A program made the translations under genes and the position numbers. From Lachnospiraceae bacterium (GTDB taxonomy: Bacteria > Bacillota > Clostridia > Lachnospirales > Lachnospiraceae), in the NCBI GenBank assembly GCA_017437065.1, contig JAFSBX010000026.1, positions 1 to 56,521 of the forward strand: a DNA stretch of 56,521 nucleotides, in the 5' to 3' direction. Under the pieces are notes generated by a model. It searched no databases. It saw only the letters and a program-made list of their open reading frames with translations, and was not told the DNA's origin. Positions 1 through 56,521 of this stretch are shown here, piece after piece (position 1 is the stretch's first letter; each line of letters begins with the position of its first letter).

Positions 1-549
1 AAAGGTACTCCGGCAGAAGATTATAATGGAATCATCGTTCAGGATCATGAGAAAACATTCTATAAATATGGTTCTGCGCATCAGGAATGTCTTGCCCATG
101 TGGAACGATACCTAAAAGATTCTGCTGAAAATGAAAAGGGTAAAACATGGAGCGGCAAAATGTACTTATTGCTAAAGGAAATGATCCATTACAGAAATGG
201 ATTACGTCCGGAAGAAGAATGCAGTAAAGAAAAGGTAAAGGAATTTGAGAAAAAATACCTTGAAATCTTAAATATTGCAAAAAATGAATATGAGTACGAA
301 CCGCCAAGTGATTATTATAGAGATGGTTTCAACCTGTACAAAAGAATGTACGAATATATGGAAAATCACCTTTTATTCCTACATGATACCCGAGTGCCAA
401 CTACTAATAATGAAGCAGAAAGAGACCTAAGATCATACAAACGTAAACAAAAGCAGGCCGTGTCATTCAGGAGTTTTGAAAGTATCAATTATCTCTGCCA
501 AAGCATGAGCATGCTATTAATGCAAGCTAGGGTCTGTACAGTAACCTAA
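1..549 (+). pseudogene. IS66-family transposase, C-terminal fragment
   Basis: The reading frame is open from the first base, so the gene enters from beyond the left edge. The protein carries motifs of the IS66 DDE transposase: HQECLAHV near the start, then a TNNEAERDLR stretch that holds the catalytic glutamate, then RKQKQA and FRSFES. The usual IS66 C-terminal tail is missing: after the SMLLMQAR segment the frame runs into unrelated residues and stops at 547-549, where the IS4-type remnant begins. It is therefore a dead 3' fragment rather than a working transposase. Family assignment is by motif recognition. How much of the 5' part survives cannot be seen from this window. Confidence 0.85.
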
Positions 550-550
550 A

Positions 551-1732
551 AAGCTTACAAAACTGGACAGAAAGTTTTCTGCCGATATGCTTTATGGCAT
601 ACTTGCATCAGGCAGCTGCCTTTTGACTGATATTGTCGACCAACTTCATAAAGATTCCAAAAAAGTGAATTCCGTTGAGCGCCTTACAAGACATCTGAAC
701 AAGGGGATTCCTGTTACTGCATTGAAAACTTATCTTTCTTCCGTCCGTAAATGGGTACCTTCCGAACCTGTCATTCATATCGATGACAGTGATGTTGTAA
801 AACCAAATGGTTATAAATTTGAAGCTCTCTGTAAGGTCAGGGACGGTTCTAAAAGCACGGATACCAAATCTGTTTACGAAAAAGGGTATCATGTTACGGA
901 AGCATGTGTCCTTACCGGCAATGGACATCCTGTCAGTATCTTCTCCAGAATTCATTCATCCTCAGAAAAGAACTTTACTTCCATCAATGATATTACCTCC
1001 GCGGCTATTGAACAGGGTTCTTCGCTCTTTGGAAAAGCTACATTCGCTTTAGACAGAGGCTACGATGACAACAAGATGTTCCTTAAATTTGATGCTCTTA
1101 AGCAGGATTATGTCATCCGCCTTACTGCAAAACGAAAACTCTATTTTCACGGTAAATGGATTCCTGCAACACAACTCAGAAACCAAAGGAAGGGCAAAAT
1201 CAAAACACCTCTCATTTACAGAGGCAAAAAACGCGATGCCTACCTTTCCCATGTGAAGGTACAGATTACCGCCTCCAAAAAAGATATTTATCTTGTACTG
1301 GTCTATGGCATTACAGAACATCCTATGATGCTTGCAACTAATAAGGAAATCCGTTCCAAAGAAGATGTCATAAAAGTTGCAAAAACATATTTTCCCAGAT
1401 GGCGTACTGAAGAATATTTTCGTTGTAAAAAGCAGATGTTTCAATTTGAAAACTTCCGTGTACGTAAACTTACCGCCATCAATGCCTTAAATTTTTATAT
1501 TACTTTGTGAATGGCATTTCTGGCTCATATTTCCATGAAATCAGAAACCAATGCCCTCAAAGCTGCAATTATACAAAACGCAGATCCTATAAAAGAAAAA
1601 GTACATTTCTGCTATTACAGATTAGCAAAAGGCATCGCAGGCATACTATCTTATGCCAAAGAAGGCATCAGACTCTGGTTCAAGACAAAACGTCCGGCAT
1701 ATCGTCAACTCTGCCTTAAGCTGACCGCTTAA
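551..1732 (+). pseudogene. IS4-family transposase, interrupted by in-frame TGA
   Basis: The IS4 YREK signature (Y-x2-R-x3-E-x6-K) is seen exactly in YFPRWRTEEYFRCKK. The first acidic residue is likely in HIDDSD and the second in ALDRGYDD. A TGA at 1508-1510 stops translation after NFYITL, but the same frame continues directly with MAFLAHISMK to a natural end at 1732, so a single nonsense change splits one transposase. The 5' end also looks clipped. The frame is open only back to 545, with residues KLTKLDRKFSAD before the first Met at 587, and no ribosome site or terminal repeat was found. The gene abuts the IS66 fragment, suggesting a deletion or recombination joint between two elements near 520-550. 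Confidence 0.88.
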
Positions 1733-1880
1733 ACAGACATTGTGCCCTGTGGGTATAAAAAAATATGTTTCTCAAAGTCTGACTCTGGTGAGGCTTATTA
1801 AAGTGCTGCTATTCATTAGACTATCATTTTCAGGCATCCCCAAATAAGATGGTTTGGTACTTTGAATCGACATAATCAAT

Positions 1881-1949
1881 TTTTAATTACAATTTACGGA
1901 AACTCAAGCATTCCTCTAAAGCAACGTTTTAATTATAATTTACGAAACT
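1881..1949. repeat. pair of imperfect direct repeats in the leader
   Basis: Two copies of about 24 bases, starting at 1881 and 1927 (46 bases apart), share TTTTAATTA-AATTTACG followed by AAACT and differ by a C/T change and a one-base indel. They lie about 200 bases upstream of the candidate promoter. They could be protein-binding sites or simply a small decayed duplication; the sequence does not decide. Confidence 0.45.
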
Positions 1950-2142
1950 TAGGAACATGCATAATAAATTGCGCAAATTGAGTGAACAGTCAATCAACAT
2001 TTACAAGAAATGAATTTTGATGTAGTATAATTTATACAAATTCTTTGATTTGCAGAGAGCAAAACACTTATTAAAAATTTAAAAATAGATATGGAATCTG
2101 ATGAAAAAAGAAAGGAAAAAGGTATGTATTAAAGGTAAAAAA

Positions 2143-2171
2143 TTGACATTACACAATAGAATTGATAATAT
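2143..2171 (+). promoter_or_regulatory. candidate sigma-A promoter for the first glycan operon
   Basis: TTGACA (2143-2148, perfect -35) is followed after 17 bases by TAATAT (2166-2171, four of six matches to TATAAT). It lies about 65 bases before the first gene of the operon. Nothing else in the preceding 400 bases fits as well. Confidence 0.6.
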
Positions 2172-2234
2172 ACAGATATTAAATTGTTAGTTAAGAATAA
2201 GCTAAAAAAGCATGATGAAAGAATGTGAGGAAAA

Positions 2235-3167
2235 ATGAATAGAGTATTAGTAACAGGTGGAGCCGGCTTTTTAGGTTCCCATCTATGTGAAAGATTATTG
2301 GCGGATGGAAATGATGTTATTTGTGTAGATAACTTATTTACGGGAAATAAAGATAATATAAGACATTTGATGACGAATCCGTATTTTGAATTTATACGTC
2401 ATGATATTACCGAGCCTTTGTATGTGGAGGTAGATCAGATTTATAATCTTGCCTGTCCGGCAAGTCCGATTCATTATCAGCATGATCCGATAAAGACTGC
2501 AAAGACAAGTGTGTTCGGTGCACTGAATATGCTGGGACTGGCAAAACGTGTTCATGCAAGAATTTTACAGGCAAGCACCAGTGAAGTGTATGGCGATCCT
2601 GAAATTCATCCGCAGCCGGAAAGCTACAGAGGTTGCGTAAACCCAATAGGTATACGTTCCTGCTATGATGAAGGAAAAAGAATGGCAGAAACATTATTTT
2701 TTGACTATCACAGACAGCATGGCGTAGACATTAAAGTTATGCGTATTTTTAATACCTATGGACCTCGTATGCATCCGAATGACGGAAGAGTGGTTTCTAA
2801 CTTTGTTGTACAGGCATTAAAAGGCGTAGATGTAACTATTTACGGAACTGGAAAGCAGACAAGAAGTTTCTGCTATGTGGATGATTTGATTGAAGGTATG
2901 GTACGCCTTATGAACAGCAGAGATGGATTCACAGGTCCGGTTAATATTGGAAATCCGGGAGAATTTACGATGTTAGAACTTGCGGAAAAAGTGATTGAAT
3001 TGACAGATTCTAAATCAAAGATTATTTTTAAAGAACTTCCAAAGGATGACCCGATGCAGAGGAAACCGGTAATCGAACTGGCAAAAAAGGAACTGGATTG
3101 GGAACCTACAATTGTACTGGATGAAGGTTTAAGAAAGACAATAGAGTATTTCAAGACAATAGTGTAG
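2235..3167 (+). CDS. uxs: UDP-glucuronate decarboxylase (UDP-xylose synthase)
   Basis: This cytosolic enzyme converts UDP-glucuronate to UDP-xylose with bound NAD, so the glycan made here probably contains xylose. The 310-residue length is normal for the family. An extended-SDR Rossmann motif GGAGFLGSH sits at residues 8-16, and the catalytic Y-x3-K is at Y144-K148 (CYDEGKR). The [20 protein letters not shown] and [14 protein letters not shown] stretches are characteristic of UDP-glucuronate decarboxylases rather than of GalE or RmlB. It is the first gene of the operon and the only nucleotide-sugar enzyme in the window, so the other donors must come from genes elsewhere. The ATG at 2235 has a GAGG-type ribosome site just upstream. 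Confidence 0.95.
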
Positions 3168-3177
3168 CCATCCACAG

Positions 3178-3193
3178 TTTCGGTTAGCCGAAA
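3178..3193. other. short intergenic hairpin
   Basis: TTTCGG and CCGAAA form a perfect 6-base stem around a TTAG loop, starting 11 bases after the uxs stop codon. There is no following T-tract, so a full terminator is unlikely. It may stabilise the upstream mRNA end or attenuate expression of the next gene. Confidence 0.5.
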
Positions 3194-3218
3194 TCAGTTG
3201 AAGAATGCGAGAAATATT

Positions 3219-4415
3219 ATGTCAATATTTTTGTTTTGTAAGCAGATAGTAGACATGCTGTATCAGTTTAAGTTTTTAGACTATGGAATGGTACTATTTG
3301 CTTTAGTGTTAATTTGCTATAAAGTATGGAAAGATAAATTATACAAGAATATCAGAGAGTTTATATACCCTGTGGACTACATTGTAGTTGGACTAATGAT
3401 TATATATGTATTGTCCTTCTTGCGGTATCCGACAGCATATGGTGTTTTCTTTAAAGTAGAATCGAGTTTTCTTATTTATTTTTTGGGGCGAGTTTACGGC
3501 AAAAAAGTGTTACAGCATGGAAAAATGTTAGCGTGTGCAGGCTATTTGATTGTGTATGCTAATTTTGCTTATCGATTTTATCAGTTTGGTTTTAAATTTT
3601 TTGTTACGGGACCGGAAGAGACCTTATTGAATGTTGGAGGATTGTATTATTATAAGACAGATTTAACAGTAGCTGTCATTATAGCCATGATTTTTATTTA
3701 TGCATTTAGTGAATTTAAGGTATTTAAGTGGTTTACGATTTTTCCGGTTTGTGGTTATATGGTGTTATATTCGGGAGCACGAATGCAGCAGTTGGTTATT
3801 TTGGCTGTTTATGGACTGATAATTTTACATGAGTTTGGAAGCAGAAAAGGTAGAAAAAATATTTTGAGTCCAAAGTGTGCAAGAAATATTTCGATTGGTA
3901 TAGCGATATTCCTTGTATGTTTTTTCATTGTGATTGAAGTTTTCCCATTTGAAGCGTATGAAAAAGAGATTGCACAGTCTGCAGACTGGGCAAATTCATG
4001 GGTAGAAAGAATCATGCACTCAAGACAAGCAATATGGTGGGGGATATTGCAATATTTTAGTGAACAACCGTTTTTTACTAAAATTTTGGGTATTGATTTG
4101 GGTACAGAATATCTGCACAATTCAGTGGGTGATCGTGCTCATAGCCTGTATATTAAGCAGATTTATGCTACAGGATATATTGGGTGTTTTCTTTTTGTTT
4201 ATTTTTTTTACCGCATTTTACAAAAGATCTCAGTGGAAAAAGACAAAAAATTGTTCTATATAGTTATGATGTTGTGGGTAATGTTTTTGGGTTCAGGGAT
4301 TACTATTGAGAGTCTGGAATATACGCAGATGAGTTGGTTCCCAATGCTGTTTACAGGGATATTATTTGCGAAGGGAAAAACAGAAACGCAGGCAGTACAG
4401 GAGCAGAGTGAATGA
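3219..4415 (+). CDS. Wzy-like polysaccharide polymerase (membrane protein), copy 1
   Basis: About 398 residues, almost entirely hydrophobic helices (roughly ten membrane segments), as in O-antigen/EPS polymerases, which join flipped repeat units outside the membrane. Sequence conservation in Wzy proteins is poor, so the role is inferred from topology and context. The start is placed at ATG 3219 rather than at an upstream in-frame TTG (3198). The resulting N-terminus MSIFLFCKQIVDMLY matches that of the paralogue at 6437 (MSVFLFLKQIVDVLY). The two proteins also share a C-terminal QMSWFPM motif after a short GSGIT/GTGVT segment. The stop overlaps the next start (ATGA at 4412-4415), indicating translational coupling to the fused glycosyltransferase. 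Confidence 0.72.
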   Translation: MSIFLFCKQIVDMLYQFKFLDYGMVLFALVLICYKVWKDKLYKNIREFIYPVDYIVVGLMIIYVLSFLRYPTAYGVFFKVESSFLIYFLGRVYGKKVLQHGKMLACAGYLIVYANFAYRFYQFGFKFFVTGPEETLLNVGGLYYYKTDLTVAVIIAMIFIYAFSEFKVFKWFTIFPVCGYMVLYSGARMQQLVILAVYGLIILHEFGSRKGRKNILSPKCARNISIGIAIFLVCFFIVIEVFPFEAYEKEIAQSADWANSWVERIMHSRQAIWWGILQYFSEQPFFTKILGIDLGTEYLHNSVGDRAHSLYIKQIYATGYIGCFLFVYFFYRILQKISVEKDKKLFYIVMMLWVMFLGSGITIESLEYTQMSWFPMLFTGILFAKGKTETQAVQEQSE

Positions 4416-6433
4416 AGAAGCCTTTTACAAACTGCATATTGGGGGTAAATGTAGCGATAACCAATATTGAGGATATTATTAAACTTATAACAGAAAATTT
4501 AAAGAACTTATCCGGAAAATTTGTTTGTTTGTCGAATGTGCATACAACTGTTATGGCATATGAATACGCAGAGTATCGTAAAATTCAAAATGCTGCCTTT
4601 TTAGCGTTGCCTGATGGAAGTCCACTTTCCTTTGTGCAGAGACTACGTGGATACAAAGATGCGAAACAGGTGGCGGGACCGGATTTAATGCCTGCACTTT
4701 GGAAGGCAACGGAGAATACCGAAATAGCTCATTATTTTTATGGAAGTACGGAAGAAACTATTAAGCAATTGGAGAAAAATCTTCGTAAAAATTATCCCGG
4801 ATTAAAGATAGCCGGAATGGAGGCACCGCCATTTCGCCCGTTGAGTAAGGAAGAAGATGAACAGGCAATAAAGCGTATTAATGAATCGGGAGCATCTATT
4901 CTGTGGGTAGGACTTGGAGCACCAAAACAGGAGGAGTGGATGTATGCGCATGAGGGTAAAGTAAATTGCCTTATGTTTGGTGTTGGTGCCGGATTTGATT
5001 TTCATGCAGGTACAGTGAAAAGAGCGCCACAATGGATGCGTAATCATTATCTGGAATGGCTATATCGCTTGATACAGGATCCAAAGAGGCTTTGGAAACG
5101 TTATGTAAAGACAAATGGAAAATTTATCATGCTTTTATTGAAGGATTCTTTAATAAAGAAAAAGAGCTTTGAAAGAGAAAAAAAGAATCTGCTTATTTAC
5201 GCGCATTATTATTATCCTGACGTCGCATCTACAGGACAGATATTAACAGAGCTTGCAGAGGGGTTAAAGGATGCCTTTCGGATTACGGTAATTTGTACCG
5301 TACCATCTTACACAGGGAAGATATCCCAATATTATAAGAAACATAAATACTATTATGAGAATATTAACGGAATTAATGTTCTGCGTATAAGAGTGCCTGA
5401 ATTCAGAAAGAGCTTTGCACCGAGCAGAATATATAATATTGCTTCCTATTTTTTGTCAGCAATTGCGGCAACCTTCAGAATAGAAGAACAGGACTATATT
5501 TTTACGATTTCACAGCCACCGATACTGGGTGGTTTACTTGGCGTAATTGGAAAAAAAATAAAACATGCCAGATTTATTTATAATATTCAGGATTTTAATC
5601 CGGAACAGATTATGGCGGTGAGCTATGCTAAGAATAAGTTTGTTCTGAACGCAATGATGGCATTGGATAAGTACAGTTGTAGACAGGCGGATAAAGTTAT
5701 TGTGGTGGGAAGAGATATGATTGATACATTAAAGAGACGTTTCCCGGAGAACGGAAAAAAACAACTTCCGATTTACAGTTATATAAACAACTGGATAGAT
5801 GAAAAGTCCATTGTACCACTGTCAAAAGAGCAGAAAGAGGTTACGGATTTTAAGAAAAAATACGGAATAGAAGATAAATATGTAATTATGTATTCCGGAA
5901 ACATCGGTCTTTATTATGATTTGCTGAATCTAATTAAGGTGATTGGGAAGTTTAAAGATTGTAATGAAGTTGCTTTTTTATTTGTAGGAGAAGGTTCTGT
6001 TTTAGAACAGTTGAAAGATTATGTGAAGAAACAGAATCTGAGTAATGTGTATTTTGCACCTTATCAGGATAAAGATAAACTTGTTTATAGTCTGAATGTA
6101 GGCGATGTACATTTTGTAGTAAATGCAAAGGGAATCAAGGGTGTTTCTGTGCCAAGTAAGCTATATGGTGTCATGGCGGCAGGAAAACCGGTACTGGGTA
6201 TTTTGGAGAAAGGCTCCGAGGCAAGACTGATCATAGAAGAATCAAATTGCGGAATCAGTGTATCCCCCGGGGATTATGAGGCAATTGAGAAGCTGATAGA
6301 ATACTTTATCAGAACGAGGGAGTCTAGGGAACAGAAAAATATGGGGATGGCAGGAAGAGAGTATTTAACAAAATATCTGACAAAAGAAGTATCCATAGAA
6401 AAGTATCGACAAGAGATTTCAGAGAGGGATTAA
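4412..6433 (+). CDS. fused GT26 (WecG/TagA/CpsF-type) and GT4 glycosyltransferase
   Basis: This 673-residue protein joins two enzymes usually encoded separately. Residues 1 to about 240 are a GT26 domain. Visible motifs are SNVHTTVM, LPDGSP with the likely catalytic Asp68, GPDL, WVGLGAPKQEEW, GVGAGFDFHAG and a basic tail ending in PKRLWKRY, the membrane-binding end in TagA/WecG enzymes. From about residue 255 a GT-B fold GT4 enzyme begins (LLIYAHYYYPDVASTGQ) and runs to the end, with GEGS and VPSKLYGVMAAGKPV in its donor-binding half. GT26 enzymes add the second sugar onto a polyprenyl-diphosphate sugar, so the fusion probably performs two consecutive early steps of repeat-unit assembly at the membrane. 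It lies between two Wzy-like paralogues. Confidence 0.9.
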   Translation: MKKPFTNCILGVNVAITNIEDIIKLITENLKNLSGKFVCLSNVHTTVMAYEYAEYRKIQNAAFLALPDGSPLSFVQRLRGYKDAKQVAGPDLMPALWKATENTEIAHYFYGSTEETIKQLEKNLRKNYPGLKIAGMEAPPFRPLSKEEDEQAIKRINESGASILWVGLGAPKQEEWMYAHEGKVNCLMFGVGAGFDFHAGTVKRAPQWMRNHYLEWLYRLIQDPKRLWKRYVKTNGKFIMLLLKDSLIKKKSFEREKKNLLIYAHYYYPDVASTGQILTELAEGLKDAFRITVICTVPSYTGKISQYYKKHKYYYENINGINVLRIRVPEFRKSFAPSRIYNIASYFLSAIAATFRIEEQDYIFTISQPPILGGLLGVIGKKIKHARFIYNIQDFNPEQIMAVSYAKNKFVLNAMMALDKYSCRQADKVIVVGRDMIDTLKRRFPENGKKQLPIYSYINNWIDEKSIVPLSKEQKEVTDFKKKYGIEDKYVIMYSGNIGLYYDLLNLIKVIGKFKDCNEVAFLFVGEGSVLEQLKDYVKKQNLSNVYFAPYQDKDKLVYSLNVGDVHFVVNAKGIKGVSVPSKLYGVMAAGKPVLGILEKGSEARLIIEESNCGISVSPGDYEAIEKLIEYFIRTRESREQKNMGMAGREYLTKYLTKEVSIEKYRQEISERD

Positions 6434-6436
6434 AAT

Positions 6437-7570
6437 ATGTCCGTATTTCTTTTTTTAAAACAAATTGTGGATGTATTATATCCATATCACTGGCTGGATT
6501 ATATGATGGTAATTATGGTTGTCATTGCATTAATATACCAGATAATGCTTGTCCGGCCGGACATTAAAAAACACATTACGTTTTCAGATATCATAATTTT
6601 GATTTTCGGTGTTTTGTTAACGGTCTCCTTTGCAAAGGAGACCAGAGCATATGGAATATATGTGAAGGTTTTATCAGCGTTTCTTATGTATTTTGTGGGT
6701 AGGATATATTATGACAGAATCAAGGAATGCACGGGGGCTCTAGTAACATCAGCGTATCTGGTTGTTTGCATGAATTTGATTCATCGATTATATTATTTTG
6801 GAATGAATTTCCTTCAAGTAAGCAATGCACAGGGAGATTTGTATTATTATGATACAGATATGGCTTTCGCCATGGTTCTGGCGTTCATATTTATCGGAAT
6901 GTATGGGCAAAACAGTTTACGAAAATATTTCACAATGTTTATTGTGTGTCCGTATATGGTGATTTGTTCCGATGCAGGCATACAGAAAGCATTATTTATT
7001 ATTATATTTCTTCTGATGTTTCTGTATCTTATGGAGAAGATGTTTGGAAAGAAAAAGCTGATTAATATCTGTCTTTTGATTACAATGGTCGGGTTACTGT
7101 GTTTTATTGTGGTGCTCATGTTTCCGGTGGTTGCCGGGGAGAATGGGGAAATTTCAGGCGGTGTAGTGAGTGAAGACTTCTTAAGTATTAAAAATATGTA
7201 TGTTAGATATGAAAAATGGCAGGAGGTATGGAGAGAGTTCAAGAGTGCGGGTATTACCAGTCAACTATTCGGAGTAGAACTATCACTTCTGGTGGGGAGT
7301 CTGTATTTAAAAACATTATATTCTGTCGGTGTAATAGGCGTGGTTCTTTTGTTTGTTTTTGTTATAAGCGAGATATATTATGTTGTACAGATAGAGGATC
7401 GGAAAACTTTTTTTGTTACTATTTTATTGACTGTTATGCTGTTAGGAACAGGTGTGACTGTGGCAAGTATGGAAGCTACACAGATGAGCTGGTTTCCGAT
7501 GATGTTTGCAGGAATGGTAATATCTTCCGTTCAGGTGAAAAAATTGGGAAAACTAGATGAAGAAATTTAG
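6437..7570 (+). CDS. Wzy-like polysaccharide polymerase (membrane protein), copy 2
   Basis: A 377-residue polytopic membrane protein that is a clear paralogue of the gene at 3219. It shares the N-terminal MSVFLFLKQIVDVLY-like start, a central LYYYDTDMA segment (LYYYKTDLT in copy 1) and the C-terminal EATQMSWFPMMFAG motif. It starts three bases after the preceding stop. A polymerase role is inferred from hydrophobicity and context only. Two such paralogues in one operon could mean two linkage specificities, or one copy could act as an O-unit ligase or accessory protein. A perfect palindrome lies inside the gene at 6622-6643. Confidence 0.7.
   Translation: MSVFLFLKQIVDVLYPYHWLDYMMVIMVVIALIYQIMLVRPDIKKHITFSDIIILIFGVLLTVSFAKETRAYGIYVKVLSAFLMYFVGRIYYDRIKECTGALVTSAYLVVCMNLIHRLYYFGMNFLQVSNAQGDLYYYDTDMAFAMVLAFIFIGMYGQNSLRKYFTMFIVCPYMVICSDAGIQKALFIIIFLLMFLYLMEKMFGKKKLINICLLITMVGLLCFIVVLMFPVVAGENGEISGGVVSEDFLSIKNMYVRYEKWQEVWREFKSAGITSQLFGVELSLLVGSLYLKTLYSVGVIGVVLLFVFVISEIYYVVQIEDRKTFFVTILLTVMLLGTGVTVASMEATQMSWFPMMFAGMVISSVQVKKLGKLDEEI
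6622..6643. repeat. perfect 22-base palindrome inside a coding region
   Basis: GGTCTCCTTTG is followed immediately by its exact reverse complement. Folded as RNA it gives about nine pairs closed by a TGCA loop. It codes for part of TVSFAKET in the Wzy-like protein. There is no T-tract, so termination is unlikely. Confidence 0.8.
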
Positions 7571-7606
7571 GAGTTTGAGCCGTTTGAGGCAGATTGAGAG
7601 GAACTA

Positions 7607-8524
7607 ATGGTAGATTTAACCGTTATTATTCTTACAAAGAATGAAGAACAGAACTTGCGTAAATGTGTGGAGTCTTTTCGGGGGACTGCAAAGCGTTTTG
7701 TTATTGTAGACAGTTTTAGTACAGATGGAACAAAAGAGCTTGCAGCAAAATTGAATGAAGAACTGGAGAAGATTGATGCAAGTTTGGATTTTTATGAAAA
7801 TCCGTGGAAGGACTATGCAACTCAGTTTAATTGGGGAATTCAAAATACGGATATTTCTACGACATGGACGATGCGCATGGATGCGGATGAGGAATTGCTT
7901 CCGGAGCTTGCAAAAGAAATAGATGAAAAGCTGGAGCAAGCACCGGAAGATGTCGGTGGAATTGTGCTTCGAAGAAGAGTTTATTTTTTGGGGCGTTGGA
8001 TTAAACATGGCGGACGTTATCCGGAAAAGCTTCTTCGTATTTTCAGGACGGGTAGTGCTACCTGTGAACAGAAAATTATGGATGAACATTTACTTTTAAA
8101 AGAAGGACGTACGGTTGAGTTTAAATACGATTTGATGGACAATAATACAAAAGATTTAGATTGGTGGACCGGAAAGCATAACTGGTACAGTAATCGAGAG
8201 GTATTGGATCATCAGATGACATTGGAAAATGCGAAAAAGGTAGCAGAGCAGCAGGAAGATTTGTTAGAAAATGGTTCCTCTACGAAACAGGCAAAAAGAA
8301 AGAGAATGATTAAAAATCGCGGATATTACAGTTTGCCTAAGTTTTTCAGAAGTCATTTGTATTTTATATATAGGTATTATATTAGGCTTGGATTTTTGGA
8401 TGGTAAGGAAGGGAAAATTTTTCATTTCCTTCAGGCGTACTGGTATCGTTTTTTGGTAGATGCCAAAATGTATGAATGTGAAAAGTTTCATCGGACTATG
8501 AAAGAGCAGGGAGACTTGAAATAA
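7607..8524 (+). CDS. GT2 glycosyltransferase (WaaE/KdtX-like)
   Basis: The 305-residue protein has a GT-A nucleotide-sugar domain at its N-terminus: VDLTVIILTKNEEQNL, then VDSFSTDGT, then the metal-binding acidic motif in RMDADEELLPEL. The layout with a single early TKNEE motif and a basic C-terminal half recalls the WaaE/KdtX group, which adds a sugar to lipid-linked acceptors. The C-terminus has aromatic-rich helices that could touch the membrane. A good ribosome site (AGAGG, 5-base spacing) precedes ATG 7607. The stop overlaps the next start by one base. Sugar specificity cannot be read. Confidence 0.85.
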   Translation: MVDLTVIILTKNEEQNLRKCVESFRGTAKRFVIVDSFSTDGTKELAAKLNEELEKIDASLDFYENPWKDYATQFNWGIQNTDISTTWTMRMDADEELLPELAKEIDEKLEQAPEDVGGIVLRRRVYFLGRWIKHGGRYPEKLLRIFRTGSATCEQKIMDEHLLLKEGRTVEFKYDLMDNNTKDLDWWTGKHNWYSNREVLDHQMTLENAKKVAEQQEDLLENGSSTKQAKRKRMIKNRGYYSLPKFFRSHLYFIYRYYIRLGFLDGKEGKIFHFLQAYWYRFLVDAKMYECEKFHRTMKEQGDLK

Positions 8525-9738
8525 TGAGAGTATTGCAGATTACGGCTTTTAGTGGCTGGGGATGTACCGGAAGAATTGCACAGGGAATCTGTGAGATTTT
8601 GATGGCTAATGGCAATGAAGCTGCGATTGCATGGGGACGCACCAATGTGGCTCCTGATACAATTAAGGCAATACAGATTGGAAGCCGGAATGATCAACTG
8701 ATTCACGGATTATATACACGGATTACGGATCGATGTGGTCTGGGCTCTAAAAATGTGACAAAAAAATTTTTAAAACAGATAGATGAGTATGCTCCTGATA
8801 TTGTGCATCTTCACATTTTACATGGCTATTATGTAAATATAGAGATTTTGTTCCGGTATTTCAAAGAAAAGAAAATACCGGTAGTATGGACATTTCACGA
8901 TTGCTGGGCCTTTACGGGACATTGTCCATATTTTGATATGGTAGAATGTGAGAAATGGAAAACCGGGTGTTATTCCTGTGAACAGAAGCTGCATCATCCG
9001 CAGAGTCTGTTCTTAGATAATTCTAAAGGAAATTATAAGAGAAAGTGTGAAGCATTTAATGGCGTGGAAAAAATGGTGATTGTAACTCCTTCGGAATGGT
9101 TAAAGGGACTTGTGGGGCAGTCTTTTTTTAAAAAATATCCGGTAAAAGTTATTAACAATGGAATTAATACGAAGGATTTTCAACCGACCTTCGGAAGTAT
9201 CAAAGAAAAACTGGGAATCGGAGAGAAAAAGATTCTCTTAGGTGTGTCTTCTACTTGGGCAGAGGGAAAAGGATTGAAAGATTTCATTACTCTTTCTGAA
9301 AAAGTCTCAGAGGAATATCGCATTGTACTTGTGGGTTTAACCAAAAAACAGCTGGAAGAACTGCCGGAGTCAGTTACAGGTGTTGAAAGGACAGACAGTG
9401 TGAAGGAACTGGCAGAGCTTTATACAGCGGCCACTGCCTTTTTAAATCTGACATATGAGGATAATTATCCGACAACCAATTTGGAGGCAATTGCCTGCGG
9501 GACACCGGTGATTACTTACAGAACCGGTGGTAGTCCTGAAATTGTAGAAAAAACAGGTTTTGGGCAGGTGGTATCTCAGGGAAATGTGGAAGAAGTGTTA
9601 GAGGCAATCGCAAGAGTCGAAGGTATGACTGTAAAAGCAGACGCGGTTTCTTATTTGGAACAAAGAGAGCGTTTTATGGACTATCAGAGGCTGTATGAGG
9701 AAATGCTTTCGGAAAAGGAAAATAAATGGAAAAAATAG
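8524..9738 (+). CDS. GT4 glycosyltransferase (WcaC-like)
   Basis: A 404-residue GT-B enzyme. The N-terminal half contains the segments SGWGCTGRIAQGI, DIVHLHILHGYY and VVWTFHDCWAFTGHC, with a cysteine-containing stretch (CEKWKTGCYSC) that is typical of WcaC-like glycosyltransferases. The C-terminal donor-binding half has NGINTKDF, followed by NYPTTNLEAIACGTPVITYRTGG carrying the GT4 E-x7-E region. It probably transfers a sugar to the growing repeat unit on the cytosolic face. It overlaps both neighbours slightly (1 base upstream, 13 bases downstream), consistent with one polycistronic message. Confidence 0.88.
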   Translation: MRVLQITAFSGWGCTGRIAQGICEILMANGNEAAIAWGRTNVAPDTIKAIQIGSRNDQLIHGLYTRITDRCGLGSKNVTKKFLKQIDEYAPDIVHLHILHGYYVNIEILFRYFKEKKIPVVWTFHDCWAFTGHCPYFDMVECEKWKTGCYSCEQKLHHPQSLFLDNSKGNYKRKCEAFNGVEKMVIVTPSEWLKGLVGQSFFKKYPVKVINNGINTKDFQPTFGSIKEKLGIGEKKILLGVSSTWAEGKGLKDFITLSEKVSEEYRIVLVGLTKKQLEELPESVTGVERTDSVKELAELYTAATAFLNLTYEDNYPTTNLEAIACGTPVITYRTGGSPEIVEKTGFGQVVSQGNVEEVLEAIARVEGMTVKADAVSYLEQRERFMDYQRLYEEMLSEKENKWKK

Positions 9739-10889
9739 TACATGTATGTTTGTGTGGTCCGATGACAGATGGTTTCAGCTATCAGGAGAATCTGCTCTCC
9801 AAGTACCATAAAATGCTCGGATATGAGGTAAGCATCATTACATCTGAGTGGATATGGGATGAAGAAGGAAAACTGGCGAAGGATAAACGAAAGAATTATG
9901 TAAATGAGCATAATATACAGGTGCACAGACTATCTATAAAAAATAATAAGACAATTGAAGACAAGTTAAAAAAATATAAAGGGTTTATAGAGGTATTAGA
10001 AACGGAAAAGCCGGATATTTTGTTTATTCATGGTTGCCAGTTTACTGACATATGGAAAGTGAAAGCATATGTCAAAAAAAATCCTTCAGTCAGAGTGTTT
10101 ATAGACAACCATGCGGATTTTTCAAATAGCGGAACCAATTTTCTTTCTAGAAATATTCTTCACAAAGGCATTTGGAAGGCGGGTGCAAAGGCGATAGAGC
10201 CATATGTGGAAAAATTTTATGGTGTGTTGCCTGCGAGAGTGGATTTTCTGTTAAATATGTATGGACTTCCAAAAGAAAAAACGGAGTTGCTGGTTATGGG
10301 GGCTGACGATGAGCTGATAGAAAAGGCAGAGAAGGAAAATGTGGGAGATAAAATACGGAGTCAGTTTGGAATTGCGGAAGAAGATTTTCTTATTGTAACA
10401 GGTGGGAAAATCGATAGGGCAAAACGTCAGACAATTTATTTGATGGAAGCAGTGAAAAAAATGCAGAATCCCCAAATAAAGCTGCTACTATTTGGTTCAG
10501 TGGAGGAAGAATTAAAGAGTCGCGTAGAAGAACTACAGGATGGTAAAAGAATCATTTTTGCCGGGTGGATTAGTGCAGTGGATTCTTATGATTATTTTGC
10601 AGCGGCAGATTTAGTATGTTTTCCGGGCAGGCATTCCGTTTTCTGGGAACAGGCAGCAGGTCAGGGGATTCCCATGATAGTAAAACACTGGGAAGGAACC
10701 GAACATGTAGATATTGGAGGAAATGTCAGATTTTTATATGAAGACAGTACTGAAGAAATCGGGAAAGTTTTAAAAACGGTTACAGACAGAGCAGGCAGTG
10801 ATTACCGGAAGATGAAAGAAATTGCGAGGACAAGGGGAAAAGAGGAATTTTCCTATAGAGAAATTGCAAAAAGGGCAGTGAGTAAATAA
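9726..10889 (+). CDS. GT4-like glycosyltransferase
   Basis: A 387-residue GT-B type protein. After an N-terminal acceptor domain (VHVCLCGPMTDGFSYQENLL) comes the linker VMGADDELI and a C-terminal donor domain with VTGGKIDRAKR, LLLFGSVEEEL and FAGWISAVDSYDYFAAADL. The GT4 acidic region near FWEQAAGQGIPMIVKHWEG is recognisable but diverged. It starts 13 bases inside the previous gene, behind an AAGGAAAAT ribosome site. Donor and acceptor are unknown; its role in repeat-unit assembly is inferred from position. Confidence 0.75.
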   Translation: MEKIVHVCLCGPMTDGFSYQENLLSKYHKMLGYEVSIITSEWIWDEEGKLAKDKRKNYVNEHNIQVHRLSIKNNKTIEDKLKKYKGFIEVLETEKPDILFIHGCQFTDIWKVKAYVKKNPSVRVFIDNHADFSNSGTNFLSRNILHKGIWKAGAKAIEPYVEKFYGVLPARVDFLLNMYGLPKEKTELLVMGADDELIEKAEKENVGDKIRSQFGIAEEDFLIVTGGKIDRAKRQTIYLMEAVKKMQNPQIKLLLFGSVEEELKSRVEELQDGKRIIFAGWISAVDSYDYFAAADLVCFPGRHSVFWEQAAGQGIPMIVKHWEGTEHVDIGGNVRFLYEDSTEEIGKVLKTVTDRAGSDYRKMKEIARTRGKEEFSYREIAKRAVSK

Positions 10890-10909
10890 GTCTGGAGAAA
10901 GTATAAATA

Positions 10910-11644
10910 ATGAAAAAAGAACAGTTATTGGTAACAATTATAACACCATGTTTTAACAGTGAAAAAACAATCGAAAAGACATTAAAGAGTGTGTTAAATC
11001 AAACCTATCATAATATAGAGTATATTATTGTTGACGGTGCCTCCAAGGACAGAACCATGGACATTGTTAAAAGCTATGGGAAAAAGTTTGAAGGAAGAAT
11101 GAAGTGGGTTTCAGAGCAGGATGAGGGTATTTATTATGCAATGAATAAAGGTATTGCAATGGCTTCAGGTGAGTTGGTTGGAATTGTAAACAGTGATGAT
11201 TTTTACGAACCGGATGCAGTAGAAAAGATGGTAGAAGCGAGGAGTAATGTGGCATATCAGATACTGTATGGATTTGAACGAACGCTGGTAGACGGCAAAG
11301 AGGCATCTATTGTGATACATAATCATGAATGTCTGGACAGACAGATGATTACACATCCAACCTGCTTTGTAACAAAGAAGCTCTATGAAGATTTAGGTAC
11401 CTTTAATACTGATTACCGGTATTCATCAGATTATGAGTTTATGCTCAGGATGTTTCATAGCGGAAAGGTGGAATTTACACCGGTCTATGCATTGATTTCT
11501 AATTTTGCACTAGGTGGAGCATCAGGAACCGTAAAAGGGTATCGTGAAACAAATAGGTTAAAATATGAGTATCATTTGATTAGTAAAGCAAGATATCGTT
11601 TTGTAGATATAAAATGTGCAATTAATATTTTCCTGCGAAGATGA
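10910..11644 (+). CDS. GT2 glycosyltransferase (WcaA-like)
   Basis: A compact 244-residue GT-A enzyme with TIITPCFNSEKTIEKTLKSV at the start, then YIIVDGASKDRT, then EQDEGIYYAMNKGI, then the metal-binding motif in IVNSDDFYEPDA. This arrangement matches the WcaA-like branch of GT2. A TTG-type second start is not needed, since ATG 10910 lies behind a GGAG ribosome site. A relative with the same motif order is found at 43444 in the other glycan block. It precedes the acyltransferase gene by 10 bases. Confidence 0.87.
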   Translation: MKKEQLLVTIITPCFNSEKTIEKTLKSVLNQTYHNIEYIIVDGASKDRTMDIVKSYGKKFEGRMKWVSEQDEGIYYAMNKGIAMASGELVGIVNSDDFYEPDAVEKMVEARSNVAYQILYGFERTLVDGKEASIVIHNHECLDRQMITHPTCFVTKKLYEDLGTFNTDYRYSSDYEFMLRMFHSGKVEFTPVYALISNFALGGASGTVKGYRETNRLKYEYHLISKARYRFVDIKCAINIFLRR

Positions 11645-11654
11645 GAGAAAACAG

Positions 11655-12659
11655 ATGAGTACAAAAAGAATTGAGTGGTTAGATTATACAAAAGGTTTTG
11701 GAATTTTGCTGATTATGATGGCACATGTATTTCAGTATTTTACACCATTACATGGGATAAATTCCTATATATGCAGTTTTCATGTTCCGATTTTTTTTAT
11801 AGCAGCTGGTTATTTGGCAGGAACGAAAAAATCAACGAAAATGAGTGCCGGGCGTGTAAAGGGATTATTGATTCCATATATTGTATTTTCACTTATAAAT
11901 TCAGCCATGAAACTGGCTATATTATTTTTAAAGAAATCTCTGACTGTTGAGGTTTTGAAAAAAGAACTGGTAGAACTGACGATTACCGGCAATGGAACTG
12001 TTTGGTTTTTGCTATGTTTGCTGTTGGTGGAATTGTGTCATTTGGGACTTGCAGGGCTTAAAATAAGAGATTATGGATGGCTGGTGACCGGACTGGTATT
12101 GCTTAAGTTGGTGGTGGTATCAGATAATAGGGATTATCCGTTTCTTGTTGTTATGTTTCGGGTAATTGCAGGACTGGCATATTATTGTATCGGTTATGGG
12201 ATGTGTGGGCTGTGCTGTGAACAGAAAATAAAATTGTGGATGGCAGTTTTGCTATTGGTGGCAGGCCTGATAACAGAAATTATTTTTGGTTGTCAGATAG
12301 ATTTCTTTAATGGTGATTTTGCTAATCTTTTGACAATGCTCGTATGTAGTGTGGGAAGCAGTATTGGATATATGTATTTGCTGGAGAAGATGGAAAAAAC
12401 ATTACATGTAGAGAAAATAAAAAGGGTATTATCTTATTTTGGAAAAAATTCTTTGGTTGTAATGCTGGTACATCCGATTTTACTACAGGTCGTTATGTAT
12501 CCGTTGGGAAGTAAAATAGGACAACTGCAGGGGATAATTTTTGTTTTGGCAGGAATTATGATTTATATAGAAGTGGTGATTTTTGAAATTCCGTTTATAA
12601 AAATTATAACAGGATATTTTCCTTTTATACTGGGAAGAAGTAAAAAGACCGAAAGCTGA
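11655..12659 (+). CDS. acyltransferase family 3 membrane protein (probable glycan O-acetyltransferase)
   Basis: About 334 residues with roughly ten membrane helices. The N-terminal block RIEWLDYTKGFGILLIMMAHVF and the following SFHVPIFFIAAGYLAG are the signature of acyltransferase family 3, whose members move acetyl or other acyl groups onto sugars at the membrane; the early His in MMAH is the expected key residue. The start is set at ATG 11655, because the family N-terminus begins with the MSTKRIEWLDY segment. An upstream in-frame ATG (11616) would lie within the previous gene. It probably decorates the repeat unit made by this operon. Confidence 0.88.
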   Translation: MSTKRIEWLDYTKGFGILLIMMAHVFQYFTPLHGINSYICSFHVPIFFIAAGYLAGTKKSTKMSAGRVKGLLIPYIVFSLINSAMKLAILFLKKSLTVEVLKKELVELTITGNGTVWFLLCLLLVELCHLGLAGLKIRDYGWLVTGLVLLKLVVVSDNRDYPFLVVMFRVIAGLAYYCIGYGMCGLCCEQKIKLWMAVLLLVAGLITEIIFGCQIDFFNGDFANLLTMLVCSVGSSIGYMYLLEKMEKTLHVEKIKRVLSYFGKNSLVVMLVHPILLQVVMYPLGSKIGQLQGIIFVLAGIMIYIEVVIFEIPFIKIITGYFPFILGRSKKTES

Positions 12660-12671
12660 TGAGGTAAGCGA

Positions 12672-14858
12672 ATGTTACAAAAACTGTATGATTTTACAAT
12701 GCATTTAAAATATGAAAACCATTTTGGATGGAGATATGTGTATAAGCTAAATAAGCTGATTGTTGGATGGGTTTATCCTCTTAGCCAGAGGAATAATAAA
12801 AAGCTGGGGACAGATGCTTCCGGGCAGATGGTAGTTTCACTGACATCGTATACACCGAGAATAAATACGGTCTGGGTGACAATTGCGTCCTTATTGAACC
12901 AGACAAGAAAACCGGCAAAGGTGATTTTGTGGCTTGCAAAAGAGCAGTTTCCAGAAGGAATGGATTCTTTGCCACATAATCTTGTAAAACTGACAAAAAG
13001 AGGACTGGATATACGGTTTTGTGAGGAAGATTTGCGTTCACATAAAAAATATTTTTATGTATTTCGTCAATATCCGGAAAGCTTTATTGTTACGGCGGAT
13101 GATGATATTATTTATCCACCGGAACATTTGGAACGTTTATGGGAAAAGCATCTGGAATATCCGGATTGTATTTGCTGCCATTATGGACATGTTATAACTT
13201 TTACAGAGCAGGGAAAAATCGAATCATATGAAAAATGGAGAGGTGGAGTAGATGGTTTTACACAGCCTTCTTTGCGGTTAATGCCGGTTGGATGTAACGG
13301 AGTCCTTTATCCTCCACACTGTCTGGATGAGAATTTGTTGGATAAAGAGAAATTTAAAAAATTGTGTTTTTCAGCAGATGATATTTGGTTAAAGGCAATG
13401 GGTGTTTTGAAAGGAACCAAAGCAGTTACATGTAACGAGGGGGCATTAGTGTATTTTAATGTTCTCCATACAGAAAAGAACGGGCTTTTTAAAGAAAACA
13501 CCGTAGGACAAAAAAACAATGAAGCAATAAAGGATGTTTTTTCACATTATCCGCAGGCAGAAGAAAAAATGTACAGGACATGTCAGGAAAAGGTCGAAGA
13601 ATGGCAGTATCGCGTTTTGGTTGCTCATCCGGGAAAGCAACATTCTTTAAGACTGGCGGAGGCATTAGAACGTAAGGGAATGTTGTGTCAGTATGTAACA
13701 ACTATGTATGATAAAGAGGGAACTCTTACCCGTACAATTATAAAATTGTTAAAAGGAAAAGATAAAAAGAAAGCTCAGGGAAGAAAAAGTAATGCAATAC
13801 TGGATGAAAAAGTAAAGGTATTTTGTGAACTGACAGGTCTTATGGGCAGATTTTTGGCAAGAATTTTCCCTTCTGTCAAAGTATACAATAAGTGGAATGA
13901 CTATATGAACCGCAAGTTTGGAAGAAAGGTTGCAAAATATGCAATTCGCAGACATGTGGATGCGGTCATCTCTTATGATAACGATTCTGATGAAGTGTTT
14001 AGAATTTTAAAGGAAAAAGCACCTGAAATTAAGAGAATTTTGGATGTGTCCATAGCAAACCGATTATATCTTAAAGAAGTTTATGAAAAAGATATCAGAT
14101 TGTATGGTGAGGAAGGATTAAAAAGAGAGCAGTTTAATCTGTGGGAAAAAGCAACAATAAACAGATTAAAGAAGGAATTGGAAAACAGTCAGTATTTTCT
14201 TGTAGCCTCTGATGTAGTAAAGAATAGTCTGGTATTTTCTGGTATATTGGAAAATGCTATATATAAGGTACCTTATGGGGCAGACATTAAGCAATTTACT
14301 TTTAAGGAAAGAGAAGAAGTACAGAGTCCGGTACGTTTAATTTTTGTCGGGAATGTAGGCTATAGAAAAGGCTGCCACCACTTGTTGAAGGTTGTTAGTG
14401 GCATGGGAGAAAAACAAGCTGTTTTAAAAATTGCGGGTGGATATGACAAGGAATTGTACGAAAAATATAAATCTGTGTCCAATATAGAATTTTTGAATTT
14501 TGTCACCAGAGATAAACTGTTGGAAACGTATCAGGAAGCGGACGTATTTGTGCTGGCTTCTTTGGGTGAGGGAATGGCAATGGTTGGAATCGAGGCACTT
14601 GCCTGTGGTTTACCGGTTATCTGCACGGATATGACAGGAATTAATGATATTATCCAAAATGAGAAAAATGGTTTTGTCATTCCGGCAGGTGATGAAAAGG
14701 CACTACATGAAAAAATCGAATGGTTTTCAGCTCATCCGGACAGAATCCGTGGAATGAGTATAGCAGCAAGAAAAACGGCGGAAGTCTTTACTTGGGAAAA
14801 TTATTATGAAAATGTAACTGTAGCCGTAAAAAAGATATTGGAATTACATGCAGAGTAA
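12672..14858 (+). CDS. two-domain glycosyltransferase: GT-A-type N-terminus fused to GT4
   Basis: A 728-residue fusion. Residues 1 to about 305 form a GT-A-like domain: MVVSLTSYTPRINTVW, LLNQTRKPAKVILWLA and an acidic ADDDIIYPPEHL metal-binding motif near residue 140. From about residue 312 (YRVLVAHPGKQHSLRLAEAL) a GT4 GT-B enzyme follows, with YGADIKQF, LIFVGNVGYRKGCHHL and, as the donor-site acidic motif, EGMAMVGIEALACGLP. It likely adds two sugars in succession. This is the second bifunctional glycosyltransferase of the operon, the other being at 4412. A GAGGTAAGCG ribosome site precedes ATG 12672. Confidence 0.86.
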   Translation: MLQKLYDFTMHLKYENHFGWRYVYKLNKLIVGWVYPLSQRNNKKLGTDASGQMVVSLTSYTPRINTVWVTIASLLNQTRKPAKVILWLAKEQFPEGMDSLPHNLVKLTKRGLDIRFCEEDLRSHKKYFYVFRQYPESFIVTADDDIIYPPEHLERLWEKHLEYPDCICCHYGHVITFTEQGKIESYEKWRGGVDGFTQPSLRLMPVGCNGVLYPPHCLDENLLDKEKFKKLCFSADDIWLKAMGVLKGTKAVTCNEGALVYFNVLHTEKNGLFKENTVGQKNNEAIKDVFSHYPQAEEKMYRTCQEKVEEWQYRVLVAHPGKQHSLRLAEALERKGMLCQYVTTMYDKEGTLTRTIIKLLKGKDKKKAQGRKSNAILDEKVKVFCELTGLMGRFLARIFPSVKVYNKWNDYMNRKFGRKVAKYAIRRHVDAVISYDNDSDEVFRILKEKAPEIKRILDVSIANRLYLKEVYEKDIRLYGEEGLKREQFNLWEKATINRLKKELENSQYFLVASDVVKNSLVFSGILENAIYKVPYGADIKQFTFKEREEVQSPVRLIFVGNVGYRKGCHHLLKVVSGMGEKQAVLKIAGGYDKELYEKYKSVSNIEFLNFVTRDKLLETYQEADVFVLASLGEGMAMVGIEALACGLPVICTDMTGINDIIQNEKNGFVIPAGDEKALHEKIEWFSAHPDRIRGMSIAARKTAEVFTWENYYENVTVAVKKILELHAE

Positions 14859-14936
14859 AATAAGCTTTGTGCCTGAATGCGGAACAGAGAACTGTTTGTG
14901 AAAATACAGGTTGCAGGAAAGGTATGGTTATATCAG

Positions 14937-15881
14937 ATGAAGATAGCATATTTAATTACAGCATATAAAGATGAAAAGCAGTTGGCGCGACTTGTGGAAG
15001 CACTGATGTGTGACGGAACCGATTTTTATATTCATATCGACAAAAAGGTTGATGAATTGCCTTTTAAACAGGAAATCGGACAGTTGAAACAGAACGGTTC
15101 AAATGCAGTGCATTTTGTGGATAAGGCAGACCGGGTGAGAGTGCACTGGGGGGGATACTCTCAGGTAAAGGCACAAATGGTATTAATTAAAAAAATGCTT
15201 CAGGCGAATGGAAACTATGATTGGTGTATCAATCTGACGGGAACGGATTATCCTATTATGAGTAATGAGAAAATAAAAGAATTCCTTAGGAAACAGAACG
15301 AAAGTCCGGTAATTAAAGGGTATCAGATAGATTGTTTGTATGGAACCGAAAGAGAAGAAGGGGCTAAAGACAGAGTGAGAAAATACTGGTTTTATGATAT
15401 TGAACCGATATTTTTCAGGAGAGTGATTTCTAAAATCGCAGCTATTGGACAAAAGGCATTAAAAATCAACAGAAAACCGGGTATGGAGCAGATGCCATGG
15501 AAGTTTTGTTATGGTTCCGAATATTGGGCTCTTCCTTTCAAGGTTGTGAAAAAAGTATATCATGAATATATACAGGATAAAGAACTTCAAAAAGTATTAA
15601 AAACAGTATTTATACCGAGTGAATTTTGGGTACATACTGTTCTAATGAGTACCAATATTTTATCGGAACGGGAAAAAGAAGACATTCGTTTTCCGGGGAA
15701 TTTATATGATGGATTGGGCAGTGTTGCTCTATTGCATTATTTTGTCTATAGAGATGGTATAAAAGTACTGGATATGGAAGACTATGAGACAATAAAAAAG
15801 TCGGAGAGGATGTTTATTCGCAAAGTACAAACAGGCGTGTCGGATGAGTTGATACAACGAATTCAAAAAGAGAGAAAGTAA
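14937..15881 (+). CDS. GT14-like (core-2/I-branching type) beta-glycosyltransferase
   Basis: About 314 residues with the motif order of the core-2/I-branching beta-1,6-N-acetylglucosaminyltransferase family as found in bacterial glycan loci: MKIAYLITAYKDEKQL, FYIHIDKK, VHWGGYSQVKA, CINLTGTDYPIMS and GSEYWALPF. The family uses UDP-GlcNAc or UDP-xylose-type donors. A UDP-xylose synthase in the same operon makes xylosyl transfer a possibility, but this is speculation. The start is put at ATG 14937, where the family-like N-terminus begins and an AGGAAAGG site lies 15 bases upstream. The earlier in-frame ATG (14877) has no ribosome site. Confidence 0.82.
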   Translation: MKIAYLITAYKDEKQLARLVEALMCDGTDFYIHIDKKVDELPFKQEIGQLKQNGSNAVHFVDKADRVRVHWGGYSQVKAQMVLIKKMLQANGNYDWCINLTGTDYPIMSNEKIKEFLRKQNESPVIKGYQIDCLYGTEREEGAKDRVRKYWFYDIEPIFFRRVISKIAAIGQKALKINRKPGMEQMPWKFCYGSEYWALPFKVVKKVYHEYIQDKELQKVLKTVFIPSEFWVHTVLMSTNILSEREKEDIRFPGNLYDGLGSVALLHYFVYRDGIKVLDMEDYETIKKSERMFIRKVQTGVSDELIQRIQKERK

Positions 15882-15955
15882 AGGCTGGAATGGTTGTAAT
15901 ATATAAAATACGGAGCCTTATTGAATATAAAGAATAGAAAATAAGCGGGATGTGT

Positions 15956-16954
15956 ATGGAACAAAGAAAAAAATGGTTATTATATGAGAAAAGATGGTGC
16001 ATTAGGGATATTTATTTTAATAAAATATTACGTCGCCGACTGTTTTTGAAATATTTTCACAGAGAGCCGGTTATGCCGGTGTTCGCAAAGAAACGTGTTA
16101 TGTCGGTGGAAAAAACAAACCACTATATTGCAGAGCGGATTAAGAGCGGAGAGCCGTTTTTGGCATGCCGATTCGGAAATACAGAGCTTTCTATTGTCAC
16201 CAGTGTGATAAAGGAACGGATAGTTGGACAAAGTGAGGAAAATACAAAAAGATTGGAAAATTGGTTTTATCGTTCCTGTGAAGGTGCGGGATTTTTTCCG
16301 GCAGATATTACTCTGGCAGAGAAATTTACGGATGTAATGTTGGAAGCTGTTGAGGAGGCAGACCTGCTTGGTATGTGGCATCTGCATATGGAAGATTTTG
16401 TAATTGAGGAGTATATGAAGCCTGTAAAACTGACTTATTTGTTCCGTCTGGAACCATGGTTTGGGAAAAATCCTTGGTCAGCGGCATTAGCAGAAAAAAA
16501 GGTATTGGTAATTCACCCTTTTGAGAGTACAATAAAAGCACAGTATGCAAAAAGAGAAAAATTGTTTCCAGGAAAGGACGTGCTTCCGGAGTTTGAGTTA
16601 AAGACATTAAAAGCTTTACAGACTTTTGCCGGAGAGTGTGAGGGTGGATTTAAAGACTGGTTTGAAGCTTTGAATTATATGTATGAAGAAGCCATGAAAA
16701 TTGACTTTGATGTGGCAATTTTAGGTTGCGGGGCATATGGAATGCCGTTGGCGGGAATGTTGAAAAAGGCAGGAAAACAGGCAATCCATTTGGGCGGTGC
16801 TACACAGCTTCTTTTTGGAATTAAGGGAAGAAGATGGGAAGAAAATTATCCCAGTAAAATTGCTACATTTTTTAACGAGGAGTGGACATATCCATCGGTG
16901 GACGAAACACCTCGAGGGGCGAAAGTGGTAGAGAACGGATGTTATTGGAAATAG
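15956..16954 (+). CDS. GT-D-fold-like glycosyltransferase (DUF1792-like)
   Basis: About 332 residues. The segment EPFLACRFGNTELSIV resembles the RFGDGE nucleotide/metal motif of GT-D-fold enzymes (DUF1792), but here the acidic pair reads N-T-E instead of D-G-E. The C-terminal stretch VAILGCGAYGMPLAGMLKKA then AIHLGGATQLLFGIKG is also typical of this group. Such enzymes extend glycans on serine-rich proteins in streptococci; a role in repeat-unit assembly is inferred from the neighbourhood. ATG 15956 is preferred over 15950, since it places the GCGGGA sequence at 5-base spacing; the choice changes only two residues. Confidence 0.7.
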   Translation: MEQRKKWLLYEKRWCIRDIYFNKILRRRLFLKYFHREPVMPVFAKKRVMSVEKTNHYIAERIKSGEPFLACRFGNTELSIVTSVIKERIVGQSEENTKRLENWFYRSCEGAGFFPADITLAEKFTDVMLEAVEEADLLGMWHLHMEDFVIEEYMKPVKLTYLFRLEPWFGKNPWSAALAEKKVLVIHPFESTIKAQYAKREKLFPGKDVLPEFELKTLKALQTFAGECEGGFKDWFEALNYMYEEAMKIDFDVAILGCGAYGMPLAGMLKKAGKQAIHLGGATQLLFGIKGRRWEENYPSKIATFFNEEWTYPSVDETPRGAKVVENGCYWK

Positions 16955-16979
16955 CAGGCAGTAAATAAGAGGAAAAAAG

Positions 16980-17891
16980 ATGCTGAAACAAATAAAAAAC
17001 AGATTGAGCAAATGGAAATGGGAAGAAAGAAAAGTTGTGTGGGGAATGGAAAACAAAGACAAAACATTTTATGTGATTCGCCGTAATAGCAAAAGTGTGG
17101 GTTTATTTTCTTATGTATTGACTGCATTAGGACATATGAAGACAGCAGAGGAAAGAGGGTATATCCCTGTTGTTGATATGAAAAACTACGTTACACCATA
17201 TTTGAATAAGGAACATCCGATGAATGTGTGGGAATACTATTTTGAGCAACCGGCAGGATATGGTTTGGATAGTATTAGTCGGAGTAGGAATGTTGTTTTT
17301 TCAAGCGGAGAGGTACCGGAAAGTTTTCCGGATTATCCTATGTTAGAGAGTAGGGAAGAGGTACTCATGTGGAGAAGTTTGTTTCACAAATATATCCGCT
17401 TGAATAAAGAGACAGAAGAATATATTGATTCTGTACAGGAGAAGCTTTTTAAAGAAGAACGGATTTTAGGAGTATTATGTAGAGGAACAGATTATCAGGC
17501 GACGAAACCGAAAGGACATCCTATCCAACCTGAGGTGGAACAGGTTATCATAAAGGTCGCTACAATGATGGAAGAGAGAAATTGTACGAAGGTGTACCTT
17601 GCAACTGAAGATAGGAAAATTTTACAGAGATTTAGAGAAACTTTTGGGGATAAACTAATTTTTCCGGATGTAGAGTTAAGACCGTATAATGATGGAGAAC
17701 TGATTACGGAAATTGAATTGAAAAGAAAAGATGACAAGCGTTTGAAGGGGTTAGAATATTTGACGCAGATTGCATTACTTTCCCGTTGCTGTTGTTTGAT
17801 TAGTGGTAAGTGTGGCGGATGTTATGGTGCGCTTCTTATGAGTGAAGGATATGAGGAAGAATTTATTTGGAATTTGGGATTATATGGGTAA
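16980..17891 (+). CDS. fucosyltransferase-like protein (GT-B, RGTDY motif)
   Basis: A 303-residue protein whose central GVLCRGTDYQATKPKGHPIQP stretch resembles the GDP-fucose-binding loop of NodZ/O-fucosyltransferase-type enzymes (H/x-x-RGTDY). The following VYLATEDRKILQRF and the late LLSRCCCLISGKCGGCYGALL also fit that group's C-terminal half. A fucosyl or related deoxyhexosyl transfer is plausible, but no GDP-fucose genes are present in the window, so the donor is uncertain. A clear AGAGGAAAAAAG ribosome site precedes ATG 16980. It lies directly upstream of the Wzx gene. Confidence 0.68.
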   Translation: MLKQIKNRLSKWKWEERKVVWGMENKDKTFYVIRRNSKSVGLFSYVLTALGHMKTAEERGYIPVVDMKNYVTPYLNKEHPMNVWEYYFEQPAGYGLDSISRSRNVVFSSGEVPESFPDYPMLESREEVLMWRSLFHKYIRLNKETEEYIDSVQEKLFKEERILGVLCRGTDYQATKPKGHPIQPEVEQVIIKVATMMEERNCTKVYLATEDRKILQRFRETFGDKLIFPDVELRPYNDGELITEIELKRKDDKRLKGLEYLTQIALLSRCCCLISGKCGGCYGALLMSEGYEEEFIWNLGLYG

Positions 17892-17924
17892 CGGTAAAAG
17901 TGTGAAAGAAGGATAATTATTTTT

Positions 17925-19451
17925 ATGTTAAGTAAGAAAGTTGTAGTCAAAAATAGTCTGATTAGCTTAATAGCACAATTTGTGTCTTTACTACTGGGAT
18001 TTATCACAAGAAGAATTTTTTTGCGATATTTAGGATTGGAAATTCAGGGAGTAAACAGTGTTGTAGGAGAGACATTAAGTTTTTTATCTCTTGCTGAATT
18101 AGGAATTGGAAATGCTATTATATTTCGACTGTACAAACCACTTGTAGAGCAGGACGAAGAAACAATTGCAAGTTTAATGAAGCTATATAAGTATGCTTAC
18201 CGCATTATTGCAGCAGTGGTTTTTGCGGCAGGACTCGTGATGATGCTGTTTTTACCGATTATTATTAAAGATCAGACGATGGATTTTTCTTTTATCCAGA
18301 TGGTCTATATTGTGCAGTTAATTACTTCCGCCTCCAGTTATCTTTTTGCGTATAAGAGGTCACTTTTATATGCAGACCAGAAACAGTATGTATGCAAAAT
18401 TGTTGACTTGGCAACAAATGTTATTTTTTCAGGTCTTCGTATTTTTGTTATGGTACAGTATCAAAGCTACATGTTGTATTTAATTTTACAACTGCTACAG
18501 GCTGTAGTTTCTAATATGATAATAGCTATAAACTGTAACAAGAGGTTTTCGTACATTAATAAAAAAGAAATCAAGACGTATGAAAATGTGAAGGGCATCT
18601 TTGTAGATACGAAGGATATCTTATTTGGTAAAATAGCCGGATATATATGGAGTTCCACGGACAGTATTGTAGTATCTGCATTCAAGGGTCTTGTAATAAC
18701 CGGAGGATTGTCGAATTATAAGTATGTAACTAATGCTGCAAAAAATGTACTACATAGTATTACGGAACCGATTGCGGCAACTATCGGAAATTTTTTGCAG
18801 ATCAAAGACAAAGAAGAATGCTTTACCATGTTTAAGTCTTATACTTTTTTCCGTTTTGTAATGCTTGATATTATGGCAACCGGATTGATTATATGTGCAG
18901 ACTGTTTAGTTGCATTGTGTTTCGGAGAACAGTATGTTATGTCGAAGCTTGTTACGGTTTTGATTGTAGGAGATATTTTTATTGGAGTTATTTACGGACC
19001 GTTAGGTGAAATGGTTAGTTTACTGGGATATTTTTCTGTTGACAAAAAAATTAATTTTGCAGGTGCGGCAATTAATATTGTATCGTCTATTATAATGGTA
19101 CAGGTTATGGGAATGCCAGGGGTACTTGTAGGTACATGTCTTTCACAGTTATTTTTCTGGATTACAAAGAGTATTCTTGTTTGTAAAAAGTATTTTGCAT
19201 CAAAAAAGAAATTACTGCTTCTTTGGAAGGATTATTTGTTATATACAGCTATTGTAGTGGTGCAGACTGTATTGATTGAAGTGTTTATTAGCGGAAGATG
19301 GAAGGGCATGTATACGATACCCATTTTTATCGCTGAAGTAAGTGTCTGTGTTATAGTACCGGGATTACTTATATTGATAATTTTTGGAAAAAGTGCGGAA
19401 TTTAAGTATTTGCTTAATATTCTAAATAAAGCGCTTAAGAAAAAGAATTAG
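17925..19451 (+). CDS. wzx: Wzx-type lipid-linked oligosaccharide flippase
   Basis: A 508-residue polytopic protein with about twelve to fourteen membrane helices and the N-terminal pattern of the MATE-like Wzx/RfbX superfamily (VVVKNSLISLIAQFVSLLLGFITRRIFLRYLG). It would flip the polyprenyl-diphosphate-linked repeat unit from the cytosol to the outer face for polymerisation by the Wzy-like proteins. A serine- and glycine-rich LAELGIGNAIIFRLYKPL stretch near residue 55-75 is typical. An AAGGA site lies about 11 bases before ATG 17925. The second glycan block has a different, ABC-type flippase. Confidence 0.88.
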   Translation: MLSKKVVVKNSLISLIAQFVSLLLGFITRRIFLRYLGLEIQGVNSVVGETLSFLSLAELGIGNAIIFRLYKPLVEQDEETIASLMKLYKYAYRIIAAVVFAAGLVMMLFLPIIIKDQTMDFSFIQMVYIVQLITSASSYLFAYKRSLLYADQKQYVCKIVDLATNVIFSGLRIFVMVQYQSYMLYLILQLLQAVVSNMIIAINCNKRFSYINKKEIKTYENVKGIFVDTKDILFGKIAGYIWSSTDSIVVSAFKGLVITGGLSNYKYVTNAAKNVLHSITEPIAATIGNFLQIKDKEECFTMFKSYTFFRFVMLDIMATGLIICADCLVALCFGEQYVMSKLVTVLIVGDIFIGVIYGPLGEMVSLLGYFSVDKKINFAGAAINIVSSIIMVQVMGMPGVLVGTCLSQLFFWITKSILVCKKYFASKKKLLLLWKDYLLYTAIVVVQTVLIEVFISGRWKGMYTIPIFIAEVSVCVIVPGLLILIIFGKSAEFKYLLNILNKALKKKN

Positions 19452-19466
19452 AATTGGGGGATAGTA

Positions 19467-22166
19467 GTGGAGATTGCAGTTAAGGTTTGTCTGGTCGGAC
19501 TAATTAGTTTGTTAAGTATATGGTTTCTTTATGAAAAAACGAAAATAAGCGAAAAACGGAAATTAATAGTGGGATATACAATTGAGTTTGTTGTTTTCTC
19601 CTTTGTGTTGATTGATTGTTTTGGAAATTTTAGTTTGATTAAAGGTGATGATGGTTTTAATCAGTATTATCCGGCTTTTGTTTATTGTGGGAAATATATA
19701 AGAGAAGCAATCAAAAGTATATTACATGGTAATTTTATCTTACCGCAGTTTGATTTTTCAATTGGTTTAGGAGAGGGAATTATTCCGGCATTGAATTATT
19801 ATGGGTTTGGTGATCCATTTATGTTGATTTCAGCAATCTGTCCTGTAAAGTATTCCGCATATGCCTATTCCGCAACAATTTTATTAAAAGTATATATTAG
19901 TGGCTTCGCATTTTTGTATTATTGTAATAAGCGTGGATGTCAGAAAAAAAATATGCTGGCAGGTGTACTTGTTTATGTAGTAAGTAATTATTCATTGTAT
20001 TTTGGACTTATGTTTCCTACGTATTTGAATGTATTAATTTCATTACCAATGTTATGTGCGGGAATAGACGATATTTTAGAAAAAAGCCAAAGAAAACAAA
20101 GGAAAATATCATTTGCATTAATATTTGCAGTATCATTTCAGGCATTAAGTGGTTTTTATAATTTATATATGGAATTAATTTTTGCTGCGTTTTATGCCAT
20201 AATAGGAATGCTTTGTGGGATAAAAAGAATAAAAGATCTTTTTATAAATATAGGGACTCTTTTGTTACATGTTGTTCATGGAATATTATTGAGTGGCGTG
20301 ATATTTATCCCAGCAGTTTGTGGATATATCTATTCTTCTAGAAGTGGAGAATTTGTATGGATTGGAATAAAAACATTGCTGCATTTGACAAAACAAGAGT
20401 ATTGGGATTTGATATCTTCTATCCTTGTACCTATAGGATTCTCAGAAATAGGTTTGTATATACCGGCAATAGCATTTTGGGTTATGTGCGTTACAATTAA
20501 GAAAGTAACAACAAATAAAGATATGAAAATTGTATTCTTCTGGCTAGTGCTTGCTTATATTAATACACGTGTTGTGTCATGGGTAGCAGGAGGATTTACA
20601 AATGATGTATATTATAATCGTTGGATTTTCAGTTTGATATTTGTAATGGCGTTTATGATAGTATCCGGCGTTGGGTATTTGAAAGAAATATCTGTAAAAG
20701 AGTGGGGGATATTTACCGGATGTAGTATTATATATTTAGTAGGTATAGCATTACTTGAAAAGCAGTTCTTTGTAAATGGATTAACGGAAAAAAGATTAGA
20801 AAAGTATATGATATATCTTTGTGTAACAGTTGTGGAAGTTGTAATATTTGTAGTGTTCACAAATATAAAAAAGTGTAAAGAGAAAACAGACATTAGCTAT
20901 ATCATAATAGGTTGTGGAGTTGTTGGAGTGGCATTAAATATCTATACTATTTTTGGAGGTGAAGGATATGGTGCCTGTTGGAATTTTAAATCCTATGCAA
21001 ATGTAAGAAGTGAAATCTTGAACAGTAATGCACAAAGATGTAGTGTAGACGAGCAATTTGGAAGAATGGATATTGACGGAAATAGTTTGAATGAATCGTT
21101 GTATGCAGGATACTATGGAACATCTGAATATTTGAGTATATTAAATAGCAACGTGGTAGAATTTTATGAGCAATATGGCATAGTAAGTGAAATGAATGGA
21201 ATGACACATACTTTAACAGGCTTGGAAAGTCGAGGGAATTTGGAAGATTTGCTTTCTGTAGTTTATTATGATGATGTGAAAGAGGATGTAATTCTGGAAA
21301 ATGAAAATGCTTTGCCATTGGGATTTACTTTTGATTCATATGTGACAGAAGAAACAGCAAAGAATATGTCTGTTGTGGATAGAAATGCATCGGTGTTGGA
21401 AAGCGTAATCTTAAATAAAGAGGTAGAGGGGATACAAGAAAATACGGTTCTTTTAGAGAAGGAAGGAATGTCAGAGATTCCAGTTGAGATAGAATATCAG
21501 AACTGTGATCGGGAAGCAGACATTTTAAAAGTAAATGAAAATAGCAAGATAATTTTGAATATTCACACTGACATAAAAGGGGAAGGATATTTTTATGCAA
21601 ATAATTTTCGATTGAAAAAATGCACGGGTCAGTTCGGAGAAATAAGATTTCAAGATATAGTATGTAAATATAGACCAGGAACTGTATTAAATAACAATAA
21701 TTCATTACTGGTTTGTTTGGGAGATATGCAAAATTGGGGGACAAGTTATGAGATATCTTTTGATAAGGAAGCAGAGTATATAATAGAGGGTATTCATGTT
21801 TTTATATTAGAGAAAGAAAAAACAGAATTATTTAATGAAATGCGCCACGAAGAAACATTACAGAATGTAGTGATAGAGAATAACGAGATAGTTGGAGAAA
21901 TTGAGACAATAGGAAAGAAAATTTTATTTTTGAGTGTGCCTTATAGTAAAGGATGGAAAGTATATGTAAACGGAGAAGAAACAGAAATCTTAAAAGCAGA
22001 TTACGGATTTTGTGCACTTGTACTGGAAGGGGGAGAAAACAATATATGTTTGAAATATTCGACGCCGGGAATGAAAGCAGGTATTGTATGTACGCTGATA
22101 GTTTGTATGGAACTTGTTATTTATGGATTAGCAAACATACGTAGAAATAAAATTTTAAGGAAATAA
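19467..22166 (+). CDS. YfhO-family giant membrane protein
   Basis: An 899-residue protein. Roughly a dozen N-terminal membrane helices are followed by a long soluble, probably extracellular, region (about residues 490-865) and a final helix near the C-terminus. The early FSLIKGDDGFNQYYPAF motif and GLGEGIIPALNYYGFGDP are the hallmark of YfhO proteins, GT-C-like enzymes of which some decorate lipoteichoic acid with sugars taken from polyprenyl-phosphate carriers. It starts with GTG 19467 behind GGGGG at 6-base spacing. It probably acts outside the membrane on the product of this locus. From here on the DNA is visibly more AT-rich than in the upstream glycosyltransferase genes. Confidence 0.85.
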   Translation: MEIAVKVCLVGLISLLSIWFLYEKTKISEKRKLIVGYTIEFVVFSFVLIDCFGNFSLIKGDDGFNQYYPAFVYCGKYIREAIKSILHGNFILPQFDFSIGLGEGIIPALNYYGFGDPFMLISAICPVKYSAYAYSATILLKVYISGFAFLYYCNKRGCQKKNMLAGVLVYVVSNYSLYFGLMFPTYLNVLISLPMLCAGIDDILEKSQRKQRKISFALIFAVSFQALSGFYNLYMELIFAAFYAIIGMLCGIKRIKDLFINIGTLLLHVVHGILLSGVIFIPAVCGYIYSSRSGEFVWIGIKTLLHLTKQEYWDLISSILVPIGFSEIGLYIPAIAFWVMCVTIKKVTTNKDMKIVFFWLVLAYINTRVVSWVAGGFTNDVYYNRWIFSLIFVMAFMIVSGVGYLKEISVKEWGIFTGCSIIYLVGIALLEKQFFVNGLTEKRLEKYMIYLCVTVVEVVIFVVFTNIKKCKEKTDISYIIIGCGVVGVALNIYTIFGGEGYGACWNFKSYANVRSEILNSNAQRCSVDEQFGRMDIDGNSLNESLYAGYYGTSEYLSILNSNVVEFYEQYGIVSEMNGMTHTLTGLESRGNLEDLLSVVYYDDVKEDVILENENALPLGFTFDSYVTEETAKNMSVVDRNASVLESVILNKEVEGIQENTVLLEKEGMSEIPVEIEYQNCDREADILKVNENSKIILNIHTDIKGEGYFYANNFRLKKCTGQFGEIRFQDIVCKYRPGTVLNNNNSLLVCLGDMQNWGTSYEISFDKEAEYIIEGIHVFILEKEKTELFNEMRHEETLQNVVIENNEIVGEIETIGKKILFLSVPYSKGWKVYVNGEETEILKADYGFCALVLEGGENNICLKYSTPGMKAGIVCTLIVCMELVIYGLANIRRNKILRK

Positions 22167-22199
22167 GGTAAAAAAGAAAGGAAATATCACACAAAGAAA

Positions 22200-23990
22200 A
22201 TGGTAAATAGTTTATTTTTTATGTTAACATTTTTTATGTTATTAAGCAGTTTAGTAATCTACCCGAAAACTGAAAGAAAATTGGGATTTATTCAGGAATG
22301 TGTAATGTATTTTCTTGTTGTTATGAGTTATGGAGCGGTAGGGGCAGGGATTATAAATAATGTAAAAATACCTGTAAATTTATGTTCAATGAGCATTATA
22401 TATATGATTCCGGCAGTGATACTGTGGGGAAGTATTTTATTGAAAAAGAAGGTGCAAAAGCTTTCTATAAGTAAAGTAGAGGTTGTTTCAATCATACTGT
22501 TATCAGTTGTGTTTTTACTTATTGAACTGAAAACTTTCTCCGTTGAAATGCGTGCGGCATATAATTACAATACGGATGCAGGAAATCATTTATATGATGC
22601 ATTATCAGTGGTGCGGAGAGAAAATGTCAGTGTAAGCGGAATGTATTTTGCTGCTTTATATAATGGATTGACAATTGAAATGTTTCAGCCTTTTTTAGAA
22701 GAGATAAAATATTATAAAGGATTTGTTTTTGCAGATAATTTCCATTATTATTTTGAAATGCTGTTTTACTATGCTGTAATTTTTAGTGTGGCAAAGAAAA
22801 AACATACAAAATACTTAGCACCTGTGTTTACATTATTGTTGTGGATGGGATATCCATTATATAGCTATATCGAAGGACATTATGTATATTGGGGATGGGG
22901 AGCCATGCTTTTGTGCCTGATCATATATGCTTTGGAACAGTATATTGAGTATAAAGATGACTTTGTTGGCTGTATTTTGAAAGCTGTATTTGGATTTGTT
23001 GGGGTTGTCTTGTGTTATAGTTTGTTTGCACCACTTGCGATTGTGGCTATCGGAGTTATTGCAATTATAGAAATGAAAAAAAAGAAAATAAAAATAGATA
23101 AGAGACTGAGTATAGGAATACTTATTGCCGGTGTGATTGTGGGAGGAATAGCAGGTTATGTATACTATAGAAATTTTTATTTAAGAGGAGAATCAATATT
23201 TGAAAGTCTCAAGGTTAATGGAGGATGTTATGCGAATTTGTATACAGATTTCCTGTGGGTGATTCCCATTATTTTGATTTTCTTTTTTTGCTGTTATAAA
23301 AAACAGACATATATGCATGTGTATGGAAAAGTGTATTTGTCATTTGTAGGAGTACAGATACTTTTGCTTGTTATGTTTTTTGCTAAGATGTTGTCAGCCT
23401 ACTATTATTATAAATTTTATTATCCGATTTGGTTTTTGACATGGGTACTGGTGGCTGTGGCTGTTGATACTGTACCTATAGAAAAAAGTGAACGTAAATT
23501 TGTTTATGCATATACGGCTCTGGTTAGTATAGTATATATCAGCTGTTTGTGTAGAGTGCCGGAATTGTTAAACAGTACCGAGGCGGGATGGATAAGTGCC
23601 GAAAGTAGTATGGGAACAGAACTGTATAGTAAAAATGTTGCTTCTTTAGGAAAAAATTTTGAAGAACGTAAGTACAGTAGTGCTCAGTTTGAAATATGTG
23701 AATTTGTTATGGAGAATTTGAGAGATACAGGTGAAAAAGTACCATTTGCAGGCTGGTGGGACTGTATGGGACAGGGAAACTGGTATCGGGCAATTACTGA
23801 CATGGGAAACATTACCAGGCAAATGATGCAGGCAGAAGGCGATTCGTGGAAAGAATTGTTAGAGGCGGATGATCTGAAATATTATGTTGTTTTGAAGACT
23901 TCTGAACTCTATAAAGAAAATAGTGACTATTTTAATGAATTAAACTGGATTTTTGAAAATGAAGAAGGCTTTGTGGTGCAGACTTATTAA
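22200..23990 (+). CDS. polytopic membrane protein, GT-C-like
   Basis: 596 residues, with many hydrophobic segments over roughly the first 440 residues followed by a soluble tail. An early extracytoplasmic loop carries YNYNTDAGNHLYDALSV, whose acidic residue sits where GT-C enzymes have their catalytic acid after the first helices. The specific family was not recognised; an oligosaccharide- or monosaccharide-transferring membrane enzyme is the best guess. The ribosome site (AAAGGAAAT) lies 17 bases upstream of ATG 22200, which is long, so a start a few codons later (22221) is possible. This is the last gene before the internal promoter at 24058. Confidence 0.6.
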   Translation: MVNSLFFMLTFFMLLSSLVIYPKTERKLGFIQECVMYFLVVMSYGAVGAGIINNVKIPVNLCSMSIIYMIPAVILWGSILLKKKVQKLSISKVEVVSIILLSVVFLLIELKTFSVEMRAAYNYNTDAGNHLYDALSVVRRENVSVSGMYFAALYNGLTIEMFQPFLEEIKYYKGFVFADNFHYYFEMLFYYAVIFSVAKKKHTKYLAPVFTLLLWMGYPLYSYIEGHYVYWGWGAMLLCLIIYALEQYIEYKDDFVGCILKAVFGFVGVVLCYSLFAPLAIVAIGVIAIIEMKKKKIKIDKRLSIGILIAGVIVGGIAGYVYYRNFYLRGESIFESLKVNGGCYANLYTDFLWVIPIILIFFFCCYKKQTYMHVYGKVYLSFVGVQILLLVMFFAKMLSAYYYYKFYYPIWFLTWVLVAVAVDTVPIEKSERKFVYAYTALVSIVYISCLCRVPELLNSTEAGWISAESSMGTELYSKNVASLGKNFEERKYSSAQFEICEFVMENLRDTGEKVPFAGWWDCMGQGNWYRAITDMGNITRQMMQAEGDSWKELLEADDLKYYVVLKTSELYKENSDYFNELNWIFENEEGFVVQTY

Positions 23991-24057
23991 GAAATATATA
24001 TGTCTTGAAAGAATAGATTCATATGTTTTTAGAGTTTTCATGCGTCACTGGAGTACA

Positions 24058-24086
24058 TTGATTTATAGCCTTTAATCGTGTATAAT
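24058..24086 (+). promoter_or_regulatory. strong internal promoter starting the second glycan block
   Basis: TTGATT (24058-24063) and a perfect TATAAT (24081-24086) are separated by exactly 17 bases. They lie in a 130-base gap, one of the few real gaps in the cluster, and about 35 bases before the radical SAM gene. No terminator is visible between 23990 and this point, so read-through from the first operon is also possible. Confidence 0.75.
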
Positions 24087-24120
24087 GGCTTAAAAGAAAG
24101 AATGAAGTGAGGAAATAAGA

Positions 24121-24993
24121 ATGTTTAAGGAATATATTAAATCAGTAATACCTGAGTCAATAATAAATTTTTATCATTTTAAACTAGGAAGTGGAGTTAA
24201 ACATGCGAGGCTTAATAATAATGCAGTGGCTGAATATGATTTAGATCAGGTGCCATTATTTAAAAGCGTTGAAATAGAAACGCTAAATCGTTGTAATGGT
24301 GTCTGCCCTTTTTGCCCGGTTAATGCAAATGAAAAACAGCGTCCATATGCTAAAATGACAGATGAATTATTTAAAAAAATAATTGATGAATTGTCAGAGA
24401 TAGAATATGCTGGGATCTTATCATTGTATTCTAATAATGAACCCTTTTTGGATGAAAGAATTATTGAATTTCATAAATATGCTAGAGAAAAGGTACCGAA
24501 GGCAGAGATTGTTATATTTACGAACGGTTCACTACTTACTGTTGATAAATTAATAGAAATATTGCCTTATTTAGACAGAATGGTTATAGACAATTATAAT
24601 GATGATATAGAATTAAATGCAAATCTTGTAGAGGTACATGATTATGTTTCCAAACATAAAGAAGCATCTGAAAAAGTATTTATTGATGTAAGAAAACAAA
24701 ATGAAGTGCGCTTTTCACGAGGGGGACAGGCTCCTAATAAGAAAAAAGTAAAAGCTATTCCGGTTAAATGTGTTCTTTTATTTCAACAGTTGATTATCCG
24801 TCCTGATGGAAAAGTAAGTCTTTGTTGTAATGATGCACTTGGAAAATATACATTGGGAGATTGTAATGAGCAGGGACTTCTTGAGATTTGGCATTCTGAA
24901 GAATATAAAAAAGTTCGGGAAAGCATGAAGAAAAATGGTAGAAAACAATTAATGTTATGTAATGCATGTGATACTATAGGAGGAATATTTTAA
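24121..24993 (+). CDS. radical SAM protein with SPASM-like C-terminus
   Basis: The 290-residue protein carries the radical SAM cluster motif C-x3-C-x2-C at Cys58, Cys62 and Cys65 (RCNGVCPFC), which binds a 4Fe-4S cluster and S-adenosylmethionine. Toward the C-terminus a cysteine-bearing region (CVLLFQQLIIRPDGKVSLCC and LCNACD) fits a SPASM/twitch auxiliary cluster domain. Known relatives modify peptides or sugars by radical chemistry. Within a glycan locus, a sugar epimerisation, deoxygenation or a protein-side modification is conceivable, but the substrate cannot be read. GTGAGGA lies 8 bases before ATG 24121. It is the first gene after the internal promoter. Confidence 0.85.
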   Translation: MFKEYIKSVIPESIINFYHFKLGSGVKHARLNNNAVAEYDLDQVPLFKSVEIETLNRCNGVCPFCPVNANEKQRPYAKMTDELFKKIIDELSEIEYAGILSLYSNNEPFLDERIIEFHKYAREKVPKAEIVIFTNGSLLTVDKLIEILPYLDRMVIDNYNDDIELNANLVEVHDYVSKHKEASEKVFIDVRKQNEVRFSRGGQAPNKKKVKAIPVKCVLLFQQLIIRPDGKVSLCCNDALGKYTLGDCNEQGLLEIWHSEEYKKVRESMKKNGRKQLMLCNACDTIGGIF

Positions 24994-25060
24994 AAAATAG
25001 TATTTTCAAGTAACAAGATAGAAAACCTGATAATATAAAAAGCTATTGGAGCAGAATACA

Positions 25061-25777
25061 ATGAAAAGTAATAAGACATTGATAATAGTGCCGGCATATA
25101 ATGAATCTGACAACATAGAGAACGTTATTAACAATATAGTTTTAAATTATCCGCAATATGATTATATTATTATTAATGATGGATCATTGGATAATACGAA
25201 GGAAATATGTCGTAAGACTAATTTTTCTATATTAAATTTACCTATAAATCTAGGCATAGGTGGTGCAGTTCAGACTGGCTATAAATATGCTTATGAAAAT
25301 GGTTATGATTATGCAGTTCAGATTGATGGTGACGGGCAGCATGATGTTGCGTTTGTTAAGCAAATGATACAGATGTTGGAACAATCAGAGGCAGATATAG
25401 TGATAGGTTCACGTTTCATTGACAAAAAGGGTTTTCAGTCTTCGGGAACAAGGCGCTTTGGAATAAAAGTGTTAAGTGCATGGATTAAGATGTGTACCGG
25501 CGTAATGGTAAAGGATGTTACAAGTGGTTTTAGAGCTGTTAATAGAAAGTTCATTGAAGTATACAGTAAAGATTATCCTTCTGACTATCCTGAGCCGGAA
25601 GCTATTGTTACGGGAATTATGTATGGTGGAAAACTAAAAGAGGTTCCGGTTATTATGAAAGAAAGAGCAGGAGGAGAAAGCTCTATAAAGTTTTGGAACT
25701 CAATTTATTATATGATAAAAGTGACATTGGCTATTGGTGTTAGGCGAGTTAGTTATGGAATAAGGAGGTCAAAATGA
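25061..25777 (+). CDS. GT2 polyprenyl-phosphate sugar synthase-like (DPM1-like)
   Basis: About 238 residues, GT-A fold. LIIVPAYNESDNIENVI, then IIINDGSLDNT, then INLGIGGAVQTGYKYA and the metal motif in QIDGDGQHD match the dolichyl-phosphate mannosyltransferase/PgaC-like group that loads a sugar onto polyprenyl phosphate. The tail lacks membrane helices. The start is placed at ATG 25061, 9 bases after GGAG; an upstream in-frame TTG (25046) lies before that site. The next gene, a DUF2304 protein, overlaps by four bases (ATGA), a pairing seen repeatedly in such loci. Confidence 0.87.
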   Translation: MKSNKTLIIVPAYNESDNIENVINNIVLNYPQYDYIIINDGSLDNTKEICRKTNFSILNLPINLGIGGAVQTGYKYAYENGYDYAVQIDGDGQHDVAFVKQMIQMLEQSEADIVIGSRFIDKKGFQSSGTRRFGIKVLSAWIKMCTGVMVKDVTSGFRAVNRKFIEVYSKDYPSDYPEPEAIVTGIMYGGKLKEVPVIMKERAGGESSIKFWNSIYYMIKVTLAIGVRRVSYGIRRSK

Positions 25778-26142
25778 TACCGCCATTACTGAGGAATATA
25801 CTGATAATCGGTATAATTATATACTTTGTTATTATTTTGGTTTTTTTAAAAAATAAGCGATTAGAATTGAAATATACGTTGCTTTGGATGCTTTGTGGAG
25901 TTATATTTGCAGGTATGGTTATATGGCCTCAATTACTTACTATTATTGTGCATATGGTAGGTATTCAGGATAATATGAACGGGCTTTTTATCATAGGCTT
26001 TGCATTTGTAATAGTGATTATTATGTCACTTACCTCCATTGTTTCAAGACAATCACGAAAAATAACAATACTGGTTCAGGAAATTGCAATTTTGGAAAAA
26101 CGTATTTTTGACTTAGAAAATACAAATAATGAAAGAAAATAA
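25774..26142 (+). CDS. DUF2304 small membrane protein
   Basis: 122 residues with three hydrophobic segments (about residues 6-26, 34-54, 67-90) and a charged, coiled C-terminal tail (VQEIAILEKRIFDLEN). The layout and the WMLCGVIFAG region match DUF2304, a family almost always encoded next to DPM1-like GT2 enzymes. It may anchor that enzyme to the membrane or help flip polyprenyl-phosphate sugar; neither role is proven. Its ATG overlaps the stop of the GT2 gene, behind AAGGAGG. Confidence 0.83.
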   Translation: MIPPLLRNILIIGIIIYFVIILVFLKNKRLELKYTLLWMLCGVIFAGMVIWPQLLTIIVHMVGIQDNMNGLFIIGFAFVIVIIMSLTSIVSRQSRKITILVQEIAILEKRIFDLENTNNERK

Positions 26143-26220
26143 TAAGGATGGTTTTGTGAGAAGAGTTAGTGTTGATGAATCATACTTTATGACTAAGATT
26201 TGTAAGGAGTTATGTATCCA

Positions 26221-27441
26221 ATGAATATTTTGATGATAACACATGAAAAAAATTTGGGAGGTGCGTCAAAATCATTAATTGTATTGGCTTCTGAATTACA
26301 AGAAAGAGGGCATACAGTAATTGTGGTGACTCCTTTTTGTTTTGGAAGTGTATATAATGAATTACGAAAAAATGGAATAAAAGTATATGGGGTACTGTAT
26401 GCATGGTGGATGATGTCAATAGATTGGAATATTGCAATAAAAATAGGATTTAAGTTTTTATATCATCTTAGTATATTTCCTATTTTAAAATTAGAGAAAA
26501 TTGTGAAGAAGCATAACATTCAAATCATTCATTCTAATTCCAGTGTGGTTGATATAGGAGCACGTGTTGCTGACAGAATGGGGATACGGCATGTATGGCA
26601 TTTTAGAGAGTTCGCAGAGTTGTATTACCATATGGAATATTTACAAGGAAAGAAAAAAAGCTTTGAATTTTTGAATCGGGTTAATGGGAGAATTGTTTTT
26701 ATTTCAAAAAATCTTAGAGATTATTTTTCAGCAGATATACGTCAGGATTTGTGTCAGGTGATATATAATGGTATTGCGGAGACTTATTTAATTGATAAAT
26801 ATTCGAGTATCCTTGACAAAAAGGAAAAATCACGCATTGAGAACGTGAGATTCCTTATTGCGGGTAACTTCCATAGAAACAAAAGGCATGATTTAGTGAT
26901 TCAGGCCTTTTATATTTTGCAGAGAAGAGGCTATAAAAATTTTAAATTAATAATAGCAGGAGCAATTGCAGCTAACAAAGATTCGCAGAATTATGAACAA
27001 GGGTTAAGAAAGATGGCTGAAGAGAAAATTCCTGATAAGGTAGAATTTAGAGGCTTTGTAGAAGATATGATTTCGCTTAGAAAGTGTACAGATGTTGAAA
27101 TAGTTGCATCTAATTTAGAGGCATTTGGAAGAGTAACAGCAGAGGCGATGATGGCATCAAATCCGGTAATAGGTTCTAAGTCAGGAGCCACACCGGAACT
27201 GATAGAAGAAGGAAAAAATGGTTTACTTTTTGAGCAGGGAAATGCAGAAGATTTAGCTGATAAAATAGAATTTTTTCTTAAAAATACAGTTGCTATACAA
27301 GAGTATGGTTCAGTTGCTTATGCATATGCCAAGGAGCATTTTGTTTCGAAGAAAAATACGGAAAATGTGGAAAATTTGTATTGTACCCTTATAGATAGTT
27401 ATAAGATGAGTGGTGGAGAGGTTAAAGGAAAGGATAAATAA
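26221..27441 (+). CDS. GT4 glycosyltransferase
   Basis: About 406 residues, GT-B fold. The N-terminus NILMITHEKNLGGASKSL has the glycine-rich acceptor loop, and the C-terminal half has the donor motif EAFGRVTAEAMMASNPVIGS with the paired glutamates of GT4, followed by ELIEEGKNGLLFEQGN. ATG 26221 is preferred because AAGGAG lies 11 bases upstream; ATG 26212 would leave only 2 bases. The stop overlaps the next start by one base (TAATG). Confidence 0.88.
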   Translation: MNILMITHEKNLGGASKSLIVLASELQERGHTVIVVTPFCFGSVYNELRKNGIKVYGVLYAWWMMSIDWNIAIKIGFKFLYHLSIFPILKLEKIVKKHNIQIIHSNSSVVDIGARVADRMGIRHVWHFREFAELYYHMEYLQGKKKSFEFLNRVNGRIVFISKNLRDYFSADIRQDLCQVIYNGIAETYLIDKYSSILDKKEKSRIENVRFLIAGNFHRNKRHDLVIQAFYILQRRGYKNFKLIIAGAIAANKDSQNYEQGLRKMAEEKIPDKVEFRGFVEDMISLRKCTDVEIVASNLEAFGRVTAEAMMASNPVIGSKSGATPELIEEGKNGLLFEQGNAEDLADKIEFFLKNTVAIQEYGSVAYAYAKEHFVSKKNTENVENLYCTLIDSYKMSGGEVKGKDK

Positions 27442-29117
27442 TGAAGAGAAAATATGGAATTTTATGTTTGATTTATCTGATAGGGATTATTCTCTACTTA
27501 GGAATTATGCATTTATTTACAATACCAGTGCATTTAAATGTGGATGAAGAATTATATATTTCTATGGCAAGATCATTTCATTATGAGGGTGTGTTTGAGA
27601 AAAATGGAAATATATTAGACTATTCTTGTGTCTTGTATTCAATGATTCTTTCTATAGCATATTATTTTTATAGCCCTGAGAATATTATGTATATTCTTAG
27701 AGCAATTAATGTGATAATAATGCTTTCTTCCGTATTCCCGATTTTCTTTTTAGGAGAAAGAATCTTCAAAAATGAAAAAAACGCGTTATTCGCTTGTGCC
27801 TTTTCACTATTCTTGCCTACAATGATGAATACTGCCTATTGTATGCAGGAAGTTTTGGCATATCCACTTTTTCTATGGGCGATTTATTTTATATATAGTG
27901 AAATAGAGAAGGATAAAATATTGTCTGTTTCCAAAGAAAGTATTGTAATCACTGTTTTGAGTATTGTTTGTTATTTTACGAAAACATATATGATTTTTAT
28001 TCCACTTGTTTATTTTGGATTAATTTTACTTGAAGCAACTAGGAAGAAAAGAATTTCTGTTTGGAAAAAGCTAATTTTATTGGGGGGTATTGCTGTATTT
28101 TTATATATTCTTGGTAAATATGGTATCATATATATAAATAATGGGGCAACAGGTACTAATCATTATGCTGCTCAATTTTCATGGCTCTTTCCAATAACTT
28201 GGGAAACCATAATAGCAGCCATAGGATGTATTACTGTTTATGTAGCGTCATTGCTTTTTTACTGGGGAGTTTTACCGGTAATATTGCCACTTTGCAATTT
28301 GAAAAGGTATAGTGAAAAAGATAAAAAGTTCTTTTGTTTTCTTTTTTTGAGCATATGTGTATTAATTGTTGAAATTGTAATTAGTATTGTGCTTACTGAA
28401 GAAGGGAATGTGTTGGTTCCGAAAAAATTATTATATCGTTATTTTCAAATTTTCGAAGTACCGCTATTGATGATATTTGTAAAAGAAATAGAATCCTTGG
28501 AGATTCCTAAAAAAATATTGGCAGTGTATAGAGGAGTATTCGGAATTTTAGTATTTTATTTTGTTTATATAGGTGATGGACAGCGTACATCTATTATTGA
28601 TGCTCCGGTATTTTTATTAATGGAAAATATAACAAGATACATGATTCCTTATTTTAATATATTCGTATGTGGAATTGCGGCTGTTTTTGTTGGTTTGGGA
28701 GCATTTTTATACATTAAAAAGAAGTGGAATGGTCAAGCTTTACTCAAAGTATTCGAAAAGGTTTGTTTATTTTGTATAATTCTTTTTTTTGTGATAAATT
28801 TAGTTCAGCTTCCGTATTATAACAATGTCATAGCAGATGGAAAACAAATAGAAGCAGATGCTGTTAAGATAGCCCATTATTTGGAAGAGGATGAAAAATA
28901 TACGGATATTTATTATGTAAAGGCCAAAACAGATAGATATGAGCAGTCTGTATATGCTTATTTAAAGGAAAAAGTTTATTATGTAACAGTGGATACACTC
29001 AAAGAAATAAATGACAAGGAAGCAATAATTATTGCATCATCACAATGTGATGTGGGAGAAAATTTTAAAAAAATAGAATTAAATACAGAGGTATTAAACG
29101 TTATAAAATTAAAGTAA
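27441..29117 (+). CDS. GT-C-fold membrane glycosyltransferase-like protein
   Basis: 558 residues with about eleven to thirteen hydrophobic segments. The first extracytoplasmic loop contains LNVDEELYISMARSF, and the D-E pair near residue 36 is where ArnT/PMT-like GT-C enzymes hold their catalytic acid. A soluble C-terminal part (from about residue 460) follows. Such proteins take a sugar from a polyprenyl-phosphate carrier and attach it to lipid, glycan or protein outside the membrane. The DPM1-like enzymes encoded nearby could supply that carrier. The exact family was not recognised. Confidence 0.72.
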   Translation: MKRKYGILCLIYLIGIILYLGIMHLFTIPVHLNVDEELYISMARSFHYEGVFEKNGNILDYSCVLYSMILSIAYYFYSPENIMYILRAINVIIMLSSVFPIFFLGERIFKNEKNALFACAFSLFLPTMMNTAYCMQEVLAYPLFLWAIYFIYSEIEKDKILSVSKESIVITVLSIVCYFTKTYMIFIPLVYFGLILLEATRKKRISVWKKLILLGGIAVFLYILGKYGIIYINNGATGTNHYAAQFSWLFPITWETIIAAIGCITVYVASLLFYWGVLPVILPLCNLKRYSEKDKKFFCFLFLSICVLIVEIVISIVLTEEGNVLVPKKLLYRYFQIFEVPLLMIFVKEIESLEIPKKILAVYRGVFGILVFYFVYIGDGQRTSIIDAPVFLLMENITRYMIPYFNIFVCGIAAVFVGLGAFLYIKKKWNGQALLKVFEKVCLFCIILFFVINLVQLPYYNNVIADGKQIEADAVKIAHYLEEDEKYTDIYYVKAKTDRYEQSVYAYLKEKVYYVTVDTLKEINDKEAIIIASSQCDVGENFKKIELNTEVLNVIKLK

Positions 29118-29163
29118 TGTGGATTATAGGAAAGCAGCAAATATAAGCTGGAAGGAATTTACA

Positions 29164-30231
29164 GTGAAAAGAGTATTGTTAGTGAATTATTATGGAACAT
29201 GTAATGAAGCCGGGCAGCCAATAGGCCATTCACAAAAGGCCTTGCAGGAATATAGTAATCTGGTAAAAGAGCAATTTATAGTCAGTGCAGCTATTTCTCC
29301 GTGCCTAACAAGAGGTTTGAATGAAGAATTTGAAGAAATTATTCCATTAAAATATGACATTAGTGCAACGGGAATGAAAACGCTGTTTGAGAGAATCAAA
29401 GATAAGTTTAAACTTATTGCTAATATCAGATATGTGTTGAAAAGAGAAGGTTACGATATAGTTTGGTTTTATCGTACAGATTTCTTTTTGTTTTTTTACT
29501 TCTTTTTTAAAAGAAAAAGAAAACAGCCTAAAATGATTGGACAAGTATATCAGGAAGAATTTGTTGCAGGAAAGCTTTCAAAGTTATTAAATTATCTTTA
29601 TAGAAAAGGAGCATTAAAATTTGACGGATTGATTTATACACAAAAAGGGATGGCTAATTTCCATAGTAATACATTATATATTCCGGATTATTACTATGAT
29701 GAAAAAAAATATGGAAAATATAAAAATATACGCAAAAAGGAAAAGGCTGTTTGTCTCGGAACCATGAATCCATATAAAAAATTAGAGGAGTTGGTAGAAG
29801 CATTTAATGAAAATGGAATGCAGTTGGAAATCAAAGGATATTTCTACGAAAAGGAACGTTTTCAAAAGCTTTTGCAAATTAAAAAGGAAAACATTACAAT
29901 AGAGGATGTTGTTCTTTCAGAAGATGAATATTATTGCTTGCTTGCGGAAGCAAAGTATTCTATGTTACCTTATGATATGGAACAGTATGGATGTAGGACT
30001 TCCGGGGTTTTACAAGAAAGCTTATTTCTAAATACGATTTCAGTAGCACCCAAAAAGTTACTTGAAGAAAATGAAATAGATGGAATTGGATATGAAAAAA
30101 TAGAAGAGATGAGAAATATACAGCTGTTTAATGAGACTGTAATTGCAGATAACAGTGCAACGTTGTTAGAGTATGACAGAAAAGAAATTCAGAAAAAAGT
30201 AGTTCGTTTTTTAGATAAGGAAAAAGAGTAG
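29164..30231 (+). CDS. GT4-like (GT-B) glycosyltransferase
   Basis: About 355 residues. The start is set at GTG 29164: AAGGA ends 7 bases upstream and the protein then begins VKRVLLVNYYGTCNEAG, a standard GT-B beta-strand start. An upstream in-frame GTG (29119), which overlaps the end of the previous gene region, has no ribosome site. The C-terminal donor half contains CLGTMNPYKKLEELVEAF, LEIKGYF and, in place of the usual GT4 glutamate pair, MLPYDMEQYGCRTSGVLQESL, which is diverged. Donor and acceptor are unknown. Confidence 0.7.
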   Translation: MKRVLLVNYYGTCNEAGQPIGHSQKALQEYSNLVKEQFIVSAAISPCLTRGLNEEFEEIIPLKYDISATGMKTLFERIKDKFKLIANIRYVLKREGYDIVWFYRTDFFLFFYFFFKRKRKQPKMIGQVYQEEFVAGKLSKLLNYLYRKGALKFDGLIYTQKGMANFHSNTLYIPDYYYDEKKYGKYKNIRKKEKAVCLGTMNPYKKLEELVEAFNENGMQLEIKGYFYEKERFQKLLQIKKENITIEDVVLSEDEYYCLLAEAKYSMLPYDMEQYGCRTSGVLQESLFLNTISVAPKKLLEENEIDGIGYEKIEEMRNIQLFNETVIADNSATLLEYDRKEIQKKVVRFLDKEKE

Positions 30232-30233
30232 AA

Positions 30234-30914
30234 ATGAAGTGGTTGTTAAATTTGGGATGGCGTGTAACAATGCCATTTGTAAAATGGTACTATAGAATAT
30301 ACAAAAAATGTGACTTGGATAAACATTCGTATATCTCTTATTTAACTAAAATGGAAGGGCATAATCACATCGGAAGAAATACATATGCTCCCGGCACAGA
30401 ACTGGGATATGGAACCAATATATCTCATGACGGATATTTTTATAATACAAAAATAGGAAAATATACTTGTATAGGACCTAGAAGTGCTGTTATTGGGGGA
30501 AAACATCCTATAGACACTATTGTTTCTATACATCCAGCGTTTTACAGTAAGGTAAAACAAGCAGGTTTATCTTATATAGACGAACAGATTTTTGAAGAAT
30601 TTACATATGTTGATGGAACAGGAGTATCGGTTGTTATCGGAAATGATGTGTGGATAGGGGCTGATGCAAAAATAATGCAAGGTGTCACAATTGGAGATGG
30701 GGCAGTAGTTGCTGCCGGGGCTTTGGTATTGAAGGACGTGGAACCGTATGAAATTGTGGCAGGTATTCCTGCGAAGACAATAAAATATCGTTTTGATGAA
30801 GAGGACAGAAGATGGCTGATGGAATTACAATGGTGGAATAAACCGGTAGAATGGATAAGATATCATGCAAAGTATTTTAGAGATATAAAAATACTTCGGA
30901 AAATGTTGAGTTAA
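30234..30914 (+). CDS. left-handed beta-helix acetyltransferase (CatB/XAT-like), copy 1
   Basis: 226 residues with hexapeptide-repeat turns such as IGNDVWIGADAKIMQGVTIG and GDGAVVAAGALVLKDVEP, ending in the family motif YEIVAGIPAKTIKYRF. A His in GGKHPID fits the catalytic position of xenobiotic/sugar O-acetyltransferases. In this locus it most likely acetylates a sugar with acetyl-CoA in the cytosol. It starts three bases after the preceding stop. A paralogue is encoded at 33104. Confidence 0.9.
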   Translation: MKWLLNLGWRVTMPFVKWYYRIYKKCDLDKHSYISYLTKMEGHNHIGRNTYAPGTELGYGTNISHDGYFYNTKIGKYTCIGPRSAVIGGKHPIDTIVSIHPAFYSKVKQAGLSYIDEQIFEEFTYVDGTGVSVVIGNDVWIGADAKIMQGVTIGDGAVVAAGALVLKDVEPYEIVAGIPAKTIKYRFDEEDRRWLMELQWWNKPVEWIRYHAKYFRDIKILRKMLS

Positions 30915-30945
30915 ATGAAAAAAAGGTAAAAGAGGATAGACTATT

Positions 30946-32130
30946 ATGGAAACAATTGCTTTAATTGCTATAGGTTATAACAAAGTAAATAGTATAATTA
31001 GGTTGTTAGAATCTTTGAATAAAGCTGATTATGGCAATGATATAGTACCTTTAATTATCAGTATTGATAAAAGTGAGACGGATGCAGTAAAAAAAGCCGT
31101 CGAACAGTTTCAATGGAATCATGGGGATAAATTTGTAAGATGCTTTCAAGAGAGACAGGGATTAAGAAAACATATTTTGTCTTGCGGAGAATATTTGGAA
31201 AAATATGATACAGTCTGGGTATTTGAAGATGATATCATGGTTTCCCCCAGTTTTTATCAATATGGAAAAAAATGTGTTGAATTTTATAAAGATGATGAAA
31301 ATATTGAAGGAATATCTTTGTATGGTACAGAGTGGAATTATAATGCTAATTTCCCTTTTGAACCATTAAAAACAGAATATGATACTTATTTTTTGCAATA
31401 TGCTCAATCTTGGGGGCAGATTTGGTATAAAGACAGATGGGAAAAGTTTATACAGTGGTATCAGGAAAATTTGGATTTTTTTGAGGGTGAGCGGAAAGCA
31501 AATATACCACAGAATTTGTATACATGGGGAGAAAACTCATGGTTAAAATACCATATTGCATATTGTATTGAAAAAAATAAATATTTTGTGTATCCTTATT
31601 ATTCTTTTACGACTACTTTTGTAGAAAACGGAACGCATTTTGGTACAGATATTACTAGATTTCATTCAGAAATGATGGTTAAATCAATAAAAAACTATCA
31701 ATTAGCAAATCTTGATGATGTTGCGGTACGTTATGATGCTTTTTTTGAAAGTGAATTACTAAAACAGAAGATTGAAGAGTTATACCATAATAAGATTGTT
31801 ATTGATTTGTATGGGAGTAAAAAGGAATTTAAAACTACAAAATATGTACTTTCTACGCAAGTTCTTCCGCATCAAACAGAACGGGAATATGGTTTACAAC
31901 TTAGACCTATTGAATTGAATGTTTTCATGGAAATAGAAGGTAAAGAAATCTTTCTGTATGATATGACAAGTTCTATGGTGAGAAAAAAGAAAGAAAAAAA
32001 CAACCAAATTGTTAAGAAATGGAATTATTTTTTTAAAGATCGTTTCTTAATGTGGAATGAAATCTTTCCGTTGTGGAAGAGTAAAGTGACAAACCTAATT
32101 AGAATTATAGGGAAAAGGTTTCAAAAATAG
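30946..32130 (+). CDS. GT-A glycosyltransferase (GNT-I/GT13-like layout)
   Basis: 394 residues. The N-terminus TIALIAIGYNKVNSIIRLLE opens a GT-A fold, and VWVFEDDIMVSPSFYQY carries an E-D-D metal-binding motif of the type seen in GT13/GNT-I-like enzymes. The downstream QYAQSWGQIWYKDRWEKF and TWGENSWLKYHI are also recalled from bacterial proteins of this kind. A basic, aromatic C-terminal tail may contact membrane. AGAGGA lies 9 bases before ATG 30946. Substrates are unknown. Confidence 0.75.
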   Translation: METIALIAIGYNKVNSIIRLLESLNKADYGNDIVPLIISIDKSETDAVKKAVEQFQWNHGDKFVRCFQERQGLRKHILSCGEYLEKYDTVWVFEDDIMVSPSFYQYGKKCVEFYKDDENIEGISLYGTEWNYNANFPFEPLKTEYDTYFLQYAQSWGQIWYKDRWEKFIQWYQENLDFFEGERKANIPQNLYTWGENSWLKYHIAYCIEKNKYFVYPYYSFTTTFVENGTHFGTDITRFHSEMMVKSIKNYQLANLDDVAVRYDAFFESELLKQKIEELYHNKIVIDLYGSKKEFKTTKYVLSTQVLPHQTEREYGLQLRPIELNVFMEIEGKEIFLYDMTSSMVRKKKEKNNQIVKKWNYFFKDRFLMWNEIFPLWKSKVTNLIRIIGKRFQK

Positions 32131-32193
32131 TATTGGAAGTGGATAGAAATCGTTCCGTTATAAGTATAAAATAGCAAGAAATGGAGAATTGAA

Positions 32194-33024
32194 ATGAAAA
32201 TTGCCATTATTGTCAGTTGTTTTAATAGAAAAGCAATGACACAAAGGTGCTTGGCACAGTTATATCAACAGGCAACAGAATATACAGAACATAGTTTTAT
32301 TTTTTTTATTCATGATGATGCTTCCACTGATGGGACACAGGAGATGATTATAAGAGATTTTCCCAATGCCAGATTGATGCGTAGTCAAGGTGGATTATAT
32401 TGGTGTAAAAGCATGCATAGAGCAATGGAGGAAGCGACTGTTAAGGGAGAGTTTGATTTATATTTGATGATTAATGATGACGTGGATTTTGAAGATAATG
32501 CGTTGGCAATTATGCTACATTCATATAAAATAGCTTCAAAACCGTGTGCTATAGTGGGAGCTACAAAGAAAACCTTATCGAGTGAAGTTAGTTATGGCGG
32601 AAGAACTAAAGAAGGACAGTTAATTGTGCCTAACAAGGAGTTGCAGAGATGTATGTGGGCAAATTGGAATTGTTTTTTAGTTGATCGTGAAGTTGTAAAT
32701 AAGGTTGGAATTATAGATGGAAAATATCAGCATTCATGGGGAGATTTTGATTACTCATTTCGAATGGGAAAGAAGGATTACCCGATATATTTAGCTACTG
32801 ATTATATTGGAAAGTGTGATAACAATTGTGTTGAAGGGACGTTCAGAGATAAAAAATTAGGAAAAAGAAAACAATTACAAAAACTATTTTCACCAAAAGG
32901 GGTGCCGTTTTATTCTTATATGAGATATCATATGCGAGTGCAGGGAAAGATAGGTTTTTTGAAATATTTGTATGGATACTTATCAATTATTGGATATATC
33001 GTATTGGGGAAAACATTGAAATAG
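32194..33024 (+). CDS. GT2 glycosyltransferase (rhamnosyltransferase-like)
   Basis: 276 residues, GT-A fold: KIAIIVSCFNRKAMTQRCL, then FIHDDASTDGT, then SQGGLYWCKSMHRAMEEA, then the metal motif LMINDDVDF. The GGLYWCKSMHRAM-type segment and the late WGDFDYSFRMGKKDYPIY are common in GT2 proteins of rhamnose- or galactofuranose-transferring type, but specificity cannot be decided. A GGAG site about 10 bases upstream supports ATG 32194. Confidence 0.86.
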   Translation: MKIAIIVSCFNRKAMTQRCLAQLYQQATEYTEHSFIFFIHDDASTDGTQEMIIRDFPNARLMRSQGGLYWCKSMHRAMEEATVKGEFDLYLMINDDVDFEDNALAIMLHSYKIASKPCAIVGATKKTLSSEVSYGGRTKEGQLIVPNKELQRCMWANWNCFLVDREVVNKVGIIDGKYQHSWGDFDYSFRMGKKDYPIYLATDYIGKCDNNCVEGTFRDKKLGKRKQLQKLFSPKGVPFYSYMRYHMRVQGKIGFLKYLYGYLSIIGYIVLGKTLK

Positions 33025-33103
33025 ATGAACTATGTTTTATTAGAGGCAAATTAATGTTTGCGTGATGTATTTTGCAGTTTGACGGATTTTATAGGAGAAT
33101 GTA

Positions 33104-33832
33104 ATGTTTCAAGAGTTTATTGTAAAAATGCAGATGAAAGGATATTATTTGTATTATAAATTGTTCAGTAAAAAATATAAAATATGCTTGGGAAAAAAAA
33201 TTCAATTGGACTCATGGACGGAGTTTATGGGAAATAATCGAATTGGAGATTATTCTGTTATTAATCGGTCAAAAATCGGATTGGCGAGTTATATGGGAAA
33301 AAACTGTAAATTTATAAAGACAGATATAGGCAAGTATACCTCCATTGCATCAGGAGTATGTATTGTATCAGGACATCATCCGATTAATGAGTATATATCA
33401 ACATCACCAGTATTTTATTCTGTATTATTTGGTGGTCAAAATACTTTTGTAGACAAAGAGTATTACTCCGTGTATAAATATGCAGATGAAGAAAATGCAA
33501 GGTTGGTATGTATTGGAAATGATGTTTGGTTAGGAGAGGGAGTAAAGATAGTGGAGGGAGTAACAATCGGAGATGGTGTTGTTGTAGCAGCTTATTCCGT
33601 TGTTACCAAGAATTTGGAACCTTATGGCGTATATGCCGGAGTACCGGCAAAATTGATTAAATATAGATTTGAACAGGAAGTAATTGAGAAATTAGAAAAT
33701 TTCAAATGGTGGGATAAAGACCAGCAATGGTTAAAAAGTCATGCGGATATATTTAGAAATCCCGAGAAGTTTTTTGATGTACTGGGATATGGAAATGGAG
33801 TGAATGAAGATGACGAAGGAAGAGAGTATTAA
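33104..33832 (+). CDS. left-handed beta-helix acetyltransferase (CatB/XAT-like), copy 2
   Basis: 242 residues with hexapeptide turns (CIGNDVWLGEGVKIVEGVTI, GDGVVVAAYSVVTK) and the end motif YGVYAGVPAKLIKYRFEQE. The likely catalytic His is in SGHHPINE. It is clearly paralogous to the protein at 30234. Two acetyltransferases suggest two acetylation positions on the glycan. AGGAG precedes ATG 33104. The 3' end overlaps the next gene by about 20 bases. Confidence 0.9.
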   Translation: MFQEFIVKMQMKGYYLYYKLFSKKYKICLGKKIQLDSWTEFMGNNRIGDYSVINRSKIGLASYMGKNCKFIKTDIGKYTSIASGVCIVSGHHPINEYISTSPVFYSVLFGGQNTFVDKEYYSVYKYADEENARLVCIGNDVWLGEGVKIVEGVTIGDGVVVAAYSVVTKNLEPYGVYAGVPAKLIKYRFEQEVIEKLENFKWWDKDQQWLKSHADIFRNPEKFFDVLGYGNGVNEDDEGREY

Positions 33833-34691
33833 GCTTTGGGGAAACTTTTCGGATACTTATATGCAAACGATTGGCTTTAGACAATTTAAGAAAGAGAATA
33901 AAGAAGATAGTAAGATATTAAAAAATAATATTAAATATAAGAATATTCACAGGGGAAAAAGGTGTTTCGTACTTGGAAACGGACCATCTTTAAATTATGT
34001 TGATTTTGAAAAATTGCGTGATGAATATGTATTTACAGTCAATGAATTAATGCGACATGAAAATTTTTTTTCTTTAAATAGTAATTATCACTTTATTGCT
34101 GATCCGGAATATTTTAAATTACAGCCAGGTAAAGAAGAAGATCAGAAATTGATTGAAATTATTAAGAAAATGGAATCGGCGGAGAGTGCACCAGTTTTTT
34201 TTGCACCGATAGAAGGCAGAAAAAATGTTGAAGAGTATGGATGGATGGAACAACTAGAGTGTTCATATTTTTGCAGCAAATTATTTTTTTATCAAGGATT
34301 TCAGAAAAAAATAGATTTTGCAAAATTTGTACCATGTTTTCAGGCAGTTGTGCATTGGGCAGTAGCAATGGCAGTATATATGGGATTTGGCGAGATTTAT
34401 TTATTGGGTTGTGATGCAACAAATGCAATTACAGATATCGCCTCTTTTAAGGGGATAGAGTATGATGAGTTATACGCTTATCACTTAAATGTGGAAGATA
34501 AGGAAATGGTAATCGAGAGACATAAAAAAAGAGGATTAGAAGCTACAATACGAGGATATAATAGAATCTTTGAAGTGTTCAGGGAGCTATTTAATTGGTG
34601 TGAACGACAAGGAGTAAGTTTAGTGAATTGTTCTGCAGAAACTGTAATTGAATCTATTCCAAGAAAGGATTTGGCAGAGGTTTTAAAATAA
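33810..34691 (+). CDS. DUF115-like / GNGPSL-motif protein
   Basis: About 293 residues. An N-terminal CFVLGNGPSLNYVDFEKL motif and a later AVAMAVYMGFGEIYLLGCDAT segment match the DUF115 superfamily (MptE-like). A related GNGPSL loop also occurs in GT42 sialyltransferases such as Cst-II. Members near glycan genes are often assumed to be glycosyltransferases using CMP- or other nucleotide-activated sugars; no CMP-sialate genes are present in the window. ATG 33810 is preferred over 33804, because GGAG then has 9-base rather than 3-base spacing. The reading frame overlaps the acetyltransferase end. Confidence 0.68.
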   Translation: MTKEESIKLWGNFSDTYMQTIGFRQFKKENKEDSKILKNNIKYKNIHRGKRCFVLGNGPSLNYVDFEKLRDEYVFTVNELMRHENFFSLNSNYHFIADPEYFKLQPGKEEDQKLIEIIKKMESAESAPVFFAPIEGRKNVEEYGWMEQLECSYFCSKLFFYQGFQKKIDFAKFVPCFQAVVHWAVAMAVYMGFGEIYLLGCDATNAITDIASFKGIEYDELYAYHLNVEDKEMVIERHKKRGLEATIRGYNRIFEVFRELFNWCERQGVSLVNCSAETVIESIPRKDLAEVLK

Positions 34692-34734
34692 AATTTAGCA
34701 GTAATATACTAGTATAAAAAAGGAGAAAAGAATA

Positions 34735-36513
34735 GTGCAGAATATAAGAAAGATTAAAGATTTATTCAATAAGTTTCAAACAATATTAACTTCCAACCAA
34801 AAGAAATGGGGAATAGTGGTTTTTTTCATGATTTTAGGAGGATCACTAGCTGAAATGTTGGGTGTGTCAATTGTGTTACCTTTTGTTCAAGCAATATTAG
34901 CACCACAAGAACTTAGAGAAAACGTGATTATTAACAAGGTATGTACATTCTTTGGGGTGCAGTCGGACGAAGGGGTAGTTTTGCTGGTATCGTTTGTGGT
35001 TATTTTGATATATATAATTAAGAACGTATACCTTGGGTTAGTAGGATATGTTCGTATAAAATACGCAGTAAAAATTCAGCGAGAACTTTCTATTCGGATG
35101 CTTGTATCATATATGAAGAGAGGGTATTCTTTTTTTAGGATGACTAATTCTTCTGTACTAATGAGAGGAACTAATGGTGCAGTTTCAGGAGTGTACAATG
35201 TTGTAGTAAATTGTTTTAAGATTGTAGCAGAGTTATTGACAATTCTATGTATCTGTATTTATATCATAGTTACAGATTGGAAAATTTCTGTAGGAATGAT
35301 TTCTTTAGCTACCATTGGTTTATTGTTAATCCTGAATTTTTTTAAAGAGATAATGCGGAAAGCCGGTAAGCAATATCATGATGGTTTAGGAGAAAATAAT
35401 AAGATACAGTTGCAGTTATTTGGTGGAATTAAAGAGGTTTTGGTTCTTAATCGTAAAGATTATTTCATTAACAAATATATACATGCTTATAGCGGGTTGC
35501 AAAAAGGGCAAATACGCCAAGCAGTAGCTTCCGAGTCACCAACATATATTATTGAAGGAATATGCGTGACAGGATTAATTCTTTTGGTTTATTTTCGGGT
35601 TACAGGAATGGAAAATGCTGCGGAATATGTTCCACAACTTGCATCGTTTGCTGTAGCAGCATTTCGAATTCTTCCTTCTATAGGTAGACTTTCCAGTTGC
35701 TTTAATTTATGTATATTTTATATTCCGGCTGTTAATGAAACATATAATAATATTGTTGAGGCACAGAAATTTGATAAACTAAATGAAAATAATGCGTCTG
35801 ATGTAGAAACAGATGAATGCCATAGATTGGAAAAGGAAATAGAAATCCAAAATGTTTCATGGAAATATCAAGATGGTATAGAAAAAGTATTGGATAATAT
35901 TAATTTAACGATTAACAAGGGTGAGTCGGTGGCCTTTGTAGGACCATCAGGTGCTGGGAAAAGTACATTGGCAGATATTATATTAGGATTATTTCAGCCA
36001 CAAGAAGGGGGGGTATTGGCTGATGGAATTGATATCCACCAACATAAGAATATGTGGTCTAAGATGGTTGGATTTGTTCCACAATCGGCATTTTTGATAG
36101 ATGATACAATACGAAGAAATATTGCGTTTGGAATTGAAGATAGTAAGATAGATGATGAACGAATTTGGGCAACATTGGACAAAGCTCAAATGAAAGCTTT
36201 TGTACAGAATTTACCAAAGGGATTAGATACTTGTGTTGGAGATAGAGGAGTGCGTTTTTCAGGAGGACAGGCACAGCGATTGGCTATAGCGAGAGCACTG
36301 TATACTGATCCTGATATTATAATATTGGATGAGGCTACATCAGCATTGGATAATGAAACTGAAACGGCTGTTATGGAAGCTATTGATGCGTTGCAAGGAC
36401 AGAAAACAATGATTATTATTGCACATCGACTTACAACTATTCGTAATTGTAATTCTATTTATGAAATTAATAATGGTAAAGCTATTAAAAGAAAATATGA
36501 AGAATTATTATAG
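34735..36513 (+). CDS. ABC transporter, PglK/MsbA-like lipid-linked oligosaccharide flippase
   Basis: 592 residues: an N-terminal transmembrane domain of six helices, then a nucleotide-binding domain. Walker A is GPSGAGKST near residue 400, the ABC signature FSGGQAQRLAIARAL and Walker B IIILDEATSALD follow, and the H-loop is in IIAHRLTTI. A half-size exporter inside a glycan locus fits PglK-type flippases that move lipid-linked oligosaccharides outward by ATP hydrolysis. The GTG start at 34735 lies 9 bases after AGGAG. The first operon uses a Wzx flippase instead, so two export routes are present. Confidence 0.87.
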   Translation: MQNIRKIKDLFNKFQTILTSNQKKWGIVVFFMILGGSLAEMLGVSIVLPFVQAILAPQELRENVIINKVCTFFGVQSDEGVVLLVSFVVILIYIIKNVYLGLVGYVRIKYAVKIQRELSIRMLVSYMKRGYSFFRMTNSSVLMRGTNGAVSGVYNVVVNCFKIVAELLTILCICIYIIVTDWKISVGMISLATIGLLLILNFFKEIMRKAGKQYHDGLGENNKIQLQLFGGIKEVLVLNRKDYFINKYIHAYSGLQKGQIRQAVASESPTYIIEGICVTGLILLVYFRVTGMENAAEYVPQLASFAVAAFRILPSIGRLSSCFNLCIFYIPAVNETYNNIVEAQKFDKLNENNASDVETDECHRLEKEIEIQNVSWKYQDGIEKVLDNINLTINKGESVAFVGPSGAGKSTLADIILGLFQPQEGGVLADGIDIHQHKNMWSKMVGFVPQSAFLIDDTIRRNIAFGIEDSKIDDERIWATLDKAQMKAFVQNLPKGLDTCVGDRGVRFSGGQAQRLAIARALYTDPDIIILDEATSALDNETETAVMEAIDALQGQKTMIIIAHRLTTIRNCNSIYEINNGKAIKRKYEELL

Positions 36514-36566
36514 GAGTATAATAAGAAAGTAATTGATGTTTTGCACATCGACATTAGAAAACAACA

Positions 36567-36588
36567 TTTCGTGGAAATTTCGTGGAAA
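36567..36588. repeat. 11-base perfect tandem repeat
   Basis: TTTCGTGGAAA occurs twice back to back in the 150-base gap between the ABC transporter gene and the TagF-like gene. It may be a replication-slippage scar; no function is evident. Confidence 0.8.
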
Positions 36589-36664
36589 ACTGTTTAGGCG
36601 GGAAAAATGTGTTTATAGGTTTTTCTGCTTGATTTTTGAAGAATATTATTGCGAAGGTGTATGT

Positions 36665-38503
36665 ATGAGTACAATATTAATCTTGAGTGAAAAACCAATT
36701 CTATTAAATAAAGTTAAAGGTGATATAATTCTATTAGCAACGAAATCAAGCTATCTGTTTTCCAATATTTCTGATGAGAGAGTTAAAATTCTTTCTCTTG
36801 AGCATGAAACAATAACGCCATCGGAGAAAACGTGGAAACTTCTTGATGAAATTAATAATTTAATAAAAAAAATTATTGGAAGAGAGCGGTCTTGGGTATA
36901 TGAGGCTGGTTATCATATTGAGGGGAGTGGTCTTGCGCAAAATTGTTCGGATATTCTCAGTGGAGTGGAAATTATAGAACAGTTTTTTGAACAATATGAT
37001 ATTAATAAAGTAATTCTTTATCCAACAGCTGAGAATCTAATTGAATGTATGTTATTAGAGGAGGAATTATCGCATAGAAAAAATATTAAGTTACAACGTC
37101 ATTATGAGGGGATAAAGAATTATTTGTTTAATCATAATTATGGGATTGTTTATCTACTGAAGTGTGTCTATGCTTATTTAAATATAAAGAAGAGATTTTG
37201 GAAATTATGGAAAAAAGCCAAGCGAGATGTAGATAAAAAGCAGGAAAATTATCAGTTAGGAATGCTTCATGCATCAAATTCAAAAAAGAGTATTAGTTGG
37301 AAAAGTTCTATTTTATATGGATTAAAGGAAGAATTAAAAACATATAAATTACTTTGTCTGAATGCGAGAGAAGCAGAAGAATATTTTAAGAAAAATGGTA
37401 TTGCAACAGACAATATGGAGGAATGGCTAACTAAGGAAACAGTTTACAAGAAGACAAGAGAGTATGGAAAATTTGTAAAAAAATTATTGAGAGCTAAAAA
37501 AAAGGATTTTAAGTCTTGCTATATAAATATGAATATTACACAAACAGTAAGATATTTTATCATTATGCATTTCTTATGGAATGTACCAAGAAACATAGAG
37601 ATTGATAGTATTTGTTATGACTATTTTAAGAAAAATTATTATGCTGTAATTAATAGTCATGGAGATTCTAATTTTATAGAAACACGTGCAACATACATGA
37701 ATACGAGGAATGCAGATACAAGATTGTTTAGGCAAGAGGGGTTAATGATTTTCAACGTTCCGAGATATGAATCATATTGTAATATGATAAGTATTCGTTT
37801 CTTCTGCAATGATTCAAAGAGATATGAAGAGTTAATGAGACAAGGGTGGAAGGGGAATGCATATTTTATTGGGGATATACAGTATATACCTAAATTTATG
37901 GAGCAATATAATGGATGCCAAAAGATAGAGAAAGCATTTAAGGAAATTTCAGTTTTATGGGCACCAAGTTATGTTGTAAGAGGCTATACAACATATAATA
38001 CGTTTCAAGAGAATAATGAGAAGATTTTAAGTTGTTTTAATGAAAATGGTTGGAAATTATATGTAAAATTTCATCCCAACCAACAGGAGAATCAAGTTAA
38101 GAAATATAAGAAACAATACGAAAATAGTAAGAATATTCAATTTGTTAATAAGGACGATTCCATATATGAATGGATAGAAAAAGCAGATATAATCATTACG
38201 GACAAGTCATTACTTGTTTTTGACGGTATAACGGCAGGAAAACCGGTAATGGTGTTATGCGGCCCGTTGCATTATTCATTGATGAGTATTCATGAAAAAG
38301 GAGTACAAATTTATCAAAGAATAGAAGAAATGATGGAAGAACTGAAAAGTATAGAAAATGATTGGGATTTCTTTTTGCAATGGAGAAAAGAGACAATAAA
38401 AAGACAAGATAATTATTTCAAAAGTTTTATAAAAGAAAGTGATGCGATAAAAGATATGGCAAATGCCTTAAAAATAGAACAGGATATATCTTTTAGAATG
38501 TAA
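36665..38503 (+). CDS. GT-B protein with TagF-like C-terminus (CDP-glycerol glycerophosphotransferase-like)
   Basis: About 612 residues. The N-terminal 400 residues were not recognised. The C-terminal part shows the pattern of the CDP-glycerol:poly(glycerophosphate) transferase family: SVLWAPSYVVRG, then YVKFHPNQQENQ with the conserved His-Pro, then IITDKSLLVFDGITAGKPVMV in place of the usual T/S-D-x-S-x3-F-D motif. It might transfer a phospho-polyol or a sugar phosphate to the glycan. No CDP-glycerol synthase (TagD-like) gene is seen here. The start is set at ATG 36665, which has GAAGG 7 bases upstream; an upstream TTG (36533) extends the frame through unrelated-looking sequence. Confidence 0.7.
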   Translation: MSTILILSEKPILLNKVKGDIILLATKSSYLFSNISDERVKILSLEHETITPSEKTWKLLDEINNLIKKIIGRERSWVYEAGYHIEGSGLAQNCSDILSGVEIIEQFFEQYDINKVILYPTAENLIECMLLEEELSHRKNIKLQRHYEGIKNYLFNHNYGIVYLLKCVYAYLNIKKRFWKLWKKAKRDVDKKQENYQLGMLHASNSKKSISWKSSILYGLKEELKTYKLLCLNAREAEEYFKKNGIATDNMEEWLTKETVYKKTREYGKFVKKLLRAKKKDFKSCYINMNITQTVRYFIIMHFLWNVPRNIEIDSICYDYFKKNYYAVINSHGDSNFIETRATYMNTRNADTRLFRQEGLMIFNVPRYESYCNMISIRFFCNDSKRYEELMRQGWKGNAYFIGDIQYIPKFMEQYNGCQKIEKAFKEISVLWAPSYVVRGYTTYNTFQENNEKILSCFNENGWKLYVKFHPNQQENQVKKYKKQYENSKNIQFVNKDDSIYEWIEKADIIITDKSLLVFDGITAGKPVMVLCGPLHYSLMSIHEKGVQIYQRIEEMMEELKSIENDWDFFLQWRKETIKRQDNYFKSFIKESDAIKDMANALKIEQDISFRM

Positions 38504-38665
38504 GTGTTTTAAAATTGTACTTGAATATGTTAAAATTAACAATGTGATTAATAATAATTGGTGAATGGTAATAAGAGATGTTTTTATGTGTGTTGACATA
38601 TGAAGGATGAATTTAGAGGAAAAAGAACTGTAAACAGAGCAGCAATAGATAAGAAGAGGAAAGCT

Positions 38666-39528
38666 ATGAAGCAGAAAAAAGCTCAAGATATCTTTTACAT
38701 TAATGAAAATAATGATTTGTTAAGTGAATATTTTGCAAAAGAAAACTATAAAGAAGTAATTGTAAATCCGGAGAAAAATTTATGTTATATTTTCTTTTCG
38801 GGAAATGGCTTATATTTTCCTAACACTGTGGAAGAATTTGAGAAAACAATTATAAAGAATAATCGGTTTGAATGGGAGAAGCTTGCAAATTCACCTTAAT
38901 TATTACAGAAAGCCGGAAAATATATTTTTTTGAGAGATCTTTATAAAAGTTGGTATATAGAATAAATACCAATATAGATTCTATAGATAAGCTCTATAAG
39001 TGGTTGAAAGAAAGAACAGAGGGGTATAGAATTATTACAGTGGGAAATTCAGCAGGTGGTTACATGGCAGCTTTAATGGGAAGCTTGCTGAAGGCAGAAA
39101 TGGTATTTGATTTTTCGGGACAGTTTTCTTTATATGCTACCAAAGATGTGTTGACTAAGTATGCATTGCTGAAAAAATATTCTGAAGATAAAGAACGTAA
39201 ATATTTTGATATTTGTGATTACATGAAGCATAATGAAAATGTTATGTATTTCTGGCCGGGAAAAAGTGAATCTGATATAGTGCAATATGAATTGGTAAAG
39301 GCAACAAAAATTTACAGTTTTAAATTTAAGGTGTGTATACATGGTCAATCTATGTATAGTGCCAATATTCCATATTTATTAGTACAAGATAAACAATATC
39401 TAGTAGATTTGTATAAGAATTATGAAGGGAAAGATATTGTTAAAGAAGAATTTTTTATTAGAACAAAAGGTGTAAAAGCTCTTGTTATGATGTATCTATT
39501 GATTTTAAAAAAGAAAATAATTAAATAA
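38666..39528 (+). pseudogene. broken copy of a serine-hydrolase-like gene
   Basis: This is a decayed duplicate of the intact gene at 42533. The frame stops at TAA 38897-38899, where the intact copy has CAA (Gln). About 75 bases later, after the shared GGTATATA, this copy has lost four bases, which shifts the frame; the rest reads from 38950 to 39528. The nucleophile-elbow sequence GNSAGG is still present in the downstream part. The ATG corresponding to the intact start is 38666; an upstream in-frame ATG (38600) exists only here. Confidence 0.9.
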
Positions 39529-39531
39529 AGA

Positions 39532-39609
39532 TGACGAGTTTCAACCATCTGGAGAAAAATATTAAAAAGTAGCATTGATATTAATAAGCCATAACTGCAA
39601 AGATAACAA
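39532..39609 (+). pseudogene. remnant of the start of a GT2 gene
   Basis: These bases align with 43425-43488, covering the ribosome site and first codons of the GT2 gene at 43444 (shared ATAACTGCAAAGATAACA-like end, shared CTGGAG upstream). The start codon has become ATT, and stop codons follow directly, so only a relic remains. After 39609 the similarity ends abruptly. Confidence 0.75.
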
Positions 39610-40007
39610 TCATCACTTTTGACCGCCGGATATTATAGATAATATGAATAGAGTGTTGTTGATTTAAGAACGATGATGAAATTGCTATAATGAAGAGTAA
39701 GAGAATCCTGCTTGGAATTTGGCTATTAGAAATTGTGCCTACGATAAGATGATTGAGTTTCTACATTTCTGAAAGTTTTTTATGTGAGATTTATCAACGA
39801 GTATTAGCGTAGACTTGATTGAAATAAACATTCAGAAGAAATGCTGTCAGTGACATTCGTAGATAAGTGATTTAGATACAGGTAATGTTAATACACATTT
39901 CACATTCAAGTAGTCAAAGTGGCAGGAAAATAATAAAAAGTCCACGGTATCTGTGTCTTGAAACGTGATATTCATTAAAAAGAAAGGAGATATAGTGTTT
40001 TTAATCT
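39610..40007. other. gene-free stretch with decayed coding sequence
   Basis: About 400 bases with no intact gene. One frame near 39700-39770 reads NPAWNLAIRNCAYDKMIEFL before a stop, which looks like part of a decayed protein, but the family was not recognised. A strong AAGGAGA ribosome site occurs at 39984-39990, just before GTG 39995, which opens only an 18-codon frame. No terminator or clear promoter was found. Confidence 0.5.
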
Positions 40008-41585
40008 TTGAAAACATTGTACAAGCTGAATATGATACAAGTTGGTTATGATAAAAAAAGATGGTTTTTTATGAAATGGTTTAATTATGTTTTTGCAATT
40101 CTATCTATTGTAGGATTTATGTTTACGCCTATGACAGGAGATTTGAAAGTTTTTTTTAGTGGTGCTAATCAGGCAAAGTTTATTAATAAAAATTTGCTGA
40201 TTGGGGCATATCAGGAATGGGAACTAAAAAGTGTTTTTGCACGTACGCTTACATACGCTATATATAAGTTGATTACTTTATTTGTTCCATTTAGTTCATA
40301 TGGGTTTGAGATTGCTGCAAATTTTATATACATTGTTTTGGTGATAATTGCGGTATGGTTGAGTGTACGATTGTTTTTTGGAAAAATAGATAGAGAAAGT
40401 ATGCTATGGAAAACCGCTTTGGTGTCTACATGTTTTTTTACCACACATTCATGGTGTCATATGCAAGTTGAAATGTCTTGTACTTTGTTGATTATGGTTG
40501 CTTTTTCTTTGTATGTGAATGTAATTAAAAATAAAGATATAGGAAAATGGAAGCTATTTATAGCAGGGGTATTAATCGGATCAACGTTTTTTTTTAAAAG
40601 TGTTTTAATTTTATTATCTGTTTCAGTAGTAGCTGCGGTTTGTATTTGGATTATATACAATGATTATAAATTTTCTTTAAAAAGACTGTTTATAGTCATT
40701 TCTGGAAGTGTCACAATACTTGTTGTAAATTTTCTAGTAATATTATTGATTAATCCATCTGAAATTCAAAATATGTTAGATGCAGCGGCTTTTCAAAAGA
40801 CAGTGTTTAGTACTACGGTTTCATTTGGAAATGTAGTGATGGGGTTTATATGTGAATTTTTGAAAAAAAGTTGTTTTACTCCTGTGGTAAGAATTGGTAT
40901 GTTGGCATTTGCTTGTAACTTTCTTATTTCGATTAGGTATAAAAAATGGAAACTGCTTTTATTGCATATTGTGTTGTGGCTGATGCCATCTTTGTTTGTG
41001 TTATTATCCAATAAGTATTTTGGCTATCATTTTGTTGTATTTATATTTCCAAGTATCATTGAAATAGCAGAAATGTTCTATAATAAGTCAAAAATCAAGC
41101 TTGCTATTGCTCATATAGGCATTGTGTATGGAGTAGTAACCTATCTTCTTTATATGTCGGTTTTTTCTGATAGTTTTAGAGGAAATGTAAGTATGACAAG
41201 AAAAGCATTTCAGAATAGGAATGAGGTTGTTAGCCAACTGAATATAGAAAAATCGGATATGTTTCTTTATCTTGATGATGGTAATGGTTCATATCTTGTT
41301 GGGAACGAATCTTATATTAAGTATTATTATCCGCTACCATTACAGCGATTAAATGAGGATTCTACATTAGAATGTTATACTTCAACGTTGGAAAAAGTGA
41401 TGAAATATGATGGAAAATATATTTCTGTATATGAAAAATGGTTTTTTAATGGAAAGAATGATAAGATAAAAGAAAAAATAGAAAAAGAATATGAATGGAT
41501 TGGAAGCTATGAAGTTTTTGTACCACCATATTCTTTTTACGGAGAATTTCCTACAAGAGTATATGATATATATATGAGAAAATAA
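40008..41585 (+). CDS. polytopic membrane protein, GT-C-like
   Basis: About 505-525 residues with ten or more hydrophobic segments and a soluble C-terminal part. An early FTPMTGDLKVFFSGANQAKF loop may hold the catalytic acid of a GT-C enzyme. The family was not identified. The start is unclear: TTG 40008 is 17 bases from AAGGAGA, and ATG 40071 (before KWFNYVFAILSIVGFMF) has no ribosome site. The best-placed start for that ribosome site is a GTG at 39995 in another frame that ends at 40051. A small upstream peptide with coupling or a 5' frameshift are both possible. It lies between the two hydrolase copies. Confidence 0.6.
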   Translation: MKTLYKLNMIQVGYDKKRWFFMKWFNYVFAILSIVGFMFTPMTGDLKVFFSGANQAKFINKNLLIGAYQEWELKSVFARTLTYAIYKLITLFVPFSSYGFEIAANFIYIVLVIIAVWLSVRLFFGKIDRESMLWKTALVSTCFFTTHSWCHMQVEMSCTLLIMVAFSLYVNVIKNKDIGKWKLFIAGVLIGSTFFFKSVLILLSVSVVAAVCIWIIYNDYKFSLKRLFIVISGSVTILVVNFLVILLINPSEIQNMLDAAAFQKTVFSTTVSFGNVVMGFICEFLKKSCFTPVVRIGMLAFACNFLISIRYKKWKLLLLHIVLWLMPSLFVLLSNKYFGYHFVVFIFPSIIEIAEMFYNKSKIKLAIAHIGIVYGVVTYLLYMSVFSDSFRGNVSMTRKAFQNRNEVVSQLNIEKSDMFLYLDDGNGSYLVGNESYIKYYYPLPLQRLNEDSTLECYTSTLEKVMKYDGKYISVYEKWFFNGKNDKIKEKIEKEYEWIGSYEVFVPPYSFYGEFPTRVYDIYMRK

Positions 41586-41660
41586 GTAAAGCATATTTTG
41601 AAGACATTTTGAGAAGATATGAAAATTAGTAGATTTTTGGTTTGAGAAAAGGAGAAAACA

Positions 41661-42371
41661 ATGGATAAATTATACATCGTAATACCCGCATATAACGAAG
41701 AAGCAAATATAGAGTCTGTAGCCAGAGAGTGGCACGGGGTAGTTGCAAAAATCAGTGAGAACTCAAGACTTGTAATTGTAGATGATGGTTCAAAAGACAG
41801 TACATATCAGATTTTGGTAAATCTGAAAGAAGATCTGCCGCAGTTAGAACCACTGACAAAGCCTAACGGAGGACATGGGGCTACACTTTTATATGGATAC
41901 CAGTATGCACTGGCTCAAGGAGCGGATTATATTTTTCAAACTGATTCTGATGGACAGACATTGCCTTCGGAATTTCCGTCGTTTTGGGAGAAAAGAGAGA
42001 GTTTAGATGTCATAATCGGTTATAGAAATCACAGACAGGACGGCTTTTCAAGGATTATTGTAACAAAGACGTTGAAACTGGTTTTAAGAATTATATTTGG
42101 GTTGAAAATAACGGATGCAAATACGCCATATAGATTGATGAAACGAGAAACATTGGAACAGTATATAGAGAAAGTACCAAAGGATTTTAATCTATCGAAT
42201 GTAATGTTGACAGTATTGTTTTTAGATAATAAAGAAAAAATGGAATTTATACCGATTACATTTCGCCCTAGGCAGGGTGGGATAAATTCTATTAACTTGA
42301 AAAAAATTACAAAAATTGGAATTCAGGCAGTGAAAGATTTTAGGGTTATTAAGAAAAATATGCGGAAATAA
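41661..42371 (+). CDS. GT2 polyprenyl-phosphate sugar synthase-like (DPM1-like)
   Basis: 236 residues, GT-A fold: LYIVIPAYNEEANIESV, then LVIVDDGSKDST, then NGGHGATLLYGYQYALAQGA, then the metal motif QTDSDGQTLPSEF, and near the end TFRPRQGGINSIN. This motif order is that of DPM1-like enzymes making polyprenyl-phosphate-linked sugars. No membrane anchor is present. It has an excellent ribosome site (AAGGAGAAAAC) before ATG 41661. The nearby membrane protein at 40008 is a plausible user of its product. Confidence 0.88.
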   Translation: MDKLYIVIPAYNEEANIESVAREWHGVVAKISENSRLVIVDDGSKDSTYQILVNLKEDLPQLEPLTKPNGGHGATLLYGYQYALAQGADYIFQTDSDGQTLPSEFPSFWEKRESLDVIIGYRNHRQDGFSRIIVTKTLKLVLRIIFGLKITDANTPYRLMKRETLEQYIEKVPKDFNLSNVMLTVLFLDNKEKMEFIPITFRPRQGGINSINLKKITKIGIQAVKDFRVIKKNMRK

Positions 42372-42532
42372 TCATACTGCAAAAACATGTGTGTTATATT
42401 TGTTAAAAAGGGAAGTGATTATACTACTACAGTTAAACTTTTTACAGGTGTATGCGTGGTGATATATGAAGGGTGGATTTAGGCTAAAAAAGAGCAACAA
42501 TCAAGGTAGTGATAAATAAGAAGAGGAAAGCT

Positions 42533-43405
42533 ATGAAGCAGAAAAAAAATCAAGATATCTTTAATATTGATGAAAATAATGATTTGCTAAGCGAATATTT
42601 TGCAAAAGAAAACTATAAAGAAGTACTTGTAAATCTGGAGAAAAATCTATGTTATATTTTCTTTTCGGGAAATGGCTTATATTTTCCTAACACTGTGGAA
42701 ACATTTAAGAAAACGATTATAAAGAATAATCGGTATGAATGGGAGAATATTGCGAATTCACCTCAATTATTACAGAAAGCCGGAAAATATATTTTCTTGA
42801 GAGATCTTTATAAAAGTTGGTATATAAAAGGAATAAATAATAGTGTAGATTCTATAGATAAGCTCTACGTGTGGTTGAAAGAAAGAACAGAGGGGTATAG
42901 AATTATTACAGTGGGAAATTCAGCAGGTGGTTATATGGCAGCTTTAATGGGAAGCTTGCTAAAGGCAGAAATGGTATTTGATTTTTCGGGACAATTTTCT
43001 TTATATGCTACCAAAGATGTATTGACCAAGTATGCATTGTTGAAAAAATACTCTGCAGATGAAGAACGGAGGAAATATTTTGATATTTGTGAATATTTGA
43101 AGCATAATGAAAGTATTATGTATTTTTGGCCGGGAAATAGTGAATTTGATATAACGCAATATGAGTTAGTAAAAGCAACGAAAATTTATAGTTTTAAATT
43201 TAAGGCGCGTATACATGGTCAATCTATGTATAGTGCTAATATTCCATATTTATTAGTACAAGATAAACAATATTTGGTGAATTTGTATAAGCATTATGAA
43301 GGGAAAGATATTGTTAAAGAAGAATTTTTTATTAGAACAAGAGGTGTAAAAGCTCTTGTTAAGATGTATCTATCAATTTTAAAAAAGAAGATAACTAAAA
43401 GTTAA
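42533..43405 (+). CDS. alpha/beta-hydrolase-like protein (possible esterase), intact copy
   Basis: About 290 residues. The GNSAGG nucleophile elbow, with Ser130, follows a hydrophobic strand (RIITVG), and a candidate catalytic His is His228 in RIHGQSMYSANIP. No signal peptide is seen, so the protein should be cytosolic. The family is not recognised; deacylation of a glycan precursor is one possibility, but that is a guess. The start is set at ATG 42533, behind AGAGGAAAG at suitable spacing, and not at the upstream GTG (42509). A decayed duplicate lies at 38666. Confidence 0.68.
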   Translation: MKQKKNQDIFNIDENNDLLSEYFAKENYKEVLVNLEKNLCYIFFSGNGLYFPNTVETFKKTIIKNNRYEWENIANSPQLLQKAGKYIFLRDLYKSWYIKGINNSVDSIDKLYVWLKERTEGYRIITVGNSAGGYMAALMGSLLKAEMVFDFSGQFSLYATKDVLTKYALLKKYSADEERRKYFDICEYLKHNESIMYFWPGNSEFDITQYELVKATKIYSFKFKARIHGQSMYSANIPYLLVQDKQYLVNLYKHYEGKDIVKEEFFIRTRGVKALVKMYLSILKKKITKS

Positions 43406-43443
43406 AAGACGGATAGCGAAGTTTCAAACACCTGGAGTAAAAC

Positions 43444-44208
43444 ATGAAAAAAGTATCATTAATATTAACAAGCTACAACTGCAAAGATAACATTCAGCGT
43501 ACATTGGAAAGCATCGAAAAGCAGGACTATCCCAATATTGAGGTAGTGATTGCTGACGGCCTTTCAACAGATGGAACGCTGGAAGTTATCAGGCAGTTTG
43601 AACAACAGACAAAGCATGCATGTAAATGGAAATCAGAAAAAGACAAAGGCATTTACGATGCAATGAATAAAGGATATGCGATAGCAACCGGAGATATTAT
43701 TGCCTTCTTTAATGATTTATTTCTCGTACCTAATGCAGTGTCATTAATGGTGAATGCAATAGAAAGTGGAGACTATGTCGGTGCTCATGCGGATTTAATT
43801 TATGCCACAGATGAAAAAGTAAAGCGTTTTTGGAAAATGGGGCAGGGTAAAATTCAAAGTGGCTGGATGCCGGGACATCCGACGCTGTATTTGAAACGGG
43901 AAGTATATGAGAAATATGGATTATATAATACAGCCTATAAATGTTCTGCGGACTATGATTTTATGGTTCGCATTCTAAAGGATGGAGCTGTAAAACTTGC
44001 ATATGTTCCAACAACAATTATCCGTATGTATTATGGTGGAACAAGTACGGCAGGTGCAGGAAGCTATGTGGTATCCCTTAAGGAAGCCCATCAGGCTTTG
44101 AAAGAAAACGGGATAAAAGCTACATGGTGGATTGATTTTAGAAGGACTTTGCGGTTAGTTGTGCAATTTTTACGAGCAGGTTCATATGAAGGGAATATAA
44201 ATGTGTAA
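43444..44208 (+). CDS. GT2 glycosyltransferase (WcaA-like)
   Basis: 254 residues with VSLILTSYNCKDNIQRTLES, VVIADGLSTDGT, SEKDKGIYDAMNKGYAIATG and the metal motif region IIAFFNDLFLVPNAV, in which the expected D-D pair has only one aspartate (N-D-L). The later WMPGHPTLYLKREVYEKYG is common in this group. It resembles the GT2 at 10910 and is less AT-rich than the preceding genes. GGAG lies about 9 bases upstream. It is followed at once by the truncated Rpn-type pseudogene. Confidence 0.87.
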   Translation: MKKVSLILTSYNCKDNIQRTLESIEKQDYPNIEVVIADGLSTDGTLEVIRQFEQQTKHACKWKSEKDKGIYDAMNKGYAIATGDIIAFFNDLFLVPNAVSLMVNAIESGDYVGAHADLIYATDEKVKRFWKMGQGKIQSGWMPGHPTLYLKREVYEKYGLYNTAYKCSADYDFMVRILKDGAVKLAYVPTTIIRMYYGGTSTAGAGSYVVSLKEAHQALKENGIKATWWIDFRRTLRLVVQFLRAGSYEGNINV

Positions 44209-44210
44209 AT

Positions 44211-45002
44211 ACACAAAGATTGCTGGAGTTGTATAATGCGCTTAACGGAAGTCACTATGAGAATCCGGACAGTCTTATTATCAATACGCTGGAAAATGCC
44301 GTGTATATGAAGATGAAAAATGACGTTTCGTTCATTATTGAGAGTAATATGTGCCTTTATAAACATCAGTCCAGTTATTGTCCTAATATGCCGTTACGTG
44401 GCTTTTTCTATTTTTCTGATTTGTACAAAAAGCTCCTAAAAGATATAGACTTAAGTGTAGGAAAGAGAATTAAAATCCCGGCACCGAACTATATTGTTTT
44501 TTACAATGGGAAAGAGCGGGATGAGGAAGAATTTACAGAAAAATGATCAGACTCATTTGAGGATGATAAAGAAGGATGCTTAGAACTTACTGTGCATACA
44601 ATAAACATAAATCGAGGACATAATGAGAGTCTGATAAAAAGGAGTCCTTCTTTGTATGGATATGCTTATTTTGTATCGTTAGTTCGAAGAAACATGGAGA
44701 GCATGGAGCTAGAAGAAGCCGTAGAGAGGGCTGTAGATGAATGTATTCGGGAAGATATATTGAAAGATTTTTTGCTGGAGCAGAAAGCGGAGGTAGTGGC
44801 GATGTCGATATATGAATACAATGAAGAATATGCAAAGAAGGCGAATTTTGAATCTGGTGAAGAAGCAGGTTTTGTTCGTGGACAAGAGCGTGTAAATAAA
44901 CTCATCCGCATACTTTCCGAGCAGAACCGGATAGGCGACATTACTCGTGCGGCGAACGATAAAGAGTATCAGGAAAGGTTATTTGAGGAGTTTGGGATAT
45001 AG
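44211..45002 (+). pseudogene. Rpn-type PD-(D/E)XK nuclease/putative transposase, broken
   Basis: Two open segments in the same frame (to 44543 and from 44547) are separated only by a TGA at 44544-44546. Joined, they match the Lachnospiraceae-rich Rpn family (recombination-promoting nuclease/putative transposase): RLLELYNALNGSHYENP, then INTLENAVYMKMKNDVSF and YKHQSSYCPNMPLR; then LTVHTININRGHNESL and AVERAVDECIREDIL. The N-terminus is lost, and the remnant begins inside or at the end of the GT2 gene. It is therefore dead twice over. Confidence 0.82.
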
Positions 45003-45065
45003 TAAGCGCCTTTTTAGTAGTGGCATATGCACCAGGCAATGAGGAAATAGATGTTTTGCCATTTG

Positions 45066-45094
45066 TTGATGTAATTTATGAAACATGCTACAAT
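45066..45094 (+). promoter_or_regulatory. extended -10 promoter for the ATPase/DUF4276 pair
   Basis: TTGATG (45066-45071) and TACAAT (45089-45094) are 17 bases apart, and TGC precedes the -10, giving an extended -10 box. It lies about 100 bases upstream of the ATPase start, in a 190-base gap after the Rpn relic, so this module is probably transcribed on its own. Confidence 0.72.
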
Positions 45095-45150
45095 GTTGAG
45101 GTAAATTTATTGTGTATATATTTCATGGAGAGACAAAAAAGAAAGGGAAT

Positions 45151-45178
45151 ATGGTGCTTTATTTTTTGAAAGCATCAT
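45151..45178. other. hairpin just upstream of the ATPase start codon
   Basis: ATGGTGCTTT and AAAGCATCAT pair over ten bases (one G-U) around an eight-base loop rich in T. The hairpin ends 15 bases before GTG 45194, so it lies in the 5' leader and could affect translation. The T-run is in the loop, not after the stem, so it is not a standard terminator. Confidence 0.6.
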
Positions 45179-45193
45179 ATATGGAATTGGTCG

Positions 45194-46279
45194 GTGAATG
45201 AAAAACAGATTACTAAAATAGTAATTAAAGGATTTAAATCTATTGAATCGTGCGAACTTGATTTTCAGATGATTAATATTTTGATTGGAAGTAATGGTTC
45301 AGGAAAGAGTAATTTTATTTCTCTTTTCAAAATATTACAGAGTATGATAGATGGAAATTTGCAGTTGTATACAGCTCAGCATGGTGGATCAAATGCATTT
45401 TTGTTTTTTGGAAGTAAAAGGACACAAAAACTTACAGTTGAATTTTATTTTGGAACCAATGGGTACCAATTTGAACTGATCCCTACAATGAATAATGGGC
45501 TGATGTATTCTGGAGAATGGTTTTATTGGAATCAGTGCGGTAAAAAGCAAGTGGGTAGTGGGCATATGGAATCACTTTGGCGTAAGGGCACAGGAACAAG
45601 AATTGATTCATTTGTAAAGAGCATTTTGGAAAATCAAAGATGGAGAGTTTATCATTTTCATGACACAAGTGATTCTGCATTGGTAAAGCAAGTGTGTGGG
45701 ATTAATGACAATTATGAACTTGCTACAGATGCAAGGAATCTGGCTGCATTTTTGTATCGTTTAAGAATAACTGAAGAAGGAAATTATAGGCAGATTGTGA
45801 GAACTATTCGTATGGTTGCTCCCTATTTCAAGGATTTTGTTTTGCATCCTAATCCCTTTAAGGCAGATACAATTTATCTGGAATGGAGTGATATAAACAG
45901 TGATATTCCGTTTACAGTAGCACAATTGTCTGATGGTACATTGCGGTTTATTTGTTTAGCGACACTTCTTTTGCAACCGGAGAAATTAATGCCGGAAACT
46001 ATTTTAATTGATGAACCCGAGCTTGGATTACACCCCTATGCAATATCTGTGCTTGCAGCTTTAATAAAAAAAGTATCCGTAAAAAAACAAATAATTATTT
46101 CTACACAGTCAGTTGAATTGTTAAATGAATTTAGTGCCAATGATATTATTGTAGTAAATCATACGAAAAATCATTCAGAATTTAAGCGGTTAAATGAAGA
46201 AGAATTACAAGTGTGGATTGATGAAGATTATACAATGGGTGAGCTTTGGAAAGGGAATATTATAGGAGGTCGTCCATAA
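45194..46279 (+). CDS. AAA family ATPase (SMC/OLD-like, AAA15/COG4637 type)
   Basis: 361 residues. The N-terminus TKIVIKGFKSIESCEL then INILIGSNGSGKSNF has Walker A at residues 32-39. Near residues 240-275 come LSDGTLRFICLATLLLQP (ABC-like signature) and ILIDEPELGLHP (Walker B with catalytic Glu and D-loop His). This is the RecF/SMC-like ATPase type that accompanies nuclease effectors in many phage-defence modules. It is followed one base later by a DUF4276 gene, the usual partner. The start is GTG 45194; the ribosome site is weak. Confidence 0.88.
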   Translation: MNEKQITKIVIKGFKSIESCELDFQMINILIGSNGSGKSNFISLFKILQSMIDGNLQLYTAQHGGSNAFLFFGSKRTQKLTVEFYFGTNGYQFELIPTMNNGLMYSGEWFYWNQCGKKQVGSGHMESLWRKGTGTRIDSFVKSILENQRWRVYHFHDTSDSALVKQVCGINDNYELATDARNLAAFLYRLRITEEGNYRQIVRTIRMVAPYFKDFVLHPNPFKADTIYLEWSDINSDIPFTVAQLSDGTLRFICLATLLLQPEKLMPETILIDEPELGLHPYAISVLAALIKKVSVKKQIIISTQSVELLNEFSANDIIVVNHTKNHSEFKRLNEEELQVWIDEDYTMGELWKGNIIGGRP

Positions 46280-46280
46280 G

Positions 46281-46906
46281 ATGAAAAGAGTAATTGTGTA
46301 CTGTGAGGAACTACAGAGGAAACTTTTGTCAATCAGATATTGAGCCCTGTCTTTGCGCAGGAGGGTATATGGATGACAGCTACATCTTTTAACGGTGTAT
46401 CAAAATATAGTATTATTAAGAAGAAATTATCTGATTTGTGTAGAAGTGACAAATCGGCAGTGGTTACTACAATGCTGGATTACTATGGATTACCTTCTGA
46501 TACTCCGGGGAAAAATCCACAATATGGTATTGATATTTATGAACGGGTAGAGCATGTAGAAGAGTGTATTAAGCAGGATATTGGATTAGATAATTTACTT
46601 CCCAATATTATTATGCATGAATTTGAAGCCCTGTTATTTTCAAAGCCGGAGTGCTTCGAGTATTGTGAATTACCGAAAGGTGACATTAAAAAATTATGTG
46701 ATATGTGCGGTGCGGCAGAAACGCCGGAACACATTAATAACAGCCCTAATACTGCACCATCTAAGAGAATATTAGCTGTATATCCTCAATATTCTAAGGT
46801 GATTGATGGATATAATATTGCACTTGACATTGGCTTATCAACGATGCGTAATGAGTGTAAGCATTTTGATAAATGGTTAAGTATGCTTGAAAATATAAAA
46901 GTGTAG
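46281..46906 (+). pseudogene. DUF4276 family (Toprim-like) partner, frameshifted near its start
   Basis: ATG 46281 begins MKRVIVYCE and then runs to a stop at codon 22. One base appears lost near 46308: with one more base (GAG GGA ACT) the protein would read VYCEGTTEETFVNQILSPVF, the normal start of DUF4276 with its V-x-x-EGxTE motif, which resembles the Toprim metal site of OLD nucleases. From 46310 the other frame stays open to 46906, with LDYYGLPSD and MHEFEALLFS, typical of the family. A single-base change could equally be a sequencing error, phase variation or true inactivation. The AAGATG start overlaps the ATPase end. Confidence 0.8.
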
Positions 46907-46970
46907 ATAGATTATCGTCATATGGTAATTTTCAACAAAAATCTTAAGAAACCATTAACTTCATTGAAGT

Positions 46971-47007
46971 AAAAATCCAAGTGTGCTACTATAACACTTG
47001 GATTTTT
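46971..47007. terminator. intrinsic terminator after the ATPase/DUF4276 module
   Basis: AAAAATCCAAGTGT (46971-46984) and ACACTTGGATTTTT (46994-47007) form a perfect 14-base stem around a nine-base loop, followed by GTTTTTA. The A-run and T-run at the two ends could let it work in both directions. Confidence 0.9.
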
Positions 47008-47084
47008 GTTTTTATGTAAAAGAAAAGTGCTTGAATGAAGACAATTCACAAGAAAAATTTTAAGAAAAGGGAAGTGTACATACA

Positions 47085-50000
47085 ATGAAATGGAAAGAGA
47101 AGTTGAAAAGGTTACTTGTGCTGGGACTAGCAGCGGGAATTACTATCAATAGTATCCCGCTGTCCTCTTATGCTGCGACGATTCAGGGGCAGGAATCGAA
47201 TATGGCAGTTATTGTTGAAGAAGATGCAGGTATGATTACAGAAGAAGCAGAAAACGAAACGGACTCCGTTCAGGAAACCACAGAAGCAGAAACAGAATCC
47301 GTGGTAGAGACAGAAGTTGAGTCGTCCATAGAAAATGAGACCGAAACAGAGACGGAAGTCACAACAGAAACGGAAACCGAGACTGAGGATGCAACAGAAA
47401 CTGAGGTGGAAACCGGGATCGAAGCAGAGACTGAAACGGAAACCGAATTTGAGACAGAGACAGAGTCAGACACTACAACGGAATTTGAGACTGAAACAGA
47501 GTCAGAGACCGCAACGGAATTTGAAACCGAAACAGAGATAGAAAGCGAGAATGAAAAAGAACCGTTGACCCGGCAGATAGAAGAGTTGGAGAAACAGGCA
47601 AAAGAAGCACTAAAAGATATAGTAACTTCAGAGTACGTCATGGCACTTGTCTATCTGTGTGATGCTTATGAGGTAAAAGCAGAAGCAGATTTTGAGGCGC
47701 AGACCGTAGAAACTCTTACCAGTGGACATACTGTATTAATACAGGATGTTGCGGTGGATACAGAGAGCATGACAATCTGGTATCAAGTATCCTTTACAGC
47801 AGATCAAGGTGAAAAGACAGGATACATATTAAGTAACTATCTGGCATATTCCAATGAAAACTTCCTTACATGGGAAGAAAATTATGTAAAACCCATTCAA
47901 AGATTACTGAATGAAAATAAAGGTGATATGCAGGCAGTTTTCAGTGATGGGGCAATGGGAACATACTCCAGCGATGTGTCACAGTTCCCTTCCAGTTATC
48001 AGAGTGCACTGCAGAAATTAAAGGACAGTCATCCGAACTGGACATTTGTAAAGTTTAATACAGGACTGAATTGGAATGATGTTGTATACAATCAGTTACA
48101 TCCGAAGGAAAGAAGTTTGGTTTATTATACCCGGGGTGAGGAATGGAAAAATGGAAAGTATGACAGTAGCTGGTATTATGCATCAGAAGCTGCTGTAAAA
48201 TATTGTTTGGACCCTAGAAATGGATTAACAGATCCGCGCATATTCCAGTTTGAGCAGCTGACATATAATTCGAGTTATCATACTGTGTCTGCCATTCAGG
48301 GAATATTGAACAGTACATTTATGAAAGGCACTGTTCCGAAAGCAACTGTCAGCTATGCACAGGCATTTTATACCATTGGAAAAGACAGAAAATTAAGTCC
48401 GTTCCATTTGGCTTCCCGAGTAATTCAGGAACAGGGTGTAACCGGCGGCTCACCATTGATTTCCGGAAATTATACAGGATATGATGGTCAATATAAAGGA
48501 TACTATAACTATTTTAATGTAGGTGCAACTTCCGACAATCCGATTCTTAACGGTTTGAAGTATGCAAAATCAAAAGGATGGAATACCCCGTACAAGTCTT
48601 TGGAAGGCGGAGCGGATACCATTGGAAAGAACTACATTTTACAGGGACAGGATACACTGTACTTACAAAAGTTTGATGTAGAGAGTAAGTACCATGGACT
48701 TTATGCACACCAATACATGCAGAATATTCAGGCACCGACAACAGAAGCATCTACCATTCGAAATTTATACAATCAGGCAGGTGCATTGGAGGGTAAATTT
48801 GTATTTAAAATTCCGGTATATAATGACATGCCGGATACAGCCAGCCCTGAACCGGGGTCAGAAACCGTTTCATTGAATATAAACAGTGCAAGTGTAAAGG
48901 GTGGTTACAGTACAACTGTCAGATACACAATTAATAATATAAAAAGCAGCAGTAGTACGCTGTCTTACTGTAGAGCACAGGATTCTATTGTTTCCATAAA
49001 AATCAATAATGATGAAACAAAGACAAGTGGCACTACAAAAACGGGTACCGTTACAATTACCGGATTAAAGCCCGGTGAAACATATGTTACTTTTACAACC
49101 TCCGGTGGTGCTACAGCAGCATGCAAAATTACTGTAGTGAAGGACACTATTACGCTTGATAAGACAGTGGAAGTGGCAGCAGGTACTTTGGATGGAAGTA
49201 TCAAAGGAACACCAATAGAAATTAATTATGAAATTAATAATCCGAAAAGTGAAGTGGTAACATGCAAGGTAGACAAGACCGATTTACTTAAGGCAGAAGT
49301 AATTTCAGAAGAGGAAGATAGTAAAAATAATAAGATTACAGGAAAAATCAGACTGACCGGATTAAAGCCGGGAACAGCGAAACTCACTTTGACTTCCAAG
49401 TATGGCGGTTCGGCAACATGTACGGTGAAAGTGGTACGTCTTCCGGAAGAAATTATTATGGAAACGGAAGAAATAATTGTAGGTATAGAGAATAGTAAAA
49501 CAGCCCGTGTTACTGTGTTGCCGGAGGATACAACCAATAAAAATCTTATATGGGAAAGTTCCGATGAGAGCATAGCTATTGTGAATCCGTCTACCGGAAG
49601 AATAACGGGAGTAGGAGAGGGAACAGCTACTATTACAGTAACTACAGAAGCAGTTACATTAAAAACAGGTGAGCAATTGCAGGAATCCTGTACAGTAACT
49701 GTAATTCCATCGGTGGAAAGTGTAGAACTTGCAGCAGAAGAAGTGGAACTCAGTCTGAAAGATGGTGAAACTTTTGAGCTAAACGGCAAAATTATTTTAA
49801 ATGGAGCTGAAACAAGTGAGTTTTACAATATCGAGTATATCAGTGCCGATGAAGAAATTGCTACAGTAGATGAGAGTGGTGTGGTTACACCGATTGCGGT
49901 AGGTAATACTGTGATTACGGCAATTGTAAAGGATGATTATGCATCTTCCGGAACGAAGCGTGCAACTTGTAAGGTTAGTGTTATACCGGAACATAAAGAG

Positions 50001-53000
50001 GAAATAATTATTCCGGAATACGGTTATGTACAGCCGGAAAGCATTCAGATTTACAAGAATGATACAGAGGAAGAAATAACCGAAGATACTTATGTAAATT
50101 CACCATTAAAAACAGATGGAAAAGCCGTTTTAAAATATGCAATTTCTCCTGCAGGTGCAAATGTGGAAAACGTAACATGGGAGAGCAGTAATTCTTCCAT
50201 AGCAGAAATTACACAGAATGTTGATGTTAACGGTAATTATGACGGTACGGTAACTATTACCGGAAAGACAAAAGGAAATGCGGTAATTACAGTGTCTACA
50301 GATATTGGTATTGAGAAAAAGCTAAATATCGTTGTAGAAGGAAAACAGGAAATTACAGAGGTTAAGTTAAATAAAACAGATGCTGTGATTTATGTGAATG
50401 GTGCAGATGGCGGTGATTCGGGTGTAATCGGAAATGAAAGTTTATCATCTACGGTACAGCTGAATGTAACACCGGCAGCAAATCAGGAAAGTGGTATTAG
50501 TTATACATGGAGCAGTACAAATGAAGCGGTTGCTGTAGTAGATGAGAATGGTAAAGTTACAGCAGTTGCACCCGGTAAGGCAGTCATTGTTGCAGAACAC
50601 ACCGGAGGAAGCGGAAAGTACGCAAAATGTACGATAACAGTAGAACGTTGTTTGGAAGAAATAACAACAAGTGTAGATGAGTTATATTTACAGCCTAACA
50701 AAAAAGTAACGATAACAGCTTCAATACTTCCGGCAGACAGTACAATTAAAAACTTAGAATGGGAAAGTGACAATGAAGAAGTTGCCACAGTGACACAAAA
50801 AGGTGTTGTTACTGTGAAGAAGAATACAGAAATCGGAGCACAAACGGTTATTCGTGTGACAGACCGGACTACAGGACTTTCGAAAGAAATTCCGTTGACG
50901 GTTACAGCAGCGGCAACTAAGAGTGTTACACTTTATACAGAAGATACGGACGAAGAAGGTAATCCGCTGAAAGCCGGGGCGCAGACTTTATATGTGAACG
51001 GTAACGAAGAGGAACAGAGCGTTATTATCAATGCGAAAGGGTTTGATACACAGAAAGCAGAAATTGAAAATCTGTCCTTCTATGCTACAAGCAGTAATAA
51101 AAAAGTAGCAGAGGTTGTACAGAATACAGATTCCGAAGGAGTTTATGATGGTACATTTAAGATAATTGCCAAAGCCAAGGGAAGCACCAATATTAAGGTG
51201 TTTGCTGCGGATGGCAGTGGTAAAAATGCAACGGTTAAAGTGACCGTGAAAGTATATCCGGAACAGGTAAATGTATCGAAAGAAGCGCTTTATATAACAC
51301 CTGGTAGCTCTGGTACGTTGGGAGCTGTAGTGACTCCTTCCAATGCAAATGACAAGGGAGTAGTATGGAAATTTGCAGACGGTGAGCTGAAAGACTCTAA
51401 GCATACTATGGATGGATTTACACTTGATCCGAAAAGCGGAAAAGTAACTATTCAGAGAGGTACAGCCACAGGAGAAACAGCAGAGTTTGTTGCTGTAAGT
51501 AAGTCAGGTGGTGTGGAATCCGAAACAACATGTACAGTAACGGTAATCTCCAAAAAGGTTACAAAAGTAAAACTGAACAAAACTTCCATAATAATGACCG
51601 GTGATGATGTAAGTCAGATTTCGGAAGAGCAGATAATTGCAACAGTTTCACCAAGTGCTGCAAGTGTAAAGGATTTGAAATACACAAGCAACAACGAAGC
51701 TGTAGCAACAGTAGATGAAGATGGAATGGTAACAGCAACCGGTTATGGTATGGCAACCATTACAGTATCTACATTAGATAACAGCAAAAAAGCAACCTGC
51801 AAGGTTTATGTAACCTCTTTAGATAAGGCGTATAAACTCTCTGCGGTTACAAAGAATTTTAATATTCAAAGTTATGCTTCGGATATTAACAGTCGTTGTG
51901 CACTTGCAATAAAAGACCAGTACGGAAATATTCTGGATAACAGTCTGTTTACGTTTACAAGTAATAAGCCGGCAGTGGCAGAAGTGGATGAAAACGGAAT
52001 TGTAAGCCCGAATAAATCCTTTGAAGGGGCAAAGAACGGAAAAGCAACCATTACAGCAACATTGACTGGTGATCCATATAAACGTAAAGTAACTTTCACG
52101 GTAACAGTTCTTGCAAAAAATCAGGCGGAAACTGTTTCGGTTACTGCACAGAATATTAGAGGAACTGATATAACAAATAAAAACTTTGCCGTAAAATATC
52201 CGATTACAAAGGATGCAAATACAATTTCTCTTACAGCTGAGGCACTGAATGTATACGGAGAGGCTTTGGATACGAAATTGAAATGGACAGTTTCAGATAC
52301 TTCCGTAGCAGCAATTAAGGTGGAAAAAGATACAAAGAGTGCGGTGCTGACAGTGAAAAAAGCAGGAAAATTCTACGTTACCTGTACGGCAAACGATACA
52401 TTAAAGAAGAGTCGTGTCATTCAGATAACAGCAGTAGATACCAAACCTGTTTTAGTAAATAATAAAATTACTTTAAATATACAGAGTGAGCCGGATGAGC
52501 AGTCTTATGTACAGGCTACAAGCCTGCACTTTGTAGAAAATAAAGAGTGTCCGATTCAAAACATTTCTGTTAAGAGTGTGAAAAAAGGAAAAAATGAAAT
52601 TAATGCTTCAGCTTTTGAGGTGAAAGAAGTAGAAGATGGTTACTATGCGGTATTTGTACCGGAAAGTTCTTTGGTAAGCCTTACGAAAGGGAATTATAAT
52701 GTAGTACTTTCTGTGGAGACAAACGGTCTTCCAGAGTTAGGACTTGGAAGTAAGGTGAAACATGATATTCCGGTGACTATGAGTATAGTAAATACGAAAC
52801 CAAAGGTAACTGTGAAAACAGCAACCATTAACTGTCAGAACCTTGAGCAGTTAGATACGGTGCTTCAAGTAACTGCACCGGATGTGGTAGAAAGCATACA
52901 ATTAGTAAAAGGACAGACAAATAAGTTTGATACCAGATTTGAATTGGTAGAAGAAGATGGTGTCTTTATATTAAAATTTGTAGATACAGCAGGGTATAAG

Positions 53001-54404
53001 GCTTCATCCATTACAGGAAAAGCGCAGATTAAAGTGGCAGGTTATCAGCCGGTAACAGTAAATGTGAAGGTAAACACACCTACCACGAAGGCATCCATTG
53101 TGACTTCAGAGGTGCCGGCGTTGGATGTGAAGATGGGAAGAGCGCAGAAGATAACTCTCATTGATAAGAAAACCAAAGAGGTTCTGAAAAATTATACGAT
53201 TGAAATACCAAAAGATGCGAAATTGGACATCGAGCAAAATGACGATGGTACGCTGAGCATAAAACCAGTGAAAGAAATGGTTGAAAAAGGGAAGTATAAA
53301 AATGGTTCAAACGTGACTGTAAAGGCAAAAGTAATGGCATTGTCCGAGGAAGGTATAGAACTGTGGAAGGACAAAGTAAATGTCAATATCAGCGTAAAGG
53401 TCTATACAGCTACACCGACAGTATCACTTGGTGCCACAACGCTTCAGTTAAACAGGCAGGTACCAAAAGAAACAGTGGAAACCTCAATCAGCATTAACAG
53501 AAGTAATGTACGGGTTGCAGATGACAGTGAGTGGAAAATTGAGCAGTATAATGCCAAGGACAAAAAATACACCATGATTAAAGGATGGGATAAATTACCT
53601 GAGGAGACGAGCGGAGACATTGTCTTGTCTTATAACCGACAGAGCAAGACTCTGTGTGCTTCCTTTAAAGAAGATGTAAATGTGAAAGCAGGCAATTACA
53701 AATATCGTATCACATGGATTGCAGAGGATTATTCCCTTGTGAAAAGAGATGTGACAGTGGTAGTAGTTGACAGAAAGCCAACCGCAAAAATATCTTCCAA
53801 AGGGAAGCTGGATCTGCTGACCAGATCAGATTCGACTATGCAGGGAACCATTAAATTAACGAATACAAAAGCTAAAGTAAAATCCATTACAATGATGGAG
53901 CCGGTTGCAAGCGGAGTACCTACAGAGAGAAACGAGAGTTTTTACACCTCATGGTTAGGAGATAATACTTTCCGTATCCGTCTTCGAGAAGGTGTGAAAA
54001 TGACAACCGGTAAGAAGACGATTCCGGTTAAGATTGTACTGGAAGGTGGGACTGTACTTTACAGTAATGTATCTTTCACGGTAAGTCAAAGCACACCGAA
54101 AGTAGTGATACCGAAAGCACAGACGATTTATAAATCAGGAAGCAACACAACGGTATGCTATGATATGAATACACAGATTCCTAAAGGGTATGAAATCAGC
54201 ACAATAAAAACTGTTTCAGCACCGACAGGAATTGGTGTGACGGTTGAAAACGGACGTGTATCTGTTTCTCTGGCAAACAGATATTTGAAGCCGGGAACTT
54301 GTAGTATTAAAGTGAATATGTATTTTAAAGGTGCACAGGATGTATTTGGAAGCGATTATGGAAAAGCTTTACAGAAGACATTGAAAGTGACCGTTAAAGA
54401 GTAG
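47085..54404 (+). CDS. giant secreted beta-N-acetylglucosaminidase with Ig-like (Big2) repeats
   Basis: 2439 residues. A signal peptide (about 1-30, basic KWKEKLKRL then a hydrophobic core, ending SSYAA) directs export. Residues 40-165 are an acidic Glu/Thr-rich low-complexity stretch. An SH3-like region follows (about 185-265), then a glucosaminidase domain (about 305-565) of the LytD/GH73 type, with the likely catalytic Glu449 in ASRVIQEQG and YNYFNVGA downstream. From about residue 590 to 1690, eight or nine Ig-like Big2 modules repeat the pattern W-x-S-S/D-x-V-A-x-V and G-x-A-x-I-T-V. The last 750 residues are beta-rich and of another type. It probably cleaves peptidoglycan at the cell surface. 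No LPXTG, SLH or choline-type anchor is seen. Confidence 0.88.
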   Translation: MKWKEKLKRLLVLGLAAGITINSIPLSSYAATIQGQESNMAVIVEEDAGMITEEAENETDSVQETTEAETESVVETEVESSIENETETETEVTTETETETEDATETEVETGIEAETETETEFETETESDTTTEFETETESETATEFETETEIESENEKEPLTRQIEELEKQAKEALKDIVTSEYVMALVYLCDAYEVKAEADFEAQTVETLTSGHTVLIQDVAVDTESMTIWYQVSFTADQGEKTGYILSNYLAYSNENFLTWEENYVKPIQRLLNENKGDMQAVFSDGAMGTYSSDVSQFPSSYQSALQKLKDSHPNWTFVKFNTGLNWNDVVYNQLHPKERSLVYYTRGEEWKNGKYDSSWYYASEAAVKYCLDPRNGLTDPRIFQFEQLTYNSSYHTVSAIQGILNSTFMKGTVPKATVSYAQAFYTIGKDRKLSPFHLASRVIQEQGVTGGSPLISGNYTGYDGQYKGYYNYFNVGATSDNPILNGLKYAKSKGWNTPYKSLEGGADTIGKNYILQGQDTLYLQKFDVESKYHGLYAHQYMQNIQAPTTEASTIRNLYNQAGALEGKFVFKIPVYNDMPDTASPEPGSETVSLNINSASVKGGYSTTVRYTINNIKSSSSTLSYCRAQDSIVSIKINNDETKTSGTTKTGTVTITGLKPGETYVTFTTSGGATAACKITVVKDTITLDKTVEVAAGTLDGSIKGTPIEINYEINNPKSEVVTCKVDKTDLLKAEVISEEEDSKNNKITGKIRLTGLKPGTAKLTLTSKYGGSATCTVKVVRLPEEIIMETEEIIVGIENSKTARVTVLPEDTTNKNLIWESSDESIAIVNPSTGRITGVGEGTATITVTTEAVTLKTGEQLQESCTVTVIPSVESVELAAEEVELSLKDGETFELNGKIILNGAETSEFYNIEYISADEEIATVDESGVVTPIAVGNTVITAIVKDDYASSGTKRATCKVSVIPEHKEEIIIPEYGYVQPESIQIYKNDTEEEITEDTYVNSPLKTDGKAVLKYAISPAGANVENVTWESSNSSIAEITQNVDVNGNYDGTVTITGKTKGNAVITVSTDIGIEKKLNIVVEGKQEITEVKLNKTDAVIYVNGADGGDSGVIGNESLSSTVQLNVTPAANQESGISYTWSSTNEAVAVVDENGKVTAVAPGKAVIVAEHTGGSGKYAKCTITVERCLEEITTSVDELYLQPNKKVTITASILPADSTIKNLEWESDNEEVATVTQKGVVTVKKNTEIGAQTVIRVTDRTTGLSKEIPLTVTAAATKSVTLYTEDTDEEGNPLKAGAQTLYVNGNEEEQSVIINAKGFDTQKAEIENLSFYATSSNKKVAEVVQNTDSEGVYDGTFKIIAKAKGSTNIKVFAADGSGKNATVKVTVKVYPEQVNVSKEALYITPGSSGTLGAVVTPSNANDKGVVWKFADGELKDSKHTMDGFTLDPKSGKVTIQRGTATGETAEFVAVSKSGGVESETTCTVTVISKKVTKVKLNKTSIIMTGDDVSQISEEQIIATVSPSAASVKDLKYTSNNEAVATVDEDGMVTATGYGMATITVSTLDNSKKATCKVYVTSLDKAYKLSAVTKNFNIQSYASDINSRCALAIKDQYGNILDNSLFTFTSNKPAVAEVDENGIVSPNKSFEGAKNGKATITATLTGDPYKRKVTFTVTVLAKNQAETVSVTAQNIRGTDITNKNFAVKYPITKDANTISLTAEALNVYGEALDTKLKWTVSDTSVAAIKVEKDTKSAVLTVKKAGKFYVTCTANDTLKKSRVIQITAVDTKPVLVNNKITLNIQSEPDEQSYVQATSLHFVENKECPIQNISVKSVKKGKNEINASAFEVKEVEDGYYAVFVPESSLVSLTKGNYNVVLSVETNGLPELGLGSKVKHDIPVTMSIVNTKPKVTVKTATINCQNLEQLDTVLQVTAPDVVESIQLVKGQTNKFDTRFELVEEDGVFILKFVDTAGYKASSITGKAQIKVAGYQPVTVNVKVNTPTTKASIVTSEVPALDVKMGRAQKITLIDKKTKEVLKNYTIEIPKDAKLDIEQNDDGTLSIKPVKEMVEKGKYKNGSNVTVKAKVMALSEEGIELWKDKVNVNISVKVYTATPTVSLGATTLQLNRQVPKETVETSISINRSNVRVADDSEWKIEQYNAKDKKYTMIKGWDKLPEETSGDIVLSYNRQSKTLCASFKEDVNVKAGNYKYRITWIAEDYSLVKRDVTVVVVDRKPTAKISSKGKLDLLTRSDSTMQGTIKLTNTKAKVKSITMMEPVASGVPTERNESFYTSWLGDNTFRIRLREGVKMTTGKKTIPVKIVLEGGTVLYSNVSFTVSQSTPKVVIPKAQTIYKSGSNTTVCYDMNTQIPKGYEISTIKTVSAPTGIGVTVENGRVSVSLANRYLKPGTCSIKVNMYFKGAQDVFGSDYGKALQKTLKVTVKE
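47445..47552. repeat. three 36-base tandem repeats coding a 12-residue acidic unit
   Basis: Units start at 47445, 47481 and 47517, each beginning GAATTTGA, and code EFETETESDTTT, EFETETESETAT and EFETETEIESEN. They lie inside a longer Glu/Thr-rich stretch in the stalk after the signal peptide of the giant glucosaminidase. In-frame units like this can change in number between strains. Confidence 0.85.
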
Positions 54405-54409
54405 GAGTG

Positions 54410-54445
54410 AGACCCCGTGGGCAGATGAAAATGCCTGTGGGGTCT
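54410..54445. terminator. probable terminator after the giant glucosaminidase gene
   Basis: AGACCCC (54410-54416) pairs with GGGGTCT (54439-54445), with an inner GGCA/TGCC pairing and three mismatches between. TTGTTCTT follows. It lies six bases after the stop codon; the T-tract is interrupted, so efficiency is uncertain. Confidence 0.72.
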
Positions 54446-54479
54446 TGTTCTTCAATGGTGAACTAAATAGGCAAATTCG

Positions 54480-54508
54480 TTGAAATTCATTCTACTCCGC
54501 TGTATAAT
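54480..54508 (+). promoter_or_regulatory. sigma-A promoter for the AAA-like/PD-(D/E)XK gene
   Basis: TTGAAA (54480-54485) and a perfect TATAAT (54503-54508) are separated by 17 bases. They lie about 50 bases before the gene at 54560, in the gap after the preceding terminator. Confidence 0.8.
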
Positions 54509-54559
54509 AAGGCAGAGTATTGATTTGTCAGGAGTGTGTAAAAACTAGGAGGGAGCTGC

Positions 54560-56269
54560 ATGGAATATAAACCGTTACCGGTTGGGGTGGATAATTTTGA
54601 AATGCTGGTTACAAATGGATATTACTTTATCGACAAAACGAAATTGATTCAGGAGTTGTTGGATAAAAAAGGACTTGTGACTTTATTTACTCGTCCAAGA
54701 AGGTTTGGAAAAACATTGAATATGAGTATGCTTCAATATTTTTTTGAAGATGCAAGAGACAGAAATAGTGTAAAACATGACAATGCATATTTGTTTGAAG
54801 GTCTGCAGATTATGCAGGCAGGAGAAAAATATCTTTCACATATGGGACAATATCCTGTTATTAATTTATCCTTAAAATCGGGAAAACAACCAGACTTTAA
54901 AATGTCATATGAGGCACTGCGGGAAGAAATTGCACGAGAATATACCAGACATGATTTTGTTTGTCAGGGCAATGCCTTGCTTTCTAATGAGAAGGAAAAA
55001 TATATCCGTATATTGGAACAAACAGGAGAAAGGGGAGAATACAATACTTCGTTGCAATTTTTGTCTCAATGTTTGGAAAAATACTACGGAAAAAAAGCAA
55101 TTATTCTAGTCGATGAATATGATGTTCCGTTGGAAAATGCCTTTATGCGAGGCTTTTATAATGAGATGATTGATTTTATTCGCTCTCTGTTTGAATCTGC
55201 ATTAAAGACTAACAGCAGTCTGGAATTTGCAGTGATTACAGGTTGTTTGAGAATATCAAAAGAAAGTATTTTTACCGGTATGAACAATTTGGAAATGATT
55301 TCGATATTGAACAAAAATTATGACGAATATTTTGGATTCACTGGAGAAGAAGTTCGAAAAATTTGTGCAGATTATAAATTAGAACATAAATATGATTTAA
55401 TGAAGCAATGGTATGATGGATATGTTTTTGGAAGGGCAAACATATATAATCCCTGGAGTATTATTCGATTCATTAAGGATTTGAAAGCAGATGAAGATGA
55501 GTTCCCATCCTCTTACTGGGCCAATACCAGTTCTAATAGCATTGTGCGCAAAATGATTGAACGTGCAGACGAAGATACAAAAGAAGAAATTGAAGCCTTG
55601 ATTGAAGGAAAATCAATTGAAAAACCGATTCATGAGGATATTACTTATGACGAGGTTTACAAAACGATGGATAATCTTTGGAACTTCATGTTCTTTACCG
55701 GATATTTTAAGAAAGTAAGCGAACGGATGGATGACAAAACAAAACAGCTTTTTATAGAGCTTATGATTCCAAATGAAGAGGTTAAATATATCTTCCGAAC
55801 AAAGATCCTTTCCTGGTTTCAAGAAAAAATCGAAGAGAGGGATTTATCGCTTTTGTATACAGCACTGGTAAATAAAGATGTATTGGTTTTTGAGGAAGAA
55901 TTGAATGCTCTTTTGTTGGAAACCATCAGTTTTAATGATGCTTATGAAAGCTTTTATCATGGCTTTGTAGCAGGTGCTTTATCTAAAATGAAGGGATATA
56001 TTGTAAAATCCAACCGTGAGGGGGGCAGTGGACGAAGCGATTTATTTGTAAAACCGGTCACTCGAAGGAAAGCAGCTTTTGTGATTGAATTTAAAGTGGC
56101 AAAAAACTTTGACGATTTGGAGAAGATGGCAGATGAGGCGATCAGGCAGATTGAAGAACGAAACTATGCAACGGAGCTCCATGATGACGGTTATAGAGAG
56201 GTTATAAAGTATGGTATTGCTTTTTTTGGAAAGGATTGTTTAATTAAAATAAAGGAGTACCTCTATTAG
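54560..56269 (+). CDS. AAA-ATPase-like protein with PD-(D/E)XK nuclease-like C-terminus (PF09820/PF08011)
   Basis: 569 residues. The N-terminus PLPVGVDNFEMLVTNGYYFI, then FTRPRRFGKTLNMSM (Walker A-like), then KAIILVDEYDVPLENAF (Walker B-like) define the PF09820 predicted AAA-ATPase family. The C-terminus holds a PD-(D/E)XK core, with the Asp in GRSDLFV and the E-x-K in FVIEFKVAK. The family is abundant and often multicopy in gut anaerobes; its role is unknown, with defence or mobile-element functions proposed. AGGAGGGAGCTGC precedes ATG 54560. It has its own promoter and terminator. Confidence 0.93.
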   Translation: MEYKPLPVGVDNFEMLVTNGYYFIDKTKLIQELLDKKGLVTLFTRPRRFGKTLNMSMLQYFFEDARDRNSVKHDNAYLFEGLQIMQAGEKYLSHMGQYPVINLSLKSGKQPDFKMSYEALREEIAREYTRHDFVCQGNALLSNEKEKYIRILEQTGERGEYNTSLQFLSQCLEKYYGKKAIILVDEYDVPLENAFMRGFYNEMIDFIRSLFESALKTNSSLEFAVITGCLRISKESIFTGMNNLEMISILNKNYDEYFGFTGEEVRKICADYKLEHKYDLMKQWYDGYVFGRANIYNPWSIIRFIKDLKADEDEFPSSYWANTSSNSIVRKMIERADEDTKEEIEALIEGKSIEKPIHEDITYDEVYKTMDNLWNFMFFTGYFKKVSERMDDKTKQLFIELMIPNEEVKYIFRTKILSWFQEKIEERDLSLLYTALVNKDVLVFEEELNALLLETISFNDAYESFYHGFVAGALSKMKGYIVKSNREGGSGRSDLFVKPVTRRKAAFVIEFKVAKNFDDLEKMADEAIRQIEERNYATELHDDGYREVIKYGIAFFGKDCLIKIKEYLY

Positions 56270-56362
56270 TAGAAGTTTCAAATGTGAATTATCTGATTTG
56301 GAGATATCGATTCTATTGATATTTTTTCTTATAAAGCATAACTGAATACTGAAATTTGAAAG

Positions 56363-56386
56363 AATGCCGAGGAATCGGCATTTTTT
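56363..56386. terminator. intrinsic terminator after the PF09820 gene
   Basis: AATGCCGA and TCGGCATT form a perfect 8-base stem around a GGAA loop and run into TTTTTT. Confidence 0.92.
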
Positions 56387-56458
56387 GTTATGGACTTTAG
56401 TCTGTTGAGCGCGTCGGAGTTTTTCTAAATTGAAAAATGGAGATGCGCGAAACAATAA

Positions 56459-56499
56459 ACCACCTGCTATGCGGGTGGTGCAATAAGTGCTTAAAGCAC
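56459..56499. mobile_element. two hairpins, candidate left end of an IS200/IS605-type element
   Basis: ACCACC (56459-56464) pairs with GGTGGT (56474-56479), and the stem continues inward with T-G, G-C and C-G pairs to a TAT loop, giving nine pairs. A second small hairpin, GTGCT/AGCAC, lies at 56487-56499. No T-tract follows, and the region lies just beyond a terminator. Sub-terminal hairpins of this kind upstream of a transposase gene are typical of IS200/IS605 ends. The transposase would lie beyond the right edge and cannot be seen. Confidence 0.4.
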
Positions 56500-56521
56500 A
56501 ATCACCTTTCCTGTATAATAG

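Follow-up and report, generated by a model that had tools for sequence, protein, structure and literature searches.

Among the described systems that come closest to the locus analysed here, PARIS couples the ATPase AriA to AriB, a protein of the DUF4435 family (PF14491), and is triggered by the anti-restriction protein Ocr. The PARIS ATPase is delimited by a score of at least 32 bits to AAA_15 or at least 27 bits to AAA_21, and deletion of either of the two genes abolished defence (PMC9122126). In Gabija, by contrast, the ATPase and the Toprim domain are fused in a single protein, GajA, which is accompanied by the UvrD-like GajB; the active site of class 2 OLD nucleases, the reference used below, consists of E400/E404, a DxD motif, T506/E508 and K562. 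A 2026 survey adds OLD-ABC ATPases and TOPRIM nucleases acting as backup effectors within BREX loci, which it groups as PARIS-like (PMC12839542). Finally, HEC, the prefix of the family dealt with here, is expanded in PMC12988326 as 'Hma-embedded candidates'.

The window (the whole stretch of DNA analysed, i.e. 56,521 nucleotides of a Lachnospiraceae bacterium; assembly GCA_017437065.1, contig JAFSBX010000026.1) is on contig 4 of a 3.91-Mb draft genome of 156 contigs with an estimated contamination of 5.58%. Judged by its profile matches, the gene pair in question (Table 1) is real and is an already catalogued candidate defence system, PADLOC family HEC-01. The 361-residue ATPase aligns from end to end with HEC-01A (E = 6.3e-145; residues 1-361 on profile positions 1-362 of 363), and the ORF at 46340-46906 with HEC-01B (E = 1.9e-61; residues 3-186 on positions 34-226 of 230), the N-terminal part of the latter profile going unmatched because of a frame break described below. 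A PADLOC search had been named by an initial annotation as a check of its proposal of a putative defence module, and these matches answer it positively. At the level of Pfam, the ATPase scores 90.9 bits with AAA_21 and 67.1 bits with AAA_15, both far above the Pfam cut-offs, and its partner scores 151.5 bits with DUF4276 (E = 1.6e-49), likewise far above the cut-off; in a genome-wide profile search, DUF4276 occurred just once in the source genome. The Walker A and Walker B residues, which the annotation had described as intact, are invariant in an alignment of 44 of the 50 ATPase ORFs longer than 330 residues (omitted were L017, L028, L035, L053, L054 and L001, which duplicates the window). 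Among the best 50 matches of the ATPase structure model, SMC/Rad50 heads were closest; AriA and GajA were absent from these 50, which excludes neither. The annotation had also called the pair less described than PARIS or Gabija, and this holds for its mechanism in the literature searched, although not for the family as such, given its PADLOC entry. No mention of DUF4276 was found in the open-licence literature searched, and there HEC-01 occurred together with 'phage' only in one passage of a Desulfovibrio piger study, where it is simply listed.

Table 1. Features of the HEC-01 locus and its surroundings in the window
Feature	Coordinates	Strand	Basis
Rpn/PD-(D/E)XK-transposase-like gene remnant (presumed family), upstream, broken	44208..45002	+	homologue residues 82-361, 81% identity
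Promoter-like site TTGATG-17-TACAAT, TG before the -10	45066..45094	+	9/12 matches
Leader hairpin, 12 bp, arms 45149-45160/45169-45180	45149..45180	+	fold of 45100-45200
HEC-01A, compact SMC/Rad50/OLD-type ABC ATPase, intact, 361 aa, GTG start	45194..46279	+	
Expected DUF4276 gene start: ATG separated from the ATPase stop by a single base, frame closing after 20 codons	46281..46343	+	
HEC-01B, predicted DUF4276 Toprim nuclease frame without its start	46307..46906	+	PADLOC HEC-01B, DUF4276, conserved columns
Intrinsic-terminator-like hairpin, 14 bp, T-rich right arm, arms 46971-46984/46994-47007	46971..47007	+	

How does the pair compare with the systems described above? Both window proteins match the HEC-01 profiles, and their order is that found in 52 of 54 relatives; the window copy differs in being isolated, as no neighbouring defence gene was found, and in having its B gene out of frame. 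The ATPase exceeds both PARIS limits. It is, however, shorter than the AriA chains listed (361 versus 464 residues), and membership in PARIS was rejected on the partner: at E ≤ 0.001, DUF4276 is the sole match of the protein in the window, and DUF4435 is not among the nine Pfam families matched by 44 intact DUF4276 relatives at E ≤ 0.1. Gabija was rejected as well, since the window, like 52 of 54 relatives, encodes ATPase and Toprim in separate genes, and no UvrD-like GajB lies beside the pair, the next genes being a broken Rpn-like gene and one for a 2439-residue protein of cell-wall type. With class 2 OLD/Gabija and other OLD nucleases the pair shares the predicted Toprim fold, and its E..E, D, E and K residues follow one another in a similar way, but the two parts that are fused in class 2 OLD/Gabija are unfused here, and a single acid of the DxD is conserved. 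The proposed kinship with OLD, PARIS and Gabija therefore stands for an OLD-type Toprim with its ATPase and falls for membership in PARIS or Gabija. By analogy, the pair likely works like PARIS.

The fold of DUF4276 was predicted for an intact relative (L002) with a pLDDT of 94.7. Compared with the PDB, this model retrieved only four chains at E ≤ 1e-3, all of them Toprim regions of OLD nucleases, and outside the OLD chains the VIA scores are on a par with those of unrelated folds; the Toprim-like effector postulated by the annotation, and the fold it had suggested looking for, thus appear to be right in kind. In an alignment of 44 of the 48 motif-bearing relatives, whose rows were chosen as complete (omitted were L017, which is near-identical to L014, and the C-terminally incomplete L030, L046 and L053), E9/E13, D67, E114/E116 and K173 are invariant in 44/44. 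These residues, matched by order and spacing and not by a printed superposition, resemble the two-metal site of OLD nucleases. The complete class 2 OLD active site was not recovered, a single conserved acid occupying the place of the DxD. The model supports an OLD-type Toprim fold for DUF4276 with most of a two-metal active site; because one DxD acid is missing, nuclease activity is not certain. Sequence profiles provide weak support for the same homology: hhalign of the DUF4276 profile against OLD-like proteins (25 in a first run and 10 in a second, after 15 weak matches judged by length and recurrence to be topoisomerase B subunits had been dropped) gave E = 0.002 at a probability of 14%; in its alignment, E9 falls on the EG of OLD and D67 on the second acid of the DxD, whereas the strand ends point to the first. 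Only 3 of the 44 DUF4276 members touched Pfam OLD-like_TOPRIM at E ≤ 0.1, a search of PDB sequences with the DUF4276 profile yielded no match at E ≤ 1, and phmmer of the window ORF against the PDB returned one chance-level match.

Within the window copy, the nuclease gene is out of frame inside its first catalytic motif, so that, if the assembly is correct, the copy is probably silent. The frame from the ATG at 46281, separated from the ATPase stop by one base as in L002, stops at 46341-46343; the DUF4276 frame, closed by a stop codon at 46304-46306, does not open until 46307. Consequently, the EGTTEE motif, which the annotation had assigned to one adjacent ORF, is divided between two reading frames, and the ORF listed by the program takes as its start a TTG (46340) that already lies within the Toprim domain; its product would lack the first strand of the modelled fold together with the catalytic glutamates of the EG..E motif. 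Of 32 near-invariant DUF4276 columns, the window ORF covers 26 and keeps 25. The annotation's mention of a 'frame-intact homologue' suggests that it had noticed the break, although its stated reasoning is silent on it. Because the nuclease gene is out of frame, a working self-contained module, as the annotation had it, is not supported for the window copy, which is probably inactive; PARIS needs both of its genes, so the same would be expected by that comparison if the sequence is right.

The proposed regulatory elements around the pair are all present, and of the promoter, the leader hairpin and the terminator only the terminator is clearly above chance. The extended -10 promoter is weak evidence, because matches of this quality number 16 in the region and 10.1 +/- 3.3 in shuffled sequence; the leader hairpin (z = -1.91) was matched or bettered in stability by 10 of 200 shuffles. 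No shuffle out of 200 was as stable as the fold of 46960-47010 (z = -5.48), whose hairpin lies past 46906, the end that the annotation had given for the module. A terminator scanner reported no site there, its rule allowing loops of 3-8 and the hairpin having a loop of 9. Upstream lies a gene remnant which we take to be Rpn/PD-(D/E)XK-transposase-like; it gave no Pfam match, the first 81 residues of its homologue are unmatched, and its frame is broken into ORFs 44220-44546 and 44592-45002. A congener carries a 361-residue homologue of this gene adjoining a glycosyltransferase-like ORF (L057). On the other side, 47085-54404 encodes a 2439-residue protein of secreted type, in which the signal region is followed by a stretch rich in Glu and Thr and many segments are repeated; six other contigs of this genome have matches to parts of its first 772 residues.

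The wider survey covered 54 DUF4276 loci, obtained by scanning one genome per species, and supports, at the level of gene order, the view of the ATPase-DUF4276 pair as a conserved unit. The ATPase gene lies directly upstream in 52/54 loci, the two exceptions (L013, L015) beginning at a contig end. Where the protein starts with EG.[TS]E (n = 48), start and stop codons overlap by four bases in 33 loci and to some extent in 38, with start codons chosen by rule and the gap in L019 being an artefact of a split ATPase. Its spread in the family of the window is patchy: DUF4276 of any kind was found in 15 of 299 genomes, in 12 of them above the cut-off, and in the two family loci looked at (L063, L064) the ATPase stands beside it. 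Two congeners showed no DNA match to the pair, one of them being without DUF4276, and congener matches to its flanks, compared in a search for an empty site, were partial or multi-copy. The G+C content of the pair (34.4%) against a mean of 34.7% in 1.7-kb windows gives no foreign signature. Twelve plasmid records carry the pair, with both genes complete in 12/12, and no phage record matched it. A pair is also found in a viral contig (L115, 4149-6660) that is read as a Mu-like prophage because of its transposase and packaging-type ORFs; the pair directly follows a repressor-like gene there and precedes genes of packaging type. One further genome (G313, the source of L055) holds one nearly full-length HEC-01B match and fragments at three further places, L055 included, which look as if the nuclease had decayed repeatedly.

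Gene neighbourhoods support the notion that some pairs sit inside defence operons. With 17 reference defence proteins, partly drawn from the same loci (a smaller reference set matched four loci), 8 of the 54 pairs were near defence genes of R-M, BREX or Hma type and 46, as well as the window copy itself, near none. Defence genes are found on both sides in five loci, i.e. HsdM and HsdS in L022, PglX and PglZ of BREX in L033 and L041, type III Mod and Res in L050 and HmaB-like ORFs in L020, and on one side in three, namely L011 and, with a contig end shortly past the pair, L030 and L036. The names PglX and Mod are based on a family tally and similarity, not on single scans; the two BREX loci echo the 'backup effectors' of the survey cited above. 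Helicase-methylase operons contain or border the pair in L090/L091, L096 and L097. On plasmids, the order is SNF2–pair–methyltransferase in Aeromonas media, methyltransferase–pair–helicase in A. veronii and helicase–methyltransferase–pair–Mrr in Ideonella, while in the other 8 of the 12 plasmid records the incomplete PLSDB gene table showed no such operon directly around the pair. An enrichment near defence genes, which the annotation had put forward as a check, could not be shown: 8/54 loci compare with 0/13 control stretches (p = 0.34), 12 of these lying at least 50 kb from the pair on the same contig and the thirteenth (L114) on another contig of the L055 genome, about 280 kb from the nearly full HEC-01B match. 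At E ≤ 1e-20, two sets of near neighbours, one of 86 and one of 95 ORFs, matched 77 PADLOC families each (181 ORFs out of 182, an ATPase piece at L009:1458-2129 having been dropped); the number was 76 for distal ORFs (100 out of 188) and 24 for control ORFs (100 out of 213). These tallies are not proof, because they count families and not genes and because distal ORFs equal near ones. Single PADLOC scans of ten neighbours picked as promising gave nine matches and one blank (L044), and the Pfam families of the neighbours, judged from the top 25 entries of two lists with 101 and 92, are for the most part ordinary.

The reading that we prefer, with a probability of roughly 70%, is that the locus is HEC-01, a split relative of the OLD/PARIS group, and that the copy here is probably a recent loss-of-function allele with an intact ATPase. 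It builds on the family match, the conserved pair with its overlap, the Toprim fold of an intact relative and the invariant acidic and lysine positions. By analogy, the ATPase HEC-01A may sense infection, perhaps as phage interference with host restriction, and would hold or license the nuclease HEC-01B, which would then cut DNA or RNA and stop the infection, halting either the cell or the phage; in the window copy, the nuclease would have been lost by the frame break and the ATPase retained. Recent mutation and assembly error both fit this break. That the strain in fact has an intact HEC-01 and the break is a sequencing or assembly error is a serious alternative, though we hold it to be the less probable one: the genome is a fragmented draft with some estimated contamination, the DUF4276 frame has kept nearly all the near-invariant columns it covers, and an alpha/beta-hydrolase-like gene about 6 kb upstream (38684-39525) is likewise frame-split relative to an 85-88% identical paralogue in the same glycan locus (42509-43405). 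The site of the break, however, is not a long homopolymer, and the adjacent Rpn-like gene is degraded too, with an in-frame break and a lost start, so natural decay seems to occur here; the hydrolase-like gene speaks for assembly error or decay, the Rpn-like remnant for real decay. Production of the nuclease despite the break, by ribosomal frameshifting or by re-initiation at the TTG, would suit the overlap of the two frames from 46307 to 46340 and the otherwise conserved gene, yet no classical slippery heptamer was seen by eye in this overlap, and the TTG product would be truncated as described. Because in 48/54 relatives the motif and the remainder of the protein share one frame, frameshifting is not a family trait; a programmed frameshift was rejected, and this route appears highly improbable.

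Two other explanations concern the function of the pair. It is conceivable, albeit unlikely, that the ATPase is retained by itself, for a separate function, and that the nuclease is dispensable. The ATPase is complete in the window, and for E. coli YbjD, an OLD protein, the ATPase is reported to be essential and the Toprim domain dispensable for anti-phage phenotypes (PMC13261556). Among 50 loci (four at contig ends were set aside), the nuclease was incomplete in seven and the ATPase in three, counting as incomplete any gene with less than 93% of the profile in one frame, a measure in which the window's break lies too near the start to register. But the discordant loci, six with an incomplete nuclease versus two with an incomplete ATPase, do not differ significantly (p = 0.29), and several are metagenome assemblies; moreover, no partnerless complete ATPase was found, in a partner-seeded search that is blind to such loci, and PARIS is reported to lose defence when either gene is deleted (PMC9122126). 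Rather improbable, too, is that the pair is a RecF/SMC-like housekeeping module for DNA repair or chromosome maintenance and not a defence system. Such a role would agree with the likeness of the ATPase model to SMC/Rad50 heads among its best 50 matches, with the 46/54 loci without a reference defence match and their largely ordinary listed neighbours, and with an archaeal OLD-family ATPase that is reported to act in the cell cycle (PMC12796447). It is at odds with the patchy spread in the family and the lack of DNA matches in congeners, with carriage on plasmids and, next to a repressor-like gene, in the presumed Mu-like prophage, and with placement inside R-M and BREX operons, and on these three grounds a plain housekeeping ATPase was rejected.

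Three things are added here to the catalogued family: DUF4276 is read as OLD-like with only one DxD acid, operons that host the pair are listed, and a frame break is described in this copy. A broader interpretation, which we regard as speculative and on balance doubtful, is that HEC-01 would be a second, independent 'guard of the guards' in restriction, BREX and helicase–methylase operons, whose Toprim nuclease would fire when a phage disables them; its site, in which the one DxD acid is followed two residues later by an invariant tyrosine, may be adapted to a substrate different from those of Gabija and PARIS, and the break in the window may represent a suicide effector that was switched off or discarded. 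For the source genome, the finding is a caution, as the module seems complete at a glance and yet has its effector out of frame. For the family, a 'domain of unknown function' becomes a candidate nuclease that can be tested, with six positions named as its possible active site, and examples of split ATPase–Toprim pairs inserted into restriction and BREX operons point to where the trigger may lie.
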